Shown here: positions 1 to 33,052 of the stretch, in pieces | Numbering within the stretch: position 1 is the stretch's first letter | How the letters are laid out: every line of letters starts with the position of its first letter | Origin: Lysobacter antibioticus HS124 | Lineage (GTDB): Bacteria; Pseudomonadota; Gammaproteobacteria; Xanthomonadales; Xanthomonadaceae | Direction: 5' to 3' | Assembly (NCBI RefSeq): GCF_000336385.2 | Contig: NZ_HG424516.1 | Location: 1-33,052 of the forward strand | Length of the DNA: 33,052 bases | Notes under the pieces: generated by a model | Database searches by the model: none | What the model was told of the DNA's origin: nothing | The model's input: the letters and a program-made list of their open reading frames with translations, nothing else | Translations under genes and position numbers: made by a program

Positions 1-1682
1 TTGGTCTGGGTGCCGTTGCGGTCGGTGACGGTGTCCAGGCGGCGGCGGAAGTCGACGGTCTCGGTATAGAACGTGCGCGTGACGGTGCCGCGCGGGTCGG
101 TGATAGCGCCGATCTTGCGCGGCTGGTTGCTGGGGCTGGCCGGGCCGAGCGCGTACGTGGTCTGCTTGCCGAGCGCGTCGGTAATCACCGCGCCGCCGCT
201 GGCCGGATAGCTGAGGGTGCGGCCGTCGGCGCCGCCGGCGTTCTGGCTGGAGCCGACCCGGGCCTTGGCGTCGTAGCCGAAGGTGCTCTGGCGCTGGTTG
301 TCTTCGCCGGTGACGCCGGTCAGCATGGTCTTGAACTGCGGATGTTCGTAGTGATACGTGCGTGCGCCGCCGCCGGCATAGGTCGCGCTGCTCACCGTGC
401 CGTTGGTGTAACCGTAGCTGGCCAGCAACGCGCCGGCCGAGCGGATCGCCGCGATGGGAGCGTTGCGGCCGGCGCCCAGATACTCGAACACCAGGCTGCG
501 GCCGCTGTGATGGGTGATGGTCGCCAGCCGGCCGAGATCGTCATAGGCATAGGCCAGGGTATTGCCGTCCTCGAAGCGACGCTCGATCAGGCGGCCACGC
601 GCGTCGAAGCGCAGCACTTCCTCGACCCGGTACAACAGCCACTGGCTGCCATCGGCGACCAGCCGATCGCCGCTGCCGTCGCGTGCCTCGTAGACGCCGG
701 CGCCGAGCGGCTTGAACGAGATCTGGCTGCCGTCGGCCTGGATCAGGCCGAAATGCTGGGTGGGGTCGGACGGTGCGGCGGGATCGGCGCCGATGCTCAG
801 GCGCAGGTTGTGCGAATGGGTCCAGCCGAGGCCGAAACCGCCCTGTTGGCTCGAGGAAGACGAACGATAGATGCGGGTGAACGAGACCCAGCCCAGGTCG
901 AAGTCCGGCTCCGGGCGCATCTTGTCGCCCGAAGCGGGGTCGCAGCCGCCGTCGGGGCAGTCGGGCACGAGCGGAGGGCTGAGGTAAGCCATCGGCTGCA
1001 AGCTGCCGGCGCAAGCCTGCTCGGCGGCGTCCCAGCCCATCGCGACGGTGTTGGGGCAATGCACGTCGCGGGTGCGTTCGAGGTACTGGCTATCGTTGGC
1101 GATGAAACCGCAGACGCCGTCGGCGTCCTTGATCACGTAGTTGGCGTCGTAGGCGCGCGTCTCGACCGCGCTGGTCTTGTCGTCGACCCAGGTCAGGCTG
1201 ACGTCCCAAGCCGGCGCCAGCGTGATCGCGGTATTCGGCGTGCAACCTTCATCGAGGCTGCGCTGGTCCAGGTGCTGCCTGAGCTGATCGACCACCCCCT
1301 CCAGGGTCGGCCCCGGGATGTAGTCGGGATCGGTCGAATGCGTGTAGGACCACGGCTCCGTCGTCGGCGGCATCGGTTCGATGCCGTAGTAATAGGCGGT
1401 GCGGTCCGGCAGGTGAACCTGACTGACGACCTGGAAGCTCAGCGGACCGTAGGACGAGTACGGCGCGAACAAGGCCTCGATGTCCTGCTGGATCTCGCGC
1501 TCGGTCAGGCGTGGGCCGTTGCTGGTCCAGGTGCTGGTCCATTGCTTGCCGGCCTCCTGGGCCTGGGCCGTTCCGCCGGCCGACAGTGCGGCGGCGGTCA
1601 ACAGCAGGCCGGTCAGCCAGGTGCGCGGCACGGCGCCGCGCGGTGGTACGGACAGGGGTGACGATCCTTCGATGGGGGGCAT
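1..1682 (-). CDS. Secreted Rhs/YD-repeat protein, N-terminal part (3' end outside window)
   Basis: The reverse strand is open from the ATG at 1682 to the window edge, about 560 codons. Residues 1-42 form a signal peptide with a long n-region, a Leu/Ala-rich core and an AQAQ cleavage region. A unique 200-residue segment follows. Around residues 245-330 comes a DUF6531-like Rhs entry domain, recognised by DFDLGWVSFTRIYRSS and GGFGLGWTHSHNLRL. YD-type repeats then begin, for example RFDARGRLIERRFEDG and YAYDDLGRLATI. Rhs proteins build a beta-cocoon shell that carries a C-terminal toxin or a surface domain; that variable tip is outside the window. The ATG at 1682 has AAGGA upstream; an in-frame ATG at 1706 has no ribosome site. 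The signal peptide suggests Sec export rather than loading on a VgrG spike. The gene is divergent from the LytS/LytTR pair. Confidence 0.88.
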   Translation of the reverse strand, partial: MPPIEGSSPLSVPPRGAVPRTWLTGLLLTAAALSAGGTAQAQEAGKQWTSTWTSNGPRLTEREIQQDIEALFAPYSSYGPLSFQVVSQVHLPDRTAYYYGIEPMPPTTEPWSYTHSTDPDYIPGPTLEGVVDQLRQHLDQRSLDEGCTPNTAITLAPAWDVSLTWVDDKTSAVETRAYDANYVIKDADGVCGFIANDSQYLERTRDVHCPNTVAMGWDAAEQACAGSLQPMAYLSPPLVPDCPDGGCDPASGDKMRPEPDFDLGWVSFTRIYRSSSSSQQGGFGLGWTHSHNLRLSIGADPAAPSDPTQHFGLIQADGSQISFKPLGAGVYEARDGSGDRLVADGSQWLLYRVEEVLRFDARGRLIERRFEDGNTLAYAYDDLGRLATITHHSGRSLVFEYLGAGRNAPIAAIRSAGALLASYGYTNGTVSSATYAGGGARTYHYEHPQFKTMLTGVTGEDNQRQSTFGYDAKARVGSSQNAGGADGRTLSYPASGGAVITDALGKQTTYALGPASPSNQPRKIGAITDPRGTVTRTFYTETVDFRRRLDTVTDRNGTQT

Positions 1683-2131
1683 GCGTCGGTTCCTTGGACG
1701 GTTCATGCGATGCAGCCGCAGGCGCGGCCGGGGGAGACGGCAAAACGGCGGGCGTCGCGACGGCGCACCGGACGCGGGTCGATCGCGGCCGGCCGCGATG
1801 GCGGCGATGGGAAAGGAGGACGGGAGCGACGCGGGCGCGAGGCGTGGACGGCGGGCGTCGGCTGTTCGGGCGGCAAATCCATTTGCGCAGTTCCGGGTTG
1901 TTGTCGCCTAGCCTAGTCAAACCGATTGCGGAAGTTGCGACGGCGACTGAACGGGTTCCCGAACCTTGTTGCGCATCACAATTTCCGGGCAAGGCGCCTT
2001 CGAAGGCCGCGGCGCCGCAGCCCGCCACTGCAGCGCTTACCGCCGCCAGGCTTCGCTCCGCCCCGTCCCGGCTTCGTCGCCGCAAGCCGGCCTTCGTCGC
2101 CGCCCCGCTTCCGCCCAGGCGCCGCAGCACT
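1683..2131. other. Intergenic region between divergent Rhs and kinase genes
   Basis: These 449 bases separate the divergent starts. The kinase reading frame stays open back to about 1511, so the exact kinase start is uncertain, but the residues encoded here are Arg/Ala/Pro-rich, unlike a protein domain. The stretch 1875-1985 is less GC-rich than its surroundings and is the likeliest place for promoters of both genes. I see no clear repeat or operator. Confidence 0.5.
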
Positions 2132-3418
2132 ATGCTGCGCCCATCCCGCCATGGCATCGCCCTTGTGATCCGAAGCTTCTTCTTCATCGCCCGCCTCGCC
2201 CTGGCCTGGTTCGGCCTGTTCCTGCTGATGGCGCTGTTCGCCTCGGTGACGCCGGGCCTGCAGTACCAGGACCCCACCCCGCTGTTCCTGATCTGCATGC
2301 TGGTGGTGGCCTACGTGGTCACCGGCGCCTTCAGCCACGTGCGCCGCGTGCGGCTGATCGCCGGCCACATCGACCGCGGCGCGCTGCACAACCGTCAGCG
2401 GCGCGAGATCGAGGTGCCGTTCGAAGCCGGCGAGACCTTCGATCTGCTCGATGCGGCGATCCGCGAGCTGCCGCGGGTCGAGGAAATCGAAAGCGCGCGC
2501 GACAGCCTGCAGGTGCGCGCCAAGGTGCGTCGGCACAACCTGTACGGCCGCGATCGCGAAGTCCGCGACCTCACCGGCATGCGCGGCCACGGCCGCAACC
2601 AGATCCAAGCCACGGTCGAGCCCGGCGAAGACAGCGGCCGCATCGTGCTGATCTGCGAACCGGAAGCCGGCGCCTGGAGCGACTGGTTCCGGGTCGACGG
2701 CGGCACCAATCTGGAGAACGCCGAGGCCATCGTCCGCGCCATCACCCGACGCATCGCCGAACGCCGCCGCAACGAACGCGCCGCGGTCACCCGCACCGAA
2801 ACCGAAAAGGAACTGGCGGTGGCCAAGCTCAGCCTGCTGCATGCCCAGGTCGAGCCGCATTTTCTCTACAACACCCTGGCCAGCGCCCAGTACCTGACCC
2901 GCAACGACCCGGCCAAGGCCGACGAGATGCTCGGCCATCTGATCGACTTCCTGCGCAAGTCCTTGCCGCGCACCGAAGACGCGCTGTCGACGCTCGGCGA
3001 GGAGTTGGACCGCTCGCGCGCCTATCTGGAAATCCTCAAGCTGCGCATGGGCGCAAGGCTGGCCTTGCAGATCGACGTGCCCGACGAACTGCGCAGCCTG
3101 CCGCTGCCGCCGATGATGCTGCAGACCCTGGTCGAGAATGCGATCAAGCACGGCCTGGAACCCAAACCGGGCGGCGGCATGGTGTGGATCCTGGCGCGGC
3201 GCAACGAGCAGCGCGCGGCGATCACGGTGGCCGACGACGGCCTGGGCCTCAACGCCGCCAACAGCGGCACCGGCATCGGCCTGCGCAACGTGCGCGAACG
3301 CCTGCAGCTGGTCTACGGCGACGATGCGCAACTGGCCGTGGTCGCCAACTTCCCGCAAGGCGTCGCCGCCACCCTGAGCGTGCCGCTGGCGCGGCAAGAG
3401 GAGACCGTCCATGGCTAA
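2132..3418 (+). CDS. LytS/YehU-type sensor histidine kinase
   Basis: A 428-residue membrane kinase of the His_kinase (PF06580) family. Residues 15-38 and 50-68 are two hydrophobic helices. A 150-residue cytoplasmic linker follows. The phospho-acceptor helix contains QVEPHFLYNTLAS with His243, the hallmark of LytS/YehU kinases. The HATPase_c domain follows, with the N-box VENAIKHGLEPK and the G-boxes DDGLGLN and GTGIGLRNVRERL. It would phosphorylate the LytTR regulator whose start overlaps its stop by 8 bases. The ATG at 2132 is chosen because the first membrane helix follows it directly; GTG 2165 is an alternative, and neither has a strong ribosome site. The signal sensed cannot be read from the sequence. 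Confidence 0.92.
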   Translation: MLRPSRHGIALVIRSFFFIARLALAWFGLFLLMALFASVTPGLQYQDPTPLFLICMLVVAYVVTGAFSHVRRVRLIAGHIDRGALHNRQRREIEVPFEAGETFDLLDAAIRELPRVEEIESARDSLQVRAKVRRHNLYGRDREVRDLTGMRGHGRNQIQATVEPGEDSGRIVLICEPEAGAWSDWFRVDGGTNLENAEAIVRAITRRIAERRRNERAAVTRTETEKELAVAKLSLLHAQVEPHFLYNTLASAQYLTRNDPAKADEMLGHLIDFLRKSLPRTEDALSTLGEELDRSRAYLEILKLRMGARLALQIDVPDELRSLPLPPMMLQTLVENAIKHGLEPKPGGGMVWILARRNEQRAAITVADDGLGLNAANSGTGIGLRNVRERLQLVYGDDAQLAVVANFPQGVAATLSVPLARQEETVHG

Positions 3419-4187
3419 GCCCACGCTGACCGCGCTGGTCGCCGAAGACGAAGCACTGCTGCGCCGGTCGCTGGTCGAAACGCTGGGCGAGGCCTGGCCG
3501 CAGCTGCGCATCGTCGCCGAATGCGAAGACGGCGCCGAGGCGCTGGAGGCTCTGGCCGAACATCGGCCCGACATCGCCTTTCTCGACATCCGCATGCCCG
3601 GACTGACCGGGATCGATGTCGCCGGCGCGGCCGGCGATGTCAGCCCGCTGACCCGGATCGTGTTCGTCACCGCCTACGACCAGTACGCGATCGACGCCTT
3701 CGAACACGGCGCGATCGACTACCTGCTCAAGCCGGTCACCGCCGAGCGCCTGGCAGTGACCGTGCAGCGCCTGCAGCAACGCGCCGGCACCGCCGCCGAC
3801 AGCGAAGCCATCGCCGAGTTGGGCCAGCGCCTGGGCGCGCAACGCGGCAAGCCGGACGCCACGGCGCTGACCTGGATCACCGCCAGCGCCGGCCGCGAAA
3901 CCCGGCTGATCCTGGTCGACGACGTGATCTATTTCCGCGCCGACAACAAGTACACCACGGTCGTGACCGCGGAAGGCGAAGCGGTGCTGCGCAAGCCGAT
4001 CCGCGAACTGCTGGAAGTGCTGGACGGCAATCTGTTCAAGCAGATCCACCGCTCGACCATCGTCAACCTCAAGGCGATCGCCTCGATCGTGCGCGACGAC
4101 AGCGGCAAGGGCACGGTGCGTCTGCGCCAGCGCAGCGAAACGCTGAGCGTCAGCCAGCCGTTCATGGCCCTGTTCCGCGCCATGTAG
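3411..4187 (+). CDS. LytTR-family response regulator
   Basis: A 258-residue two-domain regulator. Residues 5-125 are a receiver: acidic AEDE at 11-14, the phospho-acceptor Asp59 in AFLDIRMPG, the Thr of VFVTAYD, and the Lys of YLLKPVT. Residues 150-255 are a LytTR DNA-binding domain, seen in DDVIYFRADNKYTTV, the HRSTIVNLKAI stretch and the final LSVSQPFMALFRAM. LytTR domains bind DNA through beta strands, usually at direct repeats. The ATG at 3411 is preceded by AGGAG at good spacing and lies inside the last codons of the kinase gene, so the two are probably translationally coupled. The target genes are unknown; the divergent Rhs gene is a possible candidate by position only. Confidence 0.94.
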   Translation: MAKPTLTALVAEDEALLRRSLVETLGEAWPQLRIVAECEDGAEALEALAEHRPDIAFLDIRMPGLTGIDVAGAAGDVSPLTRIVFVTAYDQYAIDAFEHGAIDYLLKPVTAERLAVTVQRLQQRAGTAADSEAIAELGQRLGAQRGKPDATALTWITASAGRETRLILVDDVIYFRADNKYTTVVTAEGEAVLRKPIRELLEVLDGNLFKQIHRSTIVNLKAIASIVRDDSGKGTVRLRQRSETLSVSQPFMALFRAM

Positions 4188-4254
4188 CGGCGCGCCCTGC
4201 CGTAGCGGACCACGCAATGCGGCTGCGGACTGTTTCTCTTCCAAGGACGACCCC

Positions 4255-4587
4255 ATGCGCAACCTGATGGCTCTGCTCTACTACCTGCTGGCGCTGTTCG
4301 GTTGCAGCGGCGGCGGCCAGACGATCGCTCACCGCGTCAGCGCCGACGGCCACGTCGTCATCGACAGCCAGGTGCGCATCACCGGCGACATCAGCCGTTT
4401 CGAATGCGCCGCCAGCCGCAGCGGCCACTGCCACTACAGCCTGTATTCGGCGGAGGCCGCGCCGGAACGCTTCGCCGTGGCCGTGGGCGAACGGCGCGAC
4501 ATCGTCGGCCTGGCACCGGGCTTCAAAGTCTGCGCCGGCGCCGGGCCGGAGGCCCTGGATCGGGATTGCCGGCCGGCCCCGAAGTGA
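4255..4587 (+). CDS. Small secreted protein of unknown function
   Basis: A 110-residue protein that I do not recognise. It has a hydrophobic N-terminus (residues 3-16) ending LALFGCSGGG, which resembles a weak lipobox with Cys17, though Phe at -2 is unusual. The mature part has four more Cys residues (FECAASRSGHCHYS, FKVCAGA, DRDCRP), suggesting disulphides in the envelope. The start is supported by AAGGA seven bases upstream. It follows the LytTR regulator on the same strand after 67 bases and may be a distal member or a target of that operon. Confidence 0.65.
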   Translation: MRNLMALLYYLLALFGCSGGGQTIAHRVSADGHVVIDSQVRITGDISRFECAASRSGHCHYSLYSAEAAPERFAVAVGERRDIVGLAPGFKVCAGAGPEALDRDCRPAPK

Positions 4588-4937
4588 TCGCCGCCACCAC
4601 GCGGGCGGTTGCCGTAGCGGCACTTGCCGCGGCCGATCACGGCCGCGTGCGCTGGACTTCGCCTCCGAGCGCCGACCCGTCCGGCCTCTTTGAGCCGCTG
4701 CGCGCGGCAGCGTTGGATCGCAATGCAGCCTCGAACCGCTTCGGCTCCCGCGGCTTACCTCGCGCCTGAAAAGCGCCTGCCGCGGCGGCGCCATGCGGCG
4801 CATCGGCGGCGAGCGCGCGCCGGCGTTCGCTCGCCGCCAAACTGCGGCGTAATCGCAGGCGCACCCGGCTCGCCCGGCGCTAGACTCGCTCGGCGGCCCA
4901 AGCCGCGCCCCGTCCACGTCATCGCATCGGCGCTCCC
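4588..4937. other. Intergenic region with a GC-rich hairpin
   Basis: Between two same-strand genes. The only clear structure is a perfect 8-bp inverted repeat at 4628-4647 (CGCGGCCG, loop ATCA, CGGCCGCG). It has no T-tract, so it is at best a weak terminator for the upstream gene. I see no convincing gene. Confidence 0.45.
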
Positions 4938-6101
4938 ATGTCGCTTTCCTGGCAATCCAAACTGGTCCATCCGCAAGCGCGGGCTCCCGAAGGCTTCCAG
5001 TCGCTGGCCACTCCGACCTATCGCGGTTCTACCACGCTGTTCTCCAGCGCGGGGCGCGTGCTCGATCATTGGGACCAACAGCAGGCGCCGTACAGCTACG
5101 GCCTGTACGGCACGCCGACCAGCCTGGAACTGGGCGCGCGCATCGCCGAACTCGAGGGCGGCCGGCACTGTTTCCTGACCCCGGGCGGCCAGGCGGCGAT
5201 CAGCCTGATCGGCCTCAGCCTGCTGTCCGCAGGCGGGCATGTGCTGATTCCCGATAACGCCTACGGTCCCAACCGCGAGTTCGCCGACCGCGTGCTCGCA
5301 CGCCTTGGCGTGGACGCCGAGTACTACCCGCCCCTGCTCGGCGCCGGCATCGCCGAGCGGCTGCGTCCGAACACCCAATTGGTGTGGTGCGAGAACCCGG
5401 GCTCGGTCAGCATGGAAGTACAGGATGTGCCGGCGATCGCCGCGGCCGCGCACGCCGTCGGCCTGCCCGTCGCGCTGGACAACACTTACGCCGCCGGCGT
5501 TCTGTTCGACGCCTTCGGCCACGGCGTCGACATCACCATGCAAGCGCTGACCAAGTATGTCGGCGGCCACAGCGATCTGCTGCTGGGCTCGGTCACCGTG
5601 CGCGACCGCGCGCTGTACGAGCGCATCGGCGACACCCATCAACTGCTGGGCATGGGCGTGTCTCCGGACGATTGCAGCCTGGCTCTGCGCGGCCTGCAAA
5701 CCCTGGGCGTGCGCCTGGCCCAGTTGCAGGCCAGCACGCTGGAAGTCGCGCACTGGCTGGCGGCGCGCGCCGATGTCGAACGCGTCCTGCACCCGGCCCT
5801 GCCCGGCAGCCCCGGCCACGAGATCTGGCGCCGCGATTTCAACGGCTCGGCCAGCGTGTTCTCGGCGCTGTTCCGGCCCGAGCTGTCGGTCGATGCGATC
5901 GTGCGCGCGCTCGACCGTCTGCAGCTGTTCAAGATCGGCTACAGCTGGGGCGGCGTCACCAGCCTGGTCATGCCCTTCTTCGGCCTGCGCCGCGATCACG
6001 GTGCGCCGGGACGCAACCTGGTGCGCTTCAACATCGGCCTGGAGTCGCCGCAGGACCTGCTGGCGGATCTGCGCCAGGCCTTCGCCGATCTGGCCGATTG
6101 A
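4938..6101 (+). CDS. metC: Cystathionine beta-lyase-type PLP enzyme
   Basis: A 387-residue member of the Cys/Met-metabolism PLP-dependent (fold type I) family. The family normally cleaves cystathionine to homocysteine, pyruvate and ammonia in methionine synthesis. Visible landmarks are the N-terminal substrate segment with YSYGLYGTPTS (Tyr and Arg-side contacts of the neighbouring subunit), the cofactor-phosphate stretch LTPGGQAAISL, the ring-binding Asp181 in VALDNTYAAG, and the PLP lysine Lys206 in ALTKYVGGHSD. SYSWGGVTSLVMP near the C-terminus matches the MetC subgroup better than cystathionine gamma-synthase. Length is normal. No strong ribosome site precedes the ATG. The choice between beta-lyase and a related lyase rests on overall pattern and is not certain. 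Confidence 0.88.
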   Translation: MSLSWQSKLVHPQARAPEGFQSLATPTYRGSTTLFSSAGRVLDHWDQQQAPYSYGLYGTPTSLELGARIAELEGGRHCFLTPGGQAAISLIGLSLLSAGGHVLIPDNAYGPNREFADRVLARLGVDAEYYPPLLGAGIAERLRPNTQLVWCENPGSVSMEVQDVPAIAAAAHAVGLPVALDNTYAAGVLFDAFGHGVDITMQALTKYVGGHSDLLLGSVTVRDRALYERIGDTHQLLGMGVSPDDCSLALRGLQTLGVRLAQLQASTLEVAHWLAARADVERVLHPALPGSPGHEIWRRDFNGSASVFSALFRPELSVDAIVRALDRLQLFKIGYSWGGVTSLVMPFFGLRRDHGAPGRNLVRFNIGLESPQDLLADLRQAFADLAD

Positions 6102-6248
6102 GCGAGGCTCCGCCGCCGGGAATGCCTTGCGGCTTGGCTGCGGCGATGCGTCGACCTGGGCCGCGCGCCGCATCGCGCCCGCTTTCGATCTGTCGAGCGC
6201 ACCGGCGGGATACGCACGCGACGGCGGGGAAGCCTTACCGCAGTGCGT

Positions 6249-6614
6249 TCAGGACCGGCGAGACTGCGGCAGGTTCGAACGCGGGGTTTTGGCCGCGGGC
6301 TTGACGATCTGCGGCTCCTCGCCGTCGCTCAACGCGCGCAGGCGAACCGGTACGAAATTGCCGTCGCCGAGCAAATCCAGGCTCGCGCTGGGATTGCGCA
6401 TCAGTTCTTCGCGCTGCAGAAAGGTCTCGCGTCCCGGCTCCAACGGAAAGCGCTTGCTGCACAGTCTCAGGCTCAGGCGCAACACGCTGGTACCGGACAT
6501 CCGCCACGGATAGCCGGGCACCAGACGGCTGACGATCGCGCTGTCCAGACCGATCGTGACCGTTCCGCCTTCGATCGCCCGGCACCGGCCGACCGCTATA
6601 TCGAACAATTGCAT
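6249..6614 (-). CDS. Unknown small protein, second of a two-gene unit
   Basis: A 121-residue soluble protein that matches nothing I know. It begins MQLFDIAVGRCRAIEGG and contains a middle segment rich in short strands (GTSVLRLSLRLCS, NFVPVRLRALS) and a basic, disordered C-terminus (KTPRSNLPQSRRS). There is no signal peptide or membrane helix. The ATG at 6614 follows TGAGGTGATGC, which combines the stop of the upstream gene with a ribosome site, so the pair is almost certainly co-translated. Codon use is somewhat less GC-rich than the flanks. Confidence 0.65.
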   Translation of the reverse strand: MQLFDIAVGRCRAIEGGTVTIGLDSAIVSRLVPGYPWRMSGTSVLRLSLRLCSKRFPLEPGRETFLQREELMRNPSASLDLLGDGNFVPVRLRALSDGEEPQIVKPAAKTPRSNLPQSRRS

Positions 6615-6622
6615 GCATCACC

Positions 6623-6892
6623 TCAATGCGTGACTACCGTAAGCACGCTGTTCAACCGCGCCTGGGCGAGCAGGAAACGCAATCGGGCTTCGATCGCGTG
6701 CAGATTGGCCAGGCGCGGGGATGCGCGCAGCGAATACACCACCGCTCGCTTGCCGAGCATGGCGCGGTGATCGCGGCCGACCGAAATGTTGGTCGTCCCG
6801 CTCGCCTCCATCCATATCCGACGCAACTCGATCGGACCGACCGATTGATCGCGGCACAGGGTGAAGTGGAACCACTCGACATGTTCTTCCAT
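6623..6892 (-). CDS. Unknown small protein, first of a two-gene unit
   Basis: An 89-residue protein starting MEEHVEWFHFTLCRDQ and ending LARLNSVLTVVTH-like in style. The first half alternates polar and hydrophobic residues as in a beta sheet; residues 45-75 look helical and basic (RASPRLANLHAIEARLRF). No known family comes to mind. A TTG 15 bases upstream would add five residues, but the ATG at 6892 is preferred. It lies 8 bases upstream of the second gene of the pair and 44 bases from the divergent methyltransferase start. Confidence 0.6.
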   Translation of the reverse strand: MEEHVEWFHFTLCRDQSVGPIELRRIWMEASGTTNISVGRDHRAMLGKRAVVYSLRASPRLANLHAIEARLRFLLAQARLNSVLTVVTH

Positions 6893-6936
6893 AGCGGCTC
6901 TCTGCAATCTTCGAACGAGTATGCGCGCTGGGACGC

Positions 6937-7725
6937 ATGAACGGGCGAAAGAAAATAAAACTCGCTATTCGCGCTGCATGCGCGTATGGTCGGGTGGCGA
7001 CCCGAGCACTCGCGATCCATCGGCGGCATCGCCCGCCTCTGCCTGACCCGACGCGATGGCGTCATCTGAGGCGTTTTTTGCCGTTCTGCACTCGACTTAT
7101 CGACGTCCCGATCGGCGACGTCGTCTATCGCATTCGCGCCTTGAAGGATCGCCAGCAGTTCCACGATCCGGATCGTACGGCCGAGCGCGCAGGCGTTCCT
7201 GCGGCGTTATGGAGCCTGTTCGGGCAACTGTGGCCGGCGGGAATCGAGCTGGCCCGGGAAAGCTTGTCGTACCGGATCGACGGAAAACGCATTCTGGAAA
7301 TAGGCTGCGGCCTGGGACTGTCCAGCCTGGTGTTGAAGAAGCGCGGCGCCGACATCACCGCCAGCGATCATCATCCGCTCGCCAACGAATTCCTGGCCCA
7401 CAACGCCCGCCTCAACGGCCTGAAGCCGATCCCCTTCAACGATCTCGCCTGGGAACGTCCGCAGGACAGTTCCATGGGAAAATTCGACCTGATCGTGGGC
7501 AGCGACGTGCTCTACGAACGCGGCCATATCGGCTCGCTGCTGAATCTGATCCGCAACTACGCCACGGCCGAAGCCGAAGTGCTGATATCCGACCCCGGCC
7601 GCGGAAACTGCGCGTCTTTCGCCGCCTCTATGCTGACCGCCGGCTTCACATTGAGCTCGCGCGGCTACGACATTCCACTGGAGCGTCGCCGCAATGCGGG
7701 GCGGATGATGCGTTTCGAGCGCTGA
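6937..7725 (+). CDS. Class I SAM-dependent methyltransferase
   Basis: A 262-residue protein. From about residue 50 it reads as a seven-strand methyltransferase of the type grouped with lysine methyltransferases (Methyltransf_16-like). Motif I is ILEIGCGLGLSSLVL around residue 113, followed by the acidic loop ITASDHHPLA and a motif IV-like FDLIVGSDVLYERGH. The protein substrate or other acceptor cannot be read. The first 40 residues are basic and unlike the family; an in-frame GTG at 6994 would give a shorter form beginning near TRWRHLRRFLPF. The AT-rich stretch 6946-6963 could be a promoter for that shorter form, so the start is uncertain. Confidence 0.8.
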   Translation: MNGRKKIKLAIRAACAYGRVATRALAIHRRHRPPLPDPTRWRHLRRFLPFCTRLIDVPIGDVVYRIRALKDRQQFHDPDRTAERAGVPAALWSLFGQLWPAGIELARESLSYRIDGKRILEIGCGLGLSSLVLKKRGADITASDHHPLANEFLAHNARLNGLKPIPFNDLAWERPQDSSMGKFDLIVGSDVLYERGHIGSLLNLIRNYATAEAEVLISDPGRGNCASFAASMLTAGFTLSSRGYDIPLERRRNAGRMMRFER

Positions 7726-7774
7726 GCATCCGGATCGGACCGGCCGGTCTCCGCTGTTGGCGCGACCTTCGGAC

Positions 7775-8230
7775 TCAGCCTTCGCCGGCGCCGACGACGT
7801 CCCGGTCGGCGAAGCGCAATCTCACCGTACCGATCCAGTTGCGTGCACGTCGCTCCAGACGCGCGGCCTGGGTTTCTCCGTCCAGGTCGGATGAAGAATG
7901 CCGCAACAGGCCCGGATCGAGTGCTTCGAAGGTGTTGACGTTGACCACCGCGTACAGGCGGCCGTCGATGTCGCTGGTCGCCAACGGCACGACCCCGCAT
8001 ACCGCGCACACATGGAAGTCGGCGGTGCGGGTACCGAAGACGTAGCGCGAGACGCGCTGCGGATCGCGCACGACGACATCCAGGCGGCCGCCCGCGCAGG
8101 CGGTCCACACGCCGCCGTGCTTGACGCAGAAGGTGCAGGTGCAGGCGCGGGCCGGGATCGATTCCGGCTCCGGCGCCCAGTCCAGGGTGTAGCGGAGGTT
8201 GCCGCAATGGCAGGCGCCTTCGATGAGCAT
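7775..8230 (-). CDS. GFA (CENP-V) family zinc protein
   Basis: A 151-residue protein of the glutathione-dependent formaldehyde-activating enzyme (Gfa/CENP-V, PF04828) family. The zinc-binding cysteine pattern is complete: C7-x-C9 in GACHCGNLRY, C30-x-C32-x2-C35 in ACTCTFC, and C75-x2-C78 in FHVCAVCG. Few family members have proven activity, so glutathione or formaldehyde chemistry should not be assumed. The short length and the CxC start are normal for the family. It lies just downstream of a decayed membrane-protein gene on the same strand. Confidence 0.88.
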   Translation of the reverse strand: MLIEGACHCGNLRYTLDWAPEPESIPARACTCTFCVKHGGVWTACAGGRLDVVVRDPQRVSRYVFGTRTADFHVCAVCGVVPLATSDIDGRLYAVVNVNTFEALDPGLLRHSSSDLDGETQAARLERRARNWIGTVRLRFADRDVVGAGEG

Positions 8231-8277
8231 GTCCGGACTCTTGGAAACGTCGGCTCAGACTAACCCAGGCACGCCGA

Positions 8278-8639
8278 TCAGTCGTCGTCCCCGTTCGCCG
8301 ACCAACATTGCAACAGCGCCGGAGCGACCACCGGCAACAACAATACCGCTTCGATCACCGCCACCGTCAGCACCGAGACGGTCTCGCCCGCCGTCGTCGA
8401 CATCGCCACCACCCCCAAGGCGGCGGCGCAGAACACCGCGACGTAGCCATAGGCGAAGCCGCGAGAATGGAACGCGCGCTTCCAGTACAGCACACTATCG
8501 TCAGCACGATCGCGACCAGTGCCACCGGCACCGAGAACAAAGCCAGGAACAGACCGTAGGCGCCGTCGCTGTAGGATGCGGCGGCGGGCAGGCTGACCAG
8601 GGTCAGCGCCAGGGCGCTCCAGCGGGAGTATCCGTTCAT
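8278..8639 (-). pseudogene. Small membrane-protein gene broken by a 2-base frameshift
   Basis: Two reverse-strand frames join into one sensible protein. From the ATG at 8639, 49 codons encode a signal-like start (MNGYSRWSALALTLVSL) and a membrane helix ending VALVAIVLTIV. The frame then turns to nonsense. In the next frame, from about 8490 to the stop at 8278, LYWKRAFHSRGFAYGYVAVF is followed by two more membrane helices and SANGDDD. The join falls on a GTGTG (plus-strand CACAC, 8491-8495). Removing one TG gives a continuous 119-codon gene, and 362 bases is exactly two more than 360. The protein would be a three-helix inner-membrane protein of unknown function. It is either a recent pseudogene or a sequencing error. 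Confidence 0.72.
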
Positions 8640-8704
8640 GGCGGCGATCCGGAATGCGGCGAAGGGGGTGGCGGACAGCATGATGCCGTCCGCATACGGG
8701 CGCC

Positions 8705-9814
8705 TCAATCGGTGCCCTGGCCGCGGCCGAATTCGCCCGGCCCGGCCGGCGCGTTCGGTGCCTGCAGGGCGAATACGCAGTCGAAGAAGGGTCGCACGTC
8801 GTCCCAGCCGCGCTTTTCGTCGCGCGCGCGCAGCAGCACGCGCCCCACTTCGACCACGTTGCCCTTTTCCTCGAAGCGGCGCAGGAAGGCCGTGCGGGTG
8901 TCGGCTTCCGCGTGGCGTCCGTGGTCCTGGCGGTTATAGGCATGGAATTCCAGGATCGCGCCCGGCGCCGCGACCCGGTCGGCGCCGATCGTGCATTGGC
9001 GCAGGCCGCTGGCTGCTTCGCGCTCGACATGTCCGGCCGCGTAACTGTCCTGCAGCGCATGCAGCAAGGAGCCGAACGCGACGTCCTGGTAGTAGCGGCG
9101 CAAACCGCCGCTGGCGCCCTGGGTGTAGAGGTCCAGCACGCGCCATTCGCTACGGCCGAAGGCTTGTTGGATCGCCGGGATGGTCGAGTCCTTCAATCGC
9201 GTATCCAGGCTGTATTCGCCTTGGGCCGTGCGCCAGGCGAACTCCATCCAGCCCATCAGCTTGGCCTTGGTGTCGGCCGCGGTCTCGCCGTCGCGGCTGG
9301 CCATGGCATGAAGGAACTGCAAGTCGCCGAAATGGGTGCGGTACAGCATGGCGTCGCCGGGACCGTAGCGCTTGCCGGCGGCGGCGCCTTTGTTGGCGTC
9401 GGCGAACAGACTGCCCCAGCACAAGGGCTGGGTTTCGAAGCGGATGGTTTCCTGGGTTTTGCAGCCCATGCCGCGGGCCTGATTAGCGCTCATCCGGAAC
9501 GGCGGATCGTCGTTCCAGCGCACGCCGGCCAGCACCGGACCCGGCGCGTCGAGCGCTTCGCGACCGCCGCAGTCGCCATTGCAGCCGTAGATGCGATTGG
9601 TGATTTCCTCGTGCACCGGCTCGGTAAAGGCGACCATCGAGCGCTGCGCGAGTTGTCGTTCCAGGAACACCCAGGTGCTGCTGCCGATTCCGGCCAGTCG
9701 CCGCTCTTCCGCGGTGGAATGGGTCGCCAGCTTGTGCGCCCACGCCGGCGCCGTCATCGCCAGCAGCGCGACCACGCCCCAGCCTCGCATCGATCCTGCG
9801 ATCGTTCTTGCCAT
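8705..9814 (-). CDS. Secreted putative zinc hydrolase (phospholipase C/nuclease-like)
   Basis: A 369-residue exported protein with a signal peptide (residues 1-26, ending APAWA). The mature part has a His/Asp pattern like zinc-dependent phospholipase C and S1/P1 nucleases: EPVHEEITNRIYG, then THFGDLQFLHAM, then LLHALQDSYAAGHVERE with H-x3-D-x5-H spacing. Such enzymes coordinate three zincs and cut phosphodiester bonds outside the cell. Two Cys pairs (YGCNGDCGG and GMGCK/PLCWG) suggest disulphides. GGGGGA lies five bases before the ATG at 9814. The assignment rests on motifs only, so the substrate is open. Confidence 0.72.
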   Translation of the reverse strand: MARTIAGSMRGWGVVALLAMTAPAWAHKLATHSTAEERRLAGIGSSTWVFLERQLAQRSMVAFTEPVHEEITNRIYGCNGDCGGREALDAPGPVLAGVRWNDDPPFRMSANQARGMGCKTQETIRFETQPLCWGSLFADANKGAAAGKRYGPGDAMLYRTHFGDLQFLHAMASRDGETAADTKAKLMGWMEFAWRTAQGEYSLDTRLKDSTIPAIQQAFGRSEWRVLDLYTQGASGGLRRYYQDVAFGSLLHALQDSYAAGHVEREAASGLRQCTIGADRVAAPGAILEFHAYNRQDHGRHAEADTRTAFLRRFEEKGNVVEVGRVLLRARDEKRGWDDVRPFFDCVFALQAPNAPAGPGEFGRGQGTD

Positions 9815-10104
9815 TCGGTCCCCCTGTACGACCGTGGTTTGTCGGACGGCTGCGACGCCGCCATGTCGGCGCGAGCGCGGCGACCGAGGAACGGGGTGCG
9901 CTCACAGGGACGTAAACGTCATAGGGCGACGGGTGCGGCCATGAGTGTTCACCGGGCGCCCGGCCAGGGAAGCGAGAGTGGATCTACTCAAGCCCCATGT
10001 TTGAGGAAGATGGCCTGCACGTGTGCGCCCCAGCCGCGTTGGCGCGATCTGGTTGTCCGTGCCCCTCGCCGTTCCGGGGCTGAACCAATCTTCATCGGGC
10101 GACG

Positions 10105-10134
10105 AAAAAAGCCCCCTTATTTAAAAAGGGGGCT
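10105..10134 (-). terminator. Intrinsic terminator downstream of the 529-residue lipoprotein gene
   Basis: On the reverse strand the perfect 9-bp stem AGCCCCCTT / AAGGGGGCT (10134-10126 and 10118-10110, 7-base loop) is followed by a run of six T (10110-10105). That is a canonical rho-independent terminator, about 130 bases past the stop at 10262. Confidence 0.8.
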
Positions 10135-10203
10135 GCGCGCTGCGCTGATCGATGCCGATCCAAAAATTCGACGCGCGGAAGGTTTGCTTTTGACTAAGAG
10201 CCC

Positions 10204-10225
10204 CCCCCCTTTTTTCAAAGGGGGG
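10204..10225. repeat. C-tract/G-tract hairpin, second of a pair
   Basis: A 9-bp perfect stem (CCCCCCTTT at 10204-10212, AAAGGGGGG at 10217-10225) with a four-base loop, preceded by three more C. It sits 36 bases past the lipoprotein stop and lacks a T-tract on the reverse strand. The C9 run is a likely slippage site. Its tail resembles that of the neighbouring hairpin. Confidence 0.6.
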
Positions 10226-10261
10226 ATGCAGGCTGAGCGCGATCATGCGCGCTCGGTCGAC

Positions 10262-11851
10262 TTACTGGCACTGCACCGTATCGCCGGCCTGGCCGCGGTA
10301 GGCGGCCCACATCGCGTCGGCGAAGTCGTCGCCGTAGTAGCCGTCGTCGCGGCCGGCGCCGTGCAGGGCCGGCCAGCGGCCGGTGCCGTCGCTCGGATTG
10401 CTGTCGAGCGCGCCGCTGCCGCGCGGCTGATAGGGGTCGGGCTGGGTCCAGGCGCCGTGGTTCACCCAGCGGTCGGCGTAGAGCAGGATGCGCGTGTCGG
10501 TCCATACGCAGCGCAGCGACGGCATCAGCCTCAGCGCCAGCGCCGCCGCCTTGTAGCCCTTGGCCGTGCAGCAGAACTGGTAGTAGCCGGCCGGCTCCTG
10601 GCCGCCGTCGATGTAACCGTACGGGTCGCGGCAGTCGCGCGTGCTGGTGCCGTTGTTCTGGTTCTCCCAGTACTCCTCGACCGTGCACGGACTGCCGAAC
10701 AGCACCTTGCCGCTGCCCGCGCCGATGCTGAGCTGACCGTCTTCCTGGTAGGTGTCCTGCTGGAAGTCGCGCACGCGCGCGGCCATCGCCGCATCGTCGA
10801 GCAACAGGGAACCGAGCGTCAACACCAGCTTGCGGCCGTGGCGGTGGCCGCCGTCGGCATAGAAATGCAGGCCGCCTTCCATCGCCGCCTGCAGATCCAG
10901 GGCGTACTGGGCGAGGAACATGGCCAACTGCCGACGCTGCGCGTCGTCGTCGCGCACCATCAGCCGCAACGCGGCCGAGGCGGTGTCGATCGCGATCTGC
11001 GCGCCGTAGTCGGGCATGTTCTGTTTGGGATGGATCTGGTCGGCCGACCAACCGAGCTGATGATCGAGCTGCACGCGGCGGAACCGGTCGGACACCGCAC
11101 TCAAGGCCGGCATCATCGGCAGCGGCGCGTACGCCGGCAGACGGTCCATGCGCAGCCGCGCGACCGGGATCAGCGGCTTCTTGCTGCCGAAGTACGGCGG
11201 CCGGAACAGGCCGCGGCCGTTGTCCGCCGGCGGCGCCGCGAGCACGGTCAGTACCGCGGCGGTTTCCAGCGAGGTCTTCTCGTCGCCGCTGCGCGAGATC
11301 GCCTTGACGATGGACTGGTTCGGCGCGGCGGAGTAAGGCAGCGCCGGCACCAGCCGCGCGTCGTAGCCGTAGGCGGTGCGGTCGAAGCCGTGGCGGCTGA
11401 CGCTGGAGGGGTTGACCTCGAAGCCGTTGCGGCCGCTGCTGAAGCCCGGCGAGATCGACATGATCCGCACCCGGCCCTGGCTGTCGCCCGCCGGCGCCAC
11501 CCAGAAGTCGCCGTTGGCGAACTGGCCGCAGGGATAGGCGCGGTCGAAGCCGAAGGTGATGCCGTATTGCTTCACGCTGCTGCACAGTGCGGGCGGCTCG
11601 GCGGCGACGACGGCGCGGCCGGTGCGGCCGTCGCCGGGTCGGGACGAAACGCCCCGATCGGCGATGCCGCCGACCGGAGCCGGCGACGCCACGGCGGCGG
11701 ACGCTTCTGCCGCCGCAACCCTCTCGGGCGCGGGCACAGCGTCCTGGCGTGGACAACCGCTCAACAACACGACGCCGGCGAACAGCGCGGCGGCGGACAG
11801 CCGTCGCGTCGCCGACGCAAGAACGATGGGAATGGAACGATGGCGATTCAT
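10262..11851 (-). CDS. Large secreted lipoprotein of unknown function
   Basis: A 529-residue protein with a lipoprotein signal: basic n-region, hydrophobic core and a perfect LSGC lipobox with Cys33. An Ala/Pro-rich linker (34-85) leads to a globular domain rich in aromatic residues, including KQYGITFGFDRAYPCGQF, GGLHFYADGGHRHGRKL and the C-terminal GRDDGYYGDDFADAMWAAYRG. Helical segments with Asp/His/Tyr clusters recall glycan-active alpha-toroid enzymes, but I recognise no family, so this is only a guess. Seven or more Cys residues follow the linker. AGGAG precedes the ATG at 11851. It starts 186 bases after the kinase gene of the RiPP operon on the same strand and could be read through from it or have its own promoter. 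Confidence 0.75.
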   Translation of the reverse strand: MNRHRSIPIVLASATRRLSAAALFAGVVLLSGCPRQDAVPAPERVAAAEASAAVASPAPVGGIADRGVSSRPGDGRTGRAVVAAEPPALCSSVKQYGITFGFDRAYPCGQFANGDFWVAPAGDSQGRVRIMSISPGFSSGRNGFEVNPSSVSRHGFDRTAYGYDARLVPALPYSAAPNQSIVKAISRSGDEKTSLETAAVLTVLAAPPADNGRGLFRPPYFGSKKPLIPVARLRMDRLPAYAPLPMMPALSAVSDRFRRVQLDHQLGWSADQIHPKQNMPDYGAQIAIDTASAALRLMVRDDDAQRRQLAMFLAQYALDLQAAMEGGLHFYADGGHRHGRKLVLTLGSLLLDDAAMAARVRDFQQDTYQEDGQLSIGAGSGKVLFGSPCTVEEYWENQNNGTSTRDCRDPYGYIDGGQEPAGYYQFCCTAKGYKAAALALRLMPSLRCVWTDTRILLYADRWVNHGAWTQPDPYQPRGSGALDSNPSDGTGRWPALHGAGRDDGYYGDDFADAMWAAYRGQAGDTVQCQ

Positions 11852-12003
11852 GGACTCTCTCTCCTGGGGACACGTCGCCGCGATCGGCGAACGCGTTATC
11901 GGAGTGCAGAATCGTCATGAACGGCGCTGCGCCGCCCACAGAATCACAAATCTGGAACAACCTGCCGCGCGCGCGCCAGGGCAACAGCGGCGCGCATCAC
12001 GCC

Positions 12004-12022
12004 GGCACAAATCGGTTACAAA
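12004..12022 (-). promoter_or_regulatory. Possible direct-repeat operator upstream of the lipoprotein gene
   Basis: On the reverse strand TTTGTAACC (from 12022) and TTTGTGCC (from 12011) form an 11-base-spaced direct repeat. TTTGTA also begins the half-site found upstream of hvfX. The location, between the two-component genes and the lipoprotein gene, makes regulation by that system conceivable. The match is short. Confidence 0.25.
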
Positions 12023-12037
12023 CCGCCGATGCGCGGC

Positions 12038-13366
12038 TCAGACGGCGGCGACGTCGTCCAGGCGCACCAGGGCTTCCAGACCGCCGCCGTCGCGATTGCG
12101 CAGACGCAGGCGCGCGCCGGCCGAGGGCGCGAGCTGCTGCGCGATCGCCAGGCCCAACCCGGTACCGCCGCTGTCGCGGTTGCGCGACCCTTCCAGGCGG
12201 TAGAACGGCTGCATCACCTGTTCGAGCCGGTCCTCCGGAATGCCGGGGCCACGGTCCGCAACCCTCAGCAGCACCGCATCGCCATCGCGGGCCAGTTCCA
12301 GTTCTGCGCTGCCGGCGTAGGCGAGCGCGTTGTCGATCAAGTTGGCGAGGATCCGCCGCAAGGCGTTCGGCCGGGTGACCAGCAATCGTCCGCTGCGGCC
12401 GCCCAGACTCACCGCACGGCCGGTGTCCTGGTAGTCGTAGACCAGGCTCTGCAGGAACGCGTCCAGATCGATCCGCAACGGCGTCTCGGCGGCGCCGTGG
12501 GCGCTGCGCGCGTAGGCGATGCCTTCGCGCACCAGACGCTCCATTTCGCCCAGGTCGTCCAGGGTCTTGTCGCGCTGCCCCCCCTCTTCCATGGCCTCGC
12601 AACGCAGCTTCATGCGCGTGATGGGGGTCTGCAGATCGTGCGAAATCGAGGCCAGGATCTGCAGCCGCTCCTGGGTGTATTGGGCGATGCGGTCCTGCAT
12701 GGCGTTGAACGCGGCCGCCGCGCCGACCACCTCGACCGGCCCGGTTTCCTGCAACCGCGGGCCCAGCCCGCCGGGGCTCAGCGACTCGGCCGCACGCGCC
12801 AACTGCGCCAGCGGCCGGGTCGCCAACCGCACCGCGCCCCAGGTGCACACCAGCAGCAACGCCAACTGCGCCGCCAGCACGTAGGGCAGCCAGCGCGCGA
12901 TCGGCATCGCCGAGGGCTGCACTTCCACGGTCACCGGTTCGCCGTCGCTCAGCCGCAGATGGATCTGGAAACGCTCCGGCCCGGCGGACACGGCATTGGC
13001 CCGCACCGGATAACGCGGCCCCAGCGCGGCGCCGACCCGGGCGACGAACTCGCGCGCCTCGTCGCTGGCCAGCGCGGCGCCGTCCTGGCCCGGGCCCAGC
13101 AGATAGTGAAAGGTGCGGCGCTTGAGCCGCGGCAGCCAGTCGGCGCGCTCTTGCGCCGGAATCCGGTCCAAGATCGCGACCGCGACGGTCACGTCCTGCT
13201 CCAGATTGCTCATCAGCATCGAGGTCGCGGCCTGGTAGCGCTCGTAGAACAACAACGCGAACGACAGCGCGTGCGCGGTCAGCAGGCCGGCGAACAGCAC
13301 CAGGTACAGCCGCGCGGCGATCGTGCGCGGCAGCAGTCGCCAGCCGCGTCGCAGCGCCGTGTTCAC
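12038..13366 (-). CDS. EnvZ/OmpR-class sensor histidine kinase
   Basis: A 442-residue inner-membrane kinase. Helix 1 is at residues 18-42 and helix 2 at 158-178; the 115 residues between form a periplasmic sensor. A HAMP linker follows (RPLAQLARAAESL), then the HisKA helix with His243 in SISHDLQTPITR, and an HATPase with N-box ILANLIDNALAYAG and G-boxes ADRGPGIP and GGTGLGLAIA. The start is GTG at 13366, overlapping the regulator's stop in a GTGA, so the two genes are coupled. It is the last gene of the nine-gene RiPP set, suggesting that the sensed signal is a periplasmic metal or redox state. No metal-binding His/Cys cluster is obvious in the sensor. Confidence 0.93.
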   Translation of the reverse strand: MNTALRRGWRLLPRTIAARLYLVLFAGLLTAHALSFALLFYERYQAATSMLMSNLEQDVTVAVAILDRIPAQERADWLPRLKRRTFHYLLGPGQDGAALASDEAREFVARVGAALGPRYPVRANAVSAGPERFQIHLRLSDGEPVTVEVQPSAMPIARWLPYVLAAQLALLLVCTWGAVRLATRPLAQLARAAESLSPGGLGPRLQETGPVEVVGAAAAFNAMQDRIAQYTQERLQILASISHDLQTPITRMKLRCEAMEEGGQRDKTLDDLGEMERLVREGIAYARSAHGAAETPLRIDLDAFLQSLVYDYQDTGRAVSLGGRSGRLLVTRPNALRRILANLIDNALAYAGSAELELARDGDAVLLRVADRGPGIPEDRLEQVMQPFYRLEGSRNRDSGGTGLGLAIAQQLAPSAGARLRLRNRDGGGLEALVRLDDVAAV

Positions 13367-14103
13367 GCGTCACCGCCGATCAGCTCGACCGGCATGGCGA
13401 ACACATAACCCTCGCTGCGCACGGTCTTGATATAGCTAGGCTCGCGCGCATCGTCCTGCAGCCGCTGGCGCACCCGGCTGACGAGCAGGTCGATGGAACG
13501 GTCGAAATGCTCGGCGTCGCGGCCCTGGGTCAGGCTCAGCAACTGGTCGCGGCTGAGTACGCGCTGGGGATGGTCGAGGAACACCCGCAGCAGCCGGAAT
13601 TCGGCGCCGCTGAGCGCTACCGCGGTGCCGTCGGGATCGAGCAGATGGCGCGCGATGGTATCCAAGCGCCAGCGGCCGAAGCCGACCAGGCTCGCGGCCT
13701 CGCTGATCTGCAGATTGGGCGGCAGCATGCGGGTGCGACGCAGCACGGCATTGATCCGAGCCAGCAATTCGCGTGCGGCGAAGGGTTTGACCAGATAGTC
13801 GTCGGCGCCCATCTCCAGGCCGACGATGCGGTCGGTGGGGTCGTCGCGCGCGGTCAGCATCAAGACCGGAATCGCGCGATGCTTGCCGGCGCGCAGGTTG
13901 CGGCACAGCACCAGCCCGTCTTCGCCCGGCATCATCAGATCGAGCACGATCAGGTCGACCGCATCGCCGTCCAGTGCCGCGCGCATCTCGCGACCGTCGG
14001 CCGCAGTGCTCGCGCGCAGTCCGTTCTTGCGCAGATAGTCGGCGACCATCTGGCGGATCTCGCGATCGTCGTCGACGACCAGGATGTGATCTACGTGATC
14101 CAT
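13363..14103 (-). CDS. OmpR-family response regulator
   Basis: A 246-residue regulator. The receiver has the acidic pair in VVDDDREIR (residues 9-16), phospho-acceptor Asp55 in LIVLDLMMPG, and the Lys of DDYLVKPFAAREL. A winged-helix DNA-binding domain occupies about 140-240, with recognition-helix region DRSIDLLVSRVRQRL and the wing KTVRSEGYVF. OmpR-class regulators bind tandem half-sites 10-11 bases apart. The ATG at 14103 has AAGGT upstream; a longer frame continues upstream but adds no domain. It starts 74 bases after the thioredoxin-like gene. Its likely target is the repeated TGTATC sites in front of hvfX, by inference from context. Confidence 0.94.
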   Translation of the reverse strand: MDHVDHILVVDDDREIRQMVADYLRKNGLRASTAADGREMRAALDGDAVDLIVLDLMMPGEDGLVLCRNLRAGKHRAIPVLMLTARDDPTDRIVGLEMGADDYLVKPFAARELLARINAVLRRTRMLPPNLQISEAASLVGFGRWRLDTIARHLLDPDGTAVALSGAEFRLLRVFLDHPQRVLSRDQLLSLTQGRDAEHFDRSIDLLVSRVRQRLQDDAREPSYIKTVRSEGYVFAMPVELIGGDA

Positions 14104-14177
14104 GCAGGCAACCTTGCGAACAAATTTCGTCGGCCCTGGCGGCGCCGGCTCCGCTGCGATTATGCCACCCGGCCGCG

Positions 14178-14723
14178 TCAATCCCGGGCCAGCAATTCCC
14201 GGATCCTGGCGTCGGTGGCCTCGTACCCGCCCTCACCGATATGTCGGTAGACCACCCGCCCCTGCCGATCGATCAGGTACAGCGCCGGCCAGAACCGGTT
14301 GCGATAAGCGTTCCAGGTCCGATAGTCGTTGTCCAACGCGACGGGATACTCGATTGCGTACCGCTTCACCGCCGCCTGGACGTTGGCGGGCCTGCGTTCC
14401 TCCTCGTATTCGGGCGTGTGCACGCCGACCACGACCAGGCCGCGGTCGCGATAGCGCCGGTGCCATTCGTTGACGTGCGGGGTGACGTGGATGCAATTGA
14501 TGCAGGCATAGGTCCAGAACTCGACCAGCACCACTTTTCCGCGCAGGCCCGCGAGCGTCAGCGGCGGGCTGTTGATCCAGCGGTCGATGCCGACGAACTC
14601 GGGCGCCGGCGCCGATCCTGCCGGTTCGGCCTGCGCCTGACCGCGGCAAGCGACGGCCAGCAGGCAGGCCGCCATCGTCAAGGCCGCGGCAGCGGCGCAG
14701 ATCCAGGGTCGCATCGCCGACAC
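14178..14723 (-). CDS. Exported thioredoxin-like protein with CINC motif
   Basis: A 181-residue envelope protein. The N-terminus is a signal sequence ending LLAVAC, a borderline lipobox at Cys26, so it is either periplasmic or lipid-anchored. The rest is a TlpA/redoxin thioredoxin fold: VLVEFWTYACINCIHVTPH carries the redox pair Cys74-Ile-Asn-Cys77, and FWPALYLIDRQG holds the cis-Pro loop region. A CINC active site is typical of DipZ/TlpA-like proteins that act on periplasmic thiols. The GTG at 14723 is chosen because GAGGAG lies eight bases upstream; the ATG at 14714 is too far from it. Only three bases separate it from the hydrolase gene. In this operon it could keep Cys residues of HvfA reduced, which is inference. 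Confidence 0.88.
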   Translation of the reverse strand: MSAMRPWICAAAAALTMAACLLAVACRGQAQAEPAGSAPAPEFVGIDRWINSPPLTLAGLRGKVVLVEFWTYACINCIHVTPHVNEWHRRYRDRGLVVVGVHTPEYEEERRPANVQAAVKRYAIEYPVALDNDYRTWNAYRNRFWPALYLIDRQGRVVYRHIGEGGYEATDARIRELLARD

Positions 14724-14726
14724 GAC

Positions 14727-15566
14727 TCAGCCCTCCTCGTGCGCGGCCGCCGGCGGCGGGCGCTTGCCGGCGGCTTCGAGGATCACCTCCGCGACCTCGC
14801 CCGGATGCGCTAACGGCGCGGCGTGACTGCCCTCGACCGACCGCAGTTGCGCGCCGATCCGCTGCGCGGTGGCGGTCTGCAGTTGCGGTGCGATCATGCG
14901 GTCCTGGCGCGTGGCCAGATACCAGCTCGGCCGCCCCTTCCAGGCCGCGTGGGCGACCGCGTCGTCGAAGGCGCGGGCGTGGATCGGCGACTGAGTACGG
15001 AACAGTTCGCGCACGGTGCGCGCCGTCAGGTCCTGCGCGAAATCCTCGCGCATGCCTTGTTCGTCGATGCGCAGCAGCCCGTCGCTGGCGACCAGATGGG
15101 CCAGCCCGGGCGGCGTCGGATAGCCGCGGCCCTGCTCGGCCGTGTTCTGGCCGACGTCCGGCGCGAATGCGGCGACATAGACCAACGCCGACACCTTGGC
15201 GTCGTCGCCCGCCTCGGTGATGACCGTACCGCCCCAGGAATGTCCGACCAGCACCACCGGCCCGGGCGCCGCCTGCAGCGCGCGCCGGGTCGCTTCGGCA
15301 TCGTCGCGCAGCGAGGTCAGCGGCAGGCGCACGCTGAGGGTGTTCAGGCCGCGCGCTTGCAGACGCTTGGCCACCTGCGCCCAACTGCCGGCATCGGCAA
15401 ACGCGCCGTGGACCAGGATCGCGGTGGCGGCGGGCGCCGGCGCGGCCGTATCGGCGGCCGACGCCGCGGGCGCCGCACCGGCACAGGCCAGCGCCAGCGC
15501 CAGCGCGAGAACGAGCGCACGGGGACGGCGCGCGAGGACGGCAACGGCCGGGAGATGGCGATTCAT
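14727..15566 (-). CDS. Secreted alpha/beta hydrolase
   Basis: A 279-residue exported protein. The signal peptide covers about residues 1-37 (ALALALACAGAAPAASA). The hydrolase fold begins at residue 47 with the oxyanion segment AILVHGAFADAGSW. The nucleophile elbow VLVGHSWGGTV carries Ser110, and the catalytic His is in VEGSHAAPLAHP near residue 257. This pattern matches the AB_hydrolase family related to plant esterases and haloperoxidases (HGAFADAGSWAQV). The ATG at 15566 overlaps the upstream stop as ATGA and has GGAG nine bases before it. Its role in a metal-RiPP operon is not obvious; cleavage of an ester, amide or modified peptide would be possible. Confidence 0.9.
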   Translation of the reverse strand: MNRHLPAVAVLARRPRALVLALALALACAGAAPAASAADTAAPAPAATAILVHGAFADAGSWAQVAKRLQARGLNTLSVRLPLTSLRDDAEATRRALQAAPGPVVLVGHSWGGTVITEAGDDAKVSALVYVAAFAPDVGQNTAEQGRGYPTPPGLAHLVASDGLLRIDEQGMREDFAQDLTARTVRELFRTQSPIHARAFDDAVAHAAWKGRPSWYLATRQDRMIAPQLQTATAQRIGAQLRSVEGSHAAPLAHPGEVAEVILEAAGKRPPPAAAHEEG

Positions 15567-16231
15567 GCTTGAGGCTCCAGATTCGGGGACACAGGGGACG
15601 GTGCGCGGCGTTGCCGCGCCCAGCGGCGCTTTTCCGATTGCGCCCATTTGCCGACCGCGCGCACCGCGACCGCGGCGCACATCAGCGCGAACGGCAGCGC
15701 GTACAGCGGGTCGGTCGGAATGCGTTTGAAGTACGAGAGCGCGAAGATCAGGGCGATGACCCACACACCGGCGGTGTGCAGCCGCTTCCAGGCCTGCGCG
15801 CCCATGCGCTGGGCCAGGGCATGGAACGAGGTTGCGCTCAACAAGACGATGAAGGCATAACCGAGCCCGCCCGGCAGATTGGTCAGCGCACTGCGGCCGA
15901 GCCAGAACGAGGGGTCGAGCTGGCCCAGGCGGACGATGGCGATCGCGTGCACCAGATGCGAGAACGCGAACGCCAGGCCGAGATAACGCCGTTCGCGCAG
16001 CAACGCGCGGGTCAGCCCGTTCGGCACCAACGTCGTCAGCGACGAAGCGACGAACACGCTCAGGAACAACGCGACTGAGCTGCGTGCGGTGGCGCGGATC
16101 ACCGCCCGCACGCCGGCCACCGGGTCGGCGTGCGCCGCCAGCAGCGTCGCGGACATCAGCAGCACCAGTGCCGCCAGCAACCAGAACAAAGGCCAGCCCT
16201 GCGGCCGTAAGCCGGATCGGTAGGCAATCAT
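15563..16231 (-). CDS. Ferric-reductase-like transmembrane haem protein
   Basis: A 222-residue inner-membrane protein with about six hydrophobic helices and no extra domains. The helices hold the paired His residues expected for haem b: FAFSHLVHAIAIVRLG, SFHALAQRMG, and KRLHTAGVWVIALIFALS. This is the ferric_reduct (PF01794) or MsrQ-like arrangement. Such proteins move electrons across the membrane, to iron, flavin or a periplasmic partner. The start at 16231 overlaps the hvfC stop (ATGA) and the end overlaps the hydrolase start (ATGA), so the gene is embedded in the operon. A link to metal or thiol redox fits the neighbouring HvfA and thioredoxin genes but is inferred. Confidence 0.85.
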   Translation of the reverse strand: MIAYRSGLRPQGWPLFWLLAALVLLMSATLLAAHADPVAGVRAVIRATARSSVALFLSVFVASSLTTLVPNGLTRALLRERRYLGLAFAFSHLVHAIAIVRLGQLDPSFWLGRSALTNLPGGLGYAFIVLLSATSFHALAQRMGAQAWKRLHTAGVWVIALIFALSYFKRIPTDPLYALPFALMCAAVAVRAVGKWAQSEKRRWARQRRAPSPVSPNLEPQA

Positions 16232-17001
16232 GACGAAACGCCTTGAATGTGGGGAACGGCCGCCATCGCGCCCGCGGCGCGCAGTCGTTGCAGCAGCTCC
16301 AGGCCTTGCGCCTGCCACTGCCGCAGCGCTTCGGCCCCGTGCAGGCCGGCTTCGTCCGCCAGGGCCAGCAGGTGCTCGCGGCCACGAGCCCGCCGCTGCG
16401 CGATCGCGTGCAGCAGGCGATAGGCCGGCGGGGCGAGCCGGACGAAGCGCACCTCATGCGCGGCATCGCGATAGACCAGCAGCATCGTCGGCAGCGCAGG
16501 CGCCTGTTCCGGCTGAAAGTCCGGCCCGATCTCGGCGACGGGCCAGCGATACGCCACCACCCTCGCCAACGGCGACAACTGCGGCACGCCTTCGAGCAGG
16601 TCCATCTGCGGTTCGTCGTCGGGCGGAACGGCATCGCTGAGCGCCAGTTCCTGTTCGATCCATTCGTAATGCGCCAGTTCGGCCAACCAAGCCGGCGCAG
16701 TGCCGTCGTCCGGCAGCGCCTGCGCGAACGCGACGAACTCCGCGGCCAGTTGCGGGAACAGCGGAGTCTGCGCGCGGTGATCCGCGTAGAAAGCGCGCAA
16801 CAGCCCGGTCCAGCGCGGCAACGGCAGGGTTTGGCGCAACACCGGAAAGCTGCCGGCCAGCAGGCCGTCGACAGCGTTGAAGAACAACTCGCGATACACC
16901 CGCAGCCGGCGCGGCTGCAAGCCCGGCGGCGGCGGATTCGCCTGCGGGTTGCGCAAATGCCGGGCCAGGGCCCACTGCTGCTCTTGCAGGCGCGCGCTCA
17001 T
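16228..17001 (-). CDS. hvfC: HvfC-type RiPP maturation partner (DUF2063)
   Basis: A 257-residue soluble protein. Residues 1-95 are the DUF2063 N-terminal domain: it starts LQEQQWALARHLRN, continues with RLRVYRELFFNAVDGLLAGSFPVL, and ends with LPQLAAEFVAFAQ. A second, mixed domain follows (ALPTMLLVYRDAAHEVRFVRL). HvfC/MbnC-like proteins pair with DUF692 oxidases and present the precursor peptide. The ATG at 17001 shares one base with the hvfB stop (TGATG) and has GGAGG at proper spacing; a GTG three bases earlier is also possible. Gene order B-C is the standard one for this family. Confidence 0.92.
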   Translation of the reverse strand: MSARLQEQQWALARHLRNPQANPPPPGLQPRRLRVYRELFFNAVDGLLAGSFPVLRQTLPLPRWTGLLRAFYADHRAQTPLFPQLAAEFVAFAQALPDDGTAPAWLAELAHYEWIEQELALSDAVPPDDEPQMDLLEGVPQLSPLARVVAYRWPVAEIGPDFQPEQAPALPTMLLVYRDAAHEVRFVRLAPPAYRLLHAIAQRRARGREHLLALADEAGLHGAEALRQWQAQGLELLQRLRAAGAMAAVPHIQGVSS

Positions 17002-17843
17002 CACGCGGCCTCCGCGACGGGGACGAAGGCGCGCTGCATGGCGCGGATTCGCTCGGTTTCGCCCAGCAGCTCGGCCAGCGGGGGCAGGTTGAAATCGCGC
17101 TCGAGCACAGTCGGACGCACGCCGAAACGGCGATACGCCTCGCCCAGCAGCGCCCAGGCGTCCTCGCGCACCGCAGCGCCGTGGGTGTCGATCTTGAGCC
17201 CCTCAGCATCGTCGTAATGGCCGGCGATGTGGTACGAGGCGATGCGTCCGCGCGGCAGTCGGTCGAGGAACTCGCCGACCGGATAGCCGTGATTGTGCGC
17301 GTTGACGCTCAGGTTGTTGAGGTCCAGCAACAGATCGCAATCGGCCTCGGCCAGTACCGCGGCGATGAAGTCCGCTTCGCTCAAGGCCTGGTAGGGCGCG
17401 GCGTAGTAGGACACGTTCTCCACCGCGATCCGGCGCCCCAACGCATCCTGCGCCTGGCGGATGCGCGCGGCGACGTGGCCGATCGCCTCCTCGGTGAACG
17501 GAATCGGCATCAGATCGTAGAGATGCCCATCGTCGGTGCAGTAGCTCAAATGTTCGCTGTACAGCGCGACCCGATGCCGGTCGAGGAACTCGCGGGTGCG
17601 GCGCAGCAACTGCGTGTCCAACGGCGCGGTGCCGCCCAGCGACAGCGACAGTCCGTGCGCGCTGATCGGCCAGCGTGCGGACAGTTCGGCCAGCGCTTCG
17701 CCGTAGCGGCCGCCGACGCCGATCCAGTTGTCCGGGGCGCATTCGAGGAAATCCACCGCGCCGGCGTCCATCGCCAGCAGTTCCGGCAGCAGGCCGCGGC
17801 GCAGTCCGAGGCCGGCGGAGCGAGCATTGAGAGTCGTATCCAT
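17001..17843 (-). CDS. hvfB: HvfB-type MNIO RiPP maturase (DUF692)
   Basis: A 280-residue TIM-barrel protein of the DUF692/UPF0276 family, now known as multinuclear non-haem iron oxidases (MNIO). Candidate metal ligands follow the family pattern: His63 in [11 protein letters not shown], Glu97/His98 in YSEHLSYC, Glu142 in [10 protein letters not shown], Asp174 and Asn176-177 in [16 protein letters not shown], His205 and His209 in YHIAGHYD, Asp219/His221 in KIDTHG, and Glu249 in [10 protein letters not shown]. Related enzymes convert Cys in EGKCG motifs into oxazolone/thioamide-type groups that bind copper. AGGA lies six bases before the ATG at 17843. The substrate is almost certainly the HvfA precursor 73 bases upstream. 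Confidence 0.95.
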
Positions 17844-17916
17844 GGCAAGTCCTGGGCGGGTCGCCGCGCGACCGGTGCCTGGCACCGATCGCGCGACGCG
17901 GGGAGGAAGACCGCGC

Positions 17917-18429
17917 TCAGCGGCCGCCGGCGGGGTGCTTGGCGAACAGGCCCGGCGGCATCGGCTTGCCGTTCGCGGCATAGGTGGCCTTGAGGAACTC
18001 GTAGGCCTCCGACTCGGAGATGAAGCCGTCGCGATCGCGGTCGATCTTGGCGAAGTCGGCGGCGCGTTGCGGCGCCACGGCGAGGAATTCCGCACGCGAC
18101 ACCCGGCCGTCGCCGCTGCGGTCGGTCTTGGCGAACGAAGCGTCGCCGCACTTGCCCTCGCCGCATTTGCCTTCCGCCTGCGCGGCCTTGCTGCCGGGCT
18201 TGCTGGCGCCGCACTTGCCTTCGCCGCACTTGCCCTCGGCGCCGGCATGGCTGGCGCCGAGCAGATAGCCCTGCGCCAGCGGCTGCATGGCGAAGGCCGA
18301 ACCGGCGAACAATCCGGTCAAGGCGGTCGCGGCGAGGGCCACGCCGAGTACGCCGGCCGATGCGGGCTTGGCGCGCGGGTCGGAACGCCGTTCGGAGGTC
18401 TTGGAGGTACGGGTTTCGGAACCTGACAT
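17917..18429 (-). CDS. hvfA: HvfA-type RiPP precursor with EGKCG repeats and EF-hands
   Basis: A 170-residue exported protein. Residues 1-47 are a signal peptide with a long polar n-region, cleaved near GSAFA. Two tandem pairs of EGKCG lie at 65-74 and 86-95; their Cys68, 73, 89 and 94 are the only cysteines. EGKCG is the site that DUF692 enzymes modify in HvfA and bufferin-type peptides. A second half carries two canonical EF-hand loops: D103-x-S-x-D-x-R-V-S-x-x-E114 and D130-x-D-x-D-x-F-I-S-x-x-E141. The tail is Pro/Lys-rich. GGAG precedes the ATG. Known function of relatives is copper binding outside the cytoplasm. The calcium-binding half is unusual for a RiPP precursor and could anchor, fold or switch the peptide. 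Confidence 0.93.
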
Positions 18430-18520
18430 CGGGTTGCTCCAGTGAAGAGCACGGATGCGCCGTGCGTGAGTCGCTGTCTGCGACGGGATGGGAATTCGGA
18501 ATGGATAAAACGAATGCCGC

Positions 18521-19201
18521 TCAGGGCGAAGCGGCGGCCAGCGGCCGGGGCGGCTGTAAACGGCTCAGCGTCAGCAGCCCCAGGCCGAGCACGGCCAGCG
18601 CGGCGCCGAACACCGGCAGCAGCGGCGCGAACGACAGGCCGATCGCCAATGCGGTCCAGCCCCAGGCGCGGCGGTCGGCGCTGGCCGTAACCGGCGTGCG
18701 GCGGGCGATCAGCGCATCCAGGCTGAGCCGGCCGGCGCCGTTCAAGATCAGCGGCAGCAACATCGCCAGATACAGCAGCGGCAATTTGTAGTTGCCGTAG
18801 CCGTCGTCGGTGATGGCGTAGCCGCGCCACAGCTCGGCCAGGTTGGCCCAGTGCTGCGGCCAGTGCACCGCGCCGATCGCGACGAGGGTCAGCACCCACA
18901 ACGCCGCCGCGGCATAGCGTGTGCCCAGCCCCAGCAACAAGGCCACGCTGGCGCCGAGTTCCAGACCGGTCGCCAAGTGCCAGTTGAGGTCGGCGCCGAA
19001 CCAGGAAAACGGCGGCGGAAACCGCCCGCCGAGTTCGGCGAACCAGTTCTGCCCGTGCAGCTTTTCGCGTCCGGCTTCGAAGAATTCCCACGCCAACAGG
19101 GCGCGCAGGCCCAGCGGCGCCAGCCAGCGGCCTACCGCGTCGATGCGGACCAGGAACGGCACGCGGGCGGAAGAATCGGTGCGGGTCGCGACGGTCGACA
19201 T
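18521..19201 (-). CDS. hvfX: HvfX-type DoxX-family membrane protein
   Basis: A 226-residue integral membrane protein of the DoxX family, found with HvfA/B/C and with gold-induced (gig) operons. Helix 1 follows the N-terminal 30 residues: [21 protein letters not shown] holds the typical Glu/Lys pair. Further helices are near residues 70-95, 97-115, 140-160 and 180-205. The C-terminus is a short basic tail. AGGAG precedes the ATG at 19201. It is the first gene of the set, 91 bases upstream of hvfA. Its mechanism is not established; a role in periplasmic redox or metal handling is assumed from co-occurrence. Confidence 0.9.
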
Positions 19202-19623
19202 GGTGCGCTCCTGGGCGTTGGCGGCTGCGTTTCGGAGGCGCCATTTCGCCCGCACGCGGTATCCGCACCGTGTCGCCGGGAACCGCTTTTTGTATCCGGA
19301 CCCTGCTCGCCCCCGGCGCGGATACAGTGCGATACAAAGCCGCTGCGGCTACGCAGGCCGGAGACCGATCCGCGGCCGGGTTTCGCCGGCGCGCCGGCTC
19401 GCCGCCCTCGACCGGCAGTCAAGCGCGCCCGGCGCGATCGGGCATGCGCCGCTGGCTGGGGCTGGGGATTGCGGCCATCGCGCGCGGCTCAGCCCCGCGG
19501 CTCATGCCAGCGGGCGGCGGCTCGTCCACAAACGCAGACCGGCGCTGCGCCGGACCGCTCGCAACGCACCGCGATCGCCGCCTCCGCCGATGCGCGGACC
19601 GACGGCGTCGCTGGGCGCCAAGC
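19202..19623. other. Promoter region of the RiPP operon and spacer
   Basis: This 422-base gap lies between the hvfX start and the stop of the next gene on the same strand. The part near hvfX (19259-19339) carries repeated TGTATC half-sites described separately. The remaining 280 bases are GC-rich and show no convincing gene. Confidence 0.5.
19259..19339 (-). promoter_or_regulatory. Cluster of TGTATC half-sites upstream of hvfX
   Basis: The reverse strand carries TGTATC at 19336-19331 and again at 19326-19321, exactly 10 bases apart, in the context TTTGTATCGCACTGTATCCG. On the forward strand TGTATCC (19291-19297) and GTATCC (19259-19264) are further copies facing the other way. A tandem 10-base repeat is the usual operator of OmpR-family regulators, and such a regulator is encoded in this operon. 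The sites lie 60-135 bases upstream of the hvfX start. Confidence 0.55.
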
Positions 19624-20511
19624 TCAGCGGAAATGGTTCTGCAGGAAGCTTTCGGTGGCCTCGATCAAGGCATCGACCTGGCGCCGGCTCTTGCCCAGGT
19701 TGAACATGCGGTCCATCGGCAGCACCAGCAACTCGCCTTCGCCGCCGTGGTAGCGGATCAGGCTTTCCGCCTGCGCCGGCTGCGGCGCGCCGATTTCGTC
19801 CTGGGTGCCGACGGCGACCATCAGCGGGCCGCCGTAGCGGGCGATCTCCGCCGGCGGCGACAGCGTGAACAGGCTGACGAAGAACGGTTGCTTCAGCGCG
19901 ACGGTGCGCCCGACCGCCAGATCGACCGTGGTCGGCACGCTGCCGCCGGCCAGTCCCTGGCGAATCTTGTCGCGACCCAGGCGCTGGATGAAGGCCGCGC
20001 CGACGTCGACGTCCGGGTTCCACAACGCCAGGCCGTCGAGCGGATAGCGGCTGCGCGCGGCGACCGCGCTGGCGACCGCGCCGCCCATGCCCCAGCCCAC
20101 CACCGCCATGCGTTGCGGGTCGACCTTGCCCGAACCGGCCAGGTATTCCAGCGCCTGTACGCCGTCGACCACGAACGCATCCAGGCTGCCGTCGGCGAAC
20201 TGGCCGTCGCTGTCGCCGTTGAAGCGATAGTCGATGCGCAGGCTGGCGATGCCCTGCTGGGCCCAGCGCTGTGCCGCGCGCGCGTACACGCCTTCCTTGA
20301 CCGCGCCGCCACGGCGTTCGTCGCGGTTGCCGGCGAACTCGGGCAACAGCAGCACCACCGGCGGATTGCGCACCCGCTCCGGCAGGTTCAAGGTGCCGAT
20401 CACCTTGCGCCCGGCAACGACATAGGCGGCCTGCGATTCGCCGGCCCAGGCCGGGCATGCGGCGAACGCCAGCAAGGCGGCGAGCGCGGTGCGGAGCGGG
20501 AATCGGGGCAT
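19624..20511 (-). CDS. Exported alpha/beta-hydrolase-fold protein lacking catalytic Ser and His
   Basis: A 295-residue protein with a signal peptide (residues 1-23, ending ACPAWA) and a dienelactone-hydrolase-like fold: VVLLLPEFAGNRDER, IASLRIDYRFNGDS, and a core elbow at 137-143. At the elbow the sequence is V-G-W-G-M-G-G, where the family has G-x-S/C-x-G, so position 141 is Gly. The acid loop VAVGTQDEIGAP keeps Asp. In LPMDRMFNLG the position where relatives have His (DH-x-F) is Arg. Two of three triad residues are therefore absent. The fold is otherwise intact and full length. It may be a binding protein or pseudoenzyme rather than a hydrolase. Confidence 0.82.
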   Translation of the reverse strand: MPRFPLRTALAALLAFAACPAWAGESQAAYVVAGRKVIGTLNLPERVRNPPVVLLLPEFAGNRDERRGGAVKEGVYARAAQRWAQQGIASLRIDYRFNGDSDGQFADGSLDAFVVDGVQALEYLAGSGKVDPQRMAVVGWGMGGAVASAVAARSRYPLDGLALWNPDVDVGAAFIQRLGRDKIRQGLAGGSVPTTVDLAVGRTVALKQPFFVSLFTLSPPAEIARYGGPLMVAVGTQDEIGAPQPAQAESLIRYHGGEGELLVLPMDRMFNLGKSRRQVDALIEATESFLQNHFR

Positions 20512-20731
20512 GGGCGCGGTTTCCAGAGTTCGGCAACAACGGACCGCCGGGATCGGCCGGCTGATCGGGCCGCCGCAGCGGCCCGGCTTCGGACGCTCTC
20601 GCGTCCCGCGCATCGGCGACGCCCCCTCGCAGCGCCGGTCGCGCGGGAATTGTAACGGCGCTGGCGGCCCAAGGATGCGCCGCTCAGCCCGCGTCGCCCA
20701 ACCGCACGCGGCCCGGCCTGTGCGCGCCGGA

Positions 20732-21241
20732 CTAGAGCGCGTACTCGCAGAACAGGTAGGTCGGCTCGTCCAACATCGGCAGCAGGCGCATTTCGCGCAA
20801 AGCGCCGGCCGGCGCGGCCGCGGCATCGCCTTCAAGCGCCCAATTGCAATCGCGCTCGCGGCAGCGGCCGCGGCTGCCTTTCGGCGGCGCGTCGGCCCAG
20901 GCGCTGCGGAACGCTCGTACGTAAGGCTGCGGTGGCCCCGGAAGTTCGATCCCGAGCCGATGCACCAGACCGTCGCGCAACTCGCGCCGCACCTGCACCG
21001 GTTCGACGCCGAGCACGCTCAAGCCGCGACCGGACAGCTTGGATTCGCCGACGCACTCCGGCTCGCACAGCGGTGGGCCGAGGTCGGGCTGTTGCGCCAG
21101 CCAGGCCGTCGCAGCCTGCGCGGTCGCCGGGCACGCGGCCTGCGCCGGCGCGAACAGTGCGCTGGCGCACAGCAGCAAGGGCGCGCCCAGCCGATCCCGC
21201 ATCCGCAGGCGCCGCGGCGCCCGATCCGTCCCTGTCCGCAT
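20732..21241 (-). CDS. Small secreted cysteine-containing protein, unknown
   Basis: A 169-residue protein with a signal sequence: basic n-region, LGAPLLLCASALF core and cleavage near APAQA. The mature part has Cys residues in ACPAT, LCEPECVGE, RGRCRERDCNW and LFCEYAL, probably in disulphides. SVLGVEPVQVRRELRDGLVHRLGIELP in the middle looks like one strand-helix unit. I do not recognise the family. AAGGGA upstream supports the ATG at 21241. It is divergent from the acetyltransferase and lies 220 bases upstream of the pseudohydrolase on the same strand. Confidence 0.7.
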   Translation of the reverse strand: MRTGTDRAPRRLRMRDRLGAPLLLCASALFAPAQAACPATAQAATAWLAQQPDLGPPLCEPECVGESKLSGRGLSVLGVEPVQVRRELRDGLVHRLGIELPGPPQPYVRAFRSAWADAPPKGSRGRCRERDCNWALEGDAAAAPAGALREMRLLPMLDEPTYLFCEYAL

Positions 21242-21461
21242 CGTTTTCGTCCCTTGCCGCTTCGCGATGGGCGGCCGAGGGCGCAGCCTACAGGGATCGC
21301 GCGCGATTGCGTACCGCCGCTCGCAGGCGGCGGGCCCGACGCATGCCGTCCCCGCTGTGTCGACCCGGCGGTTGCCCGCGACCGCAGCGGTTACAGTGCT
21401 TGCGCCGACCGCGGGCCCGGCCCCATCCGCGTCCTTCCGTCCTCATTCGTATCGTTCCGGC

Positions 21462-21977
21462 ATGAGCATCGACATCCGTCCCGCCCGCTGGCCGCAGGAC
21501 CTGGCGTGCGTCCGCGAACTGTTGCGCGAATACGCGCAAAGCCTGGACGTGGATCTCGCGTTCCAGGATTTCGAAAACGAACTGGCCAGTCTGCCCGGCA
21601 AGTACGCGCCGCCGCGCGGCGAGCTGCTGATCGCCTGGCGCGGAAGCCAGGCCCTGGGCTGCATCGCACTGCGTCCGCTGGCCGCCGGGGACGCCGAAAT
21701 GAAACGCTTGTACGTGCGCCCGCAGGCGCGCGGCGAACACCTCGGGCGGCGACTGGCCGAGCGTGCCTGCGTGCAGGCGCGCGCCGCCGGTTACGCGCGC
21801 CTGTGCCTGGACACCCTGCCGAGCATGGCGCCGGCGCAACGACTGTATCGCTCGCTGGGGTTCGCGCCGATCGCGCCCTACGTGTTCAATCCGGTACCGG
21901 GCACGCAATTCCTGGTCCTGGACCTGCAGGAGCGTGGGCCCGCGCCGGCGGTCGAAGCCGGCGCGGAGCGGGATTGA
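21462..21977 (+). CDS. GNAT-family N-acetyltransferase
   Basis: A 171-residue acetyltransferase. The N-terminus MSIDIRPARWPQDLACVRELL is a typical GNAT beta1-alpha1. Acetyl-CoA-binding motif A is seen in MKRLYVRPQARGEHLGRRLAERA, with the R/Q-x-x-G-x-G/A-like loop PQARGEHLG. Motif B follows as LCLDTLPSMAPAQRLYRSLGFAPI. The acceptor cannot be deduced. Its stop codon (21975-21977) abuts the stop of the convergent lipoprotein gene, so TGATCA ends both genes with no spacer and no shared terminator. Confidence 0.9.
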   Translation: MSIDIRPARWPQDLACVRELLREYAQSLDVDLAFQDFENELASLPGKYAPPRGELLIAWRGSQALGCIALRPLAAGDAEMKRLYVRPQARGEHLGRRLAERACVQARAAGYARLCLDTLPSMAPAQRLYRSLGFAPIAPYVFNPVPGTQFLVLDLQERGPAPAVEAGAERD

Positions 21978-23156
21978 TCAACGCCGGGCCTGGCGTTCGA
22001 TCGAGTCGACCACCAGCGCCGCCAGGGCGTCGGCCTGCACATCGTTGAAGATGTCGTTGTGGCTGCGCGACACCGTATCGCGCCCGGCGATCACCCACAC
22101 CGGCTCTCGGGTCGACTCCCGGCATTCTTCGGCGTCGGCACCGCGCGCGGTGATCAGGAAACCGGCGCGCCCGGCCGGCACCCGCGCCGGCACGGTGCGC
22201 TGACAGCCGCGCCAGTCGGTTTCCGGGCAGGGCGCACCGATGCCGCAGATCTGCGCGGTATGGGTCTGCCTGGATTCGCTGAAGCCGATCGGCGTGCCCT
22301 TGAACGCCAACCGGTGCAGGAAACCGACCGCGGTGTCGCCCTGCGCCTGCAGCACCACCAGCTTGCGATAGTCGCGATCGAGGAACTCGCGCTGGCGCTG
22401 GTACTCGGCGGTGTCGGCCGCCGTGCCTTCGGCCTGGGCCAGCGCCGCGCGTTGCGCGGCGAACGCGTTCTTGAGTTCGGTCTGCAGGCCTTCGAATTCC
22501 AGCTCGGACACCGCCGGATTGAGCATGATGTATTCCGAGCCGTCCAGGGCCGGGCCGCTCAGGTTCAGCCGCATCGCCTGGAACAAGGCCGAGCCGCCCA
22601 GGCTGTGGCCGATGATCACCAGCGGTCGCGCCGACTGCCGCCCTTGCAGCTCTTGCAAGATCGCCACGATCTCCTTCAGGCCGTTGCGTCCGACCTCGGT
22701 CGAGGCGCGCTTGCGCGGCCAGATGGTCGGAAAGTCCAGCCACTGCGCCGGCAACCGCAGGTCGTACTCGTCGCCGCGCCAGCCCACGTAGAGCCCGTCG
22801 ACGCTGTCGACCGGCACGCCGGCCTCGTCGAGCCGGCTTTCCAGCTTGCCCAGGAAGCCGGTGAAATCGCGCAGGTTCCGGTCGTCCTGGCTGGGGTCGT
22901 GGTGCCAACCGTTGACGAACACCACGATCGGTTCGCGGGTCGATTCGTCGCCGAGCCAGCGGCGCATGCGCTCGCGCTGTTCGGGGTGGAAGATGGCGCC
23001 CTTTTCGCTGACCTCGATCGCCATCAGTTGCGAGCGGCTGCCGACTTGCCTGGCGTCGTGCACATCCCAATAGGCCTTGTCCGGATAGCTGACGCAGCCG
23101 CTGCCGGCCAGGCAGCCCAGGATCGCCAGGGCCGCGATGATCGTCCGTGCTTTCAT
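21978..23156 (-). CDS. Lipoprotein with alpha/beta-hydrolase (lipase-like) domain
   Basis: A 392-residue exported protein. The signal ends with LAGSGC; Cys21 (or Cys15 in AILGC) is the probable lipidation site. The hydrolase core starts at PIVVFVNGWHHDPS (residues 76-90), and the nucleophile elbow VIIGHSLGGSALF has Ser185. A charged helical stretch (residues 235-285) forms a lid-like insert. Candidate acid and His residues occur in QGDTAVG and in DTVSRSHNDIFND near residue 370. This resembles serine hydrolases with a GHSLGG lipase box. AAGGA precedes the ATG at 23156. The substrate is unknown, likely an envelope or external ester. Confidence 0.85.
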   Translation of the reverse strand: MKARTIIAALAILGCLAGSGCVSYPDKAYWDVHDARQVGSRSQLMAIEVSEKGAIFHPEQRERMRRWLGDESTREPIVVFVNGWHHDPSQDDRNLRDFTGFLGKLESRLDEAGVPVDSVDGLYVGWRGDEYDLRLPAQWLDFPTIWPRKRASTEVGRNGLKEIVAILQELQGRQSARPLVIIGHSLGGSALFQAMRLNLSGPALDGSEYIMLNPAVSELEFEGLQTELKNAFAAQRAALAQAEGTAADTAEYQRQREFLDRDYRKLVVLQAQGDTAVGFLHRLAFKGTPIGFSESRQTHTAQICGIGAPCPETDWRGCQRTVPARVPAGRAGFLITARGADAEECRESTREPVWVIAGRDTVSRSHNDIFNDVQADALAALVVDSIERQARR

Positions 23157-23400
23157 GTGTCCTTCCCCCGTGGCCACTCCGCGGCCTTTGCCGCCGATCG
23201 CTTCGTGTCCCCCGCTGCGATGCGCGACGCGCATCCGGAGGCCCGTTGTCGATAACGTGCGCGAGGGGCGGGAACGGTCAACGTGCCTTACGGCGGCCAA
23301 GACTCGCGCGCGCCTAGGTCGCGATGCTTCGGCCGTCGTGGGATTCGGTCAGAAAAGCCGGTGCCAAACCTCGCCGCGCACAGCCCGCACCAGCCCGGAA

Positions 23401-24075
23401 TCAGCGCGACTCCCGCTCCAACTCGGCGCTCTTGCGCTCGAACTCCTTCACCACCGGATCGTCCGAACCGTAGTGCTTGGCCAGGAAGGCGCGCAGCGCT
23501 TCGCGGTACTCCGCACGGAACGTGGGATTGGCCGGACTGACCGCAAGCTGGGCCGCAGCCTGATCGACCGCGGCGCGATCCTCGATCAGAGTGCGGCGAA
23601 TGCCGTAATCGGAACGGTCGGACAGGATCACGATATTGCGCTCGAAGCCCGGCACGTACTTGGCCGTGAAGCGCTCGCCCTGGGGAGGGATCAGGATCGC
23701 ATTGCGGATCGGATGGATCGCCGCCGACAAGGTGTCGAACGCGACCTGGACATCGCGTCCGTCGGCCGTCCTGAGCACGGCGGCATAGGCATAGACCGTG
23801 CTGTTGTTGAGCTTGGCGTCGGTGCGCTTGGCGCCGACCACCACCGCCGAGCCCTCGGTGCCGGCCGCATTGAGGAACCAGGCATTGAGATAGCGGCCGG
23901 CGAACAGATTGGCCTGGGCCAGCAGCAGGAAGGCGATGCTGATCCCGCCCCACCAGCCGCGGCCGCGCCGCCGCCCCCACAGCCAGCCCAACCCTAAGCC
24001 CAGCCCGCACAGCAGCACGAACGCCCAGAACGGGTGGTGGGTGAGGAAGTACAGGACAGCGGAGAGGACGGCCAT
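23401..24075 (-). CDS. Membrane-anchored protein of unknown function
   Basis: A 224-residue protein. Helix 1 (2-14), helix 2 (15-33) and a third hydrophobic segment (43-60) form a membrane anchor with a basic loop GRRRGRGWWGG. A domain of about 150 residues follows, starting AVVVGAKRTDAKLNNSTVYAY and continuing RDVQVAFDTLSAAIHPIRN, which has beta-rich character. The C-terminus is a charged helix (FERKSAELERESR). I do not recognise the family. An ATG at 24105 in the same frame would add 10 residues but has no ribosome site; GGAA precedes the ATG at 24075. Confidence 0.78.
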   Translation of the reverse strand: MAVLSAVLYFLTHHPFWAFVLLCGLGLGLGWLWGRRRGRGWWGGISIAFLLLAQANLFAGRYLNAWFLNAAGTEGSAVVVGAKRTDAKLNNSTVYAYAAVLRTADGRDVQVAFDTLSAAIHPIRNAILIPPQGERFTAKYVPGFERNIVILSDRSDYGIRRTLIEDRAAVDQAAAQLAVSPANPTFRAEYREALRAFLAKHYGSDDPVVKEFERKSAELERESR

Positions 24076-24402
24076 TGCGAACAGTTCCGGATAAGCGCCC
24101 CGCATCGGCGGCCGATGCGGGCTGGGCGCTTTGTAGCGTGATGCGGCAGCCGGCGCAACGCCGATCGCGGCTCCTGCGCGATGGAGCACCGCCGTCCGCG
24201 GCCCCGGCCCCGTCGGCCATGGCGCCGACGCCCCACCCGGCCCGGCCATGCCGACGCCGCCCGGCCCTGCACGGATGCGGGTTTCGAGGTGACGAATGTC
24301 GGTTGCCGCCGCCTCGCGCGCGGCCTAGCTTGGCAAAGTCCGACCTCCACGCCTTCGCCGACCCGCTCCGCAGGACGGCGCCTCCCGAAACCGGATCAGC
24401 GC
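24076..24402. other. Intergenic region between divergent membrane-protein and AraC genes
   Basis: These 327 bases separate the divergent starts. GC is high throughout, and I see no AT-rich promoter box or clear operator. A short inverted repeat GCATCGG/CCGATGC at 24103-24118 is present close to the 24075 gene. Confidence 0.4.
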
Positions 24403-25185
24403 ATGCCCGCGCCCTCGCCTACCGACGTCCGCATGCTGCAACGCGCGCCTTGCGCCGGGTTGCGCCCGTTCGTGCAGCAATTGATCGTCGTCGAATGCGT
24501 CGCGGACGTGCGCGACAGCCATCTGCCCGACACCGCCTCGGTGCTCGCGTTCTCGTTCCGCGAGCGCTGCCGGCTCGACGACGGGCGCGCCGTGCCCACC
24601 GTCGCCTTCACCGGCCTGCACGACCGCCTGCGCAGCCACGAGCATCCGCGCGGCCACGGCCTGGCCCTGGCCAAGTTCACCCCGGTCGGCGCCGCGGCCC
24701 TGCTGCGGCCGCCGCAGGACGAATTCGCCGGCACCACCGTCGACCTCGACGATCTGGCCGAGCGCGACTGCGGCACTCAACGCCTGCTCGAACAACTGGC
24801 CGTCGCCGCCGACGCGGCCGCGCGCCTGGACCGGCTGGAAGCCTATCTGCTGCATCGTCTCGGCAACGCCCGTCCCGATCCGCTGGTTGCCGCGGCGATC
24901 GGCTGGCTGCAGCGCGCGCCCGCCGGCGCCCGCATCGAAACGCTGAGCCGGCATATCGGCCTGAGCCAGAGCGCGCTGGAGCGCCGCTTCCGCCGCATCG
25001 TCGGCGTGACGCCGAAGAAGTACGCCAGCACCCTGCGGCTGGAGCGCGCTTTGGCGGCTTACCGCCCCGGCATCGACCTCGCTGGATTGGCCTTGGCCGC
25101 CGGCTATTACGACCAAGCCCATTTCAACCACGACTTCCGTCGCGCCACCGGGCGCTCGCCCGGCGCCCACTTCGGCACGACTTGA
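24403..25185 (+). CDS. AraC-family transcriptional regulator
   Basis: A 260-residue regulator. The N-terminal 150 residues are a variable sensor-like domain (DTASVLAFSFRERC, HGLALAKFTPVGAAAL). The C-terminal 100 residues hold the two AraC helix-turn-helix units: RIETLSRHIGLSQSALERRF, then PKKYASTLRLERAL, and LALAAGYYDQAHFNHDFRRA followed by TGRSPGAHF, which is the family signature. The ATG at 24403 is chosen as the first start after which the protein looks domain-like; the frame is open further upstream. It stands 280 bases upstream of the YCII gene on the same strand, a plausible target. Confidence 0.9.
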   Translation: MPAPSPTDVRMLQRAPCAGLRPFVQQLIVVECVADVRDSHLPDTASVLAFSFRERCRLDDGRAVPTVAFTGLHDRLRSHEHPRGHGLALAKFTPVGAAALLRPPQDEFAGTTVDLDDLAERDCGTQRLLEQLAVAADAAARLDRLEAYLLHRLGNARPDPLVAAAIGWLQRAPAGARIETLSRHIGLSQSALERRFRRIVGVTPKKYASTLRLERALAAYRPGIDLAGLALAAGYYDQAHFNHDFRRATGRSPGAHFGTT

Positions 25186-25465
25186 GCGTGCAGGCCCCGA
25201 ACCAGTCGACCTGCGCCGCCCAGCCCCGACGCACGCCGCAACGCCCGCAAGGCGGCCGACGCTCGAACGCCTAGCGTTTGGTGCCGAACGCCGAATTCTT
25301 ACAAGCCCGCCCAGCCTGGCCGGCGCAAAGTACGCCCGCCCGGCGCAGCTCATACGGCCCAGGTCGAACGCGACCGAGCGGCAGTGCATGCAACCACCAC
25401 CGCTAGAGCTGCATCACAGTTATTGACCGCCCAATGCGGTAACCGCCACACGAGGAGCACGCCCC

Positions 25466-25819
25466 ATGAACACCTACGTCATGCTGTTCCGCCGCAACCG
25501 CCAACAGCCTCTCGCCCCGGCCGACGAACTGCGCATGAAGCAGAACATCGCCTTCTGGGTCGAACAGAAGATCGACGCCGGCCACCGCCTCGTACCGCAC
25601 TCGCTCAGCACCGACAGCCATCACGCCGGCCCGCATTCCGATCTGGTGCGCAGCGACGACCTCATCGTCTCCGGCCTGCTGTTCTTCGTCGCCGACAGCT
25701 ACGAGCAAGCCGTGCGCGTGGCCGACTCGCACCCGGCCACGGACTTCGGCTTCAACGTGGAAATGCGGGCCTGGTCGACGCCGAACCGGGCGGCGGTGGC
25801 GGCGGCGAATGCGGCTTGA
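25466..25819 (+). CDS. YCII-related domain protein
   Basis: A 117-residue protein with a ferredoxin-like YCII fold. The start MNTYVMLFRRNRQ matches the first strand of YCII/DGPF proteins, ASD-type residues are in the central helix (AFWVEQKIDAGHRLV), and YEQAVRVADSHPATDFGFNVEMRAW is the final helix and strand, with H and D positions typical of the family. These small dimeric enzymes or binding proteins are poorly defined in function and often sit next to regulators or sigma factors. GAGGAG is placed eight bases before the ATG. Confidence 0.85.
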   Translation: MNTYVMLFRRNRQQPLAPADELRMKQNIAFWVEQKIDAGHRLVPHSLSTDSHHAGPHSDLVRSDDLIVSGLLFFVADSYEQAVRVADSHPATDFGFNVEMRAWSTPNRAAVAAANAA

Positions 25820-25896
25820 GCGAGCGCAGCGGCGAACGCGGCGTCCTGGCGACGTCCGCGTTTGCTACGGCGCAATCACCTTCGCAGGGGCCTCGG

Positions 25897-26067
25897 TCAG
25901 GGAACGCCCAAGATCTCTTCCAGCGCATTGCGGACCGAGGTCAGAAACCGCTCTTAGAACGCAACATTGATAGGGGAAACCTCTACGACGCGCTCCTTCT
26001 GCCAACTCAGGTAGAGCGGCAAATACCACATCAGCGACAGCCTACATTTCGCTGAAAAATTACCCAT
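25897..26067 (-). pseudogene. Small gene interrupted by an in-frame TAA
   Basis: From the ATG at 26067 the reverse strand encodes 37 codons (MGNFSAKCRLSLMWYLPLYL... INVAF), then TAA at 25956-25954. The same frame continues with ERFLTSVRNALEEILGVP to a TGA at 25897. The second part looks like a helical C-terminus, so a 56-residue protein with a nonsense codon is likely. The start overlaps the stop of the upstream gene by 8 bases, so the unit was probably co-translated. It belongs to a low-GC island. I know no family. If the TAA is genuine, only the 37-residue product is made. Confidence 0.5.
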
Positions 26068-26428
26068 CGATTAATAGCCATGGCTTAGCTATTTTGAAAT
26101 GCTCCCTTCGAAGAGCAAGGTGTACACGCTCTAAAAGTCCAATTCTAAAAAAGGTGAAACCGGAGTCTCGCCCCTCGTTCTGAAGAAACTTCTCTTCGCT
26201 TACCTCCCACAAATCGTCGACCCAAAAATACGCCTTCAGTAATTTGGCCTGGCGAGCTAATACTTGATGCCGCAACATGCGTTCAGCAAGTGGATCGCCG
26301 ACACGGTGCACAGCGTTCGCTGCGCCATTGGCCTTTACATAAAAGGTCGTATGGAACCCGCCCACATCTTTCCCAAGCTCCGGCGATGTGACAAAAACCC
26401 CTTCCACCAGAATCTGATAAAGCGCCAT
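26060..26428 (-). CDS. Unknown small protein of the low-GC island, immunity-like
   Basis: A 122-residue soluble protein. It begins MALYQILVEGVFVTSPELGK, contains HTTFYVKANGAANAVHRVG, and ends in a charged helical part with REHFKIAKPWLLIDG. The acid/aromatic-rich composition, small size and position right after another small gene resemble immunity proteins of polymorphic toxins, but no family is recognised. GGGAG is placed nine bases before the ATG at 26428. GC content is clearly below that of the surrounding genes, pointing to horizontal transfer. Confidence 0.6.
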   Translation of the reverse strand: MALYQILVEGVFVTSPELGKDVGGFHTTFYVKANGAANAVHRVGDPLAERMLRHQVLARQAKLLKAYFWVDDLWEVSEEKFLQNEGRDSGFTFFRIGLLERVHLALRREHFKIAKPWLLIDG

Positions 26429-26447
26429 TTCAAAAAGCTCCCTGCGG

Positions 26448-26792
26448 TCACTTACGCCTATCAAGCTCTCGATCCAGACGCTGCGAGTCCAACCTACCGT
26501 CCACACGAAAGACGCCCTGAAATCCCTCCGCCTTGATCTTGACACTCATATTAGGAATCTCCAGGCCGGCAGCATTGCTCACTGCATTTATCACACCATT
26601 GAATCGAGCAATGTCAGCCTGCTCCGCAGGCCGAGGAGCAGCATCCTGGATATACTCCGCGGCCTCCGCGACTCTCTGCAGCCCCACGATCCGCCCGACC
26701 TCTGCCTCCAGCAGCTGCATCGGATTGTGATCGATTTCCATTCCAGCGAAGACTCCAACGTCGTGATTGCCCGCGATGCCTATGTTGAGCAT
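26448..26792 (-). CDS. Unknown protein, probably the truncated C-terminus of a larger one
   Basis: A 114-codon frame from ATG 26792 to a stop at 26448. It starts MLNIGIAGNHDVGVFAG, then MEIDHNPMQLLEAEVGRIVG, and ends VDGRLDSQRLDRELDRRK. The ATG has no ribosome site, and a stop lies in frame 45 bases upstream, where sequence turns GC-rich again. This suggests that the 5' part was lost at a junction near 26793-26830. The length and C-terminal position ahead of an immunity-like gene fit the tip of a toxin, but this is inference. It ends 19 bases before the next gene. Confidence 0.5.
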   Translation of the reverse strand: MLNIGIAGNHDVGVFAGMEIDHNPMQLLEAEVGRIVGLQRVAEAAEYIQDAAPRPAEQADIARFNGVINAVSNAAGLEIPNMSVKIKAEGFQGVFRVDGRLDSQRLDRELDRRK

Positions 26793-26919
26793 CGATCGAC
26801 ATCGAGCGTGCGTATGTCGACGTTCCGAGGCGCCCTAGGCCTGGCCAGCCGCCTTGCCAGGGCTACGGCGCGAGTCCGAGCACTGGCTCGTCACAATTTC
26901 GCAATTCTTTTGAAACACC

Positions 26920-27450
26920 ATGAGCGCGACCGGCCCTCCTGGCCCACCGTCCTTCGCCATGCGCCCTTTCCGTGCCCTGATCCTGACCCTCCTGCTCGTC
27001 GCCGCCACGCCAGCGCTGGCCCAGTCGTCTTACACCCCGATCGAAGACCGCCTCAGCCCCGAGCAACTGCGCGAAGTCGCGCTGACGCCGACCCAGTTGC
27101 AGACGCTGAACCGGATGCTGCGCGAAGCGGCGGAGAAAGATGCGGCCAACGCGCCGGCCGCAGTGGCGTCGGACGCGGCCGGCCAAGCGCCGCGGCGCGG
27201 GCCGGCCCAGTACATCGGTCTGGACGATCAGCCGATCAAGAGCCGGCTCAAGCACGATGTCGCCGGCTGGGAGCCGGGCACGGTGTTCGAACTCGACAAC
27301 GGGCAACAGTGGAAGGTGCTCAAGGGCAGCATGACGTTGCGCAAGCCGATGAACACGCCGGAGATCGTGGTCGTGCCCGGCGTGGCCGGGCGCTGGTTCC
27401 TGCAGGTGGACGAAGATTTGCCCAAGGCGCGGGTGTATCGGATCGATTAA
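26920..27450 (+). CDS. Secreted protein of unknown function
   Basis: A 176-residue protein. A clear signal peptide begins at the second ATG (26959, MRPFRALILTLLLVAATPALAQ); the first ATG at 26920 would add 13 residues and makes a poor n-region, so 26959 may be the true start. The mature part has a helical linker (EQLREVALTPTQLQTLNRML), then a compact beta domain with VFELDNGQQWKVLKG and TPEIVVVPGVAGRWFLQVD. This arrangement recurs in small periplasmic proteins of this group of bacteria, with no function known to me. Confidence 0.75.
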   Translation: MSATGPPGPPSFAMRPFRALILTLLLVAATPALAQSSYTPIEDRLSPEQLREVALTPTQLQTLNRMLREAAEKDAANAPAAVASDAAGQAPRRGPAQYIGLDDQPIKSRLKHDVAGWEPGTVFELDNGQQWKVLKGSMTLRKPMNTPEIVVVPGVAGRWFLQVDEDLPKARVYRID

Positions 27451-27552
27451 TCCGCGTGCGTTATGGCTGAGGCTCGAAAGCAGCAGCCCTGTGTGGATAT
27501 CACGTGTGCCACGACGCGCAGCCGCGACTCGCTGTGACAATTGCGGGCCCAT

Positions 27553-27577
27553 GGTCGCGGCTTACGCCGCTCCTACA
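27553..27577 (-). repeat. REP-like element with GTAG head
   Basis: On the reverse strand the sequence reads TGTAGGAGCGGC-GTAA-GCCGCGACC: a GTAG head, then an imperfect hairpin of GCGGC/GCCGC. REP sequences of gamma-proteobacteria carry exactly this design and are spread by RAYT transposases. It lies between convergent-type ends of the 27450 and 27601 genes, the usual REP location. Confidence 0.65.
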
Positions 27578-27600
27578 GAAGCAAAAGCGGCGGTTCGCGC

Positions 27601-28404
27601 TCAGAAACTGCGTGCGATGCCGACGAAGACGCGGACCACGCCGTCGGTGTCGTCTTCGATCAGCGGGCTGTCCTGGATTTCGTCGGGCAGGGCCTGGTAG
27701 TTGAAGTCGGCGATCGCGCGCCACTTCTGCGCGAAGGGCTTGGCCAGCGTCACGCCGACGTGCGGCACGGTGGCGCGCCCGGGACGGTAGCGGATCACGC
27801 CGCGCGCGACTTCTTCGTCGAGGGTGCCGTAGTAGTAGTCGGCCAGGTCCGCGGACAGCACCGAGACACCGACGCTCGGGGTGATCAGCAGGCCCGCGGC
27901 CTGCATCGGGTAGCGGTAGCTGAGGTCGGCCTCGTAGCCGCCGCTGACGTCGGCGATGTCGGCGCGCAGATCGAGTTGCAATTCGCCGGCGGCACCGCGC
28001 CAGCTGGCCGATATACCGGCGTCGACGGCGTCGTCGCGGTCATCGAGCCGGTCGCGATCGATGCCGTGCGAAGCCAGGGCGCGGCGGCCGAAATCGTCGG
28101 CGTCCATCGCGTCGAGGCGGCCGGCAAGGAAGCCGTCGAGGACGAAGCGTTCGTTCTGCACCAGGTGATAGCCGGCGGTGATGCCGCGCAGGTAGAAGCG
28201 CTCGCCTTCGTAGCCGAACAACGGCACTACCCGATGGTGGCGGCCTTCGCCGGCGTAGAGTTCGCCGCGGCCGCCGGCGGCGACGCCAAGGCTCCAGTTC
28301 GATGGCGCCAGGTCGGCGCGGTCTTCGCCGGCTTCGCGGACTTGGGCGAAAGCGGCCAACGGCAGGCACAGCATCAGCAACGGCAAGGTTCGTAACATGC
28401 GCAT
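27601..28404 (-). CDS. MipA/OmpV-family outer-membrane protein
   Basis: A 267-residue protein with a signal peptide (MRMLRTLPLLMLCLPLAAFAQ) and a beta-barrel pattern to the end. Family features are NWSLGVAAGGRGELYAGEG, the strand VVPLFGYEGERFYLRG, and the C-terminal DGVVRVFVGIARSF with a terminal Phe as the barrel-assembly signal. MipA/OmpV proteins act in the outer membrane as scaffold or small-molecule-responsive proteins. The start at 28404 (MRMLRT) is preferred over GTG 28428; no strong ribosome site is visible. A PmrA-type box is 68 bases upstream. Confidence 0.85.
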   Translation of the reverse strand: MRMLRTLPLLMLCLPLAAFAQVREAGEDRADLAPSNWSLGVAAGGRGELYAGEGRHHRVVPLFGYEGERFYLRGITAGYHLVQNERFVLDGFLAGRLDAMDADDFGRRALASHGIDRDRLDDRDDAVDAGISASWRGAAGELQLDLRADIADVSGGYEADLSYRYPMQAAGLLITPSVGVSVLSADLADYYYGTLDEEVARGVIRYRPGRATVPHVGVTLAKPFAQKWRAIADFNYQALPDEIQDSPLIEDDTDGVVRVFVGIARSF

Positions 28405-28471
28405 GTAGGGGGCTCGATGGGGGCGCACGGCGCGATCGCGCGGTGTCGTTCGGCCACGCTAGGCGCCGATT

Positions 28472-28488
28472 TTTAAGAGTTCTTTAAG
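28472..28488. promoter_or_regulatory. PmrA/QseB-type box upstream of the MipA gene
   Basis: TTTAAG-AGTTC-TTTAAG is a perfect direct repeat with a start-to-start distance of 11 bases. It matches the YTTAAK-N5-YTTAAK pattern known for PmrA/QseB-type regulators. The next gene on the reverse strand, 68 bases away, is the MipA/OmpV gene. The AT-rich run stands out in very GC-rich surroundings. Confidence 0.55.
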
Positions 28489-28610
28489 CGCGCTGGCGTG
28501 CGCGCGTCAAAGCTGTGCGCGGCGACACGCTAATGGCGCGCCAGAGTGAATGCACGGCCAATGGGCATGCGGCGCAGACGCGCCGTGCGCTCGCGCATGG
28601 TCGCGCGCGC

Positions 28611-29510
28611 TCAGGCCGCGCCGGCCAGCAGATCGATCAACGCGCGCGCCGCCGCCGACAGACTGCGGTGCGGCGCGTAGATCAGCGAAAACGGGCGCGA
28701 GCGGCCGCGCAACTGCGGCAATACTTCCACCAGGCGGCCGCGCTGCAGGCGATCGGCGACGACGAAATCGTAGCTCTGGCAGATGCCGACGCCCTGCTCG
28801 GCCAGCGAGACTACGCCGAGCACGTCGTCGGACACCAGCAACGGCGCCGGCGGCGTCCAGTCCAGATCGCGGCCGTCCTCGCGCAGCCACCACGACGCCA
28901 GGCGGCCGGTGCTGGGCATCACGAACGGGAGGCATACATGCTCGCGCAGTTGCGCCAGATCGTCCGGCATGCCCGCGCGGCGCAGATAGTCCGGCGAGGC
29001 GACCAGGCACAACGCCGCGTCCTCGAGCTTGCGCGCGACCAGACCGCTGTCGGGCAAGGCGCCCAGTCGCACCGCCAGATCGAAACCTTCCGCGACCAGA
29101 TCGACGTTGCGGTTGGCGATGTTGACCTCGATCTGCACGCGCGGATGCCGCGCGGCGAAGCACTGCAGCAACGGCGGCAGGCGGTAGTGGCCGTACGTGG
29201 TCGGCGCGCTGATCCGGACCCGCCCGGTCAATTCGCCGTCTTCGCCCTGGATGCTGCGTTCGGCGTCGTCGATCAACGCGAACGCGGCGCGCGCCTGCTC
29301 CAGGTACAAGCGTCCGGCATCGGTCAGGCCCTGGCGGCGGGTGGTCCGGCGCAACAACTGGCTGCCGAGCCGGGTTTCCAGGCGCGCGACGGCGCGGCTG
29401 ATCACCGAAGGCGTGGTCGACAGCGCCACGGCGGCAGCGGTGAGCGAGCCGTGTTCGACCACGGCGACGAAGGCCTCGACGTCGCCGAGGTGGTCGAAGC
29501 GACGGCTCAT
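28611..29510 (-). CDS. LysR-family transcriptional regulator
   Basis: A 299-residue regulator. The N-terminal helix-turn-helix runs over residues 5-63: LGDVEAFVAVVEHGSLTAAA, ALSTTPSVISRAVARLE and LGSQLLRRTTRRQGLT. An effector domain of the usual periplasmic-binding fold fills the rest (GRVRISAPTTYGHYRLPPLL, VLGVVSLAEQGVGI). GGAGG is six bases before the ATG at 29510; an in-frame GTG at 29522 is not needed. It is divergent from the DJ-1 pair with only 95 bases between, the normal layout for a LysR regulator and its target. The inducer is unknown; family members of this group often respond to electrophiles. Confidence 0.93.
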   Translation of the reverse strand: MSRRFDHLGDVEAFVAVVEHGSLTAAAVALSTTPSVISRAVARLETRLGSQLLRRTTRRQGLTDAGRLYLEQARAAFALIDDAERSIQGEDGELTGRVRISAPTTYGHYRLPPLLQCFAARHPRVQIEVNIANRNVDLVAEGFDLAVRLGALPDSGLVARKLEDAALCLVASPDYLRRAGMPDDLAQLREHVCLPFVMPSTGRLASWWLREDGRDLDWTPPAPLLVSDDVLGVVSLAEQGVGICQSYDFVVADRLQRGRLVEVLPQLRGRSRPFSLIYAPHRSLSAAARALIDLLAGAA

Positions 29511-29605
29511 TTTTGCCTCCACGGCACGAATGATTTCCCGAACCGGAAGTTTATCGCCGCAAGTGCGCCCAATACAGTGGCGCCACCCTCAAGGAGATCC
29601 CGCCC

Positions 29606-30298
29606 ATGTCCCCCGTCCTGCCCCGCCCGGTGTTGTTCGTGCTGACCAGCCACGACCGCAAGGGCGCCACCGGCCAGCCGACCGGCTACTACCTCGGCGA
29701 AGTCACCCACCCGCTGGCCGAGCTCGACGCAGCCGGGATCGCGGTGGAATTCGCCTCGATCCAGGGCGGAAAGCCGCCGGTGGACGGCCTCGACCTCGAC
29801 GATCCGGTCAATGCCGGCTACTGGAACGACCCCGCATTCCGCCACGCCGTCGCGACCACCCGGCGCCTCGACCAGGTCGACGCCTCACGCTACGCGGCGG
29901 TGTTCTTCGCCGGCGGCCACGGTGCGATGTGGGACTTCCCCAACAGCGCCGCCGTGGCCCGGGTCGCGCGCGAGGTGTATCAGGCCGGCGGCGCGGTCGC
30001 TGCGGTCTGTCATGGGCCGGCGGCGTTGGTGAACGTGGTTCTCGACGACGGCCACGCCCTGGTCGCCGGCAAGCGCGTGGCCGCGTTCACCGACAGCGAA
30101 GAGCGCGCGGTCGGACTCGAACGCGTCGTGCCGTTCCTGCTCGCCTCCACCCTGACCGAACGCGGCGCCTTGCACCAGCCCGCGCCGGACTGGACCGCGC
30201 AGGTCGTGGTCGACGGCCGCCTGATCACCGGCCAGAACCCGCAATCGGCCAGCGGCGTCGGCGCCGCCTTGCGCGATCGCGTGCTGGCCGACGCCTGA
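29606..30298 (+). CDS. DJ-1/PfpI-family protein (Hsp31-like)
   Basis: A 230-residue cytoplasmic protein. The nucleophile elbow AAVCHGPAALV carries Cys135-His136, and the conserved acid is Glu32 in YYLGEVTHPLAEL, the arrangement of Hsp31/glyoxalase III-type DJ-1 proteins. FFAGGHGAMWDF and RLITGQNPQSASGVG are further marks of this group, which acts on methylglyoxal or damaged proteins. AAGGAG is at ideal distance before the ATG. It begins 95 bases from the divergent LysR gene and is followed 26 bases on by a second family member. Confidence 0.92.
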   Translation: MSPVLPRPVLFVLTSHDRKGATGQPTGYYLGEVTHPLAELDAAGIAVEFASIQGGKPPVDGLDLDDPVNAGYWNDPAFRHAVATTRRLDQVDASRYAAVFFAGGHGAMWDFPNSAAVARVAREVYQAGGAVAAVCHGPAALVNVVLDDGHALVAGKRVAAFTDSEERAVGLERVVPFLLASTLTERGALHQPAPDWTAQVVVDGRLITGQNPQSASGVGAALRDRVLADA

Positions 30299-30324
30299 TC
30301 CACCCTGCCTACGGAATCCCCGAC

Positions 30325-31170
30325 ATGACGCTTGTTTCCAAACTGAGCCTCGCGCTCGCGATGACCCTGGCCGCCGGCGCCGCCCAAGCCGGCAACGTGC
30401 TGGTCGTGCTGTCCGATGCCGACCATCTCGACCTGAAAGACGGCAAGACCTTCGCTACCGGCTTCTATCTCAACGAGCTGATGCAACCGGTCAAGCGCCT
30501 GCTCGACGCCGGCCACCGGCTCACCTTCGCCACGCCGCAAGGGCGCGCGCCGACGCTGGATCGAGGCTCGGTCGATCCGATGTATTTCGGCGGCGACGCC
30601 GCGGCGCTACGCGAACACCAGGCCTTGCTCGAACGGCTCGCACTGACCTCGAGCGAGCGCTCGCCGGTGGTCAGCCTGGCGCGCATCGAGCAGCAAGGCT
30701 ACGCGCGCTACGATGCGGTCTACATCCCCGGCGGCCACGCGCCGATGCAGGACTTGCTGCACAGCCCGGCGCTCGGACGGCTGCTCTCCGACTTCCACAG
30801 TCGCGGCAAGCCCACGGCGCTGGTCTGCCACGGCCCGATCGCGCTGTTGTCGACCCTGCCGCAGGCATCGGCCTTCACCGCCGAACTGACCGCCACCGGC
30901 CGGGCGGCGCCGCCGCCGGCGCATTGGATCTATCACGGTTACCGGGTCACCGTGATCAGCAATCAGGAAGAAGAGATCGCCAAGCCGCAGCTCGGCGGCG
31001 GCCAGATGCGCTTCTATCCGCAGACCGCCCTGGAACAGGCCGGCGCCGCCTACCTCAGCAACGCCCAGCCGTGGGCCGCGAACGTGGTGGTCGACCGCGA
31101 ACTGATTACCGGCCAGAACCCGGCCTCGGCCACGGGCGTGGCCGACGAACTGCTCAAGCGCTTGAAGTAG
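30325..31170 (+). CDS. Exported DJ-1/PfpI-family protein
   Basis: A 281-residue paralogue-like neighbour with a signal peptide (KLSLALAMTLAAGAAQA). After residue 22 it has the DJ-1 fold: GNVLVVLSDADHLD, the acid Glu51 in GFYLNELMQPVKRL, and the elbow ALVCHGPIALL with Cys168-His169. It is longer than the first by an insertion (residues 74-120, with DPMYFGGDAAALREH). WVIYHGYRVT-like and ELITGQNPASATG segments confirm the family. It probably works in the periplasm, so the pair covers two compartments. The 26-base gap and same strand mean a shared transcript. Confidence 0.9.
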   Translation: MTLVSKLSLALAMTLAAGAAQAGNVLVVLSDADHLDLKDGKTFATGFYLNELMQPVKRLLDAGHRLTFATPQGRAPTLDRGSVDPMYFGGDAAALREHQALLERLALTSSERSPVVSLARIEQQGYARYDAVYIPGGHAPMQDLLHSPALGRLLSDFHSRGKPTALVCHGPIALLSTLPQASAFTAELTATGRAAPPPAHWIYHGYRVTVISNQEEEIAKPQLGGGQMRFYPQTALEQAGAAYLSNAQPWAANVVVDRELITGQNPASATGVADELLKRLK

Positions 31171-31215
31171 GCGCGAAAAAGGGCGCGCTCGCAGCGCCGC
31201 CCCTTGCGGTCCGCA

Positions 31216-32127
31216 TCACAGGATCTCGATCCGCAACCGCTGCAGATGCCGCGGATCGACCACCACGTCGATCCCGGCGATGCGCTCGCCGGCCAGGGCG
31301 AACAGGAATGCGCCGCGCACCCTGCCGCCCGGCGCCCATACCGCGCCGATCTCGCCGTCGATCAGCGCCGGCTGCGCCGCCTGAGCGCGCCCCTCGAACG
31401 CCTCGGCCACAGCCTGCGCGCCGCGCGCGTACGCGGCCAACTTCGGCGCGCCATCGGCCTGTCGCGCCACGCTGGCCAACACCGCGGTCGGATCGGCGCG
31501 CAGCACCACGTCCGGGTCGAGTGCGGTCAACAGGCCGGCGAAGTCGCCGTTGCGCGAGGCACTCAGGAAGGCGTCGACCACCCGCCGCCGACGCAGCGAA
31601 TCGACCGGCGCGGCCACGCGCTCGGCCGCGGCCGCGCCCTGCACCCGCCGCCGCGCACGGCTGGCCAATTGGCGCGCGTTGATGGCGCTGGTGCCGACGA
31701 TGGGAGCGATCTCCTCGAACGACACCGCGAACAGGTCGTGCAGGACGAAGGCCAGGCGTTCGGCCGGATTCAAGGTCTCCAGCACCAGCAGCAAGGCCGG
31801 GCCCATCGCGTCGGCGAGCACGGCCTGCTGTTCCGGGCCGGGTTCGTCGGCCGACTCGGTCTCGTCCGCGCCCGGCTCCCACTGCATCGACTCCTCGCGC
31901 CGGGTCTTGCGCGCGCGCAGCGCATCCAGCGCCACCCGCGCGACCACCGTGGTCAGCCAACCGGCCAGGTTGGCGACCTCGCGAGTGTCGGCGCGGCTGA
32001 GCCGCAGCCAGGCCTCCTGCACTGCATCGTCGGCCTCGTTGGCCGACCCCAGCATGCGCAGCGCGACCGCGCGCAGATGGCCGCGTTGGCTTTCGAACTG
32101 CGCGGCCAGCCATTGGGAGTCGTGCAT
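31216..32127 (-). CDS. ECF41-type RNA polymerase sigma factor (SigJ-like)
   Basis: A 303-residue sigma factor. Region 2 covers about residues 8-78 (HLRAVALRMLGSANEADDAVQEAWL), region 4 about 120-172 (LNPAERLAFVLHDLFAVSFEEIAPIV, then SAINARQLASRARRRV). A C-terminal SnoaL-like domain (185-303) follows, which in ECF41 factors takes the place of an anti-sigma factor. The linker has QWEPGA where the group has WLPEP, and VVDPRHLQRL sits at the NPDKL motif. AGGA precedes the ATG at 32127. A matching ECF41 promoter is 34-60 bases upstream, so it probably regulates itself. The divergent carboxymuconolactone-decarboxylase-like gene is the standard partner. Confidence 0.93.
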   Translation of the reverse strand: MHDSQWLAAQFESQRGHLRAVALRMLGSANEADDAVQEAWLRLSRADTREVANLAGWLTTVVARVALDALRARKTRREESMQWEPGADETESADEPGPEQQAVLADAMGPALLLVLETLNPAERLAFVLHDLFAVSFEEIAPIVGTSAINARQLASRARRRVQGAAAAERVAAPVDSLRRRRVVDAFLSASRNGDFAGLLTALDPDVVLRADPTAVLASVARQADGAPKLAAYARGAQAVAEAFEGRAQAAQPALIDGEIGAVWAPGGRVRGAFLFALAGERIAGIDVVVDPRHLQRLRIEIL

Positions 32128-32160
32128 AGAGCGGCGTCCTGTGAATGGGTTCGAAGGTTC

Positions 32161-32187
32161 GACGCGACAGCGGGCCGCGGTGTGACA
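32161..32187 (-). promoter_or_regulatory. ECF41-type promoter of the sigma gene
   Basis: On the reverse strand TGTCACA (32187-32181) and CGTC (32164-32161) are separated by exactly 16 bases. This is a full match to the known ECF41 promoter TGTCACA-N16-CGTC. The start codon is at 32127, leaving a leader of roughly 25 bases. Confidence 0.85.
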
Positions 32188-32305
32188 GCCGCCGGGCCGG
32201 CCACCTTGTCGACGCACCGCCTAACTTGCCACGTTCCCGCGCTCCGCCGCGTCGGACCCGATGTCGGCGCCTCGCACCGCGCACCGGCAATGCGCCCGCC
32301 GGCAT

Positions 32306-32332
32306 CGTCACGTTTTTGCGCCCTGCCCCGTC
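32306..32332 (+). promoter_or_regulatory. ECF41-type promoter of the CMD gene
   Basis: CGTCACG (32306-32312) and CGTC (32329-32332) are separated by exactly 16 bases, matching TGTCACA-N16-CGTC in 5 of 7 positions of the -35 box and all of the -10. It lies 62 bases upstream of the ATG at 32394 and points at that gene. Confidence 0.7.
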
Positions 32333-32393
32333 AGCCCATCGAGGCGGCGCGATCGCGCCGATCCCAGCTCACCCACCCCACAGGAACACACCC

Positions 32394-32858
32394 ATGCAGA
32401 TCCAGCCCCGTATGAACAACCCGGCCCTGGTCCACCCGGACACCATGAAGGCGCTGTGGGCGCTGAAAGCCTCGGTCGAGCGCAAAGGCGTGGCCGAGGC
32501 CACGCTGATGCTGATCGAGTTGCGCGCCAGCCAGATCAACGGCTGCAGCGCGTGCGTGGACATGCACTGCAAGATGAGCAAGAACGCTGGCGAGAGCGAC
32601 GAGCGCCTGTTCGCGGTCTCGGCCTGGCGCGAGGCCCCCTACTTCAATGCCGCCGAACGCGCCGCGCTGGCGCTGACCGAAGCCTTGACCCGAATCAGCG
32701 ATCGCCCCGATGCGGTCTCCGACGAGATCTGGAACGAGGCCGCGCGCCATTACGACGAGGCCGCGCTAGCGGCGTTGGTGGTGGCGATCGCCAACATCAA
32801 TGTCTGGAACCGGCTCAATGTCGCCGTGCGTCAGCCGGTCGGCGCATGGACGGCCTGA
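32394..32858 (+). CDS. Carboxymuconolactone decarboxylase-family (AhpD-like) protein
   Basis: A 154-residue all-helical protein. The CMD active-site motif is INGCSACVDMHCK: Cys51-x2-Cys54-x3-His58, as in AhpD, where the Cys pair and His carry out peroxidase-type thiol chemistry. LMLIELRASQ before it and AALALTEALTRI after it are typical. It is the usual partner of ECF41 sigma factors. AGGAA is seven bases before the ATG at 32394. An ECF41 promoter precedes it, and a 15-bp hairpin ends the transcript 9 bases past the stop. Confidence 0.93.
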   Translation: MQIQPRMNNPALVHPDTMKALWALKASVERKGVAEATLMLIELRASQINGCSACVDMHCKMSKNAGESDERLFAVSAWREAPYFNAAERAALALTEALTRISDRPDAVSDEIWNEAARHYDEAALAALVVAIANINVWNRLNVAVRQPVGAWTA

Positions 32859-32866
32859 AACCGCCA

Positions 32867-32900
32867 ACGCGAACGGCGGCCCGCAGGCCGCCGTTCGCGT
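32867..32900. terminator. 15-bp perfect hairpin after the CMD gene
   Basis: The arms 32867-32881 (starting ACGCGAACGG) and 32886-32900 are exact reverse complements with a 4-base loop, CGCA. No T-tract follows on either strand, so termination may be imperfect. It lies between the CMD gene and the convergent partial gene at the window edge and could serve both. Confidence 0.65.
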
Positions 32901-32922
32901 CGATGCGGTCGCGCGCGATGGA

Positions 32923-33052
32923 TCAACTCATCACGGCACGGCGGGTTTCGCTCTGCTGCGCGGCCGTCTGTTCGGACGGCGCCGCAAGCGGCGCCGCCGG
33001 CGGGGTCGACAAGGCGCGGGCCTGATCGAGAAACACCCGCCGGTGGCTCGGG
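32923..33052 (-). CDS. C-terminal end of a protein entering from the right
   Basis: The reverse strand is open from the window edge to a TGA at 32923, giving about 42 codons: SHRRVFLDQARALSTPP, an Ala/Pro stretch, then SEQTAAQQSETRRAVMS. A hydrophobic segment followed by a Gln/Ser/Ala-rich tail resembles the end of the XVIPCD domain that marks type IV secretion effectors of Xanthomonadales, but the fragment is too short to be sure. The upstream part lies outside the window. Confidence 0.5.
   Translation of the reverse strand, partial: PSHRRVFLDQARALSTPPAAPLAAPSEQTAAQQSETRRAVMS

Follow-up and report, generated by a model that had tools for sequence, protein, structure and literature searches.

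The closest described systems are the HvfXABC, oxazolin or captophorin clusters (MNIO-PME1), with which the locus analysed here shares HvfX, HvfB and HvfC above their cut-offs and an EGKCG-type precursor with an N-terminal hydrophobic segment. It differs from them in that the precursor is an EF-hand chimaera and that two-component and redox genes are linked to it. Captophorins are reported to bind copper, and MNIO-made thiooxazole peptides have no settled role, with copper buffering and oxidative stress both proposed (PMC12668002). As regulators, sigma/anti-sigma genes are reported for Buf1 clusters (PMC12452194), control by RpoS has been suggested for a GIG operon (PMC5413113), and a LysR-type gene appears in one Pseudomonas cluster list. 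Literature searches, parts of which were swamped by unrelated papers, found no two-component regulator of MNIO-made thiooxazole peptides.

Chimaeras of Buf_EGKCG and EF-hand have already been described, as have EGKCG clusters bearing a ferric reductase, the reductase being present in few clusters (PMC12452194). The terms two-component, TlpA and thioredoxin are absent from the main text of that paper, and its survey counted an unrelated gene only if it lay no more than 10 bp from a relevant one, a limit by which the regulator-kinase pair of this locus would be left out. A haem membrane protein controlled by a two-component system during envelope redox stress is likewise described in E. coli, namely HprSR-MsrPQ, MsrPQ being also under CusSR (PMC10151825, PMC9302797); in HprS, a transmembrane Cys matters (PMC10151825). 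DipZ and CcdA-TlpA are a further point of likeness, through the best match of the thioredoxin among PDB sequences and through CcdA genes adjoining the locus in some relatives.

The nine-gene locus of Lysobacter antibioticus HS124

The window (the whole stretch of DNA analysed, 33,052 nucleotides) contains nine genes on the minus strand, in this order:

18521..19201 (-): hvfX, DoxX-type membrane protein (Pfam DoxX; NCBIfam NF050144 above cut-off)
17917..18429 (-): hvfA, precursor of the RiPP (four KCG motifs and two EF-hand loops; a single hydrophobic segment at the N-terminus)
17001..17843 (-): hvfB, MNIO enzyme (NF003818 above cut-off)
16228..17004 (-): hvfC, partner protein (NF050145 above cut-off)
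15563..16231 (-): FeRed, membrane protein of ferric-reductase/MsrQ-like type (H92, H95, H152; six hydrophobic segments)
14727..15566 (-): alpha/beta hydrolase, accessory (N-terminal hydrophobic segment; adjoins the locus in 10 of 18 genomes)
14178..14714 (-): thioredoxin-fold protein with WTYACINC (N-terminal hydrophobic segment; DipZ C-domain type)
13363..14103 (-): OmpR-type response regulator, RR (profile matches)
12038..13366 (-): EnvZ-like histidine kinase, HK (H243 and Cys174 conserved)

The intergenic distances from hvfX to HK are 91, 73, -4, -4, -4, 12, 74 and -4 bases, the 12 becoming 3 if the thioredoxin gene starts at GTG 14723. These coordinates and gaps bear out the gene number, strand and junctions of the initial annotation, and, as it proposed, hvfXABC is accompanied by a membrane protein resembling ferric reductase, by a thioredoxin and by a two-component system. 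The two-component system that it regarded as the locus's own is probably the regulator of hvfXABC, judging from the promoter box described below.

The run is an HvfXABC cluster on a single strand, with HvfX scoring 130.3 (NCBIfam cut-off 80), HvfB 397.9 (360) and HvfC 266.2 (142). The precursor passes the KCGExKCG_twice domain NF050137 (44.9, cut-off 19.5), as expected of a paired-EGKCG precursor, and falls below the HvfA equivalog (31.4, cut-off 95). It is an EGKCG/EF-hand chimaera; it carries EF-hand matches, its loops were also found by motif, and the PDB sequence search returned only eukaryotic EF-hand proteins. The EF-hand part had been overlooked in the earlier reading. HvfA of this locus putatively binds Cu.

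FeRed is barely over Pfam Ferric_reduct (28.4, cut-off 28), and its PDB sequence search gave a single match (E 0.38). The three histidines, invariant across 16 homologues, and the six hydrophobic segments suggest that it may carry haem. Unlike MsrQ, it lies far under the MsrQ cut-off (32.1 of 130), and neither MsrP nor another molybdopterin oxidoreductase is among the nine genes. In the PDB the thioredoxin best matches DipZ (2hyx, E 1.5e-49), and WTYACINC fits the WTYxCxNC of a DipZ-type domain; in contrast to DipZ the protein stands alone, with no linked or fused CcdA match in the window. Of the 18 genus genomes with the locus, 4 have CcdA beside it, and in some relatives the open frames with a thioredoxin match span about 600 aa, as long as a fusion would be. 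FeRed as a substitute for CcdA was ruled out, as both are present in many Pseudomonas loci.

No sigma70-like promoter was found in 11700-19500 (shuffles 0.6 +/- 0.8). Eight terminator-like sites were counted there (shuffles 3.8 +/- 1.8), and one of the eight lies at the stop codon of hvfX. A terminator or attenuator after hvfX was rejected: a comparable stem and T run is absent by eye in eight relatives besides the same-species copy. The Rfam search gave no match reaching the gathering score.

The two-component system and its candidate signal

Although OmpR/EnvZ (NF007005/NF007004) are the best profile matches of RR and HK, both proteins are under the cut-offs (244.6 of 331 and 172.9 of 415), as is the RR of one Pseudomonas and of one Archangium. 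RR also lies far under HprR (117.8, cut-off 353). Of 85 distinct homologues of HK, all have H243 and 83 have Cys174, which lies where the second hydrophobic segment ends. The pair occurs in Pseudomonadota and in one genome of Myxococcota, and is best read as an undescribed OmpR/EnvZ-type two-component system.

It is fairly probable, on the strength of the sequence comparisons, that an envelope redox regulon is under its control and that the outputs include the EF-hand hvf peptide and the haem-type membrane protein. Two modules would thus meet at the locus under one regulator. RR-HK would drive promoters bearing TTTGTATC-N4-TGTATC, with genes for envelope redox functions and stress as recurrent targets: hvfXABC (encoding an EF-hand captophorin), FeRed, a DipZ-type CcdA/TlpA thiol pair, an Ohr peroxiredoxin, exported-looking alpha/beta hydrolases and RR-HK itself. 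The box before hvfX would start a transcript reaching the thioredoxin gene and possibly running through RR-HK. For the physiology, we infer the signal, the electron flow and the substrate of the hydrolase: HK would sense an oxidant in the envelope (a hydroperoxide, reactive chlorine or a thiol-reactive compound) or, alternatively, copper/oxidant damage accompanying it, perhaps via the transmembrane Cys174. RR would then induce HvfABC to give a thiol-bearing peptide that binds Cu(I) and is exported to the periplasm, FeRed and the thioredoxin would deliver electrons outside, and the hydrolase would remove toxic esters or epoxides. A narrower proposal, for which the balance is nearly even, is that RR-HK is a dedicated envelope-oxidant regulator that repeatedly took EF-hand captophorin genes as output, these RiPPs serving thiol/hydroperoxide defence beyond metal buffering.

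A two-component regulatory link to an hvf peptide would be new, and now that a site is predicted, a candidate regulator named and the genes expected to be co-regulated listed, the question of the peptide's role becomes directly testable. If the proposal is true, TTTGTATC-N4-TGTATC is a readable DNA code marking a previously undescribed two-component regulon, and searching for the box pattern is a route to further members.

Copper, or gold, may instead be the true signal, with the two-component system sensing copper, the peptide buffering periplasmic Cu(I) and the redox genes repairing copper damage. This is consistent with the copper binding of captophorins, the response of the related GIG operon to Cu and Au (PMC12668002, PMC5413113) and the induction of E. 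coli MsrPQ by copper via CusSR (PMC9302797). It is nevertheless unlikely, if worth keeping in view: RR and HK are far under the cut-offs of the heavy-metal regulators and sensors of the CzcRS/SilRS/CopRS type (TIGR01387, 142 of 279.2; TIGR01386, 109.4 of 292.55), and the homologue alignment shows no conserved Cys or His in the periplasmic part of HK, therefore neither direct metal sensing nor direct periplasmic thiol sensing is indicated. Among the gene types considered, the hvf-free module carries Ohr, CcdA/TlpA and hydrolases.

The predicted promoter box

The gene content, the linkage, the box and the way it co-occurs with RR are direct results of computation. The signature TTTGTATC-N4-TGTATC lies 119 bp upstream of hvfX, and a promoter alignment of 24 loci gives three further conserved elements:

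19320..19338 (-): predicted RR box TTTGTATCGCACTGTATCC, direct repeat with 10-bp period (pattern search; conserved before hvfX)
19289..19297 (-): conserved element GGATACAAA (most relatives have GACAAA or ATACAAA)
19258..19274 (-): conserved element GACAC-N6-GATACC, possible promoter core
19240..19247 (-): conserved element GAAATGGC, possible promoter core

A box with a 5-base spacer was discarded as being in the wrong register; the repeat spacer is 4 bases. The box statistics are all drawn from related loci and lack phylogenetic independence. In the 5.14-Mb draft genome the box is unique at one mismatch or fewer. In whole genomes of the genus, one box stands before hvfX in all 18 with the locus and none in the two without it, and the reversed pattern has no match in 20 of 20. 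Twenty regions holding the genus's other hvf loci, which are plain, have no box. Of 15 additional boxes in trans in the genus, 10 precede an alpha/beta hydrolase gene (two of them examined with Pfam) and five have no conserved gene downstream.

The pattern TGTATC-N4-TGTATC, at one mismatch or fewer, has 45 matches in 120 loci (L047-L166, 2.28 Mb), compared with 0-4 at 15 other spacers and 0-3 in five Markov simulations. A further set of 61 loci, from outside Lysobacter and Stenotrophomonas and selected by FeRed independently of motif discovery, has 66 matches at one mismatch or fewer with the 4-base spacer, whereas ten other spacers give 0-2. At two mismatches or fewer it has 112, a level that carries noise (other spacers give 1-15); for 107 of these the nearest gene start within 350 bp is that of FeRed (47), RR (45), hvfA (10), hvfB (2), hvfX (1), Ohr (1) or CcdA (1). 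The box is absent in seven of the 61 loci. Across Pseudomonas and other genera the box is found upstream of FeRed and RR genes. Within the family it also lies ahead of Ohr, CcdA, RR or hydrolase genes at loci that have no hvf.

Among distinct hvf loci, at two mismatches or fewer, the box is present in 54 of 54 linked to RR (47 immediately before an hvf gene) versus 3 of 76 unlinked, a co-occurrence from which binding of RR to the box is predicted. The box might instead be read by another OmpR-family regulator. That it belongs to an unlinked regulator, with the two-component system a co-target, is an improbable reading, although RR is, target-like, the nearest gene for 45 of the 112 matches and its presence by itself is no predictor of a box at FeRed, being encoded in five of six checked genomes without a box within 7.5 kb of FeRed (L216, L219, L221, L247 and L259; not L202). 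Besides the 54 against 3, it is opposed by the perfect boxes of the family, which occur in 13 of 149 genomes, all 13 among the 31 with a thioredoxin match (DipZ fusions included). A direct repeat with 10-bp period also fits the tandem dimer of OmpR-type regulators, for which autoregulation is usual. Of 14 FeRed loci with a box and no local RR, 13 are in genomes that carry RR elsewhere (76-80% identity); P. farris (L237) has a box by FeRed and no RR at E 1e-90. Genome G062 carries RR, HK, hydrolase and thioredoxin and has no box at one mismatch or fewer, only two-mismatch copies.

Conservation and modularity in relatives

The locus is present in 18 of 20 Lysobacter genomes, and because FeRed adjoins hvfB in 18 of 20 the arrangement is not due to chance. 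In the family, seven of seven strong FeRed matches (149 genomes) adjoin hvfB, an eighth match being weak (E 2.4e-4); the idea that FeRed is exclusive to hvf holds within the family and fails in Pseudomonas.

The nine genes had been proposed as one fixed, dedicated RiPP pathway in which FeRed, hydrolase and thioredoxin would mature or reduce the peptide. The four-base overlaps from hvfB to the hydrolase gene and the order hvfB-C-FeRed in 18 of 18 genus loci speak for this, but it is very unlikely. The exact set occurs in only three genus genomes, and the full order through hydrolase, TlpA, RR and HK is not conserved, since the hydrolase adjoins only 10 of 18 loci and two are divergently arranged. 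The downstream genes, whose occurrence away from hvfABC the initial annotation had named as evidence against it, do so occur: RR-HK, the DipZ-type thioredoxin and the hydrolase, with Ohr peroxiredoxin and CcdA, are found without hvfABC in other genera, and in 40 of 80 named loci, a few or more of these truncated at a contig end, FeRed has no hvfB within 7.5 kb. Hydrolase and thioredoxin as hvf-only parts were rejected for the same reasons. The redox partners in relatives are Ohr (the L092 copy scores 158 with TIGR03561, cut-off 88.85), CcdA and DipZ. In addition, hvfABC alone is reported to give fully modified product in E. coli (PMC12668002). As for the set being undescribed, the FeRed association and the EF-hand chimaera turn out to be partly published (PMC12452194), and the RR-HK link would be new.

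Calcium as the signal, acting through EF hands, is the least probable reading: the motif is in 50 of 54 distinct precursors linked to the two-component system versus 39 of 76 unlinked, and PMC12452194 names EfhP of Pseudomonas aeruginosa as an example for Ca2+, but the EF hands are in the product and none is in the kinase, and regulator and box occur in stretches without an hvf match.

A single merger of the hvf and RR modules was rejected, as the RR tree, in which three rows labelled linked (L116, L122 and L143) are outgroup paralogues and the label 'free' stands only for no hvfB in the fetched stretch, requires 13 label changes, at least 10 of them forced by starred branches.

Gene content and conservation of the locus in Lysobacter

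The initial annotation described nine genes on one strand with short junctions and proposed that the five genes added to hvfXABC form a consistent system; genes, strand and junctions are confirmed, and the interpretation is supported in part. HvfX, HvfB and HvfC pass NCBIfam cut-offs, and hvfA has EF-hand matches and a paired KCG domain. The ferric-reductase/MsrQ-like membrane protein (FeRed) is placed in the ferric-reductase superfamily by a weak match, and has six hydrophobic segments and three histidines that are invariant among the 16 homologues compared. The remaining genes encode an alpha/beta hydrolase, a thioredoxin resembling the C-domain of DipZ, an OmpR-type response regulator (RR), and a HAMP/HisKA histidine kinase (HK). 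Among 85 distinct HK homologues, 83 share Cys174, which lies at the end of the second hydrophobic segment; in the periplasmic part, conservation of Cys or His nowhere reaches 85 %. Directly after the kinase gene is a further gene:

10262-11851, minus strand: 529-aa gene, lipoprotein-like by eye

It matches no family of Pfam or NCBIfam at E 0.01. Of the 20 loci searched, only those of the two closest relatives (L047 and L048) gave a match to it next to the locus.

FeRed is present in 18 out of 20 Lysobacter genomes, the window's own among them, and always adjoins the closest hvfB of that genome. Sixteen genomes (the window's own and L047-L061) share the one-strand order hvfX-A-B-C-FeRed-...-thioredoxin-RR-HK, and in two (L062 and L063) HK-RR-thioredoxin-CcdA-hydrolase is divergent from hvfX-A-B-C-FeRed. 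A hydrolase adjoins the locus in 10 of the 18, Ohr peroxiredoxin in seven, and CcdA in four; the exact nine-gene set is found in three genomes (the window's own, G153, and G160), as far as the queries show. The stretch from G062 (L064) has RR-HK-hydrolase and Ohr-CcdA-thioredoxin, with no hvf gene found beside them; in G156, FeRed was not found and the thioredoxin match is distant only.

A plain hvf locus, second or sole, is present in all 19 other genomes (L067-L086); in the window's own genome it is visible only as a fragment at a contig edge (L002). Across 20 plain regions, two of them from G153, hvfX follows hvfC in 11. None of these regions carries the promoter box described below, and queries with FeRed, hydrolase, thioredoxin, RR, and HK had no match there at E 1e-8.

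A predicted RR box and a predicted regulon

OmpR-type regulators are known to bind 10-11-bp direct repeats. Side-by-side hvfX upstream regions share TTTGTATC-N4-TGTATC, followed by GACAAA/ATACAAA, GACAC-N6-GATACC, and GAAAT.GC. The first of these is the predicted box:

19320-19338: predicted RR box, 119 bp before the hvfX ATG
19240-19274, minus strand: GACAC-N6-GATACC and GAAATGGC, as conserved as the box, with nothing found here by a sigma70 scan
19624-20835, minus strand: further alpha/beta hydrolase gene (Pfam Hydrolase_4, DLH), same strand, upstream of the box

At up to one mismatch, the box is the sole match in the window's draft genome. In 120 loci, the spacer of 4 gave 45 matches, other spacers 0-4, and simulations 0-3. 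In 61 loci from genera other than Lysobacter and Stenotrophomonas, it gave 66 matches versus 0-2 with other spacers at up to one mismatch, and 112 versus 1-15 at up to two; at the latter setting 54 of these loci have a box, and 107 of the 112 matches lie within 350 bp of the start of a module gene (FeRed, RR, hvfA, hvfB, hvfX, Ohr, or CcdA).

Loci were selected via thioredoxin, FeRed, or hvfB, therefore gene-pair frequencies among them are biased; the box played no part in selection. With nine duplicate fetches of the same place removed, a box at up to two mismatches is found in all 54 hvf loci linked to RR (at least 65 % identity), directly before an hvf gene in 47 and elsewhere in the stretch in seven, whereas only three of 76 unlinked loci have one. 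Of these three, L116 and L122 have a more distant RR (55-57 %), and the genome of L089 (G129) has RR-HK elsewhere. The more distant RR-HK pair (RR 55-58 %) lies about 3.6-8.2 kb from three plain hvf loci, with three boxes at L122, one at L116, and none at L143; this pair may be a sister two-component system that acts on a second hvf type.

Among 149 genomes sampled from the family, perfect boxes occur in 13, all within the 31 with a thioredoxin match (hypergeometric 1.2e-10, a statistic that ignores kinship of genomes). One of the 13, G029, has a thioredoxin match of DipZ-fusion length only, and the RR in its fetched stretch is the distant one. In 14 of 21 FeRed loci checked, the stretch has a box and no local RR; RR is encoded elsewhere in 13 of these 14 genomes. 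Six FeRed stretches have no box within 7.5 kb, yet RR is encoded in five of the six genomes, so RR alone does not predict a box there.

At up to one mismatch, the 20 Lysobacter genomes contain 33 boxes. Eighteen of them lie before hvfX, one in every genome that has the locus; the surrounding stretches of the other 15 were all fetched. Ten of the 15 precede alpha/beta hydrolase genes of one family (L167, L168, L171-L173, and L176-L180; two analysed with Pfam), exported-looking by eye, and most of these genes are also preceded by GACAC-N6-GATACC and GAAATGGC. This family is predicted to be regulated in trans, away from the hvf locus. At the other five, comparison of the stretches revealed no conserved open frame.

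Box and regulator occur together in cis and in trans even where the arrangement is shuffled, and binding of RR to the box is the best explanation. The predicted targets, Ohr, CcdA, the DipZ-type thioredoxin, the MsrQ-like membrane protein, hydrolases, and the EF-hand peptide, point to envelope redox stress. The EF-hand thiooxazole-type peptide would be among the outputs of RR, with redox genes and hydrolases. This regulon, predicted from sequence comparison, is the new element of the analysis.

Relation to described systems

EGKCG/EF-hand chimaeras and a few ferric-reductase-bearing clusters have been reported (PMC12452194); RR-HK would escape that survey, which included unrelated genes only if they lay within 10 bp. 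Thiooxazole and copper binding have been assigned in PMC12668002, which also notes that transcriptional regulators frequently co-occur; its main text does not use the terms two-component, ferric, or thioredoxin. A term search of the text of PMC12538549 found no two-component, ferric, thioredoxin, sigma, or regulator, and other hvf/GIG-type operons are covered in PMC5413113 and PMC8719888. In the literature searched, mainly open-access main texts, no description of this RR-HK system with hvf was found.

The closest system worked out in detail is that of E. coli HprSR/CusSR with MsrPQ. There, signals from oxidants and from copper converge on a haem membrane protein together with a copper chaperone, and a transmembrane Cys in HprS is important for signalling (PMC10151825, PMC9302797). 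The likeness is in working, not membership: FeRed, RR, and HK of the window are all under the respective cut-offs.

Arrangements beyond the genus

In the family sample, FeRed is matched in eight genomes, hvfB in 117, and thioredoxin in 31 (DipZ fusions counted). Seven of the eight FeRed matches are strong, and all seven are beside hvfB. In four genomes from three other genera (L087, L088, L092, and L094), hvfXABC is accompanied by Ohr, RR, HK, and thioredoxin, and FeRed was not found in these loci. In 20 further loci picked via thioredoxin, 12 in the family and eight outside, Ohr, CcdA, hydrolase, RR, and HK are repeatedly found, combined in many ways, some with an epoxide-hydrolase-type gene and another alpha/beta hydrolase gene in between; no hvf gene was matched at E 1e-6.

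A FeRed profile search of the genome collection gave 131 relatives. The best 80 of these are from Lysobacter, Stenotrophomonas, Pseudomonas, Stutzerimonas, Bordetella, Rheinheimera, Archangium, Mesorhizobium, and two unplaced gammaproteobacteria. Forty of the 80 have hvfB within 7.5 kb of FeRed, all 40 also with RR (>55 % identity), and gene order and direction are shuffled among the loci.

The Mesorhizobium homologue (L202) is a FeRed outside the predicted regulon: neither a box nor RR or hvf was matched within 7.5 kb, and its genome gave no RR match at E 1e-90. The Archangium stretch (L227; Myxococcota) has no hvf match and contains FeRed, RR, HK, thioredoxin, CcdA, hydrolase, and Ohr with boxes. 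Its RR nests within the Lysobacteraceae part of the tree, and the module is likely to have been transferred between phyla.
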